Assembly (NCBI RefSeq): GCF_003003995.1
Contig: NZ_PVWF01000005.1
Span: 1-64,000 of the forward strand
From: Pleurocapsa sp. CCALA 161
GTDB taxonomy: Bacteria > Cyanobacteriota > Cyanobacteriia > Cyanobacteriales > Xenococcaceae
Direction of reading: 5' to 3'
Length of the DNA stretch: 64,000 bases
Numbering within the stretch: the first letter of the stretch is position 1; the number at the start of each line of letters is the position of its first letter. The notes under the pieces are model-generated. The model saw nothing but the letters and a program-made list of their open reading frames with translations, was not told the DNA's origin and searched no databases. Both the position numbers and the translations under genes were made by a program. This document shows positions 1 to 64,000 of this stretch, piece after piece.

Positions 1-77
1 GAAACAGAAACCTAAGTCGTGAGTCTTAGGAATCCCCCACTATATCGGTACTCCGATTAGTGGCGGGAGGATGTCAA
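1..77 (+). mobile_element. IS200/IS605-family right end with TnpB omega-RNA scaffold (element cut by window edge)
   Basis: Two consecutive hairpins are visible: CCTAAG/CTTAGG (11-16 with 25-30, 8-nt loop) and a longer, slightly imperfect one from about 34 to 66 with arms CCCACTA..ATCGG and CCGAT-TAGTGG. The second starts after GAATCC and ends in GGGAGGATGTCAA (65-77). The layout GAATCyCC-hairpin-GGGAGnnTGTCAA is the usual right end of tnpB-carrying IS200/IS605 elements in cyanobacteria and is also the 3' scaffold of the TnpB guide RNA. The junction with the flanking gene falls cleanly after position 77. The transposase or tnpB gene lies outside the window. The assignment rests on motif memory, not on a search. 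Confidence 0.75.
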
Positions 78-242
78 CATTGCCTCTGTATATTGATTTT
101 CCGCTTCCAGATAGGCAATGACTTCAGGATTTTCGCGATCGCGCAACCAGTGGTAACTATCCAGCCGCTCATCTCCATGAATCGAGTGAGTATGTGACTG
201 TTTGGGGGCGATGGGAGGAGAAAATTGCTCTTGCTCAGTCAT
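57..242 (-). pseudogene. Prolyl oligopeptidase (S9A, PtrB-like), N-terminal fragment cut off by the IS element
   Basis: Only about 56 residues of genuine protein remain (codons from 242 down to 78). The stretch ERLDSYHWLRDRENPEV followed by AYLEAENQYTEAM is the start of the beta-propeller region of oligopeptidase B and related S9A serine peptidases, which normally run to about 690 residues and carry a C-terminal Ser-Asp-His triad. After the Met codon at 80-78 the frame enters the inserted element, adds LTSSRH and stops at 59-57. The catalytic domain is therefore separated from this start, and the gene is presumably inactive unless the element excises. The 3' part would lie left of the window. 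Confidence 0.8.
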
Positions 243-332
243 TTGATCGAGTTTTGAATTTTACGAGTTCAATGCGTTCAAGTTTTAAGTTTTAGTTTAG
301 CTTTTTAGCTCTTTAACCCTAAACAAGCTGAT

Positions 333-1157
333 TTATGGACGATAGAGCCACAGGGGTAAACCATTAGTGGACAGTTCAAACTGAAGTTCATCGATCGCCA
401 TCCCAATACCTGACTTAGTTTGACTGCGACCAGGAATAAAACGATTAATAAAGGGCTTCGGTTCTTCAATATTAAAACATTCTGTTTTATCAGGGTCTAA
501 ACCTGCTAATTCTGCTGCCCAACGACGGGCATCTTCTTCTGTACCTAAACGGTCTACTAAACCCAATTCTAGAGCCTGTTCTCCCGTAAATACTCGACCA
601 TCAGCAAAGCTTCGCACTGTCTCTTCCTCTAATCCTCGTCCTTTAGCAACGGTTGCCACAAACTGACTATAGCTCACGTCAATCAGCTGCTGGAGAATTT
701 GTTCTTCTGCTGCGGTAGTTTGGCGATCGAACGCCAAAATATCTTTATATGGGCCAGACTTAATTACTTTGAAAGAGACTCCTACTTTATCCAACAGACG
801 TTCTAAATTGTTACCTCGCAGGATAACGCCAATACTGCCTGTGATTGTGCCTGGATTAGAAACAATATGCTTTGCGCCAACACCAATATATACTCCACCA
901 GAGGCAGAAATGTTACCAAAGCTAGCAACTACCTTAACGTTTTTATCTGACTGTAGCCGTTGTAGAGCGGTAAAGATCTCATGAGAATCGGTTACTGTTC
1001 CCCCTGGAGAATCTATACGTAATAGTAGGGCGGGAAACTTTTTTTCTTCAATGGTTTTAAAAGCTTTAAGAACTTGCTTGCGAGTTTCCGAAGCGATCGC
1101 ACCAGTGACTTCAATGCGCGCAATTTGTTTTTTAGTTTTGTTAAACGGCCAAATCAT
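333..1157 (-). CDS. sppA: Signal peptide peptidase SppA, short form (peptidase S49)
   Basis: A 274-residue S49 peptidase that degrades cleaved signal peptides in the membrane or periplasm. Visible motifs are RIDSPGG (47-53, oxyanion region), SASGGVYIG with the presumed nucleophile Ser86, the stretch NPGTITGSIGVI, and the GPYKDI segment that carries the general-base lysine. This is the single-domain bacterial type; the N-terminal hydrophobic anchor is weak (starts MIWPFNKTKK). It is transcribed towards the interrupted oligopeptidase gene, about 90 bp away, so the two may once have formed a proteolysis pair. The spacer to the next gene on the right (1158-1416) holds that gene's terminator. Confidence 0.92.
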   Translation of the reverse strand: MIWPFNKTKKQIARIEVTGAIASETRKQVLKAFKTIEEKKFPALLLRIDSPGGTVTDSHEIFTALQRLQSDKNVKVVASFGNISASGGVYIGVGAKHIVSNPGTITGSIGVILRGNNLERLLDKVGVSFKVIKSGPYKDILAFDRQTTAAEEQILQQLIDVSYSQFVATVAKGRGLEEETVRSFADGRVFTGEQALELGLVDRLGTEEDARRWAAELAGLDPDKTECFNIEEPKPFINRFIPGRSQTKSGIGMAIDELQFELSTNGLPLWLYRP

Positions 1158-1337
1158 TAAATAATATCTGCTGTGTATAGTCAGGAATAATCCCTAATTA
1201 AAGGTAGCTGACATTTTATATATTTGTATCAACTGTAACTTACTTCTCGTTAAATTTTAACCGATTGCGATCGGCAAATTATTATAGATTGATTCAAGCA
1301 AATTACTAAAACCATATTTTGTGGCTCAAATAACAGA

Positions 1338-1372
1338 AAGTCCGTACCGATTAATCTATTCAGTACGGACTT
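1338..1372 (-). terminator. Rho-independent terminator after the RND pump gene
   Basis: A perfect 10-bp inverted repeat, AAGTCCGTAC (1338-1347) and GTACGGACTT (1363-1372), with a 15-nt loop. Read on the minus strand it lies about 45 bp after the pump stop codon and is followed by TTCTGTTATTT, a moderate U-tract. Confidence 0.7.
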
Positions 1373-1416
1373 GGGAGATTTAAACAACTAATAGTTGTCT
1401 TTACAGACGTTACTGC

Positions 1417-4400
1417 CTAGGAATTTTGACCAGATCGATCTAGCTTGTAGTTACTTGTCAGTTCTGCTTCAGAATTTTCCCTAGCTGGCACGCGACCATT
1501 ATCAGAATCGTTTGACTTGCCATGACCAGAACTGCCTGAGCCTTTATCTTTTTTGATTAGAGATTCAAGACTTTTGATCATGATATAAAGAGAAGGGACG
1601 ATAAATAAACCAATGACCGTTGTAACCAGCATTCCCCCAAACACTGCCGTTCCTAGTGACCAACGGCTTGATGCACCTGCACCAGTAGCAACTAGCAAAG
1701 GATAAAAACCAACTAAACTAGAGATGGCAGTCATCAAAATGGGGCGAAAACGTTCTTGTCCTGCCTTAATTGCTGCTCTAACAATATTTAGTCCCTGTTC
1801 TCTTAGTTGATTAGCATATTCCACAATTAAAATTGCGTTTTTACTAGCTAACCCAATCAACATTACTAACCCTACCTGAACATAAACATCGTTATTGATG
1901 ATCGGCCAAACACTGCCAGCTTGAAAAATATTTGCTCTAATCCAAATAGCCGCGATCGCTCCCAATACCGCCAGAGGCACAGTAAGGATAATAATAAATG
2001 GGTCTACATAGCTTTCGTATTGAGCAGCTAAGACTAGAAACGCCATTAATAAGCCCAAACCAAAGATCAAGACCGACTGTCCTCCAGAGGATTTTTCTTC
2101 TAAGGCTGTACCAGTCCATTCATAACCCAAACTGCTTGGTAAAGTTTGTGTCGCCACCTCTTCCATTGCTTGAATTGCCTGTCCTGTACTAAAGCCAGGA
2201 GCAGGAGTACCTTGAATGTTAATTGAGCGGAAAAGATTATAGTGGGTAATAGTTTGAGGCCCAGTGAATTCTTTCAGTTCAACCAGAGTTCCCAAGGAAA
2301 CTAACTGATCGTTAGCAGAACTTACATACAGTTTGTTGATATCTTGAGGATTAGCGCGAAAATTACTGTCTGCCTGGACATAAACGCGGTATTGTCTTTG
2401 TTCAAGGACAAAGTCATTAACATATCTCGAACCCAAATAAGATTGTAGGGTATCAAAAATATCGTCAACGTTAATTCCCAAGGCTTTAGCGCGATCGCGA
2501 TTTACCGATACTTCAATTTGAGGAGTATTAGCAGCAAATTGGGTGAAGACGTTGGCAAGTTCTGGTCTTTGGCTAGCAGCAGCAATTACATTGTTGGCAT
2601 TTTCTACCAGCGCTGAAATCGGTAAGCCAATTCGATCTTGTAATTGGAATTCAAAACCACCAAAGGTGCTTAAACCCCTGACAGGAGGAGCATTAACCGC
2701 CAAAGCTCTTGCCCCTGTAATACTTTGGAAAGAAGCATTAAGACGACCCAAAATTGCATAAACTGACTGTTCTGTGTCCCGTCTTTCGTCCCAAGGCTTG
2801 AGTTTGGTAAAAGCAAAACCACGATTACTGCCGTTACCGTCAAAACCAAAACCGCTCAGGGCAAAATAACTTTCAACATCTTCTACCTCGCCGAGCTTGT
2901 TTCCTATCTGTTCCATGATGTCTTGGGTGTAGTTGAGGGATACACCATCGGGAGCTTGAACAATGGTAAAGAAATAACCCTGATCCTCTTCAGGAATAAA
3001 ACCTGTAGGAATTGAGTTATACAAAAAGTAGGTAAACAAAACCAAGGCAGTAAAGGCCGCCAAAACAAAAGGACGAACAATTTTTTTCGCCAAGAAAGTA
3101 ATCGCTTGGGTATATTTATCAATAATCCAGCTAAATACTTGATTAAATTTGTTAAAAAACTTGCCTAAAATATTTCGCTCTCTGTTTGGGTTGGCAGGAC
3201 GTAATAACAGACCTGCCATCGCAGGAGAGAAAGACAGGGCGTTAAAAGTAGATAAAGCGATCGCAAACACGATTGTTAGAGAAAATTGCTTGAAAATTAC
3301 CCCTGTCGACCCAGGAAAGAAAGATACAGGAATAAACACCGCAGCTAGAACTAAAGATGTCGCAATTACTGCTCCGCTCAACTCATCCATGGTGTCCATA
3401 GCAGCCAGACGAGGCTTCATCCCCCGTTCCACTTTAGTGGCGATCGCTTCTACCACCACAATGGCATCATCTACTACTACCCCTGTAGACAGTACCATCG
3501 CAAATAAAGTCAAGGTATTAATTTGAAATCCGAAGATATTCAAAAAGGTAAACGCGCCAACTAGAGATACAGGAATAGCGATCGCTGGAATTAGGGTAGT
3601 CCGCCAGTCTTGCAGAAAGATAAATAGAATTAAAACTACTAGTAAAACTGCTTGAACTAGGGTAATTACCACTTCCTTTAAAGACACCTGCACGAACTCT
3701 GTCGCATCCAAAGCAATTTGGTAATTCATGCCTGGGGGAAAAGCCTGAGATAATTCGGCGATCGCTTCTTTAACTGCCGTGCCAACTTCTAGAGCATTAC
3801 TTCCAGGTAACTGAAATATCCCCATCCCCACAGCAGGGTCACCTTTGAACTTGGCGGAGGTATCGTAATTTTCGGCCCCTAATTCTGCACGCCCAACATC
3901 TTTGAGCTTAATTAAATTACCTTCTTCTCCTGTAGCGACTACTAGATTTTCAAATTCTTCAACGCTCTCTAATCTACTGTTAGCACGGAGAGTAAACTCA
4001 AACTTTTGCTCCTGGGGAGAAGGTTGTTGACCAATTTTACCTGCACCTACTTGAATGTTCTGTTCTTCTAAAGCATTTACTACCGTATCTGCACCAAGAT
4101 TGCGAGCTGCCAAAGCATCAGGATTAAGCCAGAGACGCATGGCATATTTTCTCTCACCAAAAATAACTGCCTGTCCTACCCCTTCAATTCGTTTAACCTG
4201 GTCGAGTAGATAAAGATCGAGATAGTTACTCAAAAACAGATCGTCATATTCTCCATTCTCGGCAAAAAAAGCAATCCCCAATAACAAGTCTGGGGAAGAT
4301 TTCTGTACAGTTACGCCTGTTTGTTGGACAGCACTGGGTAATTGAGGATCCGCTAGAGCAACTCGGTTTTGTACATTGACTTGTGCAATATCACGATCTA

Positions 4401-4704
4401 CATCTGGAGGAAAGGAAACGACAATGTTGCTAACGCCATCATTACTAGTATTAGAGGAGATATAACTCATATTCTCCACCCCGTTTACTTCTCGTTCAAT
4501 GACGCTAGTAACGTTGGTTTCGGCAGTTTCTGCATCGGCTCCGATGTAGCTAGAAGTTACTTCTACCTGGATTGGCGCAATTTGTGGTAGCTGAGAGATA
4601 GGCAACATCGGAATGCTGATCACTCCAACTAGCACCGTAATGATAGAAATTACTGTCGTTAATACCGGTCTTTTGATGAAAGTATTAGCAATACTAAGAA
4701 GCAT
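1417..4704 (-). CDS. RND efflux pump, HAE1/AcrB family inner-membrane transporter
   Basis: A 1095-residue protein with the AcrB architecture: an N-terminal helix (FIKRPVLTTVISI), two large periplasmic loops and twelve predicted membrane spans. The proton-relay acids are present in TM4 (VVVDDAIVVVEA) and the partner lysine in TM10 (ASKNAILIVEYA), so it should be a functional proton-driven exporter of lipophilic drugs or toxic metabolites. The C-terminal 50 residues are hydrophilic and Ser/Asp/Gly-rich. The membrane-fusion gene lies 101 bp upstream on the same strand, forming an adaptor-pump operon; no TolC-type outer-membrane factor is nearby, so that part must be supplied from elsewhere. The substrate is unknown. 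Confidence 0.93.
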   Translation of the reverse strand: MLLSIANTFIKRPVLTTVISIITVLVGVISIPMLPISQLPQIAPIQVEVTSSYIGADAETAETNVTSVIEREVNGVENMSYISSNTSNDGVSNIVVSFPPDVDRDIAQVNVQNRVALADPQLPSAVQQTGVTVQKSSPDLLLGIAFFAENGEYDDLFLSNYLDLYLLDQVKRIEGVGQAVIFGERKYAMRLWLNPDALAARNLGADTVVNALEEQNIQVGAGKIGQQPSPQEQKFEFTLRANSRLESVEEFENLVVATGEEGNLIKLKDVGRAELGAENYDTSAKFKGDPAVGMGIFQLPGSNALEVGTAVKEAIAELSQAFPPGMNYQIALDATEFVQVSLKEVVITLVQAVLLVVLILFIFLQDWRTTLIPAIAIPVSLVGAFTFLNIFGFQINTLTLFAMVLSTGVVVDDAIVVVEAIATKVERGMKPRLAAMDTMDELSGAVIATSLVLAAVFIPVSFFPGSTGVIFKQFSLTIVFAIALSTFNALSFSPAMAGLLLRPANPNRERNILGKFFNKFNQVFSWIIDKYTQAITFLAKKIVRPFVLAAFTALVLFTYFLYNSIPTGFIPEEDQGYFFTIVQAPDGVSLNYTQDIMEQIGNKLGEVEDVESYFALSGFGFDGNGSNRGFAFTKLKPWDERRDTEQSVYAILGRLNASFQSITGARALAVNAPPVRGLSTFGGFEFQLQDRIGLPISALVENANNVIAAASQRPELANVFTQFAANTPQIEVSVNRDRAKALGINVDDIFDTLQSYLGSRYVNDFVLEQRQYRVYVQADSNFRANPQDINKLYVSSANDQLVSLGTLVELKEFTGPQTITHYNLFRSINIQGTPAPGFSTGQAIQAMEEVATQTLPSSLGYEWTGTALEEKSSGGQSVLIFGLGLLMAFLVLAAQYESYVDPFIIILTVPLAVLGAIAAIWIRANIFQAGSVWPIINNDVYVQVGLVMLIGLASKNAILIVEYANQLREQGLNIVRAAIKAGQERFRPILMTAISSLVGFYPLLVATGAGASSRWSLGTAVFGGMLVTTVIGLFIVPSLYIMIKSLESLIKKDKGSGSSGHGKSNDSDNGRVPARENSEAELTSNYKLDRSGQNS

Positions 4705-4805
4705 GATTTTTTAGGTAGAACAAGGTTACTAGGTACTTAGGACAAAATTAAATTCAACAGAACATCTATGATCTTGTAGCCTTTTTTTATTCATCTGCTT
4801 CTTGC

Positions 4806-6155
4806 TCACTGGTCATTGATACTACTCACTGATTCTTTGCTAGGTGCTTGTGTGGTAACAGCAGCACCGTTGGTAAGATTGAGAATGCCAGAGGTAATTA
4901 AGCGATCGCCTTTTTCTAAACCAGAAATAACCTGATAAGACTGACCCTGAATTTCTCCTAATTCAACGGGCTTTTGTTTGGCCACCAGCGCTGTTTTACC
5001 GTCTTTTTGCTTTTGTTCTACGGCTACAAAGACAAAGTTTTTCCCCGCAATCCGCGATACAGCTTCAGTGGGAATGAGCATTCCCGACTCTTCTGACCAA
5101 ATAATTCTAGCTCTAGCGAAACTATCGTCTTTTAGCTTGCCGTTGTTGTTAATCGCTGCCTTAACTAAGATTGCCTGGCTGCTGCGATCTGCTCTGGGAG
5201 AGATAAAATTAATATCACCTTCGGCGATCGCTTTGCCTGTGCTGTCGAGGATTTCTACAGGCAAGCCCATTTTTAGCTTACTTGCCTGTTCGATTGGTAC
5301 GCCTACATTAAGCTGTAGAGTCTCATCCTGAGTAATGCTAGTTATCTGATCTCCTGCTTCTAGATAATCACCAACTTTGGGCTGAATATCACCAACAATG
5401 CCGTCTATAGGGGCAGTAACCCGATTAAAGTCTAAATTATCGGTGGCAATGCCCACTCTGCTTTGCGCCTGATTAAGAGCCGCCTGCTGTCCCGCAATTT
5501 CTGACCTAGCAGAAACTACCCTCTGTTGAGCAGCACTAAGAGCTTTCTGACTAGAATTTAAGGCTGCCTTGAGAGCATCTGCTTGTGCCTTGGCTGCACT
5601 AAGATCTCTAGTGCGATCGTCTAATACCTGCTGAGACTGCGCCCCCTGTTTAACTAAAAATTTAGTTCTCTCTAAATTAGTTTGTGCTAGCTTCAGTTCC
5701 GCTTCTTGTCTGCGCAAATCTGCTTTGCTTTGTTCGACATCTGCTTCGGCACTGGCTACATCAGCCTCAGCGACTCCTAATTCTGCTTCAGCATTGCTCA
5801 CGTTAGATTTTTGAATATTAACTTGAGACTTGGCTGCGTCTACTTCTCCTTGTTCTCGACTGGTTTGTAGTTGCAGGATTAAATCTCCCTGCTTGACTGT
5901 ATCTCCTTCCTGCACGGCAATTTCTGTAATCCTACCGTCAACTCGTGGAGCCAAAGCTACTCTTTGTTTAGCTTCCAATCTACCAACAAATTCTGAACTT
6001 ATTTTGACCTGATTGTTGTCTAAATTTTTGACGGCGACAGGAACGGCAGGTGGTGGAGCTTGTGCTTCTGGCTGTTGTTTACCGCAGCCTGTTAAAACTA
6101 AAAACAACAAGGATGCACCTATGGCTTTGCTGGCGATCGCGCTATTTTTCTTCAT
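4806..6155 (-). CDS. RND efflux periplasmic adaptor (membrane fusion protein) lipoprotein
   Basis: A 449-residue AcrA/MexA-type adaptor linking the RND pump to an outer-membrane channel. It begins with a lipoprotein signal ending in the lipobox VLTGC (Cys24). A biotinyl-lipoyl half-motif follows (RVDGRITEIAVQEGDTVKQG), then an unusually long Ala/Gln/Glu-rich alpha-helical hairpin (about residues 100-230), the second lipoyl half (TAPIDGIVGDIQPKVGDYL) and the beta-barrel/membrane-proximal domains. It is the first gene of the operon with the pump and is divergent from the HxlR-type regulator, which is the usual arrangement for local control. Confidence 0.93.
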   Translation of the reverse strand: MKKNSAIASKAIGASLLFLVLTGCGKQQPEAQAPPPAVPVAVKNLDNNQVKISSEFVGRLEAKQRVALAPRVDGRITEIAVQEGDTVKQGDLILQLQTSREQGEVDAAKSQVNIQKSNVSNAEAELGVAEADVASAEADVEQSKADLRRQEAELKLAQTNLERTKFLVKQGAQSQQVLDDRTRDLSAAKAQADALKAALNSSQKALSAAQQRVVSARSEIAGQQAALNQAQSRVGIATDNLDFNRVTAPIDGIVGDIQPKVGDYLEAGDQITSITQDETLQLNVGVPIEQASKLKMGLPVEILDSTGKAIAEGDINFISPRADRSSQAILVKAAINNNGKLKDDSFARARIIWSEESGMLIPTEAVSRIAGKNFVFVAVEQKQKDGKTALVAKQKPVELGEIQGQSYQVISGLEKGDRLITSGILNLTNGAAVTTQAPSKESVSSINDQ

Positions 6156-6224
6156 AGCAATATAAATAAATAATTAAGGTTGTACCCTTGGTTTATAATA
6201 TGGCGTAGATAGACTCTTTTTTTC

Positions 6225-6237
6225 AAGTAGGTACTTA
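6225..6237. promoter_or_regulatory. Candidate operator between the pump operon and the HxlR regulator
   Basis: AAGTAGGTACTT (6225-6236) is an inverted repeat AAGTA-gg-TACTT, 20 bp before the regulator start and 70 bp before the adaptor start. Its core TAGGTACTTA recurs exactly at 4730-4739, just upstream of the pump gene. HxlR/YodB-type proteins bind short palindromes of this size; the assignment to this regulator is inferred from position. Confidence 0.45.
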
Positions 6238-6256
6238 AAAGTTTCGTAGTTACCTT

Positions 6257-6688
6257 ATGGTTTCCAAAACAGAACCAGAACTTATATTAGATAAAGATTG
6301 TCCCGTACGCCAGGTCATCAATATTGTGGGGGATAAATGGACATTGCCAGTTTTATATGTTCTTAATCAGGGGACAAAAAGGTATAGTGAAATACAGCGA
6401 GAAATTCCTGGCATCTCAAAAAAAATGCTAACTCAGACCTTAAGAAGGCTAGAGTCAGACAATATAATAAAGCGTAAAATCTATCCTGTCGTCCCTCCTA
6501 AGACAGAGTATGCTCTAACCACGTTTGGCAAGCAGCTCATCGAACCGCTGGAAATTTTAGCCAACTGGGCATGGGAGCATCAAGCCGAATTAAAATTAAT
6601 TTGCGATCGCCGAGCGTTGACGGAGTCAAATCGCCGTCAAAAATCGACTGCCAAAAAATTAAAAAATCCTCACAAAAAGACGAATTAA
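6257..6688 (+). CDS. HxlR-family winged-helix transcriptional regulator
   Basis: A 143-residue protein. Residues 14-110 match the HxlR/YodB domain: a conserved Cys15 in DCPVRQVINIVGDKW, then RYSEIQREIPGISKKMLTQTLRRLE as the recognition helix and a beta-wing ending PPKTEYALT. Family members are dimeric repressors or activators, and several use the N-terminal cysteine to sense quinones, aldehydes or disulfide stress. The basic C-terminal tail (about 118-143) is probably disordered. It is divergent from the efflux operon, so it is the likely local regulator; whether it represses or activates cannot be told. Confidence 0.9.
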   Translation: MVSKTEPELILDKDCPVRQVINIVGDKWTLPVLYVLNQGTKRYSEIQREIPGISKKMLTQTLRRLESDNIIKRKIYPVVPPKTEYALTTFGKQLIEPLEILANWAWEHQAELKLICDRRALTESNRRQKSTAKKLKNPHKKTN

Positions 6689-6728
6689 GGTTAGGCTACG
6701 GCTAAGTTTTTGTCTCTTCTCTGTACCC

Positions 6729-7895
6729 ATGAAAATTGGCGCATTAAAATTAATCGATCCCAAGAAAGTTGGTTTATCCGTGATGAATCTCTACATCATC
6801 AAGGAATTGATCTTGCCATTCTTGTTCGGCATGGGCATATTTACATCTTTAGGTTTATCTATTGGCGCAGTCTTTGAATTAATCCGCAAGGTGACGGACT
6901 CAGGACTACATTGGAGCATAGCTGCCAAAATCATGCTCTTGAGAATGCCTGAATTTGTCGTATTTGCTTTTCCGATGTCAATTTTGCTGGCAACTTTGAT
7001 GACCTATAGTCGTCTTTCTAGCGATAGCGAACTCATTGCTTTACGCAGTATTGGTGTAAGCATTTATCGTCTAATCCTGCCAGCGATCGCTTTTAGTTTA
7101 TGTATTGTGGCAACAACTTTTTTGTTCAATAATTTTGTCGCTCCCGCAGCGAGCTATCAGGCTTCATTGACTCTCAAGCAAGCACTGGGAGAAACTCGTG
7201 CCGAATTCGAGACTAAGAATATTCTGTTTCCCGAGTATGCAGAGATTGAAACAGAAAATGGTGAAACTAGAGAAGTATTGACCCGTTTATTCTATGCCGA
7301 AAAATTCAACGGCAAGCAAATGACTAACCTAACGGTATTAGATCGTTCCCGTAGACCAGTTAGTCAAATTGTCGTTGCGCGATCGGCCCAGTGGAATGTC
7401 TTAGAAAATATCTGGGATTTCTATGACGGGACAATTTATTTAATTGGCTCAGATGGAGGCTATAACAATATTGTTCGGTTCGAGCATCAAAAGTTAGCAC
7501 TGCCAAAAGAGGCGCTTGATATCACGCAAACAAGCCGCAATCCTAATGAAATGAACGTTTTCCAGGCAATTGACTATCTTAAATTAATCAGACCTGGTAG
7601 TGATGAACCAAGAATTCGCAAGTGGCAGGTACGAATTCACGAAAAGATTGCCTTGCCGTTTGCCTGTTTAGTATTTGCCATGATCGGTGCAGTACTTGGG
7701 GTTCAACCTCAAGACTCGGGCAAAGCAACTAGCTTTGGTATTTGTCTGGTGCTGATTTTTGGCTATTATTTATTGTCTTTTATCTCTCAATCTTTGGGTA
7801 TTTCAGGAGCTATTCCTCCTTGGTTCGCTGTTTGGTTACCTAATTTAATCTGCTTTGGCGCTGCTACTGGTTTACTGGTCAAAGCAACCGCTTAA
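6729..7895 (+). CDS. LptF/LptG-family (YjgP/YjgQ) permease
   Basis: A 388-residue membrane protein with the permease layout of the lipopolysaccharide export ABC transporter: three N-terminal spans (from IIKELILPFLFGMGIF, including MPEFVVFAFPMSILLATLM), a periplasmic beta-jellyroll of about 170 residues, and three C-terminal spans. Cyanobacteria often have a single YjgP/YjgQ gene that is thought to work with LptB to move LPS to the outer membrane. It follows the HxlR gene by 40 bp but is functionally unrelated. Its TAA stop is the first part of the repeat element that begins at 7895. Confidence 0.88.
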   Translation: MKIGALKLIDPKKVGLSVMNLYIIKELILPFLFGMGIFTSLGLSIGAVFELIRKVTDSGLHWSIAAKIMLLRMPEFVVFAFPMSILLATLMTYSRLSSDSELIALRSIGVSIYRLILPAIAFSLCIVATTFLFNNFVAPAASYQASLTLKQALGETRAEFETKNILFPEYAEIETENGETREVLTRLFYAEKFNGKQMTNLTVLDRSRRPVSQIVVARSAQWNVLENIWDFYDGTIYLIGSDGGYNNIVRFEHQKLALPKEALDITQTSRNPNEMNVFQAIDYLKLIRPGSDEPRIRKWQVRIHEKIALPFACLVFAMIGAVLGVQPQDSGKATSFGICLVLIFGYYLLSFISQSLGISGAIPPWFAVWLPNLICFGAATGLLVKATA

Positions 7896-8022
7896 TATAG
7901 CAGTACTGTTTGATTCATGAAACTACATTGATTGGTTTTTAGGTAGTAGGTAGTAGGTAGTAGGTAGTAGGTAGTAAGTAGTAGGTAGTAGAAATTTTTC
8001 ATTTCATTTAGGATTGCTATAT
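7895..8022. repeat. Dispersed element copy A: ATATAGC/GCTATAT ends around a heptamer tandem repeat
   Basis: ATATAGC (7895-7901) and GCTATAT (8016-8022) bracket 128 bp. Inside, 7941-7991 consists of seven and a bit copies of the heptamer AGGTAGT, one of them altered to AAGTAGT. This fits the short tandemly repeated repetitive (STRR) sequences of cyanobacteria. The element fills the gap between two convergent genes and supplies the last codons of the metallophosphoesterase. Confidence 0.65.
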
Positions 8023-8897
8023 AACAATTCTGATTGAATAGCAAAATTTTGGTTGAGCCAAACTAAAGAAATTGTCTTTACTATTCCTTGGCGCAGGGTT
8101 ACCAGGGAGAAGCTCCGTTTGACATCTTGAGCAGTTTTGACTACACGGGGTACACAGGCAGCATTGAAATACACGGTTTGCTCTCTTACTTCGACTAACT
8201 TTCGCCGTTTACCACGGGGAATTTTCAACTCATGGTGCATGTGTCCGAAAGTGACCAGAGGAATAGATTTACCTGAATTTTGTACTTGAGCGATCGCTTT
8301 GGTTAAGTCAGGATCGCCGTAATCTCCCCCTTCTGCTTTCCAGTCTCGACCACAGATGGATTCTGTCTTTTTGCCTAGACCATCAGGGCCATTATGGGCA
8401 ATAAAAATTAGAGTTTGATAAGCTGTATTTTGCGCAGACTCGACTATTTGCTGAGTGGATTCCTCAAAACTTTTAATGTTGTAGCGATCGCGATAAAACT
8501 GGCTATTTCTCCAGGTAGAGCCACCCCAGCTAAAGGGACGACTACCAACTACTGAAACATCAAACTGAGGAAAATCTAGCTTGCTATACCCGACGTGTGT
8601 TTCGCCTAATAAATCCAGTTGCTGCTGTACTCGATCCTCTTTAGACTTGTCGTAGGGTGCTTTTTGTCTACCCCAGGAAGAAGCACTATACCAAGCATCA
8701 TGATTGCCCATAATTACGGCTTTGGGGATGGGGACTGCGGCAATTTCACGGACTATTTCTACTGCCTCGTTGCCAAAATCTCCCACAAATAGGACTAAAT
8801 CTACCTTGAGGTGCTGCAATGCCAAACTATCTGCCGCTGACCATTGGTCGTGAACATCCCCTACTATCGCGATCGTAATCTCTGACTGCTGGCTCAT
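8004..8897 (-). CDS. Metallophosphoesterase, TIGR04168 family
   Basis: A 297-residue calcineurin-like phosphoesterase with all the metal-binding motifs: GDVHDQW, GDFGNE, GNHDAW, HNGPDG and GHMHHEL. The TIGR04168 family occurs in cyanobacteria and plant plastids; the substrate is not known. The N-terminus (ITIAIVGDVHD) starts directly at the catalytic core, so no targeting sequence is missing. The last few codons run into the repeat element to the left, so the exact C-terminus differs from what the ancestral gene had. Confidence 0.88.
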   Translation of the reverse strand: MSQQSEITIAIVGDVHDQWSAADSLALQHLKVDLVLFVGDFGNEAVEIVREIAAVPIPKAVIMGNHDAWYSASSWGRQKAPYDKSKEDRVQQQLDLLGETHVGYSKLDFPQFDVSVVGSRPFSWGGSTWRNSQFYRDRYNIKSFEESTQQIVESAQNTAYQTLIFIAHNGPDGLGKKTESICGRDWKAEGGDYGDPDLTKAIAQVQNSGKSIPLVTFGHMHHELKIPRGKRRKLVEVREQTVYFNAACVPRVVKTAQDVKRSFSLVTLRQGIVKTISLVWLNQNFAIQSELLYSNPK

Positions 8898-8970
8898 TAA
8901 AACTTGATATCTGGTGCTATGTTGCTACTCTTTACAGATTAATAAAGTGGGTAACATCAATTATTTAATT

Positions 8971-9945
8971 TTAAACTGCGCCATTATTTTTACTAAAAAT
9001 AATCATCACGGTTTTAAAAATTAGTTTGAGGTCGTATCGTAAACTCCAGTTGCGCTGATATCTTAAATCTAGCTTAATTACATCTTCAAAGTTGCGTACT
9101 TGAGAGCGACCGTGTACCTGCCATTCCCCAGTCATTCCAGGCTTGACGTTAAGTCTTTGCCACTCTGGAATTTGATAGGTTTCTACTTCTTCAGGAGTTG
9201 GCGGACGAGTTCCCACCAGACTCATATCTCCCTTAAGAACATTCCAAAACTGGGGTAGCTCATCTAAACTAGTACGCCTTAGAAAATTACCGATGGAAGT
9301 GATGCGAGGATCTTTGTCATTCTTAAAAAAAGCACCACTTGCCTGATTTTCAATTTGCTGCTTGAGAGCTTCAGCATTGGCATACATCGAGCGAAATTTC
9401 CAAATTTGAAACTTACGACCCATCCAACCGCAGCGAGTGTGATGAAACAAAACTGGGCCTTTACTATTAGATTTAATGGCGATCGCCACAGGAATAAATA
9501 TGACTCCTGTAATGGTTAAACCAACAATTGCCCCCAGTATATCTATTAGTCGCTTAACAATAGATCTGACTGATGGATGAGTTTCAGGAGACTCTTTTGG
9601 CGACCACTTTGCCGAGGATTTGATGCTTAAGACATCACATAGCCCCGTCATTGAGAGAGTAGCCATTACAGGGGATTGAACTGACTCTAGGATTAATTCA
9701 ATATTGCTTGCTTGGGCAAGCTTAAAATTGGCAATTAGCGCACCGATACCACTACTATCAATAAACCTGGTTTGACTAAAATCGAGCAGGATCTGGTGGT
9801 CGGCAATATTTTGCTCCAACAATTTTGCCACAGTTTGCTTAAAAACCAAAGCTTCTAAAACTGTCAAGCGTTCAGGTATTTCTATAATTGGGCTATCCTG
9901 TAAGCTGGACAAGGGAAACAAGATTTCTGGTGTCTCGTCTATCAT
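8971..9945 (-). CDS. STAS-domain / bacterial sugar transferase fusion (polyprenyl-phosphate glycosyl-1-phosphate transferase)
   Basis: A 324-residue two-domain protein. Residues about 18-112 form a STAS (anti-sigma-factor-antagonist-like) domain with [10 protein letters not shown] (61-70), where SpoIIAA-type proteins carry the phosphorylated serine. Residues 125-324 are a WcaJ/PglC-type transferase: membrane segment [15 protein letters not shown], then [32 protein letters not shown] and [14 protein letters not shown]. It should load a sugar phosphate on undecaprenyl phosphate to begin exopolysaccharide or glycan synthesis, with the STAS part as a regulatory or partner-binding module. No other exopolysaccharide genes are adjacent. 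Confidence 0.88.
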
Positions 9946-10239
9946 TAATTCTCAACTTTAGCTATCAGCAAAATCAAACTGTACTTTGAGCCACTAGGCT
10001 TAATCGATCAAAATCGGCAAATTTATCTATCTTCTGAATTTTGAACCAGAAAACTAAATGAAATGGACTAAACTACTTGCCATGCTCCTCAAGCCTAAAT
10101 ATTACTAATTTGCCCAAACGCCTTATTTTACCAACATTTATTTATTTTTGTTGATTTAATTTAACAATTGAATTTTGATGAAACCCAGTATTGTCCCTGT
10201 CTAAAACAGGTGCAACAAATACAATGGTTTTAATGTATT

Positions 10240-10899
10240 TTAAAGACGATTATCTCTTCTGCCAATAGGTTCTCTACCTTCTTTCGCCTTTGCCTGATCT
10301 CTAGAAGCAGCACGACGTAGTGCTTGTAATCGCTCTTCATATTTTTTGCGTTTGCGACGGCTAGGGGTCATTTCAATCAGACTTCTTAAGGCGCTAGCAA
10401 GACTTTTATAGGCATTAGGTAAAGAATAACCAAAGCGAGTAGCTAAAGCGATCGCTTTTTCATCGGCTTCAATTGCTTCTGCGATAGTTTTTTCATTGCT
10501 ATTTTTTTGCCAAAGTCGATACCCAGAAATACCACAGAGTGACATGGCGAGTAATAATAGTAAACCGTCTTGTACCCACAATTCCCCGACAGCACCACCC
10601 AAACCAATGGCTAAGGCTGCCATTTCCCAGCCTTCCTTGGGAATCGTATCATTTTGAACCCGCGCGACCTCATGCCAAAACAGCAGGTTGCGTTGGTCGA
10701 TCGCTAAACTATCCCATTTAGCTAAATCAATTTGAATTTCAATCTCATCTTTGCCAATTTCTTCGCTACGGATTAAAGGCGGATTGACTTCGGTTGAACC
10801 TTCGACAATTACCCAGCTTTGCAGTTCAGGGGGAAGCAGGGTTTTTAAGCGACGCAGTTCATTGATTTCTGCTCTGGCGGAAGAGGTTGCATAACTCAT
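10240..10899 (-). CDS. DUF3318 membrane protein
   Basis: A 219-residue protein of unknown function that matches the cyanobacterial DUF3318 family as I remember it. The N-terminal half is acidic and soluble (EINELRRLKTLLPPELQ), followed by a HEV segment at about 76-78 (LLFWHEVARVQND) resembling a metalloprotease helix remnant, two adjoining hydrophobic segments (about 92-130), and a strongly basic C-terminus (SRRKRKKYEERLQALRR). It is divergent from uppP with a 172-bp shared promoter region. Confidence 0.75.
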   Translation of the reverse strand: MSYATSSARAEINELRRLKTLLPPELQSWVIVEGSTEVNPPLIRSEEIGKDEIEIQIDLAKWDSLAIDQRNLLFWHEVARVQNDTIPKEGWEMAALAIGLGGAVGELWVQDGLLLLLAMSLCGISGYRLWQKNSNEKTIAEAIEADEKAIALATRFGYSLPNAYKSLASALRSLIEMTPSRRKRKKYEERLQALRRAASRDQAKAKEGREPIGRRDNRL

Positions 10900-11071
10900 A
10901 CGTCTAACAAATTAGTATGGTGACTATTAGTAATTTCTAAGTGTACTCACTATATTCCTATAATATCGAAATTTATCTATTGATTTAAAAATGCTTGGGT
11001 TATGGATGATTCCCAGATACACTTGATATTTAGCATATTTATAAATGTTTTAGATTTGGGATTACTATACT

Positions 11072-12061
11072 ATGTCTAGGCAGACCAACAATTATAAAAG
11101 TCTACTTTATTTTTTAGGCTTTGGTCTTGTATTTACCCTGATTTTTAATCAGCTAGGTCATAACCTCGTGCTTGCCAGTTCACCAGAACTTGTCTCACAA
11201 AATGAGGCAGCAGCGGGAGTAACCCAGGTAAATCTTTTTCAGGCAATAGTTTTGGGATTCGTCCAAGGGGCGACAGAGTTTATTCCCATCAGTAGTACGG
11301 CGCATTTAAAAGCCATTCCCGTATTTTTTGGCTGGGACGATCCTGGAGTTTCTTTTACGGCTGTGATCCAGCTTGGTAGTATTGCTGCGGTTATCTCTTA
11401 CTTTTGGTCAGATTTAAATCAGATTGTCAAAGGAATAATTAAAGCAATTCGCCATTCTAATTATGAGTCTCCAGATTTTTGGTTAGCGGTAGGATTAGCG
11501 TTAGGTTCACTCCCACTTATTTTTGCTGGTTTGGTGCTGACAATTTTTGAACCACCAATTTATGAAACAGTTTTTAGAAGTATGCCTTCAATTGCGATTG
11601 TTTCAATTGTGATGGCTTCTTTGTTAGCTTTGGCAGAATATGTCGGGACTCAAAAACGTAATTTTGAAGATTTAACAGTCAAAGATGGTGTTTTCATTGG
11701 TCTTGCTCAAGCCTTAGCAATTATACCTGGAGTGTCTCGTTCTGGTTCGACAATGACTGCCAGTTTATTTAATAATATTGATCGCGCCTCAGCAGCCAGA
11801 TTTTCTTTTCTGTTAGGAATTCCAGCGATTACTGCTGCTGGATTAGTTGGACTAAAAGACTTGATCGATACTGGTGGAGGTGATGCGGGATTTTTACCTT
11901 TAATTGCTGGGTTAATCTCTTCAACCGTATTTTCTTATTTAGCGATCGCCTGGTTATTAGCATTTCTGAAAAGAAGAAGTACCTGGGTATTTGTTTGGTA
12001 TCGATTAGGCTTTGGCGTGTTTATCTTGGCTGCTGTCGCGCTAGGATGGATTAAGGGATAA
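11072..12061 (+). CDS. uppP: Undecaprenyl-diphosphatase UppP (BacA family)
   Basis: A 329-residue polytopic membrane phosphatase that recycles undecaprenyl diphosphate to the monophosphate carrier used for peptidoglycan and polysaccharide synthesis. Both signature blocks are present: QGATEFIPISSTAHL and PGVSRSGSTMTASLF. Compared with the E. coli enzyme (about 273 residues) there is an N-terminal extension of about 45 residues containing one hydrophobic segment (LLYFLGFGLVFTLIFNQLG) and ending near ASS, which could be a signal peptide or an extra span. It lies 8 bp before the next gene, so the two are probably co-transcribed. Confidence 0.93.
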   Translation: MSRQTNNYKSLLYFLGFGLVFTLIFNQLGHNLVLASSPELVSQNEAAAGVTQVNLFQAIVLGFVQGATEFIPISSTAHLKAIPVFFGWDDPGVSFTAVIQLGSIAAVISYFWSDLNQIVKGIIKAIRHSNYESPDFWLAVGLALGSLPLIFAGLVLTIFEPPIYETVFRSMPSIAIVSIVMASLLALAEYVGTQKRNFEDLTVKDGVFIGLAQALAIIPGVSRSGSTMTASLFNNIDRASAARFSFLLGIPAITAAGLVGLKDLIDTGGGDAGFLPLIAGLISSTVFSYLAIAWLLAFLKRRSTWVFVWYRLGFGVFILAAVALGWIKG

Positions 12062-12069
12062 GGGCAAAA

Positions 12070-13425
12070 ATGAGTTTAGCTACTGTTCAACCAGCCAAAA
12101 TTAGCCGTGTACTGCCAGATTCGATCGCTCAAGAGATTGGATTTGAAGTTGGGGATGCGATCGTGTCGATCAATCAAACTCAGCCACGAGATTTGATTGA
12201 TTATCGTTTTCTTTGTAGTGATGAATATCTGGAATTAGAAGTAATCGATACGGCGGGGGATCTGCATCAGATTGAGATTGAAAAAGATTACGATGATGAT
12301 CTGGGTTTAGAGTTTGAAACGGCTTTATTTGATGGTCTGATTCAGTGTAATAATCGCTGTCCTTTTTGTTTTATCGATCAGCAACCTCCTGGTAAACGGC
12401 AAAGCCTTTACTTAAAAGATGATGATTATCGCCTGAGCTTTTTATATGGTAGCTATCTTACTCTCACCAACCTGACAGAGAAAGAATGGCAACGCATCGA
12501 ACAGATGCGCCTGTCTCCTTTATTTGTTTCTGTACACGCTACTGAAGCAAAAATTAGAACTCGATTACTAAAAAACGAGCGCGCAGGGCTAATTATGTCT
12601 CAGCTTCGATGGTTTCAAAAGAGACGTTTGCAAATCCACGCTCAAGTAGTTGTTTGTCCAGGCATTAATGATGGCGAACATCTAACCAGAACTTTATTAG
12701 ATTTAGCTTCTTTCCATCAGGGAGAAATACCTGCTGTTGTCTCTGCTGCGGTTGTTCCTGTTGGTTTAACCCGCTTTCGCCCTCCAGAAGATGAATTAAC
12801 TCCTGTCAGTCAGCAACAAGCGATCGCCGTCATTGAACAGGTACAACAATTGCAAGCTAAGTTTAAACGACAGTTGGGCAGCACTTTTGCCTGGTTGGCC
12901 GATGAATGGTTTTTGATTGCTCGTGAAGATATTCCCCCTGAATCACACTACGAGGACTATCCGCAAATTGGCAATGGTGTCGGCTCAATCCGTCTATTTC
13001 TCAAGCAATTTCAAGCTACTGCCCAAAAAATGTTGCCCAAGGCGATTCCTCAACCTCGTCGTTTTACCTGGGTAGTCGGCAACGCAGTTGAACAGGCTTT
13101 TCAACCCTTAGTCGCCCAACTTAATGAGGTACAGGGATTAGAAGTTAACTTAGTGGCATTAAATAGCCAATATTGGGGACAGGAAATTACCGTCACGGGT
13201 TTATTAACAGGACAAGATCTGCTTACTGGCTTGTCAAATAAAGATTTAGGGGATGGTGTGTTACTACCTTCCTTGATGCTCAAGCACGATGACACTAAAT
13301 TCCTCGACGATCTAACGGTTGCAGATGTTAGTACTCAATTAGCAAGACCAATTTTTCCTGTTAGCGGTGTGGAAGAATTAATTAACCAATGTTTAGATTT
13401 AAATATCGTCGGGGTTTCAAGCTAA
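12070..13425 (+). CDS. TIGR03279/DUF512 PDZ-radical SAM-type iron-sulfur protein
   Basis: A 451-residue member of the cyanobacteria-wide TIGR03279 family. Residues about 5-70 form a PDZ-like domain (SRVLPDSIAQEIGFEVGD). A radical-SAM-like cluster motif follows in QCNNRCPFCFID (CxxxCxxC), then a TIM-barrel-like region (SLYLKDDDYRLSFLYGSYLTLTN, split here) and a C-terminal DUF512 domain. The reaction is unknown; the family is annotated only as a putative FeS-containing oxidoreductase. The 8-bp gap after uppP suggests one transcript. Confidence 0.85.
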   Translation: MSLATVQPAKISRVLPDSIAQEIGFEVGDAIVSINQTQPRDLIDYRFLCSDEYLELEVIDTAGDLHQIEIEKDYDDDLGLEFETALFDGLIQCNNRCPFCFIDQQPPGKRQSLYLKDDDYRLSFLYGSYLTLTNLTEKEWQRIEQMRLSPLFVSVHATEAKIRTRLLKNERAGLIMSQLRWFQKRRLQIHAQVVVCPGINDGEHLTRTLLDLASFHQGEIPAVVSAAVVPVGLTRFRPPEDELTPVSQQQAIAVIEQVQQLQAKFKRQLGSTFAWLADEWFLIAREDIPPESHYEDYPQIGNGVGSIRLFLKQFQATAQKMLPKAIPQPRRFTWVVGNAVEQAFQPLVAQLNEVQGLEVNLVALNSQYWGQEITVTGLLTGQDLLTGLSNKDLGDGVLLPSLMLKHDDTKFLDDLTVADVSTQLARPIFPVSGVEELINQCLDLNIVGVSS

Positions 13426-13433
13426 ATAAATGA

Positions 13434-14417
13434 TTACTCTATTTTTGACACTTCGTGAGCATGTTTACTTAAAATTTTCTGAACAATCGAGGCTACTTCG
13501 TTAGGTGCTTCAATCATACCCAAGTGACCACAATTATCAATTTGAAAAACATTGCTATCTTGCGAAGCAAATAAACTGTGAAAACTTGCTAAATGCTTAA
13601 CATATTTAATTTCCATAACGCGATCGCGATCGCCAGCAATAAAATAAACTGGTTGTTGTAGACGAGAAACTAACTGAGGCAATAAATGTACTTCAGTCTC
13701 GGTGGTAGATTCAAGTAATGCCCCCATTGCAGCTTGTTCATCAGCCCGAATAAAATCCAGCACTCTTTGACGACCCCATTTCAGTGCTAGAGGACGTGCC
13801 ACCATCATCCGAGAAAATACTAGGTTAAGCAAAGGAACGTAAGACAGCCAGCGTGGGCGAAACTTAACTAATTGTTGACCTGCATTACGGAAACGTTCAA
13901 ATTCTTCCTTAAGATAAATACCGCCACCTGCATTGAGACAAACTACCCCCTGAACTACTTGAGGATAAAGTTCTGCTGCCCATAAAGCCACACTACCTCC
14001 CAATGAATGTCCGATTACCCAAGCGTATTCAATCGATAAACTGGCAAGTAAACAACCCAAGTCTTCTGCATAAGCTTTTAAGCTATAACTTTTCGGGTTT
14101 AATAACTCATCCTCCGTCAGGGAGACTTCGCCCTGAAATAACGGAGTTTCTTCTGACTGCGTTAAGCTAGCATCATGGGAAGTGGTGATGTGAGACGATT
14201 TAGACCGATAAGCTAATTGAGACTGAGACTCGCCAAAGCCACGAGCATCGTAAATCAAACATTGATATTCAGACTGCAACAGATCTACCAACGGCTGCCA
14301 ATAACGACGACTGAGCAGCCAACCATGTACGAATACTAATACAGGTCGTTTTGAGTCGGCGACAGGTGCAGTTAGCTCATAAATATGAGGTGTTGTTAGT
14401 ATGGTTATGGATGGCAT
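13434..14417 (-). CDS. Alpha/beta-fold hydrolase
   Basis: A 327-residue hydrolase with the oxyanion segment FVHGWLLSRRYW, the nucleophile elbow GHSLGGS and a late histidine in DNCGHLGMIEAPNEV, which follows the acid in GDRDRVM. This completes the Ser-Asp-His triad. An inserted Ser/Thr/Glu-rich stretch of about 35 residues sits between the second strand and the nucleophile, probably a mobile lid or linker. There is no signal peptide. The substrate is unknown. It converges with the TIGR03279 gene with only 8 bp between stop codons. Confidence 0.85.
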   Translation of the reverse strand: MPSITILTTPHIYELTAPVADSKRPVLVFVHGWLLSRRYWQPLVDLLQSEYQCLIYDARGFGESQSQLAYRSKSSHITTSHDASLTQSEETPLFQGEVSLTEDELLNPKSYSLKAYAEDLGCLLASLSIEYAWVIGHSLGGSVALWAAELYPQVVQGVVCLNAGGGIYLKEEFERFRNAGQQLVKFRPRWLSYVPLLNLVFSRMMVARPLALKWGRQRVLDFIRADEQAAMGALLESTTETEVHLLPQLVSRLQQPVYFIAGDRDRVMEIKYVKHLASFHSLFASQDSNVFQIDNCGHLGMIEAPNEVASIVQKILSKHAHEVSKIE

Positions 14418-14650
14418 TGTCTTATCGTATCATCACAGTCTAGCAGAATTCTAGATACAATCAACTATACAGTTGACGCGATTAATTTAGACGCTGAAAA
14501 TCTTGATTCATTGTGCTTGGAACTAAAAAACTCATGTTTGCTTTAAACGGTAGCAGTTTTTCTGCTCAGAAATGATTTTGCGTCAGAAAATAGACTAATA
14601 TAACAGACATATCATATTAAAAAACCACAAATAATTAAAGCCACATTGGC

Positions 14651-15175
14651 ATGGTCTTTTGGAAAAAATTATTTAGTAGTTCAGACGCAGTTAATGCTGC
14701 TGAAAGCACTAGACTCAAGGAAGATTTATTTAACCTAGAAAACAACGATAGTTCTCAACCTCAAATTATCTTTAGTACCGAGAAAGATATTGACTTTTAT
14801 GAACTAGAAGAACTTTGCGATCGCGTCGGTTGGGCGCGACGCCCTTTGCGCAAGGTGAAAAAAGCGATTGAACATAGTTTTCTAGTGGTTTCAATGTGGG
14901 AAGTTACTGGCAAAAAACGACGTTTAATTGGATTTGCTAGAGCTACTTCAGATCATGCTTTTAACGCTACGATTTGGGATGTGGTTGTTGACCCCAAGTT
15001 TCAAAGTCGAGGCTTAGGCAAAGCCATGATGAAATACGCGATCGCTCAGCTTCGCAGTGCAGACATTAGCAATATTACTTTGTTTGCCGATCCTCAAGTA
15101 ATTAAATTTTATCAAAGATTGGGATTTATCTTAGATCCAGAGGGAATTAAAGGTATGTTCTGGTATCCAGACTAG
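14651..15175 (+). CDS. GCN5-related N-acetyltransferase
   Basis: A 174-residue GNAT protein. The acetyl-CoA loop is [16 protein letters not shown] (R/Q-x-x-G-x-G/A), followed by the beta-bulge strand [19 protein letters not shown]. The N-terminal 45 residues are a low-similarity extension ([17 protein letters not shown]). It resembles the cyanobacterial proteins related to plastid GNATs that acetylate protein lysines or arylalkylamines, but the substrate cannot be derived from sequence. Confidence 0.85.
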
Positions 15176-15287
15176 AGCAATGAGCAATAAGGTAAAAATA
15201 CGACTTGGGACTGCTGATGATCAATTAAAGCTGCGTTACAATCCGTAACTAACAAAGATATTAAAGATATTATTTAATTTGAGGATT

Positions 15288-16070
15288 ATGACAACGGCTT
15301 TAATTACTGGGGCATCAACGGGAATTGGCGAGAAATTTGCCAAAGAATTAGCATCTAGACAAACTAACTTGGTTTTGGTAGCGCGATCGCAAGATAAGCT
15401 AGATAACTTAGCGACAGAATTGAGTAGTAAATATCAAATTAAAACGACCGTAATTGCCCAAGATCTGACCACAACCGCAGCCAGAAAAGCTGTCTTTGAT
15501 ACAGTTCAGGCACAAAATATAACTATCGACCTGTTGATTAATAATGCGGGATTTGGCGATTATGGCGCATTTAGCGATCGCCCCCTAAGTAAGATGATGG
15601 AGATGGTACAGCTTAATATTAGTGCTGTAGTTGAATTAACAGGCTTATTTTTACCTCTGATGCAAACAAGAAAAGACGGGGCTATTATCAACGTCTCGTC
15701 GATCGCAGCTTTTCAGCCCATTCCTTATATGTCTGTCTATGCAGCCAGCAAAGCCTTTATCCTGAATTTTAGTGAGGCGTTGTGGGCAGAAAACAAAGAT
15801 TTGGGGGTAAGAATTTTAGCAATATGTCCTGGGCCGACCGAATCGGAATTTTACGATCGGGCGGATTTTCCTAAATCAACAACAGCATTCAATACTATGA
15901 CCATGGCTTCAGCTGAGGCAGTTGTTAAAGAGAGTTTAAGGGCTTTAGATAAAAGCCAATCTACCGCAGTAGTAGGTGGCTTTAAGAACCAAATTATTGT
16001 TAATTTACCCAGACTGATGCCTAGAGATCTACTAGTTGGCGTTGTCGGCAAGCAATTCAAACATATTTGA
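15288..16070 (+). CDS. Short-chain dehydrogenase/reductase (classical SDR)
   Basis: A 260-residue classical SDR with TGASTGIGEKF (NAD(P) binding), NNAGFGDYG, and the catalytic Ser with Tyr-x-x-x-Lys in NVSSIAAF and YAASKAF. I chose the ATG at 15288 because GAGG lies 4-7 bp upstream and the Rossmann fold starts directly after it; a TTG at 15279 would add only MRI. The sequence resembles the DltE/YqjQ-like group; the substrate is unknown. Confidence 0.9.
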   Translation: MTTALITGASTGIGEKFAKELASRQTNLVLVARSQDKLDNLATELSSKYQIKTTVIAQDLTTTAARKAVFDTVQAQNITIDLLINNAGFGDYGAFSDRPLSKMMEMVQLNISAVVELTGLFLPLMQTRKDGAIINVSSIAAFQPIPYMSVYAASKAFILNFSEALWAENKDLGVRILAICPGPTESEFYDRADFPKSTTAFNTMTMASAEAVVKESLRALDKSQSTAVVGGFKNQIIVNLPRLMPRDLLVGVVGKQFKHI

Positions 16071-16211
16071 GCTGTGATTTAATTGCTTTGGGTTGTCAAT
16101 TTTTTGTCTGCCTATCTACAGATTGTCAAGCTAGTTATTTTTTTTCTAGAATTTCTAGACAGAAGTGTTTTTTTCTGTTCATCTTACTGAGATCAAACAA
16201 TAGAGGTATTA

Positions 16212-17084
16212 ATGTATTTAGTTACTGGCGCAACAGGATCATTAGGACGTAGGATTGTCAGACAATTAAGAGAAGATCAAGAGTCAGTGAGAGCTTTTGT
16301 CCGTTTATCAGCCCATTTTGGTGAACTAGAAGATCGTGGGGCTGAGATTTTTATTGGCGATCTTAAAATTGAACAAGACATTATTAAAGCCTGTGAAGGA
16401 GTTAAATACATTATTAGTAGTCATGGAGGCACTGATGCTCAAGCCATCGACTATCGAGCCAATATTAACTTGATCGATCGGGCGATCGCCAATAACATCG
16501 AACATTTTGTGTTTATTTCTGTCTTAGGAGTAGATCGCGGTTATCAAGATTCAGCCACTTTTAAAGCCAAGCGAGAAGTCGAAAAGTATCTGATTAAGAG
16601 CGGTCTAAACTACACAATTTTGCGACCTTCTGGATTTGCCAACAACTTAATTCCTCTGGCAGAGAGATTTCGCGATACGGGAATTTATTTTTCAATTGGG
16701 GAACAGCAAAATCGCTCTTCAATCGTTAGTACTGATGATTTAGCTAGAATTGCGATCGCCTCTACTAAAATTGAGGCAGCCAAAAATAAGATTTTTGCCG
16801 TGGGTGGGCCTGATATTCTTAAGCGCGAAGATATCCCACGTATTTTTGCTCGTTTGTTTAATCAAGAGCCAATTGTAATTAATCCTCCCCTACAGCTTTT
16901 TGATGGCTTAAGGTTTGGGGTTGGTTTAATTAATCCTCAATTAAACAAATCCTTGGGAACTTTACGCACCCTCTTAGCTCATGAATTTTTCTGTACTAGA
17001 GATGAAATTACTCTGTTAGAATCTACCTTTAATCTCAAACTGGAATCCCTAGAAAGTTTCTTACGGCGTTATGTAGGACAGTAA
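16212..17084 (+). CDS. NAD(P)-binding atypical SDR (NmrA/Ycf39-like)
   Basis: A 290-residue protein with the glycine-rich motif VTGATGSLGRRIVRQL at the very start and NmrA-like segments (GDLKIEQDIIKACEGVKYIIS, YTILRPSGFANNL). The Tyr-x-x-x-Lys pair of classical SDRs is not evident, which is typical of the atypical SDRs. Family members include regulators and the chlorophyll-assembly factor Ycf39; no closer call is possible. The 140-bp gap from the preceding SDR gene holds no obvious terminator. Confidence 0.82.
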   Translation: MYLVTGATGSLGRRIVRQLREDQESVRAFVRLSAHFGELEDRGAEIFIGDLKIEQDIIKACEGVKYIISSHGGTDAQAIDYRANINLIDRAIANNIEHFVFISVLGVDRGYQDSATFKAKREVEKYLIKSGLNYTILRPSGFANNLIPLAERFRDTGIYFSIGEQQNRSSIVSTDDLARIAIASTKIEAAKNKIFAVGGPDILKREDIPRIFARLFNQEPIVINPPLQLFDGLRFGVGLINPQLNKSLGTLRTLLAHEFFCTRDEITLLESTFNLKLESLESFLRRYVGQ

Positions 17085-17087
17085 AAA

Positions 17088-17108
17088 AAGTCAGAAGTCA
17101 GAAGTCAC
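17088..17108. repeat. Short heptamer tandem repeat (AAGTCAG x3)
   Basis: Three copies of AAGTCAG, the last ending in C, begin just after the preceding stop codon. It is an STRR-type repeat with a different unit from those at 7941 and 62191. Confidence 0.55.
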
Positions 17109-17271
17109 AAATAAATCTGCGCAAACTAATTGGAATGACCATAACGCATTTACTTTGTTACAGCTTCTATTATCAAGACAGGTCTATTGACTGCGGTGCT
17201 AAATACAACTACTGTTAGCTGCTTAAAATGTTAAAAATGTACTGGCGCAAATCAATTGGCAGAAACATTTA

Positions 17272-17640
17272 ATGAACATATTGCTGACTTGGATTAAAAA
17301 GTATTGGATATTTTGCACCCTGTTTATCTTGACATTAATCACTATTCTCTCGCTTCGGCCGCTAGAAACATTACCTCCCGTACCTGGAACAGATAAAATC
17401 CATCATTTTGTCGCCTATGCTACATTGATGTTGCCTACTGCTTTGAAAAAACCGAAATATTGGCTGGTAATTACGCTGTTATTTATTGCTTGTAGTGGAT
17501 TGATTGAACTAATTCAACCTTACGTAAATAGATATTGTGAGGTTAAAGATTTGCTGGCAAATACTGCTGGTTTAGCCTGTGGATTAATCATTGCCGAAAT
17601 TTTAAAACGCTTATTTTCTCTTGATGCCAAAGCTTCTTAA
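17272..17640 (+). CDS. VanZ-like small membrane protein
   Basis: A 122-residue protein with about four hydrophobic segments and the VanZ-family pattern PGTDKIHHFVAYATL, IELIQPYVNRYCEVKDLLANTAG, then a final membrane helix. VanZ proteins give low-level teicoplanin resistance in enterococci, but most homologues are of unknown function. It converges with the solute-binding protein gene, 31 bp apart. Confidence 0.82.
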   Translation: MNILLTWIKKYWIFCTLFILTLITILSLRPLETLPPVPGTDKIHHFVAYATLMLPTALKKPKYWLVITLLFIACSGLIELIQPYVNRYCEVKDLLANTAGLACGLIIAEILKRLFSLDAKAS

Positions 17641-17671
17641 AAATAGCTTATAGCTTTAATCACAATCTTCA

Positions 17672-18460
17672 TCATAATCCCCAATACTCAATCCTGTCTT
17701 GCAGCCATCCAGACTGTTTCCATCTAGCGATCGCGCGATTGACTTTGGTACGTAATTCTTGATATTGCAAACCTTTAGGCATTACTACCGCTAATGCCTC
17801 CCCAGATAGTCTTTCTGGCAGTAGGTGATAGTCGGGATATTCCTGGGTTAAACCGCTCAGGATAGAGCGATCGCCAGCAAAAGCATCCACCTGGTTGCTT
17901 TCCATTAATTTTAAGGCTGCCGTGTAAGAATCTACACCAATTAAAGCAGCGTTGGGTAGTCGATATTGAATTACGGCAATAGTGGCAGAATGGTTAAGTA
18001 CAGCAATTCTTTTAAGAGGGAGACTATTGATATTTTTAATCTGCTGATTTTTCGTAACTATACCTGTACCGTCTAAATAGTAATAAGGACTAAAATCGAC
18101 GATCCTACTGCGAGGAGTTGTCACCGCTACTCTGGCGATCGCAATATCTACTTCATCTTTTAAAACTACTTGCGATCGTTCGACATTATCAACAGGAATA
18201 AGCTCAATTGCTTTGGGATCGTTTAACAATTCTGCTGCTAACTGATGAGCAATATCGATTTCTAAACCAACTAAATTACCATTTTCCTTGGTAAAACCTA
18301 AAGGACGCAGATTATTTTTAACTGCAACTTTTAATTCTCCCTGGGATGCAATTTCTGACCATTCCCGCGCAGCTACTGACTTGGGAGTAATTGTCTGACT
18401 GGCGATCGCCAAGCTAATTGAAGATAGCGCTGTGATTAGATGTAAAAGCCTATATTTCAT
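17672..18460 (-). CDS. Family 3 (amino-acid type) extracellular solute-binding protein
   Basis: A 262-residue periplasmic binding protein with an N-terminal signal peptide (LITALSSISLAIASQ) and the SBP_bac_3 pattern: GELKVAVKNNLRPLGF, LVGLEIDIAHQLA, DIAIARVAVTTPRSRIVDFS and the C-terminal WKQSGWLQ. It would bind a polar amino acid or similar ligand. No permease or ATPase gene is present here, so it is an orphan receptor or serves a distant transporter. It overlaps the upstream gene by 4 bp (18457-18460), so translation is probably coupled. Confidence 0.88.
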   Translation of the reverse strand: MKYRLLHLITALSSISLAIASQTITPKSVAAREWSEIASQGELKVAVKNNLRPLGFTKENGNLVGLEIDIAHQLAAELLNDPKAIELIPVDNVERSQVVLKDEVDIAIARVAVTTPRSRIVDFSPYYYLDGTGIVTKNQQIKNINSLPLKRIAVLNHSATIAVIQYRLPNAALIGVDSYTAALKLMESNQVDAFAGDRSILSGLTQEYPDYHLLPERLSGEALAVVMPKGLQYQELRTKVNRAIARWKQSGWLQDRIEYWGL

Positions 18461-18990
18461 GATGCTGTCAGATTGATGCTCTCAAGCAAATCTAACACCT
18501 GACGAGGGTTTTGGAGAATAATAACCTGTTTATTTTCTTGCTGTTGATACTTGGCTAATTTAGCCTTAATCCTAGAGCGATGTACTTGGGGAAAGTTCCA
18601 TACATATTGTATAAATTCTCTATTTAATCTTTCGGGACAATTAGCTGCCATATCTGGTCTTGTTTTACCAGGATACTTTAAATATCTTTGGCAAACTCTC
18701 CACAGACATAAGTAACGATTAAAATCGAGCCAGATGACTGTATCTGCTGCTGCTAAACGGATATTCATTGTATTGCCATAATTGCCATCAATAATCCAGC
18801 GATTCTGCTCAATTAATTTTTCCTGTATCTGTAGCCATTGTTGGGCATCGGTTGCCTGCCATCCAGACTGCCAATAGTAAGCATCTAAATGAATTACGGG
18901 TAAATCTAGTTTTTTGCCTAAGTTCACAGCTAATGTAGATTTTCCTGCACCGCAAGAGCCAACGATCGCTACTCTTTGCATCATAATCAC
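18457..18990 (-). CDS. P-loop nucleotide kinase-like protein (FlaR/adenylate kinase-like)
   Basis: A 177-residue P-loop NTPase starting MIMMQRVAIVGSCGAGKST (Walker A near residues 10-18). It continues with HLDAYYW and IIDGNYGNTM, the pattern of the FlaR/topology-modulation-type AAA_18 proteins that look like small-molecule kinases. Its real substrate is unknown. The stop overlaps the start of the solute-binding protein, which is an uncommon pairing. Confidence 0.78.
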   Translation of the reverse strand: MIMMQRVAIVGSCGAGKSTLAVNLGKKLDLPVIHLDAYYWQSGWQATDAQQWLQIQEKLIEQNRWIIDGNYGNTMNIRLAAADTVIWLDFNRYLCLWRVCQRYLKYPGKTRPDMAANCPERLNREFIQYVWNFPQVHRSRIKAKLAKYQQQENKQVIILQNPRQVLDLLESINLTAS

Positions 18991-19021
18991 CTCTGCGTTA
19001 TTGGTAGCTCAAAAGCGTGAA

Positions 19022-19047
19022 ACTCGGCTTCATAATGAAAACCGAGT
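19022..19047. terminator. Hairpin after rplT, likely terminator
   Basis: ACTCGG (19022-19027) pairs with CCGAGT (19042-19047), with inner pairing TTCAT/ATGAA. On the minus strand it lies about 40 bp after the rplT stop. The U-run is poor, so the call is moderate. Confidence 0.5.
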
Positions 19048-19085
19048 CTCTACAAAATTAATCGCCATTCAATTAAACTTTAAAT

Positions 19086-19439
19086 TTAATTTGCTGATTG
19101 AGCTACTTCCACTACTTTAGTAAAAGCTTCAGGATCTACCATTGCTAGTTGTGCGAGCATTTTGCGATTTAAACCTACTTCAGCTTGTTTAAGTTGATGA
19201 GTCAACTTGCTATAGCTTAAGCCGTTCATTCTGGCTGCTGCATTAATGCGGGTAATCCAAAGACGGCGAAAATCGCGTTTACGTTTACGGCGATCGCGAT
19301 AAGCATTACGTAATGCCTTCATTACCTGCTGGTTAGCAGTGCGAAATAGTTTGGAATGAGAACCACGGAAGCCTTTAGCTAGCTTGAGGATTTTTTTACG
19401 ACGTTTACGGGCGACATTACCCCGTTTTACTCTACTCAT
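19086..19439 (-). CDS. rplT: 50S ribosomal protein L20
   Basis: A 117-residue L20, full length, with [31 protein letters not shown] and the C-terminal globular domain ([23 protein letters not shown], split here). It binds 23S rRNA early in large-subunit assembly. It is the second gene of rpmI-rplT, 53 bp after rpmI; infC, which precedes these genes in many bacteria, is not adjacent. Confidence 0.97.
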
Positions 19440-19492
19440 AGTTAATAGTTAATATTTATGGATCTTATTCAATGGACGTTAGCAACTAATAT

Positions 19493-19696
19493 TTAGCTGT
19501 AAGGCATCATAGTGCGAACTGCTTTTTCATCAGTCTCGTGTACTACTGCCATATTAGATAGGCGACGGCGAGTACGCTCTTTGCTTTTGCGCTCTAACAA
19601 ATGGTTTTTGAACGCCTTGCGACGCATGATTTTTTTGCCACTACCAGTAATACGAAAACGCTTGGCAGCAGACTTTTTGGTTTTTAGCTTAGGCAT
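19493..19696 (-). CDS. rpmI: 50S ribosomal protein L35
   Basis: A 67-residue L35 with the typical start [20 protein letters not shown] and the basic [17 protein letters not shown] core. It is the first gene of the rpmI-rplT operon, divergent from the glycosyltransferase gene with a 139-bp gap. Confidence 0.97.
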
Positions 19697-19835
19697 GAGC
19701 TACAGATAATTAAACACAATTTATAATTGTACCTTGTTTTATTAAGATCTCCAGCAATTCAGTATTCAAATAAATACTTGATGATCTAACGGCATATGCT
19801 TTAATGGCTTTGAGTGATTATCATAAAATGTTTCT

Positions 19836-20921
19836 ATGGCTCAATTCACCATTTACATTGCGGTAACTAGTCACGGTTTTGGTCATGCTGTACGAGCAGC
19901 GACGGTAGCCGAAAAATTACAGCAGTTACGTCCTGATATTGCCTTGCATCTAGTCACTGTTGCTCCTGAATGGCTGCTCAAGTGTTATATCAAAGGGGAT
20001 TTCGTTTATCGCCCACGAGTTTTTGATGTAGGAGTAATCCAAACAGATAGCCTGACCATGGATCGACAGGCTACCTTGAGCAAGATGCAAAACATTATGA
20101 GCCAAGAAAAGTTCATTATTGCTGAAGAAGCGCAATATATCAAAGATCAGAATATTGGTCTGATTTTGGCAGATATTCCCGCTTTAGCTGCGCCAATTGC
20201 CCATGCTGCGGGAATTCCCTGCTGGATGATGAGTAATTTTGGCTGGGACTTTATTTATCGTGATTGGGGATCGGACTTTGAGAAAATCGTCGCCTGGACA
20301 GAAAACTATTATAGTAAGAGCGATCGCCTGTTTCGTTTGCCTTTAGCCGAGTCGATGAGCGCCTTTTTAAATCACACTGAGGTAGGATTGACGGGAAGTA
20401 CACCCCAGTTTAATTCTGAACAATTGCGCCAGCAGTTTAACTTGTCTGCACCTTTAGCGAAAACCATTTTGCTCACTTTTGGTGGCTTAGGTTTGCAGTC
20501 AATTCCCTACGAAAACTTAAACCATTTTCCCGACTGGCAATTTATAACTTTTGATCCCAACGCACCCGATTTGCCCAATCTACTGAAAATTGGAGATCAA
20601 ACTCTACGCCCTCTAGACTTTATGCCCATCTCTGGGAGAGTGGTTTCTAAACCAGGCTACAGCACATTCTCTGAAGCATTATGTTGTGATACGCCAATTG
20701 TCTCATTAACTCGTGAAGGCTTTGCCGAAGCATCTGTATTACTCAACAGCATTCAAGATTACTCTCAACATCAAATTATTTCCACTGACGAGTTTTTTAC
20801 AGGTAACTGGGACTTTCTCCATCAGCCTTTACTTGCCCCGCGTAAAAGTGATCTCTTATCTAAGGATGGTGCAACGGCGATCGCTCAAGAAATTTCTGAC
20901 TATTTTTCCTCCGCTCGTTGA
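19836..20921 (+). CDS. Glycosyltransferase-like protein (GT-B fold)
   Basis: A 361-residue protein with an N-terminal GT-B-type start (IYIAVTSHGFGHAVRAATVAEKL, split here) and a C-terminal nucleotide-sugar-binding region (LTFGGLGLQS, then RVVSKPGYSTFSEALCCDTPIV). This resembles MurG/UDP-glycosyltransferases, but neither donor nor acceptor can be named. No membrane spans. It converges with the pseudokinase gene, 11 bp apart. Confidence 0.75.
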   Translation: MAQFTIYIAVTSHGFGHAVRAATVAEKLQQLRPDIALHLVTVAPEWLLKCYIKGDFVYRPRVFDVGVIQTDSLTMDRQATLSKMQNIMSQEKFIIAEEAQYIKDQNIGLILADIPALAAPIAHAAGIPCWMMSNFGWDFIYRDWGSDFEKIVAWTENYYSKSDRLFRLPLAESMSAFLNHTEVGLTGSTPQFNSEQLRQQFNLSAPLAKTILLTFGGLGLQSIPYENLNHFPDWQFITFDPNAPDLPNLLKIGDQTLRPLDFMPISGRVVSKPGYSTFSEALCCDTPIVSLTREGFAEASVLLNSIQDYSQHQIISTDEFFTGNWDFLHQPLLAPRKSDLLSKDGATAIAQEISDYFSSAR

Positions 20922-20932
20922 ATTAATAATCA

Positions 20933-22441
20933 TTACTGTATTTCCCAAGAATCAATCATTTTCTCCACCGTCGGATAAAACTTATAAAATTTTGCTTTTT
21001 CGGCAGTATAAATAGCAATGTAAACCTGATTGTTTTTAATTGTAAAAGATTCCATTTGTCTTAACTGCAACGATCCCTGTTGACGAGAGTAAATCACTGT
21101 TCGGGCAGGAGAGTTGTCAATAGTAGTTTGGAAATTTTCGTACAGTTCTTTGTTGCCGCTTCCTGTTTGATTAATGCGATCTAAAACAGTTTGACTATAT
21201 CGCTTAAGATCTGTTGGGTCAGAAGATAAATTTTCCACTGCCAGATGAACTTTTTCAGCAAATAAATCATCATCTGTTTCTTGGGGAGAGGTAAAGACAA
21301 CCACTTCCCCTGTAATTGGATCGTCTATTTGTTCCTCAGACCAAGTTTGCGGATATTTAAGCGAAAATTGATAGTCGCTGTTTGTGTACTTGAGCAAGTT
21401 TTTCTCAGAATTTCGATTGACACCAAGGAAAAAAATTACTGTGGCGACAATGAAAGGTAGAGAAAGCACAGCCCAAATTATGCCCCGAACCGATTTAAGC
21501 GAGCCGATTAGTTTCTGAAGCTTACCTGTAGATTTAGATTTAACTAATGATGATGATTGCTGAGGCAAACGAAAACCATGAGCAAAGGGAGGCGGAAAAA
21601 TGACCACATTTTGCCCAAAGTCTAGGTCATTTAATACTTCCGTTGCCGATTGATAGTAATTATCAGGCTGGCTTGCCACCATTTTATTTAGTACCCTAGC
21701 TAACTCAGGTCTAATATTTGCCTTGGGAGAAGGATTTAAATTAGTTAGATTATGAGAAATTATTTCATCTGATTTTGCTTGAATAGACTCTGACAATATA
21801 CCCGTTAGGGCATAAATAATTGTTTTACCCAAAGCATGAATATCTGAACTGAAATCTGATTTTGCTGGCTGAGATTGGGGAGAGAAATCGGGGTTAAGAA
21901 CCCTGGTTAAATTCTTCTGCTCAAATAAAACGGCATTTTTGATCGCCGCAAAATTGGTCAGAAACTTTTTCCCCTCTGAGTCTTGGATTAAGCTTGAAGG
22001 CTGAATATTTAGATGAGCCATTCCCAACTGATGGATAGACTCCAAAACTCGCAAAATTTCTTCTAGCCACGCCAAAGCTTCTGATTCATTAATTAGCGAA
22101 TTATGCAACTTTTGCTCTAAAGTTATACCCTGAATGTACTTCCGAACCAGATAAAATTCGCGATCGCATTCAAAAAAAGCCAATAGTTGAGGAATTTGCG
22201 GATGCTGACTTATTTTCAGGAGAATGTCACCTTGGGCTATAAATGTTTGTCGGACTTTTTGCCAAGATTGCGCCCCTAAAATTTCATGATCGTATTGTGG
22301 TTGCAGTTGCTCAATTTGACATTGCACTGGGTTATTTGGCGCTAAATCTTCCGCAAGATATACTGTACTCCAGTCGTCTTGACTGAGCTGCTGAACAATG
22401 CGATAGCGATCGTATAGGATCTTACCAACTATGGACTTCAT
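20933..22441 (-). CDS. Membrane-anchored protein-kinase-like protein, predicted pseudokinase
   Basis: A 502-residue protein. Residues 8-270 have the fold pattern of cyanobacterial Ser/Thr kinases but the catalytic residues are replaced: the Gly-rich loop is LSQDDWST, the VAIK lysine is Glu44 (QIEQL), HRD is H143-L-N145, the catalytic-loop lysine is Gln147, and DFG is N163-F-A165. A single membrane helix follows (about 323-344, IIWAVLSLPFIVATVIFFL). The C-terminal 150 residues (NSDYQFSLKYPQTWSEEQ) look like a PsbP/YbgF-type extracytoplasmic domain and would be outside the membrane. It could bind partners or act as a receptor but is unlikely to phosphorylate. A 7-bp stem (22449-22466) separates it from the peroxiredoxin gene upstream. 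Confidence 0.85.
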   Translation of the reverse strand: MKSIVGKILYDRYRIVQQLSQDDWSTVYLAEDLAPNNPVQCQIEQLQPQYDHEILGAQSWQKVRQTFIAQGDILLKISQHPQIPQLLAFFECDREFYLVRKYIQGITLEQKLHNSLINESEALAWLEEILRVLESIHQLGMAHLNIQPSSLIQDSEGKKFLTNFAAIKNAVLFEQKNLTRVLNPDFSPQSQPAKSDFSSDIHALGKTIIYALTGILSESIQAKSDEIISHNLTNLNPSPKANIRPELARVLNKMVASQPDNYYQSATEVLNDLDFGQNVVIFPPPFAHGFRLPQQSSSLVKSKSTGKLQKLIGSLKSVRGIIWAVLSLPFIVATVIFFLGVNRNSEKNLLKYTNSDYQFSLKYPQTWSEEQIDDPITGEVVVFTSPQETDDDLFAEKVHLAVENLSSDPTDLKRYSQTVLDRINQTGSGNKELYENFQTTIDNSPARTVIYSRQQGSLQLRQMESFTIKNNQVYIAIYTAEKAKFYKFYPTVEKMIDSWEIQ

Positions 22442-22508
22442 TCAGGTTTAGCTACGCTCGTAGCTAGGAATAATCAAGATGAAATTCTATTCTAACTAAA
22501 ACAATTTG

Positions 22509-23066
22509 CTAACTAGATAGTTTTTGTGCCAATTCGTCCAAACGGGCTAATACTTCCCGACTATGAATACTGGGTCTAACTCCCAAGAAAGTGGCGCGTA
22601 AAATACCTTCAGGGTCAATCAAATAGGTGTGTCGCAAAGACATTGCACCAAGCCAAGACCCATAAGCTTTACTCACGCTACCGTCTGTATCAGCCAATAA
22701 GGGGAATTTTAATCCCTCTGAATCACAAAATTGGGCATGAGAATCAACATCATCCACACTAATTCCCAAAATTTGAGCATTTCTCGCTTGATATTCTGCC
22801 AAATCTTGTTGAAAACGGCGGGCTTCGATAGTACAGCCAGAAGTAAAATCTTGGGGATAAAAATAAAGTACAACCCATTGCCCTAAATAATCATCAAGAG
22901 CAATTTCCCCGTCTCCAGTGTTGGTTTGTAAGACAAATTCTGGGGCTGGTTGATCGATTGGTGGCTGCTTACCGCCCATTGCCCAAGTGCTAGATGGTGT
23001 TAAAGCGAAAAGCAAGACAGACAAGACGATGCTCAACCAAAATTGAATTGAAAATAAACGCTGCAT
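22509..23066 (-). CDS. Secreted or membrane-anchored peroxiredoxin (BCP/PrxQ family)
   Basis: An AhpC/TSA-fold thiol peroxidase that reduces H2O2 and organic peroxides. From the chosen Met the product has 185 residues and begins with a signal peptide or anchor (FWLSIVLSVLLFALTPSSTWA), so it should work in the lumen or periplasm. The peroxidatic cysteine is in FTSGCTIEARRF; the PrxQ resolving cysteine five residues later is absent (Arg), while another Cys occurs in AQFCDSEG. The open frame extends upstream to 23117, adding 17 residues of no known type; the start at 23066 is chosen because it puts the signal peptide at the N-terminus. Confidence 0.85.
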   Translation of the reverse strand: MQRLFSIQFWLSIVLSVLLFALTPSSTWAMGGKQPPIDQPAPEFVLQTNTGDGEIALDDYLGQWVVLYFYPQDFTSGCTIEARRFQQDLAEYQARNAQILGISVDDVDSHAQFCDSEGLKFPLLADTDGSVSKAYGSWLGAMSLRHTYLIDPEGILRATFLGVRPSIHSREVLARLDELAQKLSS

Positions 23067-23241
23067 AATGTACATAAAATATGATTTACTTATCATAAGA
23101 TTACAAGTAATGCTCAAACCATAATTAAAAATTAACTTACATCCGCTTATTAAGTAAGGTGGTGTAGTTCTGTATTGAGCGCAGGCTGAAATTATTTTTC
23201 ACACAAGTTGCCCCAATAAGCATACAAAAAATACGGAATTT

Positions 23242-24405
23242 ATGAGTACAGATTTGATTGCACCTCACGGTGGAGAGCTAATAAATCGCCTAGCTACTGC
23301 CAAAGAAAAACAGGACTTCCTGGCTCAAGCAGATTCTTTGCCTATAGTTCAGCTAGACGAAAGAGCAACTTCCGATTTAGTTATGATTGCGATTGGTGGT
23401 TTTAGTCCGATCAATGGCTTTATGGGTCAGAATGATTATTTAAGCGTAGTCAAAGACATGCGTCTGGCGAATAATCTGCCCTGGTCAGTACCTATCACTC
23501 TCTCAGTCACATCAGCAGTAGCAGAGCCTCTAGAGATTGGTAGCTTAGTTCGCCTTGACGATCCCGATGGCAAATTTATTGGCGTGTTGCAACTTACAGA
23601 AAAGTATACTTACGATAAGCAACTAGAAGCCGAAAACGTATATCGCACGGATGAAGATAAGCACCCAGGAGTTAAGGTAGTTTACGATCAAGGAGAAATT
23701 AATCTGGCTGGGCCGGTTTGGCTTCTAGAGCGAGCAGATCATCCTCAATTTCCTAAATACCAGATCGATCCTGCCGCTTCGAGGGACATGTTCCAAGCAA
23801 AGGGCTGGAAAACTATCGTTGGCTTTCAGACTCGCAACCCCATCCACCGCGCCCACGAATACATTATTAAATGCGCTTTAGAAATAGTTGACGGTTTATT
23901 TTTGCATCCTTTAGTGGGGGCAACTAAAAGTGATGACATTCCCGCAGATGTCAGAATGCGCTGTTATGAAATTATGATCGAAAATTACTTTCCTCAAGAC
24001 CGCGTCATCTTGGCAATTAATCCTTCGGCAATGCGCTATGCAGGTCCTAGAGAAGCTATTTTTCATGCTTTAATTCGCAAAAACTACGGCTGTACTCACT
24101 TTATTGTCGGTCGCGACCATGCAGGGGTAGGAGACTATTATGGAACCTACGATGCTCAAGAAATCTTTGGTGAATTTACACCCAAAGAATTAGGTATTAT
24201 CCCGCTTAAATTTGAACATGCTTTTTACTGTACCCTGACAGAACAGATGGCAACAGCTAAAACTAGTCCTGCCAATAAAGATGAGCGAATTCATCTTTCA
24301 GGAACTAAAGTTAGAGCAATGCTGAGAGAAGGAAAAACTCCTCCGCCACAGTTTTCTCGTCCTAAAGTTGCCGAAGAATTAGCCAAAGCCATGAAAGTGA
24401 ATTGA
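23242..24405 (+). CDS. sat: Sulfate adenylyltransferase (ATP sulfurylase)
   Basis: A 387-residue enzyme making adenosine 5'-phosphosulfate from ATP and sulfate, the first step of sulfate assimilation. The signature segments [25 protein letters not shown] and [11 protein letters not shown] are present. It ends without an APS kinase domain, as in other bacterial monofunctional Sat proteins. It stands alone as a single transcription unit. Confidence 0.96.
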
Positions 24406-24466
24406 TCTTGTTATTCAAGCTTGAGTTTAAGGCAACTATCAATTGTCGAAGTGAAATACTATAATT

Positions 24467-24518
24467 GGTTACAGGTCTGCAAGATTGAATTGAAATATAT
24501 CTATATTGGCCTGTAACC
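24467..24518. promoter_or_regulatory. Inverted repeat between sat and the orthocaspase gene
   Basis: GGTTACAGG (24467-24475) and CCTGTAACC (24510-24518) form a perfect 9-bp stem with a 34-nt loop. It could end the sat transcript (no U-run) or lie in the leader of the next gene. A 12-bp palindrome TATCAATTGATA follows at 24545-24556. Confidence 0.4.
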
Positions 24519-24592
24519 TTGGCATTTCAGATAATATTTAGCAGTTATCAATTGATAGGCTAATCGCAGATTTCTCAACGCTAATAGCTAAT

Positions 24593-26878
24593 ATGGGACT
24601 TGACCGCCGAACTTTTCTACAGCAGGCTGGACTGGCTTTATTTACCTGGGGAGCAACCGAAGCGGGGATTTCTTCTCTTGGTAATCATAACCGTCTGACA
24701 GCCTTACTCAAATACCAGCAGACTCTAGCACAACCGACCAATCGTAAACTAGCTTTACTAATTGGCATTAATCAATATACGGCTCAGGATCATTTAGCGG
24801 GCTGCTTAATGGACGTGGAGCTACAAAAAGAATTACTGATCCATCGTTTTGGCTTTAATGCTAGCGATATTTTAACTTTGAGCGATCGCCAAGCCACCAG
24901 AGAAAATATCGAAACGGCTTTTCTGGAGCATCTAACCCAACAGGCGCAACCAGATGACGTAGTGGTGTTCCACTTTAGCGGGTATGGAGGTCAGGTTAAA
25001 ATGCCTTTAGCTTCTAAAGAGGAAACATTAGAAACAACAGAAATTGCCAGAGATGGTTTTCGTTTAGCTAACAGCTTGATTCCCGTAGATGGACTGTCGT
25101 CTACCAAGAAAAATCTGATTGCCAACAGTATCCTCCAGGAGACTCTTCTAGTCTTGGCGCAAACCTTATCTACCCCTAAATGCACTTTTGTTTTAGATAC
25201 TAGTTTCAACCAAACTCCTCGCAGTAAACATGGCAGTTTTCAAGTTCGCTCCCTCTCCGCGACAGCCGACAGTCCTGGTTCTCAAGAGCTGGCTTTTCTA
25301 GCGCAGCTACAGCATGATTTTGCTGACAAGGGATTAAAGCCTAGTAAGCGATCGCTTTCTCTCCCTGGAATAGTGCTATCTGCTGCTCATGATAACCAAG
25401 TAGCGGTGGAAAGACATTGGGATGGTTTCAGTGCTGGGCTGTTTACTCAAGCATTAACTCAACATTTATGGCAGATTACTCCTAGTAGTAAAGTACAGGT
25501 GGCAATAGGGAGAACCGCAGAAACCGTCGAACAGGTGATGGGGAGGAGACAAGAGCCAACTCTAAATAATCCAGATAAATCGGCGATCGCCTATTATTTT
25601 GGCTTGAGTGATGCCCCTAATGCTGCGGGAATTATCAGCAAAGTAGACAAAAACAATCGTGCCGAAATCAAGTTATTAGGTTTACCTGCCAATGTCATTA
25701 ATAGCTATGGGGTTAATTCCTGCTTTAACTTAGTGCCTTCCGCTGAAAATTCAGCACCGCTTCAAGTCAAATCTAAAGCAGGCTTGATTGCTAAAGTCGA
25801 ACCTCTAGCCCTGATAGAACCACTTAAGATAGGACAGTTAGTGCAGGAATCGATTCGGATGCTAAATCGCAATTTGAGCTTGAAGTTAGCCTTAGATGCA
25901 GATTTAAACCGAGTTGAGAGGGTTGATGCCACGAGCGCCCTAGCCAATATTCCAGCGATTAATTCGGCGGTAGTTGCTAAAGAACAAAATGCTGACTGTG
26001 TTATTGGTAAGGTTTTTAGCACGCTAGAGCCAGTTACGACCAATTCAGACAAGAATAATCAACCCTTTGCTTATGGTCTGTACACCGCGGGAGGAGATTT
26101 GATTGGCGAAACTATGGGGGCAGAAGAAGAGGCAGTGAAAGTGGCGATTGATCGTCTGCAACCTCAGTTTAATAATTTGCTGGCGGCAAAGTGGCTAGAG
26201 TTAACTAGTAATGAGTTTTCTTCGCTAATTAAGGCTAGTGCCACCCTACTCACCCCAGAAATAAAATCCCCGCTCTGGCAAAGATCGACCTTAGTAGCCC
26301 TAGATACTCTTCCATCGCCCAAAAAAAAGCTGTTTGCCGATACTGCAATTGAAGCAGCTAATAACTTACCAATCATAGCTAAAGGCACTGAAATTAGAAT
26401 TAATCTGGGAAATACAGACGATCGCCAACTTTATACCCTAATCTTGGGTACTGATTCCCACTGCAATATCTATGCTCTGTATACTCCAGCACAATCCACG
26501 ACTGTTGATGGGGTTGTTCAGCTTGAAGAAATGGCGATCGCTCCTCAAGGAGAATTAGTTCTTCCTCCTCCTGAAGATTCTTGGAAATGGAAGGTTTCTG
26601 AATCACCAGGAATTAATACTCTCTATGTTGTCCTGTCGGTTCAACCTTTTAGCAAAACCTTGAAAGCTTTTGCCAACCAGCAAAACTTCAAACTAGACCA
26701 ACCACAGGTGCTGAATGTGACTAATCCCATCACCGTAGTTAACGCTTTAATGCAGGATCTACATAATAATAGTTCGGTTGAAACCAAGCTGTTACCTAAT
26801 GAAGATGTCTATGCTTTCGACGTAAATAGCTGGGCGACTTTGAAATTTGTTTATGAAGTGACGAACAATGAACAATGA
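24593..26878 (+). CDS. Orthocaspase (peptidase C14 p20 domain), YS-type, predicted inactive
   Basis: A 761-residue protein with a twin-arginine-type N-terminus (DRRTFLQQAGLALFTWG, R5-R6) and a caspase p20 domain at about 52-340. The active-site histidine of the SGHG motif is Tyr131 (HFSGYGG), and the cysteine of the DxCxSG motif is Ser204 (VLDTSFNQT). Such YS variants of cyanobacterial orthocaspases are known and are thought to lack protease activity. The C-terminal half (about 350-761) is a long accessory region; residues about 600-700 resemble a DUF4384-type beta domain. Export by Tat would place it outside the cytoplasm. It is a likely scaffold or binding protein. Confidence 0.87.
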   Translation: MGLDRRTFLQQAGLALFTWGATEAGISSLGNHNRLTALLKYQQTLAQPTNRKLALLIGINQYTAQDHLAGCLMDVELQKELLIHRFGFNASDILTLSDRQATRENIETAFLEHLTQQAQPDDVVVFHFSGYGGQVKMPLASKEETLETTEIARDGFRLANSLIPVDGLSSTKKNLIANSILQETLLVLAQTLSTPKCTFVLDTSFNQTPRSKHGSFQVRSLSATADSPGSQELAFLAQLQHDFADKGLKPSKRSLSLPGIVLSAAHDNQVAVERHWDGFSAGLFTQALTQHLWQITPSSKVQVAIGRTAETVEQVMGRRQEPTLNNPDKSAIAYYFGLSDAPNAAGIISKVDKNNRAEIKLLGLPANVINSYGVNSCFNLVPSAENSAPLQVKSKAGLIAKVEPLALIEPLKIGQLVQESIRMLNRNLSLKLALDADLNRVERVDATSALANIPAINSAVVAKEQNADCVIGKVFSTLEPVTTNSDKNNQPFAYGLYTAGGDLIGETMGAEEEAVKVAIDRLQPQFNNLLAAKWLELTSNEFSSLIKASATLLTPEIKSPLWQRSTLVALDTLPSPKKKLFADTAIEAANNLPIIAKGTEIRINLGNTDDRQLYTLILGTDSHCNIYALYTPAQSTTVDGVVQLEEMAIAPQGELVLPPPEDSWKWKVSESPGINTLYVVLSVQPFSKTLKAFANQQNFKLDQPQVLNVTNPITVVNALMQDLHNNSSVETKLLPNEDVYAFDVNSWATLKFVYEVTNNEQ

Positions 26879-26921
26879 GCTAAATAAAGTGATTTAAACT
26901 CAGCTAATTTGGATCGGCTAA

Positions 26922-28181
26922 ATGCAACCAACTGATATTGTAATTTTGTCTAATGCTCCTGGAGAGGTGACGACATGGGTACGTCCTGTGGTTAAAGCTT
27001 TAGAGCGGGTTTTTGAAGATCGAGCAATCATAAGGATTTCAGTGCTGTTGTCTCCCTGTCCCCATAGTACGGGTAAAGAAGCGGAGATCGCCTCTAGCTA
27101 TCCAGCAGTAGATCGAGTCTTACCTGCTACTGAATTTTGGTCTTTTTTACTGTGGGGTAAAACCAAAGATAATTGGCAATGGCATCAGCGTGGCATAGTG
27201 GTTTTCTTGGGAGGAGATCAGTTTTATACCGTAGCTATTAGTAGGCGTCTAGGCTACTCCAGCCTAATCTATACAGAATGGGATGCTCGCTGGTATCGTT
27301 TTGTGGATCGCTTTGCTGCTATGAATCAAAAGGCGATCGCTCAAGTACCAAAATCCTATCGATATAAGTTTTCTTTAGTAGGAGATTTGATGGCAGACGT
27401 AGCGTTAGAGGTAAAATCCAAATCCAAATCTAATCCTAATCTCACGTCAGCTTTTTTAGTAGGTTTATTCGTCGGCTCAAAGCCAGCCAAGCTGTCTCAA
27501 GGAGTTCCTTTATGTTTGGCGATCGCTGAGGAAATTCAGCAGCAGCTACCGCAAACTAAATTTATGATTCCTGTTGCACCCACTTTAGATCTAGTTACTT
27601 TAAGCAACTATGCAAGTCGGCAACACAATGATTTGATCCCATCTTTAGGGAATGTCACAGCAGAGCTAGTTTACTCAACCCCTCAGCCACCTTATCTCAT
27701 AACTTCTGGAGGAACAAAAATTGAGCTTGTCACTGAGTTTCCTGCTTACCAAACCATAGTTGACTGTCAACTGTGTCTAACTACCGTGGGTGCTAATACT
27801 GCTGAATTAACTGCGCTGCGAGTTCCGATGATTGTTTTACTACCAACTCAACAGCTTGATGCTATGCGCTCTTGGGATGGACTTCCTGGCATTTTGGCTA
27901 ACCTACCAGGAATAGGAACAGTATTTGCCAAAGGGATCAATTGGCTGGTACTAAGGCAAGGTCGCTTGTTTGCTTGGCCAAATATTTGGGCAGGAACAGA
28001 AATTGTCCCAGAATTAGTGGGCAAGTTAGAACCAGAAACAGTGGCTCAATTAGTTCTCGATTATCTAAAGCATCCCGATCAACTGAAGATTATGAGCGAT
28101 CGCCTGAATGTTGTTAGAGGACAAACTGGTGCAGCGGAGCAGATCGCAGATATAATAAAGCAAGAAATAACCAAAATTTAA
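26922..28181 (+). CDS. Lipid-A-disaccharide synthase-related protein (LpxB-like)
   Basis: A 419-residue protein of the LpxB-like GT19 family found in cyanobacteria beside the genuine LpxB. It shows DIVILSNAPGEVTTWVRPVV at the start, and ITSGGTKIELVTEFPA followed by TTVGANTAELTALRVPMIVLLP in the sugar-nucleotide-binding half. It may act in cell-envelope glycolipid synthesis, but the substrate is unproved. It follows the orthocaspase gene by 43 bp and may share its transcript. The next 1.4 kb holds no gene. Confidence 0.78.
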   Translation: MQPTDIVILSNAPGEVTTWVRPVVKALERVFEDRAIIRISVLLSPCPHSTGKEAEIASSYPAVDRVLPATEFWSFLLWGKTKDNWQWHQRGIVVFLGGDQFYTVAISRRLGYSSLIYTEWDARWYRFVDRFAAMNQKAIAQVPKSYRYKFSLVGDLMADVALEVKSKSKSNPNLTSAFLVGLFVGSKPAKLSQGVPLCLAIAEEIQQQLPQTKFMIPVAPTLDLVTLSNYASRQHNDLIPSLGNVTAELVYSTPQPPYLITSGGTKIELVTEFPAYQTIVDCQLCLTTVGANTAELTALRVPMIVLLPTQQLDAMRSWDGLPGILANLPGIGTVFAKGINWLVLRQGRLFAWPNIWAGTEIVPELVGKLEPETVAQLVLDYLKHPDQLKIMSDRLNVVRGQTGAAEQIADIIKQEITKI

Positions 28182-29626
28182 CAATCATTCAAACCAGCCT
28201 AGTTTACAGCTATACTAAGCTATGTGGCTTTAAGAAAAGATTGACTATCTTGTCAAAGATTATTCTTCAAGGTTATATTCAGGTTAATATTTGGTAGTAT
28301 AACTTCTCAGTAATTTAGCGATCGCGCAATAATAGTAGTCAAAAGAAAATAAATTTAACTGGATTAGCCTTTAGAGGCAGTTAAGCTAAGTGTCGTTTAA
28401 AGCAAATAAAATCCGCTGGATTCCTATAAAGACATTAATCGGCTTAGTTTTGACAGTGTGTTAAAACATGCGTTGTAAGCTGTTATTATTCCATTTGTTG
28501 AGACTCCATTGTTTAATTGCATAATCAAGGCTCTGCTCATGAAACTAAACCGATAGTAGGTTTAGTAATAAATTTCAAAGATTGGACTATATGCATACCC
28601 CGCCCGGCTAATTTCAACACCATTAATTATTGAAACTCTAGCGTCCCCAGACGCAACCTAAAAGCATTGCTTTCACTGGTCGAGAACTAAAATAACTAAT
28701 TTAATGGATTGTCTGAAACGGTTAGGCAAAATCAAATTAAACTTTGATGCTTGAAGTCACAAACATCTGTGTCCGCATTTAGTCTGCAAGAATTAACTAT
28801 AATTATTTTTGTCTGTATGCTTTTATTTCATCTAATAGCATGGTCTAAGACTAAATCCTGTTGAGGTACACCATTTAAAAGTCGTGTGAAGGCAGAGGGC
28901 AGAGGAAAGAGGGCAGAAGGTTTTGAACTTCGTTAAAACTCCCTCCTAAAAAGTTCACTTTGATGGTGAGGGACGCGGAGGTTTCTCACCCTTGTCTAAT
29001 CACCGTGTTGAGAATCGAATTATAGTATCAAACCTAATCAATAGGATAAGGGTTAAGGAAATAGCAGTGTTTAAAGCTGTTTTTAATTCATCTAGCACTT
29101 TAGATATTCGTTGTTACCAAAAAAAGCTATTAGCTTTGAGCCTGAACGCTTTTCCTCAAGGATAAGCTTCGCAAATAGCTTATAGCTATAGGGAAAACAT
29201 GTCCCCACCGAACAAAGTTTCAGTGGTCTACAATCAGGAAAAGTCAAAACTTTTTCTGCCATACGCTAAGAGCTAGGGCAAAACCCTTTACTGCTTCTAA
29301 ACCAAAATATTTAGTTTGTCAGTATTTTTGAGGAGAATAAATTAGCAGAACTAAAGTTCTGTATTTAAAAATAAATAGCTGAATTATTCGCAAAGATGCT
29401 CAAATAAATATTATTCAGCAACACTTTGCAGCAGTTATTAATTGGCTAAACTACGATGTTGATAGACTGTTTTTGAAGCAGTCTATGCCAGGTAAGCTAT
29501 TTTGAACTTTTTTGCTTCGATCAATATTACTAAGATAAATAATTAACCATTTCTCAATCAATGGATTGTGTGGTTTTAGAACAGGCTTATTGATAATTAG
29601 CCCATCAGAATTTTTGAGGAAAATTA
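28182..29626 (+). other. 1.4-kb gene-free stretch, probably promoter and long structured 5' leader of rne
   Basis: I see no plausible protein gene on either strand and no tRNA or known small RNA. The content is: an 8-bp stem ACTAAACC/GGTTTAGT (28544-28566); three stacked hairpins (28612-28673, listed separately); a purine-rich heptamer array GGCAGAG/GAAAGAG (28891-28918); a GGTGAG/CTCACC hairpin (28965-28990); a GAA/TTC plus CCAC/GTGG hairpin near 29204-29225; and U-rich single-stranded stretches. In Synechocystis, rne has a long 5' UTR that RNase E itself cleaves to limit its own synthesis, so a long leader is expected here; where transcription starts is unknown. Confidence 0.6.
28612..28673 (+). 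promoter_or_regulatory. Three consecutive hairpins in the rne upstream region
   Basis: TTTCAA/TTGAAA (28612-28617 with 28630-28635), GCGTC-ccca-GACGC (28641-28654) and AAAGC-att-GCTTT (28661-28673) follow each other within 62 nt. The regular spacing suggests a folded RNA domain. No known riboswitch class fits. Confidence 0.4.
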
Positions 29627-31663
29627 ATGCCAAAACAGATCATTATTGCAGAACAACACCATATAGCGGCTGTTTTCTGGGAAGAACAAATTCAAGAGTT
29701 AATCGTAGCTACGGGTCATCAGCAGGTAAGCGACATTTATCTAGGTACGGTAGAAAATGTTATTCCTGGTATTGATGCTGCTTTTGTTAATATTGGTAAC
29801 AGTGAGCGCAATGGCTTCATTCATGTTACAGATTTAGGCCCTTTACGTCTCAAAAGAAGTGCCGCCGCAATTACTGAACTACTGTCTCCGCAACAAAAAG
29901 CTTTAGTTCAGGTGATGAAAGAGCCGACTGGCAACAAAGGACCTCGACTTACGGGGAATATCACCCTGCCAGGGCGTTATTTAGTCTTAATGCCCTATGG
30001 TAAAGGAGTTAAGCTATCTCGTCGTATTTCTAATGAAAATGAGCGTAGTCGTCTACGTGCCTTGGCAATTCTGATTAAGCCACCTGGGATGGGCTTATTG
30101 ATTAGAACTGAAGCCGATGGCAAAGCCGAAGAAGCCATTATGGAAGATTTGGAATTTTTGCAAAAACAGTGGGAAACAATTCAGTATCAGGCTAACTATG
30201 CAAAACCCCCAGTCTTGCTTAATCGCGATGATGATTTTATCCAGCGTGTGCTGAGAGACACTTACTCAGCCGAAGTTAATACGATTATGATTGATTCCTC
30301 ATCGGGAGTCAAAAGAATCAAACAGCAGTTAGCAAATTGGAGTAGCGGACGTTCTCCCCAAGGTGTATTTATTGATTATCATCGAGAATCGGCTGAGATT
30401 CTCGATTACTACCGTGTCAATGCTGCTATTAGAGAAGCCTTAAAACCCAGAGTAGAACTACCTTCTGGAGGATATATTATCATTGAGCCAACGGAGGCTT
30501 TAACGGTAATTGATGTCAATTCTGGCTCGTTTACCCGTTCAGCAACTGCCAGGGAAACAGTGCTATGGACTAATACTGAAGCTGCTACAGAAATTGCTCG
30601 TCAATTACGCCTAAGAAATATTGGTGGAGTAATTGTTGTCGACTTTATCGATATGGATTCCCATCGAGACAAAATCAAACTGCTAGAACATTTTAATAAT
30701 AGTCTTAAAGGAGATAAAGCACGTCCTCAAATCGCGCAACTTTCCGAACTTGGCTTAGTCGAGCTAACTCGCAAGCGCCAGGGTAAAAATATTTATGAAC
30801 TATTTGGTCAGACTTGTCATACCTGCGGTGGTTTGGGTCAAATAGCTTATCTACCAGGGAAACAAGAAGCCGAAGCTCTCGAAACAGTTCCCGTTACAAC
30901 CCCTCTGGCAATTCGCGAACCAGTAACTACTATTCGCCCCATAATTGCTGCTCCTACAGAAAGACCAGAAAAAATTACTATCTCGACTAAGAATAGTCTA
31001 AACATAGAACAGGACGATGATGAGCAGCCATCAGATTTAATTAATCATCCCAACTATCAAGAACAAGGTGGCAACAATAATGGTCGTCGTCGTCGTCGTA
31101 GCCGTCGTAATGATCTATTAATTAAAGACGAGCTGATTGAACAAGAAGCAAGAGCGAATGATGAAAATCTAGACTCAATTGCAGATAATAATGAAGAAGA
31201 ACATAAGTCGCGATCGCGATCGCCTCGTCGAGATGAAGCTAGTTTAGAAAAAGTTACTGTCGAGATGAACGATCTTGAACAGGAAATATATGCCTTGATG
31301 GGGATTTCACCGTTAGTGTATGCTGACCAAGCAGCTACCGATCCTAAATCTGTGTTGGTTTATGTTAAAAAGCCAGGGGAAGAACTAGCTGAAAATGACT
31401 TAGAATCAGCGACAACCAATGGTAACATCGAACAATTGAAAACTAATAAAAAGCTCAAAACTAGAGGTAGAAAACCTAAAGTCAAAGTTGAGCTTGAACC
31501 TGATGCGATCGAGTCTGAATTATTTACTGAGCCAGAAGCGCTAGCGGAACTTGAACCAGCATTATTAGAGGTAGTAGTTGAGCCTGAAACACAAGAGTCT
31601 GAAACAGAACCTGATGCCAAAAATGTTCGCCGTCGCCGTCGTCGTCGTTCATCTGCTACCTAA
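29627..31663 (+). CDS. rne: Ribonuclease E/G
   Basis: A 678-residue cyanobacterial RNase E, the main endonuclease for mRNA decay and RNA processing. The N-terminal catalytic half has an S1 domain (DIYLGTVENVIPGIDAAFVN, from about 37), catalytic Asp296 (VIDVNSG) and Asp339 (VVDFIDM), and the zinc link CHTC at 397-400. The C-terminal half is a disordered scaffold with an arginine tract (RRRRRRSRR, about 486) and ends in RRRRRRRSSAT, the tail that binds polynucleotide phosphorylase in cyanobacteria. The start ATG has a GAGGA ribosome-binding site. rnhB follows. Confidence 0.96.
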   Translation: MPKQIIIAEQHHIAAVFWEEQIQELIVATGHQQVSDIYLGTVENVIPGIDAAFVNIGNSERNGFIHVTDLGPLRLKRSAAAITELLSPQQKALVQVMKEPTGNKGPRLTGNITLPGRYLVLMPYGKGVKLSRRISNENERSRLRALAILIKPPGMGLLIRTEADGKAEEAIMEDLEFLQKQWETIQYQANYAKPPVLLNRDDDFIQRVLRDTYSAEVNTIMIDSSSGVKRIKQQLANWSSGRSPQGVFIDYHRESAEILDYYRVNAAIREALKPRVELPSGGYIIIEPTEALTVIDVNSGSFTRSATARETVLWTNTEAATEIARQLRLRNIGGVIVVDFIDMDSHRDKIKLLEHFNNSLKGDKARPQIAQLSELGLVELTRKRQGKNIYELFGQTCHTCGGLGQIAYLPGKQEAEALETVPVTTPLAIREPVTTIRPIIAAPTERPEKITISTKNSLNIEQDDDEQPSDLINHPNYQEQGGNNNGRRRRRSRRNDLLIKDELIEQEARANDENLDSIADNNEEEHKSRSRSPRRDEASLEKVTVEMNDLEQEIYALMGISPLVYADQAATDPKSVLVYVKKPGEELAENDLESATTNGNIEQLKTNKKLKTRGRKPKVKVELEPDAIESELFTEPEALAELEPALLEVVVEPETQESETEPDAKNVRRRRRRRSSAT

Positions 31664-31700
31664 ATAAGCACAGGTATAGAAAGAAAAAAGTTAATATTTT

Positions 31701-31765
31701 AAGGCGTTGGTGACTAAATGTACTCTAAAAATCTTAAAAATTATATCTAGATTCACCAACGTCTT
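31701..31765 (+). terminator. Long-stem hairpin between rne and rnhB
   Basis: AAGGCGTTGGTGA (31701-31713) pairs with TCACCAACGTCTT (31753-31765) over 13 bp with one G-U wobble, followed by TTATT. It may be a terminator or an RNase processing point that separates rne from rnhB, whose start is 20 bp further on. Confidence 0.6.
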
Positions 31766-31785
31766 TTATTCATCCAAAAGATTTA

Positions 31786-32403
31786 ATGAATAAATCTGAC
31801 TTTGATAGTTCTTTACTGGCAGAATTTACGGCTCAAGATACTTTGATTGCTGGGGTAGATGAGGTTGGTAGGGGTGCTTTATTTGGTTCAGTTGTGGCAG
31901 CAGCAGTTGTGCTGCCACTTTGGGCTATACCTCAGCTAATTGCTTTAGGAGTTAAAGACAGTAAAAAATTGTCTCCTGTAAAACGGCAAAAACTGATCCA
32001 ACCAATCCAAAATCTAGTTACAAGCTGGCAAATTAGCTTTGCTACTGTTGCAGAGATAGATAAACTGAATATTTTACAGGCTTCCCTATTGGCAATGAGG
32101 CGATCTGTACTAAACTTACCTGTTACTCCTGATATTTGTCTAATAGACGGTAATTTTCCCATTCCTAATTTAAGTATGACGCAAAAAACGGTGATCAAAG
32201 GAGATTTGCGCTCGCCAGTTATTGCTGCTGCGAGTATTCTGGCGAAAGTGTGGCGGGATGAACTAATAACTGACTTAGCTTATTATTATCCAGAATATGA
32301 TTTGGCTTGTAATAAAGGTTATCCTACTGCTAGACATCTTTTGGCGATCGCCCAGCAGGGAATTACCCCCGAACACCGTCGCTCTTTTAAGTCTTGCCAA
32401 TAA
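31786..32403 (+). CDS. rnhB: Ribonuclease HII
   Basis: A 205-residue RNase HII that removes misincorporated ribonucleotides and RNA primers from RNA-DNA hybrids. The catalytic acids are in AGVDEVGRGALFG and CLIDGNFP, with the later Asp in AAASILAKVWRDEL. It follows rne by 122 bp, across the hairpin at 31701-31765. rne-rnhB pairing is common in cyanobacteria. Confidence 0.95.
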   Translation: MNKSDFDSSLLAEFTAQDTLIAGVDEVGRGALFGSVVAAAVVLPLWAIPQLIALGVKDSKKLSPVKRQKLIQPIQNLVTSWQISFATVAEIDKLNILQASLLAMRRSVLNLPVTPDICLIDGNFPIPNLSMTQKTVIKGDLRSPVIAAASILAKVWRDELITDLAYYYPEYDLACNKGYPTARHLLAIAQQGITPEHRRSFKSCQ

Positions 32404-32426
32404 ATAACCATAGCCGTAAAAAGTTA

Positions 32427-32470
32427 GCGGCGCGTTTTGAGTATGAAGATTCACACTCAAAAGCCGCCGC
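32427..32470. terminator. Strong GC-rich hairpin between convergent rnhB and DUF1997 gene
   Basis: Left arm GCGGCGCGTTTTGAGT (32427-32442) and right arm ACTCAAAAGCCGCCGC (32455-32470) pair at 14 of 16 positions around a 12-nt loop. On the minus strand it is followed by TAACTTTTTA, so it can stop transcription from both sides. Confidence 0.7.
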
Positions 32471-32509
32471 AGATTAGGATAAGTTTAGTTAACTGTTCGT
32501 AGGTAGTAA

Positions 32510-32539
32510 ATGTCCTAACTTGAGTAGGTATTGCTATAT
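32510..32539 (+). repeat. Dispersed element copy C, end module
   Basis: ATGTCCTAAC (32510-32519), then 13 nt, then GCTATAT (32533-32539). The same 10-13-7 arrangement occurs inverted at 62142-62171. A single GTAGGTAGTA unit lies just before it. Confidence 0.5.
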
Positions 32540-32557
32540 AGAAAAACTTCTGTTCTA

Positions 32558-33142
32558 TCAAAACCCCAAATCGGGAGTTAATTTAGAAGCAGATTCTGCT
32601 TTAGGCTGGACTTCCTGTGATGTCCATCTGAGATAGTCCTGTACCAATTGAGTCATTAATTTTTGCTTGATTTTGCCCAAAACTCCCTTGAGCAACTTAT
32701 TCCCAGCCTTTTCTAAAAATGTTTTAGGTGTAAACATTAATGCTGTAGGCAATTCAACACCTACTTCTAAATCTGCTTGTCCTTCTAAAGTGGTTTGTCC
32801 ATTGTGTTCATGAGGATACAGGACACCTTTTAACTTGAGGCTAAAACGATCATTAATGTAGTCAATTCCTTTAATTTGACAACCTACCGACTTTAAATAG
32901 ACACTACTTTTCGAGCCAGACCAAACCTTAAGCTGGACAATTGGCTGAAAATGGTAAATCTCCATAAAGTTAATTGGTCTCATTTTTAGCTCGTACAAAT
33001 CATCAGACATCTGTTTAATTAGCTGCGGATCGGCGATCGCCTGAACTAGTCTTTGAGGCTGACGTAGATAATGTTGAATCGGCGTTGCTTGGTTTTCTAC
33101 CGATATTTGAACGGATTCTGATGCGTTAAAGCTAACGTACAT
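32558..33142 (-). CDS. DUF1997 protein
   Basis: A 194-residue protein matching the cyanobacterial and plastid DUF1997 family: an N-terminal FNASESVQISV strand, the RQPQRLVQAIADP segment and a START-like middle (LKGVLYPHEHNGQTTLEG). No catalytic motif, signal peptide or membrane span. The function is unknown; the fold suggests ligand or lipid binding, which is inference only. Confidence 0.78.
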   Translation of the reverse strand: MYVSFNASESVQISVENQATPIQHYLRQPQRLVQAIADPQLIKQMSDDLYELKMRPINFMEIYHFQPIVQLKVWSGSKSSVYLKSVGCQIKGIDYINDRFSLKLKGVLYPHEHNGQTTLEGQADLEVGVELPTALMFTPKTFLEKAGNKLLKGVLGKIKQKLMTQLVQDYLRWTSQEVQPKAESASKLTPDLGF

Positions 33143-33253
33143 TGTGTGAAACTGCTGATGTTTTTACTATTTATTAATTTTAAGTTACATTTCGTGACTA
33201 TATTCTTTTTATATGAACAAATAATACTTTAGTCGTAATAAATTTTAGTTTTG

Positions 33254-34099
33254 ATGAAATTATCCCTTGCTTATCTTGGTCCGACAGGAACTAATTCCGA
33301 AACTGCTGCTTTGGCATATTCAGCCTGGTTATCTGATAGCCAACAAGTAGCTGCTACTTTAAATCCACATCCTAGTATTGCTTTGGCGATGCAGTCTGTA
33401 ATTAGAGGTGAAGCAGATCGAGCCGTCGTACCGATTGAAAACTCAATTGAAGGTAGCGTCACAGTTGTTCTCGATACTCTTTGGCGATCGCCTAAACTAC
33501 AGGTACATCAAGAATTAACGCTCCCAATTTGCCATGGTTTATTATCCTATGCTGATTCACTGACAGATTTAAAAACTGTCTATTCTCATCCTCAAGCTTT
33601 AGCGCAATGTCAGCAGTGGCTAGAAAACCATTTACCTCAGGTACAGCTAGTGCCGACAAAATCCACCACAGACGGAATTCAGTTGCTTAAAAACGAGCCA
33701 ACCGCGGCAGTCATTTCTGCCCCTAGAGCAGCCAAAATATACGAAATACCATTACTAGAAACAGATATCAAAGATAGCCCAGATAACTGTACTCGTTTCT
33801 GGATTGTCAGTTCGCAAATTAGCGATCGCGGTAGTCATCTGGCTTTAGCCTTTAGTTTGCCTCACAATGCTCCAGGAGCATTGGTTAAAGCTTTAGAAAT
33901 CTTTGCTCGTAGAAATATTAATCTGAGCAAAATTGAATCCCGCCCCACGAAGCGTTCTTTGGGCGAATATATTTTCTTCATCGATTTGGAAGGCAACTCT
34001 CATGATCGACAAATCCGAGATGCCTTGGCTGATTTAGCAGCCTGTACGGAAGTTTTGAAAGTGTTTGGCAATTATAATCTCTTACCAATAGCAGGTTAA
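33254..34099 (+). CDS. pheA: Prephenate dehydratase
   Basis: A 281-residue monofunctional enzyme converting prephenate to phenylpyruvate in phenylalanine synthesis. It has AYLGPTGTNSETAA at the start, the conserved NSIEGSV, the catalytic NCTRFWIVS near residue 178, and a C-terminal ACT domain (about 193-275) with the regulatory ESRPTKRSLGEYIFFID segment, so feedback control by phenylalanine is expected. A TTG directly before the ATG would add one residue; the ATG is preferred. Confidence 0.95.
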   Translation: MKLSLAYLGPTGTNSETAALAYSAWLSDSQQVAATLNPHPSIALAMQSVIRGEADRAVVPIENSIEGSVTVVLDTLWRSPKLQVHQELTLPICHGLLSYADSLTDLKTVYSHPQALAQCQQWLENHLPQVQLVPTKSTTDGIQLLKNEPTAAVISAPRAAKIYEIPLLETDIKDSPDNCTRFWIVSSQISDRGSHLALAFSLPHNAPGALVKALEIFARRNINLSKIESRPTKRSLGEYIFFIDLEGNSHDRQIRDALADLAACTEVLKVFGNYNLLPIAG

Positions 34100-34175
34100 A
34101 CCAGGTTCATTTTACAGCCTATAGTTTTGATGATAAAAAAAAATCTAACTCCATTGTCTAGATTAACTGTCTAGA

Positions 34176-34817
34176 TTAATCCTCTAAAGCATCTTTTAAA
34201 GCTGTTCTAGCTGCTAAATGACTACGGGTGGAGCTTAAAATCTCATGCTCTCTTTGTAAACGTTCTAGAGTATCCTGCATTTCTAATAAAGCTTGCTGTT
34301 CTGAGGCTACGCCATATAAATTGCTTGCTACCCAATAAGATAGCTCTGTAGGAGAACTAGGTAGATCATCAGGAAGTTCAATTTTTTGACTGGTTAATTT
34401 GGCAGAAAGATGCACCACATCTCGTAGTAAATCCTCGACTTCTGTTGCCATTGGATTAAGGTCTTCTGTAGCTGGTTTATCCTCTATCCATTCGACTAAA
34501 CCGACGCGATAGGGCTTTTCGCGCACGTATTCTAAAACCTTAAATCTTTGCTGTCCAAAACTGAGCATTTTCATGCGATCATCAGGCAGTCTCTGGAAAT
34601 GAAGAATTTCAGCACAACAGCCATATTCGGCAATCTTCCCTGTAGCAGGATCGATGGACAAGACCCCAAAACGGCGATCGTGTTCTAAAATCGTATTCAT
34701 CATAATCCGATAACGATATTCAAATATATGTAGCGGTAACGGACGACTAGGAAACAATACTAATTCAGGCAGAGGAAATAAGGGTAGTTCTCTAACTGCG
34801 ATGGAAGAAGATGTCAT
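34176..34817 (-). CDS. LON substrate-binding-domain protein
   Basis: A 213-residue protein consisting of the N-terminal (LAN/PUA-like) domain of Lon protease: ELPLFPLPELVLFPSRPLPLHIFEYRYR (split) followed by helices. The ATPase and protease domains are missing, as in the common stand-alone LON-domain proteins of cyanobacteria. It probably binds protein substrates or acts in a pathway not yet defined. The stop codon lies in a 13-bp-period direct duplication of TGTCTAGATTAA (34155-34179). Confidence 0.88.
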   Translation of the reverse strand: MTSSSIAVRELPLFPLPELVLFPSRPLPLHIFEYRYRIMMNTILEHDRRFGVLSIDPATGKIAEYGCCAEILHFQRLPDDRMKMLSFGQQRFKVLEYVREKPYRVGLVEWIEDKPATEDLNPMATEVEDLLRDVVHLSAKLTSQKIELPDDLPSSPTELSYWVASNLYGVASEQQALLEMQDTLERLQREHEILSSTRSHLAARTALKDALED

Positions 34818-34987
34818 CTAAACTTATTTTTAGCTATTTTTGATACTATTGCTTACTTATCTACTTTAGCTGATTTCTTAGCAGAAGGTATCTACTCACA
34901 AATCCTTGACTTTTAATCCTAATAAACTTCTATTATTAAACTATTTTTTGCTCACATATTTCTCAAATATACGATTAAAAAAATTAA

Positions 34988-35659
34988 TCAAAGATCATCG
35001 AAGATTAAACACCAATTAATAAAGGCATTTTGACCTATCCCTATGGTTGACTTATGGACAATTTTAAAACCTAACTTTTGATAAAATCTAACATTCATTT
35101 CTTTTTGAGTCATTAAAATTGCTGGAAAACCAGAAGGAATCACTCTCGATTGCAACTGTTGAGACAGAAGTTGTGTGCCAATTCCTGTTCCTCTTAATTT
35201 TCTCTCAACCACCATATTATTCAGATACCATGTTTGCTTTTGAGCTACTACTTGCTCTTTGATCTGATCAATTGCTGTCATGACTTCAGATAATCGTTGA
35301 CATGTTGCTCGACCAACTTTTAAAGGTGCTAATAGCCAGCCTGAACGAACCTTAGCGATAAGACCAAGAGAACTAGATTCGGGAGGATGCCAAAAAGCCA
35401 TTGCTTTAATTTGTCTTATTCCAGGAGGTTGATCGGATTCAACTAAAGCAAAACTTTGACCAATAGGCATAGGTGGAGAAAGATTGAGTTTTAGGTTAGC
35501 TTTTAAACCCCACCGTAGCGATTTTAACCTAGTTGATGGATCGACAAAAATGTATTCATGAGAGGGATTATTATAAAAAGCCTCGGCTAACAAAACAGCA
35601 GCTAAATCAAAATCTTGAGGAGTTAATTCAACAGTCTCTAGCTGAATCTTGTTTTCCAT
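34988..35659 (-). CDS. GNAT-family N-acetyltransferase
   Basis: A 223-residue acetyltransferase with the acetyl-CoA loop VVERKLRGTGIGTQLLSQ (R/Q-x-x-G-x-G/A) and the strand AILMTQKEMNVRFYQKLGF. The N-terminal third carries DLAAVLLAEAFYNNPSHEYIF typical of the large, poorly assigned GNAT group. The substrate is unknown. Confidence 0.85.
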   Translation of the reverse strand: MENKIQLETVELTPQDFDLAAVLLAEAFYNNPSHEYIFVDPSTRLKSLRWGLKANLKLNLSPPMPIGQSFALVESDQPPGIRQIKAMAFWHPPESSSLGLIAKVRSGWLLAPLKVGRATCQRLSEVMTAIDQIKEQVVAQKQTWYLNNMVVERKLRGTGIGTQLLSQQLQSRVIPSGFPAILMTQKEMNVRFYQKLGFKIVHKSTIGIGQNAFINWCLIFDDL

Positions 35660-35714
35660 AATTACAAAATTTAGCTATTTATTTTGGTTTTCTAACTTTA
35701 TATTTACAAAATTA

Positions 35715-35738
35715 CCCTCTAGAAGCAAATCTAAAGGG
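35715..35738 (-). terminator. Terminator of the str operon (after rpsJ)
   Basis: On the minus strand CCCTTTAGA-tttgct-TCTAGAGGG forms a 9-bp stem (one wobble), about 40 bp after the rpsJ stop, followed by TAATTTTG. Confidence 0.6.
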
Positions 35739-35778
35739 CAAAGAAAACAATAATTATATATCTATCTAAAAAGTATGC

Positions 35779-36096
35779 TTAAAGCTTAACTTCAATATCA
35801 ACACCAGCAGGTAAATCTAACTTCATCAAGGCATCAATTGTTTTAGAAGAAGGTTTGTAAATATCAATAATACGACGGTGAGTACGAGTTTCAAAGTGTT
35901 CGCGAGAGTCTTTATCGACGTGAGGCGATCGCAAAACACAATAAATTTTTCTTTTAGTTGGCAAAGGAATTGGACCAACTGCCGAAGCATTAGTTCGATT
36001 TGCCGTATCAACTATCTTGTCACAAGATGTATCCAGTAAGCGTTGGTCAAAAGCTTTGAGGCGGATGCGTATTTTCTGTTGTTGGATCGTTGCCAT
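35779..36096 (-). CDS. rpsJ: 30S ribosomal protein S10
   Basis: A 105-residue S10 ([17 protein letters not shown].., [19 protein letters not shown]) that also serves as NusE in antitermination. It is the last gene of the rpsL-rpsG-fusA-tuf-rpsJ cluster, the usual position in cyanobacteria. The 173-bp gap to tuf holds an 8-bp hairpin (36191-36246). Confidence 0.97.
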
Positions 36097-36190
36097 GATT
36101 GATTGTCGAGGTACAGGTACGGAATAAAATGTTTAGCTCAAGGCTGGCAGAAGATACTGTCTGCCTATTTTTATTGTCTCACACAAAGTA

Positions 36191-36246
36191 GGGGAGAAAA
36201 CAATGTCGGCGATTTAGCTGGGTAAATCCCTAACAATATTCTCCCC
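36191..36246 (-). promoter_or_regulatory. Hairpin in the tuf-rpsJ spacer
   Basis: GGGGAGAA (36191-36198) pairs with TTCTCCCC (36239-36246), a perfect 8-bp stem around a 40-nt loop, just after the tuf stop codon. A second stem GGCAGA/TCTGCC follows at about 36144-36163. It could be an attenuator or an mRNA processing site. Confidence 0.4.
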
Positions 36247-36269
36247 ACAGGATTAGGTTGTTCTTAAGA

Positions 36270-37499
36270 CTACTTAATAATCTTAGAAACTACACCAGCA
36301 CCAATAGTGCGACCACCTTCGCGAATTGCAAAACGCATTCCTTGTTCGATCGCGATGGGGTTGATTAACTCCACACTCATTTTAATGCGATCGCCAGGCA
36401 TTACCATTTCTACTGCGCTGCCATCATCAGAGGTGTAGTCAGTGATCGTACCAGTTACGTCGGTAGTACGAACATAAAATTGAGGACGGTAGTTTTTGAA
36501 GAAAGGAGTGTGACGACCACCTTCTTCTTTGGTTAGAACGTATACTTCTCCTTCAAACTCGGTATGAGGAGTAATAGAACCAGGTTTTGCCAAAACCATA
36601 CCGCGCTCGATGTCTTCTTTGGCAATACCGCGAAGAAGCACTCCAACGTTATCTCCCGCCATACCTTGATCCAAAGTTTTTTGGAACATTTCTACGCCAG
36701 TTACAGCAGCAGTACGGGTATCTCTAATACCAATAATGGCAATAGTTTCACCTACTTTAACAACACCCCGTTCAATACGTCCAGTTGCCACAGTACCACG
36801 ACCAGTGATAGAGAATACGTCTTCTACCGCCATCAAGAAAGGCTTATCGATTTCACGTTCTGGAGTTGGGATATAGGTATCAACCTGCTCCATTAGAGCG
36901 TGAATTTTGTCAACCCACTTGTCTTCTCCTTTTTGAAGTTTAGGGTTAGCAGCCAAAGCTTCCACTGCTTTTAAAGCAGAACCAGAAACAATGGGAATAT
37001 CGTCACCAGGGAAATCATATTCGCTCAATAGCTCACGAATTTCCAGCTCAACCAATTCTAGTAGCTCCTCATCGTCTACTTGGTCTTCTTTATTCATGAA
37101 AACTACCAAACTAGGAACACCTACTTGTTTAGCCAATAGAATGTGTTCGCGAGTTTGAGGCATTGGGCCATCAGCAGCAGATACTACCAAAATACCGCCA
37201 TCCATTTGAGCAGCACCAGTAATCATGTTTTTAACATAATCAGCGTGTCCAGGACAGTCTACGTGAGCATAGTGGCGATTTTCAGTTTCGTACTCAACGT
37301 GAGCAGTATTAATTGTGATCCCACGAGCTTTTTCTTCAGGAGCCGCATCAATATCTTCGTAGTTTCTGGCTTTAGCACCACCCATAGCAGCCAAAGCTAG
37401 AGTAATAGCTGCTGTTAAAGTAGTTTTACCATGGTCTACGTGACCTACAGTACCAATATTAGCGTGATCTTTATTACGTTCAAACTTTGCGCGTGCCAT
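36270..37499 (-). CDS. tuf: Elongation factor Tu
   Basis: A 409-residue EF-Tu with the G-domain motifs [18 protein letters not shown] and MNKEDQVD, followed by domains II and III ([18 protein letters not shown]-like end). It delivers aminoacyl-tRNA to the ribosome. It is 19 bp after fusA, with an AAGGA ribosome-binding site, so it is co-transcribed. Confidence 0.98.
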
Positions 37500-37518
37500 T
37501 AATTTATTTTTTCCTTAT

Positions 37519-39600
37519 TTAAACAAAAGTGTTCCCTTTATTTCTAGCGATAATTGCCTCAGCTTCATTTTGAGGAACATCACTATATTCGCTGAACTCC
37601 ATTGAGAAGATACCTCGTCCTTGGGTTTTAGAACGGATATCTGTAGCATAACCAAACATTTTTGCCAAAGGAACTTGAGCATCAACTTTGGCTATGCCAC
37701 TGTCAGAATTCATGCCTTCAATGTTGCCTCGACGAGAGTTTAAGTCACCAATTACATCCCCCAAATAATCTTCGGGAACTTCGACTTCAACTTTCATCAT
37801 TGGCTCCAACACCACAGGAGCAGCCTGATTGACCGCATCCCTAACTGCCATAGAACCAGCCACCTTGAAAGCCATCTCGTTAGAGTCTACATCGTGGTAC
37901 GAACCATCAACCAACGTCACCTTGATATCTATCAAAGGATATCCTGACAAGATACCAGATTCGCAGGTTTGTTTCACCCCTTGCTCAATCGGCGGGATAA
38001 ATTCCTTGGGAATTGTGCCACCAACAATTTTAGAAATAAACTCAAATCCAGAACCAGGTTTGGCAGGTTCTACTTCTAAGACGGCATGACCATATTGACC
38101 CTTGCCACCGCTTTGCTTGATGTACTTGCCAACTCCTTTCCCGCTGCGACGAATCGTTTCTCGATACGCGACTTGAGGTTTACCGACAGTAGCCTCAACG
38201 TTAAACTCCCTCAACATGCGATCGACTAAGATTTCTAGGTGAAGTTCACCCATTCCAGCGATCACAGTCTGATTAGTTTCAGGGTTGGTGCTGACGCGAA
38301 ATGTTGGATCCTCATCTGAAAGAGTTTGTAGAGCTTTCGATAGCTTTTCTACATCACTTTTAGTTTGAGGTTCAACGGCCACAGAAATTACTGGCTCAGG
38401 AACATATAGAGATTCTAAAATAATTGGATTTTCATCATCGCATAATGTGTCACCTGTAGTTGCAAACTTAAGACCGACTATTGCTCCCAAATCTCCTGCT
38501 CTAAGCTCATCTACTTCAATGCGCTCATTGGACTTCAGCACTACTAAGCGAGAAATCCGCTCTTTTTTTTGCTTGGTCGAATTATAAACGTAAGTTCCCT
38601 TTGCTAAAACTCCTGAGTATACTCGAATAAAAGTTAAACGACCAAATTTATCACTAGCAATTTTGAAGGCTAATGCAGCAAAAGGCTCATCATCATCAGA
38701 ATGTCTGACGGCTTGCTCTCCATTAGGTAGTTCACCAGTAATTGCTGGAACTTCAGGAGGGGCAGGTAAGTAATCTACTACTGCATCTAATAAATCTTGT
38801 ACTCCTTTATTTTTAAAAGCAGAGCCACACAACACCGGCATGATTGAACTGTCAATAGTTCCCTGGCGAATTGCTGCCTTAATTTCAGCTTCGCTAAATT
38901 CCTCCTCCAGCATAAACTTTTCGAGAAGTGCCTCGTTTATTTCTGCCAGAGACTCGATTAACTTAGCTCTATATTCTTGCGCTTGAGCCTGAAGCTGTTC
39001 AGGAATATCGGTTTCCTCAATTTCTTTGCCGAGATCATCTTTGTAGACGATCGCTTTCATCCGCACTAGATCAACAATCCCCGTAAATTCAGCTTCGTTA
39101 CCAATAGGAATTTGAATTGGCACTGCATTTGCCTGAAGTCGCTCTCTAATTTGTTCATGAACCTTAAAAAAGTTGGCTCCGGTGCGATCCATTTTGTTGA
39201 TGAAGGCGATTCTAGGCACATTGTACCTATTTGCCTGTCGCCATACGGTTTCAGACTGAGGCTGTACACCGCCAACAGAGCAGAAAACAGCGATTACGCC
39301 ATCAAGAACCCGCATTGAGCGCTCCACCTCAATCGTAAAGTCTACGTGTCCAGGAGTGTCAATAATGTTGATTTTGTGGTCTTTCCAGCTAGTACTGATA
39401 GCAGCGGCAGTGATGGTAATTCCTCTTTCCTGTTCCTGCTGCATCCAGTCCATTGTGGCAGCACCATCATGAACCTCCCCCATTTTGTAGGCGATGCCAG
39501 TGTAAAAAAGAATTCGTTCTGTTGTTGTTGTTTTGCCCGCATCTATATGAGCTGCAATACCAATATTTCGTACGCGCTCGAGAGGGATGTTACGTCCCAC
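37519..39600 (-). CDS. fusA: Elongation factor G
   Basis: A 693-residue EF-G that drives translocation. It has [18 protein letters not shown] and NKMDRTG in the G domain and the full set of domains II-V. The start codon is GTG (39600), preceded by the strong ribosome-binding site AAGGAGG five bases upstream, which fixes this start. It is separated from rpsG by a 328-bp spacer without any gene. Confidence 0.98.
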
Positions 39601-39928
39601 AAATACCTCCTTGCATCTTGCAGGATGAAACTGCTAAATAAGTATCAATATTTAGCACCATTTATAATTCTATACTTTTATCCAATAATTAAGGTGACAG
39701 TCTTAGATTAATTCCTTAAGTATTTTGTCTTAACTGATTTTTCAATTTAGCTGAAAATACAATGACCAATTGAGAATCTAGGTTTTAAATAAAATTTGAA
39801 TTTGAAGCAATTGTGCCGATGACTAAAAAATATAGCTAAAGCTGAATAATTTTAACAGATAACTAGCTACATAAATTTAGACATCAGCAGCTTTATGATT
39901 AACAGCCAGCGACTTGTCTAGTTAATGT
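39601..39928 (-). other. 328-bp gene-free spacer between rpsG and fusA
   Basis: The spacer is AT-rich and holds the fusA ribosome-binding site at its left edge. Nothing else recognisable is seen, apart from short A/T stems such as GATATT-like pairs near 39645. The length suggests an internal promoter or leader for fusA-tuf-rpsJ rather than tight co-translation. Confidence 0.4.
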
Positions 39929-40399
39929 TTAATAACGATAGTGAGCAAAAGCTTTGTTTGCTTCTGCCATACGATGAGTCTCATCTCTTTTTTTCATTGC
40001 ACCACCTGTTTCATTGGCAGCATCCATGATTTCGCTGGCAAGCTTAGTCGCCATGGTACGTCCACCTCTTGAGCGGGCAAACTGAATTAACCAGCGTAAA
40101 GCTAAAGTAGTTCCTCTACCCTGCCTTACTTCCATTGGGACTTGATAGGTTGCTCCCCCAACTCGGCGTGCCTTAACCTCTACTAAAGGAGTTAGATTCT
40201 TAATGGCTTGCTCAAAAACTTCAATTGGTGCATTTCCAGTTCTTTCGCCGATAATTTCCATGGCATCATAAATGATGCGGGCTGCCAAAGACTGCTTGCC
40301 ACTACGCATGATTCTTCTAATAGTCATGCTGAGTAGACGACTATTGTATACGGGATCGGGGGGGACGGGGCGTTTTTTATTGCTAGAACGACGAGACAT
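39929..40399 (-). CDS. rpsG: 30S ribosomal protein S7
   Basis: A 156-residue S7, normal length ([19 protein letters not shown], with [16 protein letters not shown]). It nucleates assembly of the 30S head and often represses str-operon translation. It lies between rpsL and fusA, with long spacers on both sides. Confidence 0.97.
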
Positions 40400-40724
40400 T
40401 TGCTTGTTGGTTTAAGTTAGAGAATATATAAATATGAATGAATTACTTTCAAGATTGATCGCATTAGCATACTTAAAAGCGATCGCTCTAAAGAAATCAA
40501 CCAATCATAAACAGAATTATCTGTGATCAAAAGCTGATTAGATTAGCTTAGTTAGTTCTGTTAGGAGAGTGGAAAATACTTAATTAAGTATCACCACCAT
40601 TATTACTGACTGAAGCTCTCATCATTGGCTAGCTATCTAAAAACACCATATTTTTAACGGCAACTCTTAAAATATAGATGTATCATAGCTGTTTAACTTC
40701 AACAGTTTAAAATGTCAGTTTTGC
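40400..40724 (-). other. 325-bp gene-free spacer between rpsL and rpsG, with a 16-bp palindrome
   Basis: The only marked structure is the perfect palindrome ATACTTAATTAAGTAT at 40576-40591, without a loop, better suited to a DNA-binding dimer than to an RNA hairpin. A GCGATCGC site is at about 40479. It may carry a promoter for rpsG and the genes after it. Confidence 0.4.
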
Positions 40725-41099
40725 CTATGATTTAGGACGTTTGGTTCCGTATTTAGAACGGCTTTGAGATCTATCTTTGACTCCTGTTGTATCCAAAGTA
40801 CCACGCACTATATGGTATCTAACCCCAGGAAGATCCTTAACCCGACCTCCTCGAATCAGAACTACAGAGTGTTCCTGCAAGTTATGTCCAATTCCAGGAA
40901 TATATGCTGTGACCTCAAATCCTGAAGTTAGACGAACCCTGGCTACCTTTCTCAGTGCCGAGTTAGGCTTTTTAGGTGTGGTGGTAAAGACTCTCGTACA
41001 TACTCCTCGACGTTGAGGGCATTCTTTAAGAGCGGGAGATTTAGTTTTCTTTTGAAACTTTGATCTTTCGCTACGGATGAGCTGCTGAATAGTGGGCAT
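40725..41099 (-). CDS. rpsL: 30S ribosomal protein S12
   Basis: A 124-residue S12 with [14 protein letters not shown], the decoding-site segment [16 protein letters not shown] and [14 protein letters not shown]. The lysine of KKPNS (site of classical streptomycin resistance) is the wild-type residue. It is the first gene of the str cluster, 113 bp downstream of the IscA-like gene on the same strand. Confidence 0.97.
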
Positions 41100-41212
41100 G
41101 AGTTATTGGCTTGTGTGATTTTTAGTCTCCTTAATTGCTTAATGTCAAAAAGATATAGCACAATAGCAGACAAATTCCGATTATAGATTAATTTTAACCA
41201 GTGCGTCAATTT

Positions 41213-41563
41213 TTAAGCAGATTTAGGAAAAGAAATACCACAGCCACAAGTTTTTGGCTGGTGAGGATTGTGGAAGCGAAATCCTCCTCCCATGAGGTCT
41301 TCAGCATAATCTAGTTGTAAAAATTCGACATGTTTCCAAGACTGAAAATCGACTACTAGGTTAATTCCGTTGACTTCTAATCGGCGATCGCTTTGAGCGA
41401 TCTGAGACTCGTTTATTTTTACTTCAGATTCAAAGGTCAAATCGTAAAAAAAATCCAGACACCCACCTGGCTTAACAATAAGTCTTAGGTAAGCATCTGG
41501 AATCTTGCGATTCAGCTTGATGCGCTGAATTTCAGCTACTGCCGCGGGACTAATCTTAACCAT
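41213..41563 (-). CDS. IscA/SufA/HesB-type iron-sulfur carrier protein
   Basis: A 116-residue A-type carrier. The three conserved cysteines are present: GGCLDF in the middle and the C-terminal TCGCGISF pair. Such proteins bind Fe-S clusters or iron and pass them to targets. It stands directly upstream of rpsL in the same direction, probably as a separate unit. Confidence 0.88.
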   Translation of the reverse strand: MVKISPAAVAEIQRIKLNRKIPDAYLRLIVKPGGCLDFFYDLTFESEVKINESQIAQSDRRLEVNGINLVVDFQSWKHVEFLQLDYAEDLMGGGFRFHNPHQPKTCGCGISFPKSA

Positions 41564-41719
41564 AAAAACGCTTGTTCTAACTAATTTATCTCTATATAAG
41601 TTATGCTACACAAAATTTTTGCCGGCGATCGCTTATAGTTAATCAAAATCAAGATATTTATAGTCAAGCTAGTTGTGCAAAACAAGCTGACGTTGTTTAG
41701 TTACTAGGCGAAAAGACTA

Positions 41720-42139
41720 CTATTGGCGAGCATAATCATCACTGAAGCGAATAATGTCGTCTTCTCCTAGATATTGGCCATTTTGGACTTCAATTAAGAC
41801 CAAATTAATTACCCCAGGATTTTCGAGTCTATGGGTGGTACATTGAGGAACATAAGTAGATTGATTACTGCCTAAGATCATTACCTGTTCACCACAAGTA
41901 ACTTTAGCTGTACCTGAAACTACAATCCAATGCTCACTGCGATGATGATGCATTTGCAAACTCAAACGATGACCAGGATTTACTTCAATCCGCTTGATTT
42001 TATATCCTGTTCCTTCTTCCAAGGTAGTAAACGAACCCCAAGGACGAATTTCAGTAGCAGCAACTCCTGATGGCGCAGCAGGCATGAATTTTACTTCGCT
42101 GAGGTTAGAACTTGATTTGGTTTTTGTAGATTGAGACAT
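41720..42139 (-). CDS. Cupin, stand-alone C-terminal domain of mannose-6-phosphate isomerase type II
   Basis: A 139-residue single cupin. It has EIRPWGSFTTLEEG, the metal-binding pair SLQMHHHRSEHWIVV and the later His of TTHRLENPG, the pattern of the isomerase half of the bifunctional GDP-mannose pyrophosphorylase/phosphomannose isomerase. The pyrophosphorylase part is absent. It may be a true isomerase for GDP-mannose supply or a related sugar-binding protein. Confidence 0.82.
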   Translation of the reverse strand: MSQSTKTKSSSNLSEVKFMPAAPSGVAATEIRPWGSFTTLEEGTGYKIKRIEVNPGHRLSLQMHHHRSEHWIVVSGTAKVTCGEQVMILGSNQSTYVPQCTTHRLENPGVINLVLIEVQNGQYLGEDDIIRFSDDYARQ

Positions 42140-42716
42140 AATTGCTTGACTTATGTGACGAAAAATATAATTTGAACTTAATTTAATTTATATCTGTAAT
42201 TTGCTCTTGTCATGCTCAAACAGAGTCAACTTACCCACAAGATAACAAACAATTGTCGAGAAATTAAAGACAAAGTTTTAATACAAGCAGGATCTATATC
42301 TAATCTTCATATAAAAGAGTTTGTAAGCGCCAAAAACTGCAACTGAATTAAAGTTTGATTAAAGCTAATGGTTTTCATCCGAAATATCTAGTACATACAT
42401 AAATGCTTCCTAAATATTTATTTAAGAATTTCGCACATTGAATTCAGGACTACTAAGATACCCTCTCAGCGGGCAAAAGCCAATAAGTGAAGCGTTCTTA
42501 GGAAGTGAGTGAGCTTACTAGATGTACGTGATTAATAATTTTGCCGAAACTGTAATGGATCGAGCTTTTTATTAGATGTTAGTTCCGCTACAATAATATT
42601 ATGCTATGAAATCGAGACGCAAGTGTTCAGCATTTATACAGATATTAACCCTGAAGATTGATTAGATTGCTTGTCAAATAATCATTTGAAATTTTTGTAT
42701 ATTTACTTTATGTAAA

Positions 42717-42744
42717 GCTAGCTAATATCGTAAGATTAGCTAGC
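42717..42744. promoter_or_regulatory. 10-bp perfect hairpin upstream of glsF
   Basis: GCTAGCTAAT (42717-42726) and ATTAGCTAGC (42735-42744) with the loop ATCGTAAG. Confidence 0.5.
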
Positions 42745-42827
42745 CTTCTCGATTCAACGTCTAGTACTTTTTGATGGGCGTTATTCTGTAGTTTACATTT
42801 AGCGCAAGCGTCGCAGGCAAATCCTTA

Positions 42828-42859
42828 AAAGTATCGGTATAAAAATATACCGATACTTT
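42828..42859. promoter_or_regulatory. 14-bp perfect hairpin upstream of glsF
   Basis: AAAGTATCGGTATA (42828-42841) and TATACCGATACTTT (42846-42859) with the loop AAAA, 147 bp before the glsF start. It is not followed by a U-run on the plus strand; on the minus strand it is followed by TAAGG. It could be a leader stem or a binding site for a dimeric protein. Confidence 0.55.
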
Positions 42860-43006
42860 GTACCCCTCATCAATAGTCTGGAGATCAAGTCTATCCAAAT
42901 ATAATGACAAGCCAAAAGTTATTAAAGAGTCTTTAACTTACTCCAGAAAAATTTTAAATAGCACCCATTCTGCAAAAGGTTATCTCTAACAATTTATTAC
43001 ATCTGT

Positions 43007-46000
43007 ATGAGCGAGCAAGAAATGAAAATTTTAAATAGCAGTAATAATACTAATATAGTATCTCAGCAAGATTTATCGACTAAGCCATTTTCAGGTCAAC
43101 GATGGCTAGTAGAAGAAAGAGACGCTTGTGGAGTAGGTTTTATTGCCTATCAAGATGGTCGTCAAAGTCACAAAATTGTTAGACAGGCTTTAAAAGCATT
43201 GGGATGCATGGAACACCGTGGTGGGTGTAGTGCCGATCGCGATTCGGGAGACGGTGCAGGGATCATGACTGCCTTACCTGCAAAGATTTTTACTGATTGG
43301 TTTGCTCAAAATGAGATTACTCAGCCTGAAGCAGAAGCATGGGGAGTGGGAATGGTGTTTCTACCTCAAGCTAGTGAGAAAATTGCTGAATTAAAACAAT
43401 ACATAGAGAAAGTAGTAAGAGCAGAAGGTTTACAGATATTGGGCTGGAGGGAAGTTCCTGTGCGTCCTGAAGTATTGGGACAACAGGCGAGAGATAACCA
43501 ACCTCATATTGAGCAAATTGTGGTGAGTTCACCTGATGGGTTAAGGGGAGATGATTTAGAGCGAAAATTATATATTGCGCGATCGCGCATCGGCAAGAAA
43601 CTCTCGGACGATTTTTATATTTGTTCTTTTTCCTGTCGTACTGTTGTCTATAAAGGCATGGTACGAGCAGTTATTTTGGGTGAGTTTTATCAAGATCTAG
43701 CTAATGCAGATTACGAAAGCAGTTTTGCTGTTTATCATCGTCGCTTTAGTACCAACACCATGCCTAAATGGCCCTTTGCTCAACCAATGAGGATTTTGGG
43801 TCATAACGGCGAAATTAATACTCTGTTAGGCAATATTAACTGGATGTCTAACCGAGAAAAAGAATTAATCGCCAACAATGAGGTAACTCTACCAGGCTGG
43901 ACTCACGATGAGATTGAGGGATTAACACCAATTGTCAACAATGATAACAGTGATTCTTATAACTTAGACAGTGCCATGGAATTATTGGTGCGAACAGGTC
44001 GGAGTATTACCGAAGCAGCCATGATCCTCGTGCCAGAAGCATACCAAAATCAGCCTTCTTTGGCAGAGTATCCCGAAATTGTGGACTTTTATGAATATCA
44101 CAGTGGACAGCAAGAACCATGGGATGGGCCTGCTCTATTAGTATTTAGTGATGGCAAAACTGTAGGGGCAGCTTTAGATCGTAATGGTCTGCGTCCTGCT
44201 CGCTACACGATTACTAAAGATGGTTATGTAGTTGTAGGGTCAGAAACAGGAGTGGTAGGTATTCCTGATGAAGAAATAGTAGAAAAAGGTCGCCTAGGTC
44301 CTGGTCAAACCATTGTGGTCGATCTTCAAACTAAAGAAGTGTTGCGTAATTGGGAAGTAAAACAAAGAGTAGCTAAAGCAAATCCCTATGGAAAATGGAT
44401 CGAGCAACATCGCCAAACAATTGCTGCTCAGGAATTTGGCAGAGAAAACTTGTTAACTGCGGAGCAACTGTTGAGTTATCAAACTGCTTTTGGCTATACG
44501 GCAGAAGATCTTGAGCTGATTATTCAGTCGATGGCGATCAATGGGAAAGAACCCACCTTTTGTATGGGAGATGATATTCCTTTAGCGGTACTTTCAGATA
44601 AACCAAGACTGCTTTATGACTACTTCAAGCAAAGATTTGCCCAGGTAACCAACCCCGCAATCGATCCTTTACGGGAAAGTTTAGTAATGTCTTTGTCCAT
44701 GCAGCTTGGAGGCAAAGGCAACATACTTAATCTTAAGGCTGAAGATGCTAGGTTGTTGAAGTTAGAGTCTCCTGTGTTAAATGATGAAGAATTAACAGCG
44801 ATCGCCTCTTCTGGGTTAAAGACTCAGACTCTTTCAACTCTATATCATATTGTCACTGGCCCTGATGGTCTTAAGGATGCAGTGGCTCAACTGTGTCAAG
44901 AGGCGATCGCTGCGGTTAAAGCGGGAGTAGAAATTATTGTTTTAAGCGATCGCGAAGCATTCCCAGAGGGAAATCGCCCTGCGGCGGAAAATATAAGCTC
45001 TGAATATAGCTACATCCCCCCATTATTAGCTGTAGGCGCAGTGCATCATCACTTAATTGAGCGAGGATTGCGCTTAAGAGCTTCATTAGTGGTTGATACT
45101 GCTCAGTGTTGGAGTACCCATCATTTTGCTTGCCTGATTGGTTATGGCGCATCGGCTGTCTGTCCTTATTTGACTTTAGAAAGTGTACGTCAATGGTGGA
45201 ATAATCCGAAGACGCAAAAACTGATGGAAAATGAGCGCATTGAAGCCATTAGCCTGGCTAAAGCACAGCAAAACTATCGTCAGTCGATCGAGGCAGGGTT
45301 ATTAAAGATTCTTTCTAAGATGGGAATTTCTCTACTATCTTCCTATCATGGAGCGCAGATTTTTGAAGCTTTAGGTTTGGGGATGGATTTGGTCAATCTT
45401 GCTTTTACAGGAACAACTTCTCGTTTAGGTGGTTTGACGGTAGCTGAGTTAGCTCAAGAAGTAATTGCTTTTCATCACAAAGCTTTTCCTGAACTTTTGG
45501 ATAAAAAGCTGGAAAACTATGGCTTTGTTAAATATAAAAAAGGTGGAGAATATCATATGAACTCCCCTGAAATGTCGAAGGCTTTACACAAGGCGGTAGA
45601 AAGCAGAGATTACGACCATTACGAGCTTTACAAGCAGCATCTACACGGAAGACCAGCAACGGCACTCAGAGATTTATTAGACTTTAACAGCGATCGCCAA
45701 TCTATTGCTCTAGACGAAGTAGAATCGGTAGAGAGTATCTTGAAACGCTTTTGTACTGGCGGGATGTCCTTGGGTTCACTATCTCGCGAAGCTCATGAAA
45801 CCCTAGCCGTAGCAATGAATCGTATTGGCGGAAAGTCAAACTCAGGGGAAGGTGGCGAAGACTTGATCCGCTTCAAAGTTTTAGATGATGTAGGCGCAGA
45901 TGGAAAATCCCCCACACTACCTCATCTCAATGGCTTGCTCAATGGCGACACTGCTAACTCAGCAATCAAACAGGTGGCATCAGGACGCTTTGGGGTAACG

Positions 46001-47686
46001 CCAGAGTACTTAATGAGCGCTCAACAGCTAGAAATAAAGCTAGCTCAGGGGGCAAAACCAGGAGAAGGAGGACAACTACCAGGGAAAAAGGTTAGTCCTT
46101 ATATTGCTTCTTTAAGACGTTCTAAGCCAGGGGTGACTTTAATCTCGCCTCCTCCCCACCACGATATCTATTCCATTGAAGATTTGGCACAGTTAATTTT
46201 CGATCTCCACCAAATCAATCCTCAAGCCAAAGTGTCGGTTAAGTTAGTGGCAGAAATTGGCATCGGGACAATTGCCGCAGGGGTAGCCAAAGCCAATGCC
46301 GATGTCATCCAAATTTCGGGTCATGATGGAGGAACAGGAGCATCACCTCTAAGTTCGATCAAACACGCAGGAGTACCCTGGGAGTTAGGGCTAACGGAAG
46401 TACATCGAGTGCTGTTGCAAAATCAACTGCGCGATCGCGTTTTACTCCGTGCTGATGGTGGGTTAAAAACTGGCTGGGATGTAGTGATGGCTGCTTTGAT
46501 GGGTGCAGAGGAATATGGCTTTGGTTCAATCGCGATGATTGCTGAAGGCTGCATTATGGCAAGAGTTTGTCACATGAATACCTGTCCTGTAGGGGTGGCA
46601 ACACAACAACAGCACCTAAGAGATCGTTTTAAAGGTATTCCCGAAAATGTGGTTAACTTCTTTTTCTTCGTGGCCGAGGAAGTGCGATCGCTTTTAGCAA
46701 AACTAGGTTATCGCAGTCTGGATGAGATTATTGGCCGTACCGATCTCTTAGTGCGTAATACTGAAGTTCAAATTGCTAAAACTAATGGTTTAGATCTAAG
46801 TTGCCTGATCGAGTTACCTAGCGTCAAATCAAATCGAAGCTGGTTAAAGCATGGAGATGTTCATACTAACGAGACAGTATTAGACGATGAAATCTTAGCA
46901 GATGAAGCGGTTCTAGCAGCGATCGCCGATCATGGTAGAGTAGCTAAAGACTTAATTATTTTAAACACTGACCGTAGTGTTGGTGGTCGGATTTCTGGAG
47001 CGATCGCTTCCCAGTATGGCAATAGTGGCTTTGCTGGTGAAATTACTTTGATCTTTAAAGGCTCGGCTGGTCAAAGCTTTGGTGCATTTAATTTACCTGG
47101 AATGAACATGATTATTGCGGGTGAAGCTAACGATTATGTTGGCAAAGGAATGCATGGTGGCGAAATTATTATTGCTCCTAGTAGCAAGTCTACTTATGAT
47201 GCTGCAACTAACGTAATTATTGGCAATACCTGTCTTTATGGCGCAACTGGTGGCGCGCTTTATGCTAATGGGCGGGCAGGAGAAAGATTTGCCGTACGTA
47301 ACTCCATGGGCAAAGCAGTGATCGAAGGTGCAGGAGATCACTGTTGTGAATACATGACAGGCGGTTTAGTTGTCGTCTTGGGTGAAGTTGGTCGCAACGT
47401 CGGTGCTGGGATGACGGGTGGTTTAGGCTATTTCCTCGATGAAAACAATAGTTTTCCTAGCAAGGTAAACACTGAAATAGTTAAGGTACAGCGAGTTGAA
47501 TCTCAGGTGGGAGCAAAACAACTTCAAGAAATGATCGAACAGCACGTTGCGAAAACTGGTAGTGCTAAAGGTCAGGCTATTTTAAAAGATTGGGATCATT
47601 ATCTTGGTCAATTCTGGCAGGTAGTACCCCCTTCAGAAGCCGATAGTCCAGAAGTAACTGAGTCCAAGACTCTTACCTCCGTCTAG
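43007..47686 (+). CDS. glsF: Ferredoxin-dependent glutamate synthase (Fd-GOGAT)
   Basis: A 1559-residue enzyme making two glutamates from glutamine and 2-oxoglutarate. Domains: a propeptide of 40 residues ending before the nucleophile Cys41 (RDACGVGF); glutamine amidotransferase (41-about 440); central domain; FMN-binding synthase domain (about 815-1190) with the [3Fe-4S] ligands [12 protein letters not shown] near 1182-1193; and GXGXG C-terminal domain. The segment [17 protein letters not shown] before [11 protein letters not shown] is the insert that marks the ferredoxin-dependent form and is lacking in the NADPH-type alpha subunit. No gltD is adjacent. A terminator follows. Confidence 0.93.
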
Positions 47687-47773
47687 TTCAAAGCTCTAAG
47701 CTTTGCTCCTTTATTCAAGCAATCGCTGTTTTAATTTTAAAGATGGCAACAATCCCAGTCATAATTTAGAGTG

Positions 47774-47804
47774 AGAGGACGCAGTTTTTAGTGTCCTCTT
47801 TTTG
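47774..47804 (+). terminator. Rho-independent terminator after glsF
   Basis: AGAGGAC (47774-47780) and GTCCTCT (47793-47799) form a 7-bp stem with inner pairing, followed by TTTTTG. It lies about 90 bp after the glsF stop. Confidence 0.8.
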
Positions 47805-47845
47805 TTTGGCAATACAATAAAATTTAGCCTTTACAGTACAGCTTC

Positions 47846-48544
47846 ATGACTATTAGCAGCGATCGCCCAAAACTAGTTAACTTTTATACTTCTCCTGTCG
47901 GTAAAAAAATCATTACAGGGATTACAGGACTTGGTTTAACTTTATTTGTCCTCGTTCATATGGTGGGCAACCTGACCTTGTTTGCTGGAACTAAAGCCTA
48001 TAATCAGCTTGCTCATTTTATTGATAGCTTGGGGATTTTACTTTATCTAATTGAGTTGATCTTATTGGCGATCGCCATTTTTCACGCAGTAGTCGGCATT
48101 AGCATTCGGCTAAACACCCTTAAAGCTCGACCAGTTGCCTATAGCCAGTTAAAAAGCGTAGGAACACCTAGTAGACAGTCAATTAGTTCCCGCAGCATGT
48201 TAATTACTGGCATAGTGCTATTAGGATTTTTGGCCTTACATCTAGCAACTTTCAAATTTGGGGCATATTACTCCACTGTGATTGATGGAGTGGAGATGCG
48301 AGATCTATCAAGCTTAGTGATGGAAAAGTTTCACAACCCTGTTTATGCCTTCGGTTATGCAGGAGTAATGATTGTCTTGGCTTTGCATTTGCGCCACGGA
48401 ATCTGGAGTGCTTGGCAATCAATTGGTGTGCTTAACTCAAAAATTAGTCCTGTAGTTTATGCGATCGCTCTTATTTTAGCTATTTTGATTGCACTGGGCT
48501 TTATTGTTTTACCTTTAGCTATCTATTTCAATTTGCTTAATTAA
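47846..48544 (+). CDS. Succinate dehydrogenase/fumarate reductase cytochrome b-type membrane subunit
   Basis: A 232-residue membrane protein with five predicted spans and the histidines expected for a di-heme B-type subunit (VLVHMVGNLTLF, FHAVVGISIRL, LALHLATFKF, ALHLRHGIWSA). It anchors the flavoprotein and iron-sulfur subunits and passes electrons to quinone. Those catalytic subunits are not in this window, which is normal in cyanobacteria where sdh genes are scattered. Confidence 0.9.
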   Translation: MTISSDRPKLVNFYTSPVGKKIITGITGLGLTLFVLVHMVGNLTLFAGTKAYNQLAHFIDSLGILLYLIELILLAIAIFHAVVGISIRLNTLKARPVAYSQLKSVGTPSRQSISSRSMLITGIVLLGFLALHLATFKFGAYYSTVIDGVEMRDLSSLVMEKFHNPVYAFGYAGVMIVLALHLRHGIWSAWQSIGVLNSKISPVVYAIALILAILIALGFIVLPLAIYFNLLN

Positions 48545-48568
48545 TATTAATGTAATTAAATCGCCTAA

Positions 48569-48958
48569 ATGCCACAGATTAAAGTTTACGGACTACAAAA
48601 AAATCTTGAACCAAAGCGCCTTGCTTTGTCCCATGCCATTCATGCAGCATTAATGGAGACGATTGGCACACCAACGCAAAAAAGATTTCAGCGTTTTATT
48701 ATGCTTGAGCCAGAAAACTTTATTTTTCCTAGCGATCGCAGTAATGACTATACAATTATTGAAATTAGCATGTTTAAAGGTCGTTCTATTGAAGCCAAAA
48801 AGAATTTAATTCGTATTCTGTATCAAAAAATTGCGGAAACCGCTCACATTGAATCACAAGATTTAGAAGTCACCATTTTTGAAACACCTCAAGAAAATTG
48901 GGGTATCCGAGGTGTCCCTGGAGATGAACTAAAACTTAATTATCAAGTAGATGTTTAA
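48569..48958 (+). CDS. Tautomerase-superfamily protein
   Basis: A 129-residue protein with the N-terminal Met-Pro of the 4-oxalocrotonate tautomerase superfamily (MPQIKVYGL), so that Pro becomes the catalytic N-terminal base. Length and the RFIMLEPENFIFPSDRS segment match the longer cis-CaaD/MSAD-like group. The substrate is unknown. It follows the cytochrome b gene by 24 bp and converges with the glyoxalase gene at 12 bp. Confidence 0.82.
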   Translation: MPQIKVYGLQKNLEPKRLALSHAIHAALMETIGTPTQKRFQRFIMLEPENFIFPSDRSNDYTIIEISMFKGRSIEAKKNLIRILYQKIAETAHIESQDLEVTIFETPQENWGIRGVPGDELKLNYQVDV

Positions 48959-48970
48959 TGTTGTTTAAAT

Positions 48971-49744
48971 TTAAAATTGGTCTTTCATGCCGCGAATACG
49001 CCCAAAAACCCTTACAGGTTCATTGATCTTGGCCGCAGCTTGTAAGGCAGGAGTATCCCAACGCAAAAAAGGATTGGTCTGCTTTTCTTCCCCCAACCAA
49101 GAAGGTATAGTAGCTAAACCTTGACTTCGAGCTTGTTGTACTTTTTCATATCTAGCTGCTAAGTCTCGATTATCAGGATCTACCGTCAAGGCAAACTTAA
49201 GATTACTTAATGTATACTCATGAGCGCACCAAACACGAGTCTGATTGGGAAGCTGGCGTAGTTTAGCGATGGAATTGAGCATTTGTGCGGGAGTTCCCTC
49301 AAATAATCTGCCACATCCTCCAGCAAAAATCGTATCACCACAAAATAATTCACCGATCTCGTTAGCTCCTGTCGGCGGAAAATAATAAGCAATATGAGCG
49401 CGAGTATGTCCTGGAATAAAAAAGACTTGAGCTATCCTGTCAGCAAACTTTACTGTATCTCCTTCTGCAAGATAGACTTGTTGCTGAGGTATTCTGCCTC
49501 GATCTTCTGCGCCACCATAAACACAAAGATCGGCAAACTGTTTAACTAACTGTTTATTTCCTCCAACGTGATCTCCATGATGATGAGTATTCAAGATGGC
49601 AATTAATTTAGCATCAATTGATTGAAGATATTCAATCACGGGTTTCGCTACAGCAGGATCGACTACCGCAGCAACTTTTAATTGCCGATCCCACAGCACA
49701 AAAATATAGTTATCTGATAAGACAGGAATAAGTTTAATTTCCAT
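48971..49744 (-). CDS. gloB: Hydroxyacylglutathione hydrolase (glyoxalase II)
   Basis: A 257-residue metallo-beta-lactamase-fold thioesterase that splits S-lactoylglutathione to lactate and glutathione in methylglyoxal detoxification. The dinuclear site is seen in [30 protein letters not shown] and [10 protein letters not shown], and the C-terminal glutathione-binding domain has NPFLRWD. It is 5 bp from the upstream acetyltransferase gene, so the two form one unit. Confidence 0.93.
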
Positions 49745-49749
49745 AATGT

Positions 49750-50235
49750 TTAAGAGATGGTTGCTAAGGCTTTTAATGCTTCATCAGTAACACGACAAAT
49801 ACGCCAATCAGGCAATACTTTTGCTCCCAAACTTTGGTAAAAAGCGATCGCACTTTGATTCCAGTCTAAAACGCTCCACTCTAATCTTCCTGCCTCTCTC
49901 TCAATGGCTAACCTGCCTAAATAAGACAACATTGCTTTTCCTATTCCCTGACGGCGGTATTCTGGCAACACAAATAAATCTTCTAGATAAAGTCCTGGTT
50001 TGGTCAAAAAAGTTGAGTAATTAGGAACAAACAAAGCAAAACCAACGATTGTATCCTCGATTTCGGTAATGATTGCCTCTGCATAAATACGCTTGCCAAA
50101 TAGATGCTTTCTTAACTGCTCTGTCGAACCTGTCACCTGATGGCTCAATTTCTCATATTCTGCCAATGCCTTAATCAAACCAAAAATCTGCGGAACATCA
50201 TCCACTTCAGCTTGACGAATATTAAATCGATTCAT
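49750..50235 (-). CDS. GNAT-family N-acetyltransferase (diamine-acetyltransferase-like)
   Basis: A 161-residue acetyltransferase close in pattern to spermidine/spermine N1-acetyltransferases: [47 protein letters not shown] (acetyl-CoA loop) and [16 protein letters not shown]. The amine substrate is not proved. It is the first gene of the pair with gloB and divergent from the beta-barrel gene. Confidence 0.86.
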
Positions 50236-50351
50236 TAAGATTTGCTTAACTATAAAATAGCTTAACTATCGTCTCAAAAACTGTACCACAGTAGGCACAA
50301 CAAACAGTTGAAAATCTGTCTAATGTATGAGTTTTTTCTAGCGCATATCGC

Positions 50352-50383
50352 ATAATATAACATTCATAGTTAGTCTAACTATG
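50352..50383 (+). promoter_or_regulatory. Promoter -10 with overlapping 19-bp inverted repeat before the beta-barrel gene
   Basis: TAATAT (50352-50357) is a good -10 candidate. Starting about 7 bp later, CATAGTTA (50365-50372) and TAACTATG (50376-50383) form a perfect inverted repeat around GTC, which would be a hairpin at the 5' end of the mRNA or an operator at the start site, 22 bp before the ATG. Confidence 0.55.
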
Positions 50384-50405
50384 TCTTTATGTCTAGCAAC
50401 AATTT

Positions 50406-51248
50406 ATGCGTGGTGTGAAAAGTATGAAAAGTTTGAAAAGTTTAAATATTAAAACTGCTGTTTTAGCAATTATTTTGGCTACAGGTTTTCCCTTAGCTGC
50501 TCAGGCACAAGATACAAAAGACTATGAGAGCCTTAAAGTTTCCTGTCAGTCTGGCGTAGAATGTAATAACTTTAACGTTAATCTCCAAGAGCAAGGCGAT
50601 GAAATTGCTCAAACCAGAAGAACCAGAACTCGGCGCACTCGTAGTAGTAGCAGTAGCGTTGACAGCAAATACTATGTTGGAGGAACTCTAGGTATATTCT
50701 TCCCTAGCGAAATTGATAATTTTAACGTGCCAGTAACAGCAGGTGGAAATACTACATTACAGCGAGTGAATCCTGGTACTGGATTTGGTGGCAGTATATA
50801 TGGTGGGTATAACTTTAGCGAGCTTATTAGTGCTGATGCAGAAGCACTTATTTATTTCGGTAATGCCGATCCTCTCGATGGATCTTATCGTTCTTTTAAC
50901 TTTTTTGTTGGCCCCAAATTTACCTATACTTTAGACAAAACTAACGATCAAAGTCTCTACATATTCGCTAGCCCTGGTATTGGCGTAGGTAATGTTAACT
51001 TTGGCGGAGATCTTGGTGATGCATTAAGTGATGATTCTGGAACTGGATTTGCTTTGCAAGTGAAAGCTGGAGTTGGTTATCCTGTCTCAGATAAAGTCGA
51101 CATTATTGGACAAGCGAGGTATACAAATATTTTTGGTGCTTTCGATGTGCCTCAAATTGGCGAAAATGGTACTGTCGTCCAAGGAGAAACTGATAGCAAA
51201 GGTGTAGATGCATTTGGCCTACAGATTGGAGCGCAATATAATTTCTAG
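50406..51248 (+). CDS. Outer-membrane beta-barrel protein
   Basis: A 280-residue exported protein with a signal peptide (TAVLAIILATGFPLAAQAQD) and, after an Arg/Thr/Ser-rich linker (TRRTRTRRTRSSSSS), an eight-stranded OmpA/OprF-like barrel: YVGGTLGIFFPSEI, GFGGSIYGGYNF, and the terminal ...FGLQIGAQYNF ending in aromatic Phe as required for barrel insertion. The role is unknown, probably a small porin or adhesin. The ATG at 50424 is an alternative start; both give the same signal peptide. Confidence 0.85.
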   Translation: MRGVKSMKSLKSLNIKTAVLAIILATGFPLAAQAQDTKDYESLKVSCQSGVECNNFNVNLQEQGDEIAQTRRTRTRRTRSSSSSVDSKYYVGGTLGIFFPSEIDNFNVPVTAGGNTTLQRVNPGTGFGGSIYGGYNFSELISADAEALIYFGNADPLDGSYRSFNFFVGPKFTYTLDKTNDQSLYIFASPGIGVGNVNFGGDLGDALSDDSGTGFALQVKAGVGYPVSDKVDIIGQARYTNIFGAFDVPQIGENGTVVQGETDSKGVDAFGLQIGAQYNF

Positions 51249-51303
51249 TTTGTTAATCAGTGATTGTTATAGACAGTCAGTAACTAAATTTAACTGTAAA
51301 TGG

Positions 51304-51335
51304 AGGCGACAGGAATATTTCCTAGTTCGCCTTTT
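51304..51335 (+). terminator. Rho-independent terminator after the beta-barrel gene
   Basis: AGGCGA/TCGCCT plus inner AGGAA/TTCCT stems, followed by TTTT (51332-51335). Confidence 0.75.
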
Positions 51336-51403
51336 GCTATTTTCTAGTTATTGAGTTTCAAACTCTTTCTTGTCTAGATGATGGGCAAATAAATTAAAAT
51401 CTT

Positions 51404-51838
51404 TTATAAATATTTCTGCACCACTAACCAACCTGTCCAAGATACGTAGGCTAATCCGACAAATAAAATGACGTTGATCGTAATATGGAGCGATCGCGCC
51501 CAATCATTATCAGAACTAATTTGATTGGCACTCCAAGCGGAAAGGCAAATTAAACCCACTACAAATAAGCCCGACCACAGGTGATCGGAATGCCCCAGAC
51601 TGCCATAGTAGCCTACTGTACCGACAACACCGATCGCCAGCAACAGGAACACTAAAAAAACAAGAATAATGCCCCCAAAATAGTGAGCATTTCTGAGCCA
51701 AGGTGGACGACCAATTTTAGCTACACGCCCATAAAACATTAATGCTCCTGAAGCAAAAAGCAGCAGATAAAAAGCGATCGCTCCACCCATTGCCCAAGCA
51801 GCAATTTTCCAGAGCCAGAGAAATGAAGGTAAATTCAA
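51404..51838 (-). CDS. DUF4079 membrane protein
   Basis: A 144-residue protein with four hydrophobic segments and histidines in HYFGGIIL and LHITINVILF that suggest a cytochrome-b561-like four-helix fold. This matches the DUF4079 family of cyanobacteria as I recall it. The function is unknown. The 144-bp gap on its right and the terminator on its left separate it from its neighbours. Confidence 0.78.
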   Translation of the reverse strand: MNLPSFLWLWKIAAWAMGGAIAFYLLLFASGALMFYGRVAKIGRPPWLRNAHYFGGIILVFLVFLLLAIGVVGTVGYYGSLGHSDHLWSGLFVVGLICLSAWSANQISSDNDWARSLHITINVILFVGLAYVSWTGWLVVQKYL

Positions 51839-51982
51839 GTTTACTAATTGAGTATTGTCTTATACTAACGAGCTTTAGTTCTTTTAACTTACCACAACCA
51901 ACAGGGTTGTTAGGAATAATAACCCCACATAGTCATCTTTGTCATCTTTAATTTTATTGAGGATATTGCCTTTATTCGTATT

Positions 51983-52357
51983 TTATACAGCAAAACGAAC
52001 TGATGCTGCCATGTCTATTTTGCCGAGAGAAAGAGAAGTATTCCCAGTTTGTTCAATATCTGCCACTTTCTGAGTTTTCGGGCGATCTTGCTCCTCTTCG
52101 GTATTTTTCAGCTTAAGCTTAATACAGGGAATTGTATCGGATAAAATAGCACTTGCCATCATTCCCGAATGAATTTCTAAAACTGCGTTTTCGTGTGCTT
52201 CAAACACTAATCGCTGACCAGGAAATACTACTCGCTCAAAATACCAGTTCGAAATATTAGTAATACGCGCTATCTGGATCTGACTGGTAGCGTTTACATA
52301 ACAACAAAGAATGCTGTTGTTTTGATCACGAGGAAAAGGATCTAAGGTTTGAGACAT
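51983..52357 (-). CDS. DUF1830 protein
   Basis: A 124-residue protein matching DUF1830: ILCCYVNATSQIQIARI, NWYFERVVFPGQRLVFEA and the ENAVLEIHS segment. The family is found in cyanobacteria and is of unknown function. The last 40 residues are a weakly conserved acidic tail. No signal peptide or membrane helix. Confidence 0.8.
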   Translation of the reverse strand: MSQTLDPFPRDQNNSILCCYVNATSQIQIARITNISNWYFERVVFPGQRLVFEAHENAVLEIHSGMMASAILSDTIPCIKLKLKNTEEEQDRPKTQKVADIEQTGNTSLSLGKIDMAASVRFAV

Positions 52358-52788
52358 AACTATTAAATAATGCTAGGTAAAAAATACTTTTTATTGATAT
52401 AAATAACCTAACATTTTTTGATCCCAGCAATTTGTAAAACAAACTACCAATAGATATTTTGATTATCTTTTGATTATAATTTTTTTGTGAATTTATATTT
52501 TAATAAAATTTTTATTTTTAAATAATTCTCCTATCCTAACTAACACCTGTAAAAAATTAGGAATCAATCTATACAAATTTATTTTTTTCGCTTAATTACA
52601 TCGCCGTTGATTGTTAGTTACAGCCTGAAAAATCCAAAATATGATTGAACCCTGGTTGATTGTGGCAGATAATCTCGCTAAAGTTAAGTTATATAAATAA
52701 TTTATGAGCGCCCGTGGGAGGAAACTTCTAAAGTATCCCCAGATTCAACTCATGAAAATTGTCAATAATAATTCCATAATTCTCACTT
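52358..52788. other. 431-bp AT-rich intergenic region with divergent promoters
   Basis: Very AT-rich, especially 52430-52600 with runs of A and T. It must hold the promoters of the DUF1830 gene and of the radical SAM gene. I see no hairpin of note and no gene; an open frame starting at 52704 overlaps the next gene out of frame and is a shadow. Confidence 0.5.
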
Positions 52789-54360
52789 ATGACTCAGCGC
52801 ATTCTCTATGTTCGTTTGCCCTGCAACCCCATATTTCCAATTGGAGTTGTGTATCTGGCAGATCATGTACACAAACTATTTCCTGAAGTTGAGCAAAAAA
52901 TCTTTGATTTGGGAACAGTTCCTCCGCTAGACTTTAATCAAGCTTTGGATCGCTGTGTTGATGAATTTAAGCCATCTTTACTCGTATTTTCCTGGCGAGA
53001 TATTCAGATTTATGCTCCCGTTGGCGGAAGAGGTGGAAATCCTTTGCAAAACGCCTTTGAATTTTACTATGCCAAAAATCCTCTGATTCGCTTAAGAGGT
53101 GCTTTAGGCGGGTTTAAGGTAGCATCTGCTTACTATGGAGAGCTATGGCGCAATAATAATCTGATTAAACGGGGATTAAATAGAGCCAAGCAGCATCATC
53201 CAGAAGCCCGTGTGGTGGTGGGCGGTGGTGCAGTGAGCGTATTTTATGAGCAGCTACAAAAATCGCTGCCAAATGGTACAATTGTTTCAGTGGGCGAAGG
53301 GGAACAGTTGCTAACTAAAATTTTGAATAATCAAGAGTTTCGAGACGAACGTTGCTACGTAGTCGGAGAAAATCAGATTAGAGAAAGACTGATCCACGAG
53401 TGGCCTACTCCCTTTGAAAAAAGCGCCTGCAATTACGATTATATCGCTACAGTTTGGTCAGAATTTGACTATTACCTCCAGGAAAATGATTTCTATATTG
53501 GGGTACAGACAAAAAGAGGCTGTCCTCATAACTGCTGCTACTGCGTTTATACCGTAGTTGAGGGTAAGCAGGTACGAATCAATCCTGCTGACGAAGTAGT
53601 CAAAGAAATGCGTCAGCTTTACAACAGAGGTATTCGCAACTTCTGGTTTACCGATGCTCAATTTATTCCTGCTAAAAAGTATATTCCTGATGCGATCGCC
53701 TTGCTACAAAAGATTATTGATTCAGGCATGGAAGACATTCATTGGGCAGCTTATATTCGTGCTGATAACGTAACTCCTGAATTGGCAGAACTGATGGTCA
53801 AAACTGGCATGAACTATTTTGAAATTGGTATTACTAGCGGTTCGCAAGAGTTGGTGCGTAAAATGAGAATGGGGTATAATCTGCGGACTGTCTTACAAAA
53901 TTGCCGTGACTTAAAGGCAGCAGGCTTTAACGACTTGGTGTCAGTTAATTACTCGTTTAATGTGATTGATGAAACTTACGAAACAATTAGACAAACCATT
54001 GCTTATCATCGAGAGCTAGAAGCAATTTTTGGGCAAGAGAAAGTTGAGCCAGCAATTTTCTTTATTGGTTTACAGCCCCATACTCATTTAGAAGAGTATG
54101 CCCTAGATCATCAAGTTCTCAAACCTGGATATAATCCCATGAGCCTAATGCCTTGGACGGCTAAAAAGCTCTTGTGGAATCCTGAGCCGTTTGGTTCTTT
54201 TTTTGGTGAAGTATGTCTTCAAGCTTGGAACCAAAATCCTAACGATTTTGGACGGGAGGTCATGCAAATCTTAGAAAATAAGTTGGGGAAAGCTCCTCTC
54301 GAAGAAGCCTTGACTGCTCCTGTAAAATCAGAACAGCAGAGAATTACTACTGCCGTTTAA
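52789..54360 (+). CDS. B12-binding-type radical SAM protein
   Basis: A 523-residue radical SAM enzyme with a long N-terminal region of the cobalamin-binding type (ILYVRLPCNPIFPIGVVYLADHV, split) and the cluster motif RGCPHNCCYC (CxxxCxxC), followed by the SAM-barrel segment GIRNFWFTDAQF. The family fits the cyanobacterial proteins called photosystem II high-light acclimation radical SAM protein, which is my best guess from memory. The reaction is not established. It heads a short plus-strand run with the DICT-HD and pentapeptide genes. Confidence 0.8.
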   Translation: MTQRILYVRLPCNPIFPIGVVYLADHVHKLFPEVEQKIFDLGTVPPLDFNQALDRCVDEFKPSLLVFSWRDIQIYAPVGGRGGNPLQNAFEFYYAKNPLIRLRGALGGFKVASAYYGELWRNNNLIKRGLNRAKQHHPEARVVVGGGAVSVFYEQLQKSLPNGTIVSVGEGEQLLTKILNNQEFRDERCYVVGENQIRERLIHEWPTPFEKSACNYDYIATVWSEFDYYLQENDFYIGVQTKRGCPHNCCYCVYTVVEGKQVRINPADEVVKEMRQLYNRGIRNFWFTDAQFIPAKKYIPDAIALLQKIIDSGMEDIHWAAYIRADNVTPELAELMVKTGMNYFEIGITSGSQELVRKMRMGYNLRTVLQNCRDLKAAGFNDLVSVNYSFNVIDETYETIRQTIAYHRELEAIFGQEKVEPAIFFIGLQPHTHLEEYALDHQVLKPGYNPMSLMPWTAKKLLWNPEPFGSFFGEVCLQAWNQNPNDFGREVMQILENKLGKAPLEEALTAPVKSEQQRITTAV

Positions 54361-54471
54361 AAACAAATAAAAACAAATATAAATTAATCAAAAGTGTAGC
54401 CTTCGGATTACACTCCGTGTAGCCTTGGGATCCCACTTGAAATTTAACTAACTAACTACTAAATATCTACT

Positions 54472-55860
54472 ATGCTGGAAGGTTCGATATTACAAAGATT
54501 AGAAGAGGCTCATCATCATAGCGCGCAACCGCTAAACCTTGGAGTTTACTACAAAAATACTTTGGTTGCCCTCTGTCATGCTTTAGAAGATTTCATTTTG
54601 GATTCCCAGAGTCCCCCCCTAATGGTGACTGCTTTTCAGCGTGGAAAATGGTATCTAGAAGAAGCAGAACGTTATCGCGATTTGGCAGATAAGTCAGAGC
54701 ATGTCGTACTGATGGCAGCCCCTGATGCGGGATTTGATAGCCACCCTACTAGCAAGAAGGTAAACGTGGCGCTGGTGCAGCTTAATCCAGAAGATCCTGT
54801 GGCGGAAGAATGGCATTTGATGATTCTCTCGCCAACCTATACGGCAATGGTGCTGTGTCAGGAATTATCCGATGCAGACTATGGTGACAACAAGCCCAAA
54901 ACAGATTTAGAACGTAAATTCTATGGCTTTTGGACATTTGAACCAGAATTAGTGAAGGAAAGTGTAGAATTGGCGATCGATCATGTGAGTAAATATGACC
55001 CTCCACTAGCCCAGATGATGACCACTAAAGTTGCCAAAATGACTGCTGAATCTGCTACTAGACAAAGAGATGATTTAGATGCGGTGGTTTCTCAGGTAAT
55101 TAAGTATCTCCAAGACTCCCATAAAACATTAAATCAACCACAACAAACGGGGAACTTTAAAGGCTTCCAAGATTTAAGCGAAAATATTGTTTCCAATGAA
55201 ATGCAGGCGTTTCTGCGGATGGCTCAATTATTGGATGCTACCGACGTTAGCAATCCCATGGCAGCCTCAGAAGTAGCATCAATGGCAGAAGCAATGTCTC
55301 AATTGCTCGATCTACCTGCATGGCAGGCTAAAAGGTTGTATTTATCTGGCTTACTACATCGAGTAGGTTTACCAGATGTAACTAGACGCAATCAGCGATT
55401 AGGCTCTGGGAATGCTTCGCAATCGCCAGTTCAAGCAGAAACTTTAGCCGATCAATCTGCTCCTAAAGCCTCCGTATTGCGAGTTATGCCCCAGTTAGAA
55501 GCTGTTTCGAAGATTTTGACCCATCAAAGAGAAGCTTGGGATGGCTCAGGTATTCCCGCAGGGTTAGCCTATGATGAGATTCCTTTAGAGTCGCGGATTA
55601 TTTGCTTGCTAGCAGATTTTCAGCAAAAAATGAAGGCTTATAAGCAATATTCGACTGACAAGAATCCCACCGTCAAGGCTTTAACAGACTGTCAAGCACT
55701 AGCTGGCAAGCGATACGATCCCAAGTTATTAGATGCTTTATCGCTCCTGGTGATGGGAATGCAACAGGGAATGAGCCTTCAGGCTTATCGACCCAAAATT
55801 GCTACGGGGATGTGGCTAGTAGATTCTGGTAGCGAGAATAAAAACAAAACAACTTCTTAG
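54472..55860 (+). CDS. DICT sensory domain - degenerate HD domain protein
   Basis: A 462-residue two-domain protein. Residues about 10-190 form a DICT domain (LNLGVYYKNTLVALCHALEDFIL, PPLMVTAFQRGKWYL), a sensor domain usually fused to diguanylate cyclases and two-component proteins. The C-terminal part (about 225-440) is of the HD-GYP type but degenerate: the HD pair is H-R (LLHRVGLPD) and the GYP motif is GIP (REAWDGSGIPAGLAYDEIPL). Metal-dependent cyclic-di-GMP hydrolysis is therefore doubtful. It may act as a signal-sensing partner protein. Confidence 0.82.
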   Translation: MLEGSILQRLEEAHHHSAQPLNLGVYYKNTLVALCHALEDFILDSQSPPLMVTAFQRGKWYLEEAERYRDLADKSEHVVLMAAPDAGFDSHPTSKKVNVALVQLNPEDPVAEEWHLMILSPTYTAMVLCQELSDADYGDNKPKTDLERKFYGFWTFEPELVKESVELAIDHVSKYDPPLAQMMTTKVAKMTAESATRQRDDLDAVVSQVIKYLQDSHKTLNQPQQTGNFKGFQDLSENIVSNEMQAFLRMAQLLDATDVSNPMAASEVASMAEAMSQLLDLPAWQAKRLYLSGLLHRVGLPDVTRRNQRLGSGNASQSPVQAETLADQSAPKASVLRVMPQLEAVSKILTHQREAWDGSGIPAGLAYDEIPLESRIICLLADFQQKMKAYKQYSTDKNPTVKALTDCQALAGKRYDPKLLDALSLLVMGMQQGMSLQAYRPKIATGMWLVDSGSENKNKTTS

Positions 55861-55913
55861 ACTATTTAACAAAAAATAAAACCCAAAATAAAATATACAA
55901 TAAAACATAAATA

Positions 55914-56555
55914 ATGACCGTAGATACCATTCGCGCAGGACAAGAAAAGAACTTTCCAGGAATAGATTTGGAAGATGAAGATTTGGCTGATTGCCAACTT
56001 GAAAAAATTAATCTAGCGGGAGCTAATTTGGTCGGCACAGATTTTTCGCGCTCTAATCTCAAAGGAGCAAGACTGGATGGGGCAAATTTAATGCAGGCAG
56101 ATCTCCAGCGTACTGATCTACGGGCGAACCTATTAGGGGCGAATTTAATGCAGGCAGATTTAAGTAGTGCTGATTTACGGGGTAGCAATCTGCGAGGGGC
56201 AAACCTGATGGGCGCAAAATTAGCCCAAGCTTCTTTATCAGGGGCATTTTTGAGTGGAGCTAACTTAACTGGAGTAAATCTTAAAGGAGTGGACTTAAGA
56301 GGGACAGATTTGCGGGGTGTTAACCTCAACAGTGCCAACCTTAAAGGTGCTAATCTATCTCAGGCAGATCTCCAGGGGGCAAACCTGAGTGAGACTAATC
56401 TTGAAGAAGCTGATTTGCGCGGAGCAAACCTGGCTGGGGCAAACTTAACTGGAGCAAACTTACTCTGTGCGGAATTAGAAGGCAGCAATTTGGATGGTGC
56501 AACCATGGAAAGAACTTGCTTATTGGGTACAGCGATCGCTCAACAAACTTCATAA
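55914..56555 (+). CDS. Pentapeptide repeat protein
   Basis: A 213-residue protein in which residues about 30-205 are nearly continuous A(D/N)LxG pentapeptides, folding as a right-handed quadrilateral beta-helix. No signal peptide or other domain. Such proteins are very common in cyanobacteria; some bind gyrase, but no function can be read here. It is 53 bp after the DICT gene and converges with the GDSL gene. Confidence 0.92.
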   Translation: MTVDTIRAGQEKNFPGIDLEDEDLADCQLEKINLAGANLVGTDFSRSNLKGARLDGANLMQADLQRTDLRANLLGANLMQADLSSADLRGSNLRGANLMGAKLAQASLSGAFLSGANLTGVNLKGVDLRGTDLRGVNLNSANLKGANLSQADLQGANLSETNLEEADLRGANLAGANLTGANLLCAELEGSNLDGATMERTCLLGTAIAQQTS

Positions 56556-56659
56556 TAACTATTTTCAAATTTGCGAGCTTTTTTGGCGATCTACTTTCTT
56601 TAGTTTATGTTAAAGAGTTAAAGGCGATCGCTTTCTCTTTACTCTTTACTTACAAAACA

Positions 56660-58003
56660 CTAAATCGTAGCATTTTCAGTGGTCAATGTCGTTGTGGACA
56701 TCAAGGTATCTAAAGCAAAATCACCGAGCAGATCGTGAAAAGCAGCCGTTGGATGAGTATCATCCCAGAATAGATATTCGTCTGGGTTGCTACTACTAGG
56801 ATTAAGAGTAACAGGGTCTAAGAATGGATCTGAGACATTAGTAAAACCAAAATTTTCTGGATTGGTAAGAACGTTTTCAAAAAGACCGCTAACATCTAAA
56901 GGTACTAGGTTAATCTCATTAAGAGAGTTATCCAGTTCGTTCAACGTTCCAGCTAACAAAGAGTTATGTTGCTCAGTAAAATTAGTCAGAGCGTCGGCAA
57001 CTTGTGGATTATCTAACCCTGTAACAGCAGGTAGTTTGCCCAAATCTGGTAAATCGGCAACTAGAAAATTACGCGCGCCAGTATCATAAAGGCTTTCGAT
57101 AGATGTTTCTAAGTTGTCAACAGTTGCTTCGGGGTCGCCACCATTAGTATAATAATCATTAGCACCTGCCCAGATAACGTATAGAGCTTCAGGATCGGCA
57201 GATTGCTGTACTTGTTGATGATCTTTGATAAATGAGTCAACCTGACTTGTTACTCCAGGAATTAAATCGCCAAACTCGCCAGCACCATTTGTTCCTGTTT
57301 GTGCAGCGCCGTAAGCAAAGTTAACGCTTTGGGTAGTAGTAGCACCGTTGAAAAAAGGACTGGCTGCCACACCGTCAGGAGTAATAGTAATGGGAGAAGG
57401 TATAGGCAGTGCAGGATTAAATACTGACAACTCACTAGCAGGAGTAGAAGTTAGACCTAAATCATTTTCCAAATTTTCAGTCCAAACTGGACCATTAGAA
57501 AAACGACCTTCAAAGTAAGGCGGACTTGGGGGAGTGACAGGAATATCGCGACCTAACAGTTCTTCAAATGGCTGCAAAAAGGTACTGCTATTAAAGATAT
57601 TACCAGGATCAGAAAAGCTGTCTCCAAAGATGTATATTTTATCAAAAGGCTCATTTTCTGATGGCTCAACAGGTGTATCAGTTGCATTGTTAGAAAATAA
57701 ATTATCTAAATCGCTACTAGAAAAATTATTGTTAATAAAATCATTGGCTTCAACTAAAATATTATTGATTTCAGTCTCGCTGAGGTTTAAGTCTTCCTGC
57801 TCAACTAGATCGTTAATTATTGGCAGTAATGTTTCTGAGATTGCATCAGCTTCGATACCTGACGTATTTTCAGTTGAAAAATTTTCTGTAGTGCTAGATA
57901 AATTAACAACATATTCATGGTCTTTTAAACCCGTAATCAGATCATTGCCTTCAGTAGATTCGTTACCAGCATCAGAATTAAGTGTATCGAAAAGATAAGT
58001 CAT
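56660..58003 (-). CDS. SGNH/GDSL-family hydrolase
   Basis: A 447-residue esterase/lipase-type protein. Block I is IYIFGDSFSDPGNIF (Ser nucleophile), block III is WAGANDYY (GxND), and block V is DDTHPTAAFHDL (Asp and His). The arrangement and the GDSFSDPGN pattern match the plant-lipase/haemolysin type of GDSL enzymes. The first 120 residues are acidic, low in similarity and without a signal peptide, so export, if any, would be by a non-Sec route. The substrate is unknown. Confidence 0.88.
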   Translation of the reverse strand: MTYLFDTLNSDAGNESTEGNDLITGLKDHEYVVNLSSTTENFSTENTSGIEADAISETLLPIINDLVEQEDLNLSETEINNILVEANDFINNNFSSSDLDNLFSNNATDTPVEPSENEPFDKIYIFGDSFSDPGNIFNSSTFLQPFEELLGRDIPVTPPSPPYFEGRFSNGPVWTENLENDLGLTSTPASELSVFNPALPIPSPITITPDGVAASPFFNGATTTQSVNFAYGAAQTGTNGAGEFGDLIPGVTSQVDSFIKDHQQVQQSADPEALYVIWAGANDYYTNGGDPEATVDNLETSIESLYDTGARNFLVADLPDLGKLPAVTGLDNPQVADALTNFTEQHNSLLAGTLNELDNSLNEINLVPLDVSGLFENVLTNPENFGFTNVSDPFLDPVTLNPSSSNPDEYLFWDDTHPTAAFHDLLGDFALDTLMSTTTLTTENATI

Positions 58004-58105
58004 AGAATCGTTGCCTCAAATCATTTTATGTAAACTGTTTGTTTGATTATAGATAGAATATATAGCCAGGGATTATCAATGCGTACGTAACCTCTATTGT
58101 TCAGG

Positions 58106-61100
58106 TTAGTTAGATACCTGTAGACTAGAACCCTTTTCGTCTTTATAAACCTCAATCCTAGTTTGAAAAGCTTCTTTAAACTGAGGCATATGAGTCACTG
58201 TCAGGATACAGGCAAAATCTGAAGCGATCGCATTAATCGCTCCTACTAAACGATTACACCCTTCCGCATCCTGAGTACCAAAGCCTTCATCTACAATCAA
58301 CATTTGTAGAGACGTTCCCGATCTTTGCGCTAGTAGTTTGGCTAAAGCTAGACGTACTGAGAAGTTAATCCGAAACGCCTCCCCGCCAGAATAGGTTTCA
58401 TAGGGGCGAGTGCCACCAGCATCAGCGATGACGATATCTAGAGTATCAATTAGCTTGGTTTTTTTCTGGGATGTTCCCTTAGAAGCTTTTTGAGTAAGAA
58501 ACTGCACATGAAATTGATTCCCCGTTAATCTAGCCAAGATCTGATTGGTTTCGGCTTCCAACTGAGGCAGAATGTTTTCAATAGTTAGTGCCTGAATACC
58601 ATTTTTACCAAAGGCTTGAGTTAAGGTTTGATAAATGCGATGTTGTTTTTCATAATCTTGGAGTTGTTTACCCGTATCTTGATATTGAACTTGAAGCTGC
58701 TCAATCTGAGTTAAAGACTGTTGCAATCTACCACTGCGGGAAATAAGTTCGTCTAGCTGCTGACGGCGCTGCTGAATTTGCTGTTCTAGGGTGTTAATTT
58801 CCTGACGATGATCGGCAATATTATCTTGCTGCGCCAGATGTTCCTGTAGTTGTTGGTAGCTTGCTTGTTTGCTCTCTAGTCTCGCCTGGAGAAGTTGCTC
58901 TAATTCTCTTAATTTGGCTTGAATCTGAGGATATTCTTGTTTAGCTTTCTGTAATTCTTGATATTTTAACTGCCAAGATTGTGATTGACGCAGAGAATCT
59001 AACAGGTTTTGGTGAGTTGTGCGATCGTAACCTAAATCGTTGATTTGGCGATCAAGTAAATTAATTTGCTGTTGGATTGGAGAGTCAATGTGCAGCTTTT
59101 CTAATTTAGTCTGTAGATCGCTTATTGCTGTTAGAAGTTGGGGCTTTTGCTCGTCTAACTTTGCCTGTCGCTTTTTCGCATCTTCAATCTTTGCCTGCTT
59201 GATTTCTGCCCAATGTAAGCTCTTAACTTCCCCCCTAACTAAAGCATGGGTTTGCTCATCATAATTGAGGTTGGCAAGTTCCTCAGTTAAGCGCTTGATT
59301 TGTGCCTGTAATTCCTCAGCATAGTGACCATTTTGCAGCGATCGCTCTAGACTATCTCTTTCTTCTTGAGTTACCCTGAGCTGATCGTAGATGGCTTCGG
59401 TAGCTTCTAGCTGGGCTTCTAACTGTCCATATTGCTGCTGTAGAGTATCGTAGGTAGAAATTTCGTTAGATATTTCTTTGTGTTCTTGAAGCAGTAACTG
59501 TATTTCGCGATCGCAGGTAGATAATTGTTCGCGGATTACCCAAATCTGTTCATGTATATCCTGCTGTTGTTTTTGCGTCTTATTTACCACCTGATGACGA
59601 TGATGTTCGTCTAATTCACGCTCGCATAGTGGACAGTTCGCACCTGGGGTATCGAGCATTTCCAGTTTTTGCTGAATTTCGTGTATCTGCCGTTCATAGA
59701 TGCGTTGATTTTCTTGGAGTTTAGATTGGAATGTCCTCCTTTCTGTACCTTTTTCTTTAACGCGATCGCGATAAATTCGCTTTTTTTCTAGTTCGCCAAT
59801 TTGAGCATCTACTGTTAACAATTGATTGCGCTGTTGGGGAACTCGATCAATATCTAAGGCTAACTTTTGGATAGCGCTGTGTAGCTGTTCTAGCTTTGCT
59901 GCTAACTTGGCTTCTTCGCGATTAATCTCTCGTTCTAAAGTGTTTTTTTGCTGAAGCAAAGGAGAAATGTACTGCTGTAGTCGATCTAACTCGTTTAGCT
60001 GCTGACGAGCTTTGGCTAGCTTTGCCAACGCTGATTCTACCTCTACAGATTTTCTTAAAGTCTTGGTGATTTCCTGTTCTTGCTGTTCAATACTTTCAAG
60101 ACGAGTTTGAATTTGATTAATCTCTAGATTTAGCTGGTTTTTTTGTTGAGATAGCTGTTTTTCTAGCTGTTGTCTTTGTTGTTGGGCTTCTTGATGAGCA
60201 TTGAACTTGGAGGACAAGTCTTTTTCTGCTGCTTGCCAAGCTATTAATTGATTATATGCTTGAGTAATTTCGGCTGCTTGGGCAATTAAACTATCTAAAG
60301 ATGCCAGTTGTGCTTTGATACCTTGAATATCTTTTGTCGCGCGATCGCAATCTTGTGCTAAATTCTGATGCTGACTCTGCTGCATAGTTAACTGCTTCGC
60401 CCAAGTCTGTCGCTGATACTCTACTGCCTGTAGCTGCTGTAAACTAAGGCGATCGCTATCTTGTGAAGTCTGTAATTCGCCTAAATCTTGCTTAATCTGT
60501 GCTGATTCTGCTGCAATCTCTTCTCTTTTAGCAAGTTCAAGTTCCAATGGTTCTAAATTCTGCTTTAGCTGTTCCAGCTTGCCTTTATACTCCTTTGCCG
60601 TATCTTTTGCCTGACTCGCCAACTGTTCATAGCGATCTAACTTCAATAAATCTGCCAGAATTTGCTTCCTTTCACTAGGACGACGTAACATGAATTCATC
60701 TGCCCTCCCCTGACGTAAATAGGCTGAATTCGTAAAGGTGTCGTAGTCTAACTTTAAACAAGCAATAATCTCGTCCTGAGTTGCCCGCAATCCCTTCGCC
60801 GTAATCGCTCTAAAGTTTCCCGATTCTGTCTCTACCTGAAATTCTAAAGAACTACTTCTTCCTCTAGTGCGAGATCTAATAACCCGATAAACTTGATTAT
60901 TGCAGCTAAAGTCAAAATCAACCCGAACGTTGCTTCCCCCACCATTGATCACATCATCTTCCGTCGCTGCACGGCTTTTGCCCCACACTACCCAGGTAAT
61001 TGCTTCTAATAAAGATGACTTCCCTGCACCATTTGCCCCACAGATACAGGCAGTGTGCAACCCTTTGAAGTTTAAAGTTGCATCTCGATAACTTAGAAAG

Positions 61101-61129
61101 TTTTTTAAAGTTAACTGCAACGGAATCAT
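58106..61129 (-). CDS. sbcC: Exonuclease subunit SbcC (Rad50-like ATPase)
   Basis: A 1007-residue SMC-like protein of the SbcCD complex that processes DNA ends and hairpins. Walker A is GANGAGKSS (31-39), followed by two long Gln/Glu-rich coiled coils (about 170-480 and 520-830) flanking the zinc hook CPLC (near 497), then the signature SGGEAFR and the Walker B region LIVDEGFGTQD near the C-terminus. The partner nuclease gene sbcD is not adjacent. The many CAG/CAA-type codons reflect the coiled coils. Confidence 0.95.
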   Translation of the reverse strand: MIPLQLTLKNFLSYRDATLNFKGLHTACICGANGAGKSSLLEAITWVVWGKSRAATEDDVINGGGSNVRVDFDFSCNNQVYRVIRSRTRGRSSSLEFQVETESGNFRAITAKGLRATQDEIIACLKLDYDTFTNSAYLRQGRADEFMLRRPSERKQILADLLKLDRYEQLASQAKDTAKEYKGKLEQLKQNLEPLELELAKREEIAAESAQIKQDLGELQTSQDSDRLSLQQLQAVEYQRQTWAKQLTMQQSQHQNLAQDCDRATKDIQGIKAQLASLDSLIAQAAEITQAYNQLIAWQAAEKDLSSKFNAHQEAQQQRQQLEKQLSQQKNQLNLEINQIQTRLESIEQQEQEITKTLRKSVEVESALAKLAKARQQLNELDRLQQYISPLLQQKNTLEREINREEAKLAAKLEQLHSAIQKLALDIDRVPQQRNQLLTVDAQIGELEKKRIYRDRVKEKGTERRTFQSKLQENQRIYERQIHEIQQKLEMLDTPGANCPLCERELDEHHRHQVVNKTQKQQQDIHEQIWVIREQLSTCDREIQLLLQEHKEISNEISTYDTLQQQYGQLEAQLEATEAIYDQLRVTQEERDSLERSLQNGHYAEELQAQIKRLTEELANLNYDEQTHALVRGEVKSLHWAEIKQAKIEDAKKRQAKLDEQKPQLLTAISDLQTKLEKLHIDSPIQQQINLLDRQINDLGYDRTTHQNLLDSLRQSQSWQLKYQELQKAKQEYPQIQAKLRELEQLLQARLESKQASYQQLQEHLAQQDNIADHRQEINTLEQQIQQRRQQLDELISRSGRLQQSLTQIEQLQVQYQDTGKQLQDYEKQHRIYQTLTQAFGKNGIQALTIENILPQLEAETNQILARLTGNQFHVQFLTQKASKGTSQKKTKLIDTLDIVIADAGGTRPYETYSGGEAFRINFSVRLALAKLLAQRSGTSLQMLIVDEGFGTQDAEGCNRLVGAINAIASDFACILTVTHMPQFKEAFQTRIEVYKDEKGSSLQVSN

Positions 61130-61321
61130 ATCTTATAACAATTTCCTTAATTTAAATTAAATGATGCTTATTAGTATCTTTGCATTAATTTATTAGTCTT
61201 AGTCTGAATTTTGGAGGATTTCGGCATTTTATCGCTGTCTTTTACAAAAATTTACACAAATTTCAGGCAATGCTCGAAATTATTGATTTCTACTGTTTAT
61301 GATTAATTGATAAGTGCCTTA

Positions 61322-62137
61322 ATGCTTAGAGCTAATCAAAAACGATCTAACAAAATTCAGAATCAATACTCAGTGCTATCAGAAATTAATCAAGCCAACG
61401 CTTTAGTAGTTGGTGCAAGTCAAGGGATTGGCTTTGGGTTCGTGCGATCGCTTTTACAGCAGGAACATATTCAACATATTTTTGCTACCTACCGTAATCC
61501 AGATACAGCCAAGCAATTACTAGATTTAGCCAGTCAATCTGGCGACCGCCTAAAATGTCTTCAGGTTGATATTACCGCAGAATCGGACATAGCAGCAGCC
61601 GTTCAGCAAATCCAGCAATCAGTCAAACAAATACATCTGGCAATCTATTGCGTAGGAGTACTGCACGATCAAAATCTAACTCCAGAAAAAAGTCTCAAAC
61701 AAATTAATGCTGAGAATTTAATCTATTCTTTTCAGGTTAATAGTATCGGTGCGGTATTACTTGCTAAACACTTGATGCCTTTATTTAACAAGACTGAAAC
61801 CAGCATTTTTGCGAGTATTTCCGCCAAAGTGGGCAGTATTAGCGATAATCGTTTAGGCGGCTGGTATGGTTATCGTGCTTCCAAAGCAGCTTTAAATATG
61901 TTTCTTAAGACTACAGCGATCGAATATAGTCGTCGATGTCCTAAAACTATTGTGGTAGCACTGCACCCAGGTACTACCGATACTCAACTTTCTCAACCCT
62001 TCCAGAAAAACGTGCCACTGGATAAGCTATTCTCTGTCGAACATACGGTAACTCTTTTATCTCAAGTTATCTCAGATTTATCTCTTAAAGATAGTGGTGA
62101 ATTTTTTTCTTGGGATGGGACTAAATTGCCTTGGTGA
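61322..62137 (+). CDS. Short-chain dehydrogenase/reductase (C-factor-like)
   Basis: A 271-residue SDR with VVGASQGIGFGFV (cofactor loop), CVGVLHDQ, and Ser-Tyr-x-x-x-Lys in SISAKVGSISD and YGYRASKAALN. The fold and the WDGTKLPW end match the CsgA/C-factor type SDRs. The ATG at 61322 is used; a TTG at 61307 would add five residues. The function is unknown. Confidence 0.88.
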   Translation: MLRANQKRSNKIQNQYSVLSEINQANALVVGASQGIGFGFVRSLLQQEHIQHIFATYRNPDTAKQLLDLASQSGDRLKCLQVDITAESDIAAAVQQIQQSVKQIHLAIYCVGVLHDQNLTPEKSLKQINAENLIYSFQVNSIGAVLLAKHLMPLFNKTETSIFASISAKVGSISDNRLGGWYGYRASKAALNMFLKTTAIEYSRRCPKTIVVALHPGTTDTQLSQPFQKNVPLDKLFSVEHTVTLLSQVISDLSLKDSGEFFSWDGTKLPW

Positions 62138-62190
62138 ACCAATATAGCGGTGCAAGATTAGGTTAGGACATATTAAAGTTATTTGCTCAT

Positions 62191-62232
62191 AAGTAACAAG
62201 TAACAAGTAACGAGTAACAAGTAACAAGTAAC
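62191..62232. repeat. Heptamer tandem repeat (AAGTAAC x6)
   Basis: Six tandem 7-bp units, five AAGTAAC and one GAGTAAC, in the core of element copy B. Confidence 0.8.
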
Positions 62233-62246
62233 GATTGTCCTAATAT

Positions 62247-62420
62247 AACCTGAGTTCGGGTTAAGCAGATTAATTGGTGGAGATAGCTGTAAGCTCTAAG
62301 TTCTAAGCTAATAGCTTTTGAGATAGTTTGGATGGCAACTCTACTATGAAAGAAGAACGGAAAATAGTATTTTTTAAATACCTTCAAAATAAGGATTTGA
62401 GCTAATCCCGAACTCAGGTT
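62247..62420. mobile_element. 174-bp MITE-like element with 14-bp terminal inverted repeats and a 5-bp target duplication
   Basis: AACCTGAGTTCGGG (62247-62260) and CCCGAACTCAGGTT (62407-62420) are perfect inverted ends, extended by TTA/TAAT with a 1-nt slip. AATAT is repeated directly on both sides (62242-62246 and 62421-62425). There is no transposase gene inside; it would need a full-length relative elsewhere in the genome. Confidence 0.7.
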
Positions 62421-62543
62421 AATATAAGTGCGTATCGCTATACTGTTCAAAAGTGCGATTTCTGTTTTAGACTTCTCCTAAAGGAAGGATTTATACTTTT
62501 CTGAGTTAAAAAATACCTAGGTTTGAGCTAATCTATCGAAATA

Positions 62544-63755
62544 CTAATTTCTTAGTTGTACAGGCATGACTAGATAAGTCATGGTCAAACCACCCAAAGG
62601 ACTAAAGATAACTGGCTGATGACCTTCATTTAACTGCATTTTAATTTCGGTGGTGGGTATAGCTTTTAATCCGTCCATCAAATACTTGATATTAAAAGCA
62701 ATCTCAATATCGTCTCCTATAATCTCAGCGGGTAGAGACTGTTCAGCGTTACCTACATCTTGAGCATCTGCGGAGACGACTAGTTCTGAATTATCGTTAT
62801 GCAGGCTGAATTTGACCAAGTTATTTTTCTGTGCCAAAACTGCCACCAATTCTAAACTAGAAATAAGACGTTTGCGATCGAGGATAATTTCGCGACTAAA
62901 TTTTTGGGGAATCAACTGACCATAAGCAGGGTAATCTCCTGAGATTTTGGTGCTGGTTAAAAGGCGATCGCCATATTCAAACACCATCACCTGTTCATCA
63001 AAATTCACTTTGACCATATCGTTTTCAGCCGCATTACTGACAATTCTTTCTAGTTCCCGCAACGCTTTAGCAGGAATAGTTACAGCTAGCTGAGGTAGCT
63101 CAATAGTAGACTCTGATGCCAAATCATTAAGGTTAGTGGCAACTACCGCCAAACGATGACTGTCTGTAGCCGCAAATTCTAAAATATCCCCGCCGCCTTT
63201 ACCAACATCCTGAGTTTTTAAGTGAACTCCTGTTAAGATCTGTTTGGATAATTCCGTCGAAGCAGCAAATAAACATCCCCGCAAACCTTGATTGAGGATA
63301 GCTATAGGCAATTCTATCTTTTGAGATTCTGGGTCAATAGTAGGAAGTTCGGGAAACTCAGTCGCATCTATGCCTGTTAGTTGAAATTGACCTGATGTGG
63401 AACTAATTGTCGTCACAAAATTAGCTTCTTGCTCAGTCCGCGCAACGCCACTTCGCGCTTCTTCTAGTTCAGATTCAGGGACTTCTAAGGTAATTTCGAT
63501 CTCTGGTAAACGAGTGACAATATCATTTAATAACCTAGCAGGGAGGGTAATACTGCCACCTGTATCAACTTCAGCATTAAAACTCGTCTTAATGCCCAAA
63601 CTGCCATCAAAAGCAGTCAAACTCACTTTTTGGCTACTTTGGCTGGCTTGAATCAAAACATTCCCTAAAACAGCGGGTTCTGGACGAGAAGGAACAGCAC
63701 GACTGACAAGGGAAAGATGATCTTTTAGGTCAAATGAGGCGCAGATAATTTTCAT
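62544..63755 (-). CDS. dnaN: DNA polymerase III beta subunit (sliding clamp)
   Basis: A 403-residue clamp with the three repeated domains (MKIICASFDLKDHLSLVSRAVPSRP at the start; ATDSHRLAVVAT in domain II; TYLVMPVQLRN at the end, which is the conserved C-terminus). It tethers the replicative polymerase. It is slightly longer than the E. coli protein (366) because of a polar insertion near residues 100-117. No dnaA gene or DnaA-box cluster is next to it. Confidence 0.96.
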   Translation of the reverse strand: MKIICASFDLKDHLSLVSRAVPSRPEPAVLGNVLIQASQSSQKVSLTAFDGSLGIKTSFNAEVDTGGSITLPARLLNDIVTRLPEIEITLEVPESELEEARSGVARTEQEANFVTTISSTSGQFQLTGIDATEFPELPTIDPESQKIELPIAILNQGLRGCLFAASTELSKQILTGVHLKTQDVGKGGGDILEFAATDSHRLAVVATNLNDLASESTIELPQLAVTIPAKALRELERIVSNAAENDMVKVNFDEQVMVFEYGDRLLTSTKISGDYPAYGQLIPQKFSREIILDRKRLISSLELVAVLAQKNNLVKFSLHNDNSELVVSADAQDVGNAEQSLPAEIIGDDIEIAFNIKYLMDGLKAIPTTEIKMQLNEGHQPVIFSPLGGLTMTYLVMPVQLRN

Positions 63756-63848
63756 CTCAGCATCGAAATCAAATCAAGGAATGTTGCCGATCAATTGTAC
63801 TACGTTTACAAGGCAGCTTAACTTTGCACTATGCACTTTAGACGATAA

Positions 63849-64000
63849 TTAACTAAGTTCTTTAATTAGTGAAATGATCCAAGCTAAGGCAAGAGTTATT
63901 AAGACCAAAATTTCTAAAATTTTAAGCAAAGAAAAAGATAACCATTGCTTAACTAAGGTAATACTCAAATTATTGCGCCAATGAAGAAGATGTTCACGCC
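63849..64000 (-). CDS. C-terminal end of a membrane protein (partial, runs off the window)
   Basis: The minus strand is open from the right edge to a TAA at 63851-63849, giving 49 residues: a polar part (REHLLHWRNNLSITLVKQW) followed by a hydrophobic segment LKILEILVLITLALAWIISL and KELS. This looks like a terminal membrane helix. The family cannot be recognised from so little. It is transcribed towards dnaN, 93 bp away. Confidence 0.55.
   Translation of the reverse strand, partial: REHLLHWRNNLSITLVKQWLSFSLLKILEILVLITLALAWIISLIKELS

Follow-up and report, generated by a model that had tools for sequence, protein, structure and literature searches.

A short TA-targeting element with IS630-type ends and a heptamer-array core in Pleurocapsa sp. 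CCALA 161 and related cyanobacteria

Here, we describe F1, a family of short dispersed elements of Pleurocapsa sp. CCALA 161. Taken as a whole, the evidence makes us highly confident that F1 is a non-autonomous MITE of the IS630/Tc1-mariner type, which targets TA and often has a heptamer array as its core. Its copies form a family and leave a duplicated TA, as seen from empty sites in relatives; an insertion sequence (IS) has the same ends; many copies contain heptamer arrays, and arrays change in place. F1 is probably mobilized by the enzyme of the larger mobile element with the same ends. The original prediction, which proposed a mobilizable element with inverted ends and a variable heptamer core, is thereby supported by the copies, the empty sites and the same-end IS.

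In the mechanism that we propose, the 28-bp ends of F1, TA-[TAGC-N14-TTAGGACA...], are those of an IS630-type IS, whose transposase would most likely cut and paste F1 in trans into a TA and double it. The heptamer array (AAGTAAC or AGGTAGT, class RGTARYA) would move along with the element, and the jump of an array-bearing F1 would therefore seed a new array, usually in an intergenic position and for the most part downstream of one or both neighboring genes. After arrival, the array would lengthen, shorten and homogenize in place, most likely by replication slippage. Some free arrays may have originated by decay of the ends.

The F1 family in the window and beyond

The site that led to F1 lies near the right edge of the window, by which we mean the whole 64,000-nucleotide stretch of DNA analyzed. 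Its features are the following.

62143..62442, + strand: F1 MITE copy of subfamily A, TATAGC...GCTATA; with the nested MITE, it spans 300 bp
62143..62170, + strand: left terminal inverted repeat, TATAGC-N14-TTAGGACA, a module also found at the ends of the IS630-type IS
62191..62232, + strand: heptamer array, unit AAGTAAC, 6 units of which one is GAGTAAC (period-7 scan of the window)
62242..62246, + strand: AATAT, left copy of the nested-MITE duplication (sequence reading)
62247..62420, no strand assigned: nested 174-bp MITE with inverted ends, 21-bp arms, TAACCTGAGTTCGGGTTAAGC (sequence reading)
62421..62425, + strand: AATAT, right copy of the nested-MITE duplication (sequence reading)
62426..62442, + strand: remainder of the right terminal inverted repeat, AAGTGCGTATCGCTATA (sequence reading and other copies)

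The window site is a very short mobile element interrupted by a second one. The original prediction had rebuilt the site at 62142-62443 by removing the 174-bp MITE and one AATAT, and this can be seen directly in the sequence: joining 62236-62246 to 62426-62442 restores the right end, TGTCCTAATATAAGTGCGTATCGCTATA, and leaves an element of 121 bp from TATAGC to GCTATA inclusive. An intact F1 copy (L016) has neither the AATAT duplication nor the nested MITE, and an uninterrupted 107-bp copy at G000:C133:19086-19192 is near-identical to the MITE-free window copy except for array length. This 107-bp form consists of 103 bp plus the TA duplications. The 174-bp MITE is unrelated to F1 and struck the window copy later. 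This nested MITE has AACCTGAGTTCGGG ends, and a relative of it sits in another F1 element (L018) at another place.

Two further heptamer-bearing elements were found in the window.

32409..32538, + strand: second F1 copy, subfamily B, about 130 bp, with few heptamer units (GTAGGTAGTA); this is L046
32511..32538, - strand: terminal inverted repeat TATAGC-N14-TTAGGACA of the 32.5-kb copy (motif scan)
7896..8021, + strand: F2 MITE copy, TATAGCAGTACTG...[AGGTAGT]n...AGGATTGCTATA, with a TA target and a heptamer core; the site is empty in G003
7940..7991, + strand: heptamer array of the F2 copy, unit AGGTAGT (period-7 scan of the window)

The original prediction had placed all three sites in one family, which is right for the 62-kb and 32.5-kb sites only. 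Its end module at 32511-32539 (- strand) matches the left end at 62 kb with 0 mismatches; it had overlooked that this module is the end of a whole element at about 32409-32538. In this element the first base has diverged (CATAGC), only one to two heptamer units are present, and a hairpin insert of about 44 bp lies near the left end. The site at 7896-8021 lacks the TTAGGACA module, and its likeness to F1 is limited to the terminal TATAGC/GCTATA and the presence of a heptamer core. It is a separate family of TA-target MITEs with a heptamer core, F2, with sister copies at L316, L317 and L321. The window also contains a short heptamer run of unit AAGTCAG at 17088-17107, with no TATAGC or GCTATA within 90 bp.

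By itself, the window is weak evidence for the end motif, with 2 matches at up to 3 mismatches, a number also reached by 10 of 100 shuffles. In the home genome (G000; 5.37 Mb in 249 contigs), exact TATAGC-N14-TTAGGACA was matched 23 times, versus 0 for the reversed control. We then built a model, R1, from 11 F1 copies. Because the R1 searches scored part of the first-look candidates, the resulting copy counts are lower bounds: at least 38 matches in the home genome at E<=1 (150 of 3922 candidates scored) and at least 75 in G010 (97 candidates scored per genome). Across 40 genomes, the home genome among them, matches at E<=0.01 occurred in 22 of the 25 that belong to its family (f1) and in 0 of the 15 from elsewhere in the order. 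Further copies, on which the original prediction had staked its case, were thus found both in the genome, as exact ends, and in most relatives. Order and spacing of ends and array are kept among them, as opposed to the random placement that would have spoken against it, and lengths step by 7 bp.

Matches to R1 span 57-143 bp, and the element itself mostly measures about 90-120 bp, with 28-bp ends and no transposase gene. F1 is hence short, multi-copy, devoid of a transposase gene and bounded by terminal inverted repeats, as is expected of a MITE. Subfamilies A (AAGTAAC) and B (AGGTAGT) align end to end, the array being at the same position between conserved flanks. In G010, the exact end was matched 137 times versus 0 in the control; two sets of three identical copies sit there at different targets, which points to recent movement. 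A class-wide form of the end, TATAGC-N2-TAC-N9-TTAGGACA, occurred in 50 of 291 genomes and, among the matches listed, 0 times in controls.

We also placed 29 copies of the home genome relative to mechanically called ORFs, as opposed to annotated genes. None was inside an ORF of at least 100 aa; flanking ORFs were convergent for 9 copies, tandem for 16 and divergent for 1, and 3 copies were unassigned. This intergenic placement would fit selection against insertion in genes and promoters. At G000:C27:11337-11534 (L033, L042), two F1 elements lie directly head to tail, with the junction GCTATATATAGC. L009, a 114-bp element without heptamers, was first considered to hold a transposase reading into the end; this was rejected, the ORFs there being other genes.

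Empty sites and insertion sequences with the same ends

The original prediction looked to empty sites and target duplications, and both were found. The home genome was compared with G002 and G003; G003 is a close relative that matches at the same positions as the MAG Hyellaceae cyanobacterium CSU_1_1 (reached via L090) and is presumably that genome. Three F1 sites (L036, L037 and L024) are cleanly empty in G003 with exactly one TA, and the F2 site of the window (7896-8021, L171) is empty in the same genome with one TA left. They come from a first set of 20 prepared sites, of which 17 were searched (L009, L002 and L007 were left out) and 9 aligned, one of them in two genomes; these 4 (3 F1 and 1 F2) are the clean ones. 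Outside the clean count are two sites that lack the element in G003 but whose TA has changed there, namely, the window F1 site (L183) and L026, as well as L028 (flank loss), L022 and L038 (no usable left-flank alignment), and the ambiguous alignments of L172 and of L036 in its second genome. The remaining 8 of the 17 matched by one flank or in separate pieces. Of these, L029 alone was read: the F1 copy is absent from G003, with one TA left and, beyond it, only a short right-hand match that differs after a few bases. Reciprocally, an F1 copy of G003 (L072) is missing from G000 and G002, with exactly one TA and a diverged right flank.

A second set of 11 sites gave two more clean cases with one TA, the F2 copy L316, empty in G003, and the F3 copy L315, empty in G002 and G003. 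For L315, the TA was read by eye from the sequences and match lengths; the program's alignment had misplaced it. L310, L319 and L320 were not among the sites aligned, L311 (a truncated copy) and L318 were not clean, L321 was shared with a different array length, and the free arrays L314, L312 and L323 had a mixed outcome. Empty sites thus have a single TA, versus a TA on both sides of the inserted copies, which defines the element as TAGC...GCTA and the TA as duplicated. Repeats of the flank beyond the TA are rare (at least 3 bp in at most three of 40 G010 copies). The target duplication of a MITE and the TA target of IS630/Tc1-mariner elements are therefore both seen at the empty sites of the MITE.

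A transposase between the same ends, also looked for as a check on the original prediction, was found elsewhere in the genus and family, where a parent-type IS of about 1.03 kb has 28-bp ends like those of F1. In G006, the ends are paired at 1028 bp in 10 of the 17 loci scanned (18 matches), and IS with the same end layout measure 1051 bp in G008 (L251) and 1017 bp in G015 (L253). Pieces of their frame match HTH_Tnp_IS630 (PF01710) and DDE_3 (PF13358) above cut-offs, so that the IS has the HTH and DDE_3 of the IS630 type, which the MITE lacks. Indeed, MITE and IS have 28-35 bp in common at the ends and little else. F1 has its ends in common with an IS of the autonomous type, some copies of which may still be active. 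The parent copies that we read closely, L251 and L252, have shifted or disrupted frames. The frame of L251 shifts at an A-rich run, which would be as in IS that use frameshifting. In L252 of G006, the transposase frame is broken and a segment of about 70 bp is extra compared to L251. L252, L259, L262 and other loci of G006 make up ten IS copies of equal length (1028 bp), and with L252 disrupted, this looks as if broken copies had moved in trans. Overall, F1 has the testable features of a MITE and its partner IS those of IS630, with movement in trans being putative.

The only IS relic recognized in the home genome, L014/L250, is decayed: an F1 end precedes a truncated start of an IS630-type transposase, with another inverted-repeat insert between them. 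The first 78 aa of this relic have relatives in 9 of 25 genomes. Among 50 DDE_3 loci scanned in G000, G010, G002 and G003 (30 from the search, among the matches listed, and 20 fetched), none was a parent IS with both modules as its own ends, and no parent was recognized in G010, the genome in which MITE activity seems most recent. This counts against our explanation of F1, as do the disrupted frames of L251 and L252 and the lack of a clear array in about half of the copies chosen by their ends. An IS of G010 with TATAGC ends was rejected as the parent, the TTAGGACA module being absent. At L216, L220, L224 and L227 of G010, we noted a 963-bp IS630-type element with TATAGCTAACTGA ends, similar in its terminal bases and without the TTAGGACA module. 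Of nine loci with the class-wide end, three were joined to the C terminus of a related transposase (66-71% aa identity) and six had no transposase match; the pairing test found no partner end at any of the nine.

Heptamer arrays inside and outside MITEs

Lag-7 periodicity was detected in 20 of 29 G000 copies, 20 of 26 copies from other genomes and all 40 distinct G010 copies, a sample found with a model that was itself built from heptamer copies. No other period from 4 to 12 was detected in any copy tested. In this set, L050 and L356 denote one G010 copy (hence 40 instead of 41), and L071 (= L357) was dropped. When copies were chosen by their ends alone, an array lay within 130 bp of the end in 9 of 18, i.e., about half had no clear array; the duplicates L003 and L017 and three matches without a locus (C200 and two window ends) were left out. 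Tandem 7-bp units, as in cyanobacterial STRR, are accordingly present in F1. Copy lengths in G010 follow the same step, with 5 copies of 99, 24 of 106, 7 of 113 and 1 of 120 bp (37 of 40), and 3 of 40 are off this series.

An F2 copy is also present in G002, where its array is shorter and a small insert is missing. Furthermore, one free-array locus has the unit AGGTAGT, GGGTAGT or GGGTAAT depending on the genome (L312, L330 and L341). Arrays thus change in place, and slippage is the likely cause of their change in length.

To judge how many arrays ride MITEs, we searched the genome for (RGTARYA)x3, which gave 567 matches versus 47 for the reversed control, matches overlapping within long arrays. 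The first 100 of them, on contigs C7-C61, correspond to 27 arrays, 20 of which are interior. Both ends of one family were found at 7 of the 20 and one end at 1, while 7 of 2000 random window segments had both ends. By eye, four more are copies or remnants: the second array of L309, L311, L322 and the second array in the F2 copy L317; apart from the last, they comprise a truncated F3, part of an F1-B copy and an F1 right end. At the other 8, neither the test nor inspection by eye revealed an end or remnant of F1, F2 or F3. That some heptamer repeats are the cores of mobile elements, as originally suggested, is borne out by the 7 arrays with both ends; many arrays lie outside recognizable MITEs, and the data do not support extending the statement to all. 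The remaining 7 of the 27 arrays could not be judged, as they hit a contig edge (first bases of C11, C13, C21, C31, C32 and C57; end of C61), and long heptamer arrays seem to interrupt the assembly, which also makes the number of copies counted here a lower bound. The seemingly free array L310 and L324, L398 and L399 have, by eye and with differences, a common flank, CTAAATCCGTTTCAGATAGGTT / CTAAATCCGTTTCAGATAGGTTACTTAAAAAATTG, which suggests a possible further dispersed heptamer-carrying unit, F4.

These free arrays bear on the reading in which the heptamer arrays are primary, i.e., spread or arise alone, with MITE ends landing beside them, or arise by slippage wherever non-coding DNA tolerates it. 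We regard this as a real possibility, albeit a doubtful one. It would account for the 8 of 20 interior arrays without ends, for one class of heptamers being common to free arrays and to three families whose ends differ, for a free array that is absent from G003 without a TA footprint (L314 versus L326), and for the locus whose unit differs from genome to genome in all three. However, empty sites lack the array and both ends together, with one TA remaining, the layout from end to array is conserved, and identical copies at different sites bear the same array. We thus favor F1 as a MITE that often carries its array along.

How far this extends beyond F1 can be asked from other families. F1, F2 and F3 differ in their interiors and, past the first bases, in their ends, and their heptamers are of one class. 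In G028, from another cyanobacterial family (f5), all 12 fetched copies of a MITE share the end TATAGCTGTACT-N8-TTAGGACA, with the left end as in F1, and 9 of 12 have a period-7 core whose unit, ACTCAGC, is different. The link between end module and heptamer core hence recurs with a different unit. Heptamer cores are now seen in at least four cases: F1 (AAGTAAC/AGGTAGT), F2 (AGGTAGT), F3 (AGTAACA) and the G028 MITE (ACTCAGC). It is conceivable, but in our view rather unlikely, that IS630-type TA-target MITEs are a main vehicle that seeds heptamer arrays in cyanobacteria, free arrays being mostly MITE cores with decayed ends. If so, the MITE core would repeatedly acquire or generate arrays, and transposition, hairpin structure and 7-bp slippage would be linked.

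Alternatively, the inverted-end unit could be an immobile, conserved host hairpin with a regulatory or RNA role. Compared with shuffles, folding is much stronger in one copy (z -5.1) and moderately stronger in another (z -2.9), and none of the 29 copies lies inside an ORF. Inverted ends alone produce such folds, however, the same ends are found on an IS, and presence or absence among close relatives with TA duplication largely refutes this reading, which we hold to be very improbable, although the host may later have made use of the F1 unit. A REP/RAYT-like single-strand mechanism or an RNA intermediate, the latter reportedly proposed for the SDR elements of Nostoc, would fit the small size, palindromic ends and nested insertions but is hardly credible given the TA duplication and long inverted ends laid out identically to those of an IS630-type DDE element. 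Transposition as an IS630-type MITE thus remains our explanation of F1.

F1 among known repeats

Among the systems that we compared, RUP of Streptococcus pneumoniae is described as a 107-bp non-autonomous element whose ends resemble IS630-Spn1, with target duplication and a hypothesized transposition in trans (PMC3049150). RUP and F1 are therefore alike in size, IS630-type inverted ends, target duplication and proposed trans movement; by that description, as opposed to a comparison of end sequences, RUP is a simple repeat (PMC3049150), whereas F1 contains a heptamer array and belongs to cyanobacteria. The BrickBuilt MITE of Porphyromonas gingivalis, also compared by description rather than by end sequence, is like F1 in having a minisatellite, i.e., a tandem repeat, flanked by leader and tail, inverted ends and an intergenic location but has a 23-nt unit (PMC4596501). 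A same-end IS and empty sites, seen here for F1, are not named in the BrickBuilt abstract (PMC4596501). BOX of S. pneumoniae, as outlined in PMC3049150, is likewise bounded by inverted ends, duplicates its target and contains tandem modules in varying number; unlike F1, with its 7-bp units and IS630-type ends, it is modular (boxA-B-C) and likened to ISSpn2. By analogy, F1 would work like RUP/IS630-Spn1, with a tandem core as in BrickBuilt or BOX. Closer to hand, Nezha is a MITE of cyanobacteria for which movement by an ISNpu3-like IS has been proposed, and its descriptions, on which our comparison rests, mention no heptamer core in the passages concerned (PMC3049150, PMC10969869).

The heptanucleotide repeats of Calothrix and Nostoc resemble F1 arrays in being mostly intergenic and variable in unit and length (PMC4692102, PMC4679880), and tandem heptamers have served for fingerprinting cyanobacteria (PMC5088731). 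As far as these accounts go, heptamers in one study generally showed no tie to mobile elements (PMC4692102), and another considered that a mobile carrier might exist (PMC4679880). In contrast to the repeats of PMC4692102, generally unlinked to mobile elements, a share of the arrays studied here lies inside MITEs, some of them with empty sites. In the literature that we searched, mostly outside subscription papers, we found no description of heptamer arrays as the cores of cyanobacterial MITEs.

How heptamers come to occupy so many unrelated places has been a question, and F1 supplies one route by which they could spread. The ends and the TA target of this carrier are defined, close relatives provide empty sites, and an IS has the same ends; one can therefore trace copy by copy how heptamers spread and slip, and test this in an assay.

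The SDR elements of Nostoc, reportedly described by Elhai et al. in 2008, are said to be small dispersed repeats of 21-27 nt embedded in heptamers or minitransposons. F1, mostly about 90-120 bp long, is outside this unit size. SDR-like small inserts were seen inside arrays here; SDRs would be guests of the array, whereas F1 is its 100-bp carrier. Finally, hairpin-like repeats of about 40-50 bp lie, guest-like, inside or beside the heptamer arrays of MITEs at about 32427-32470 of the window and at L034, L043, L384, L317 and L321.
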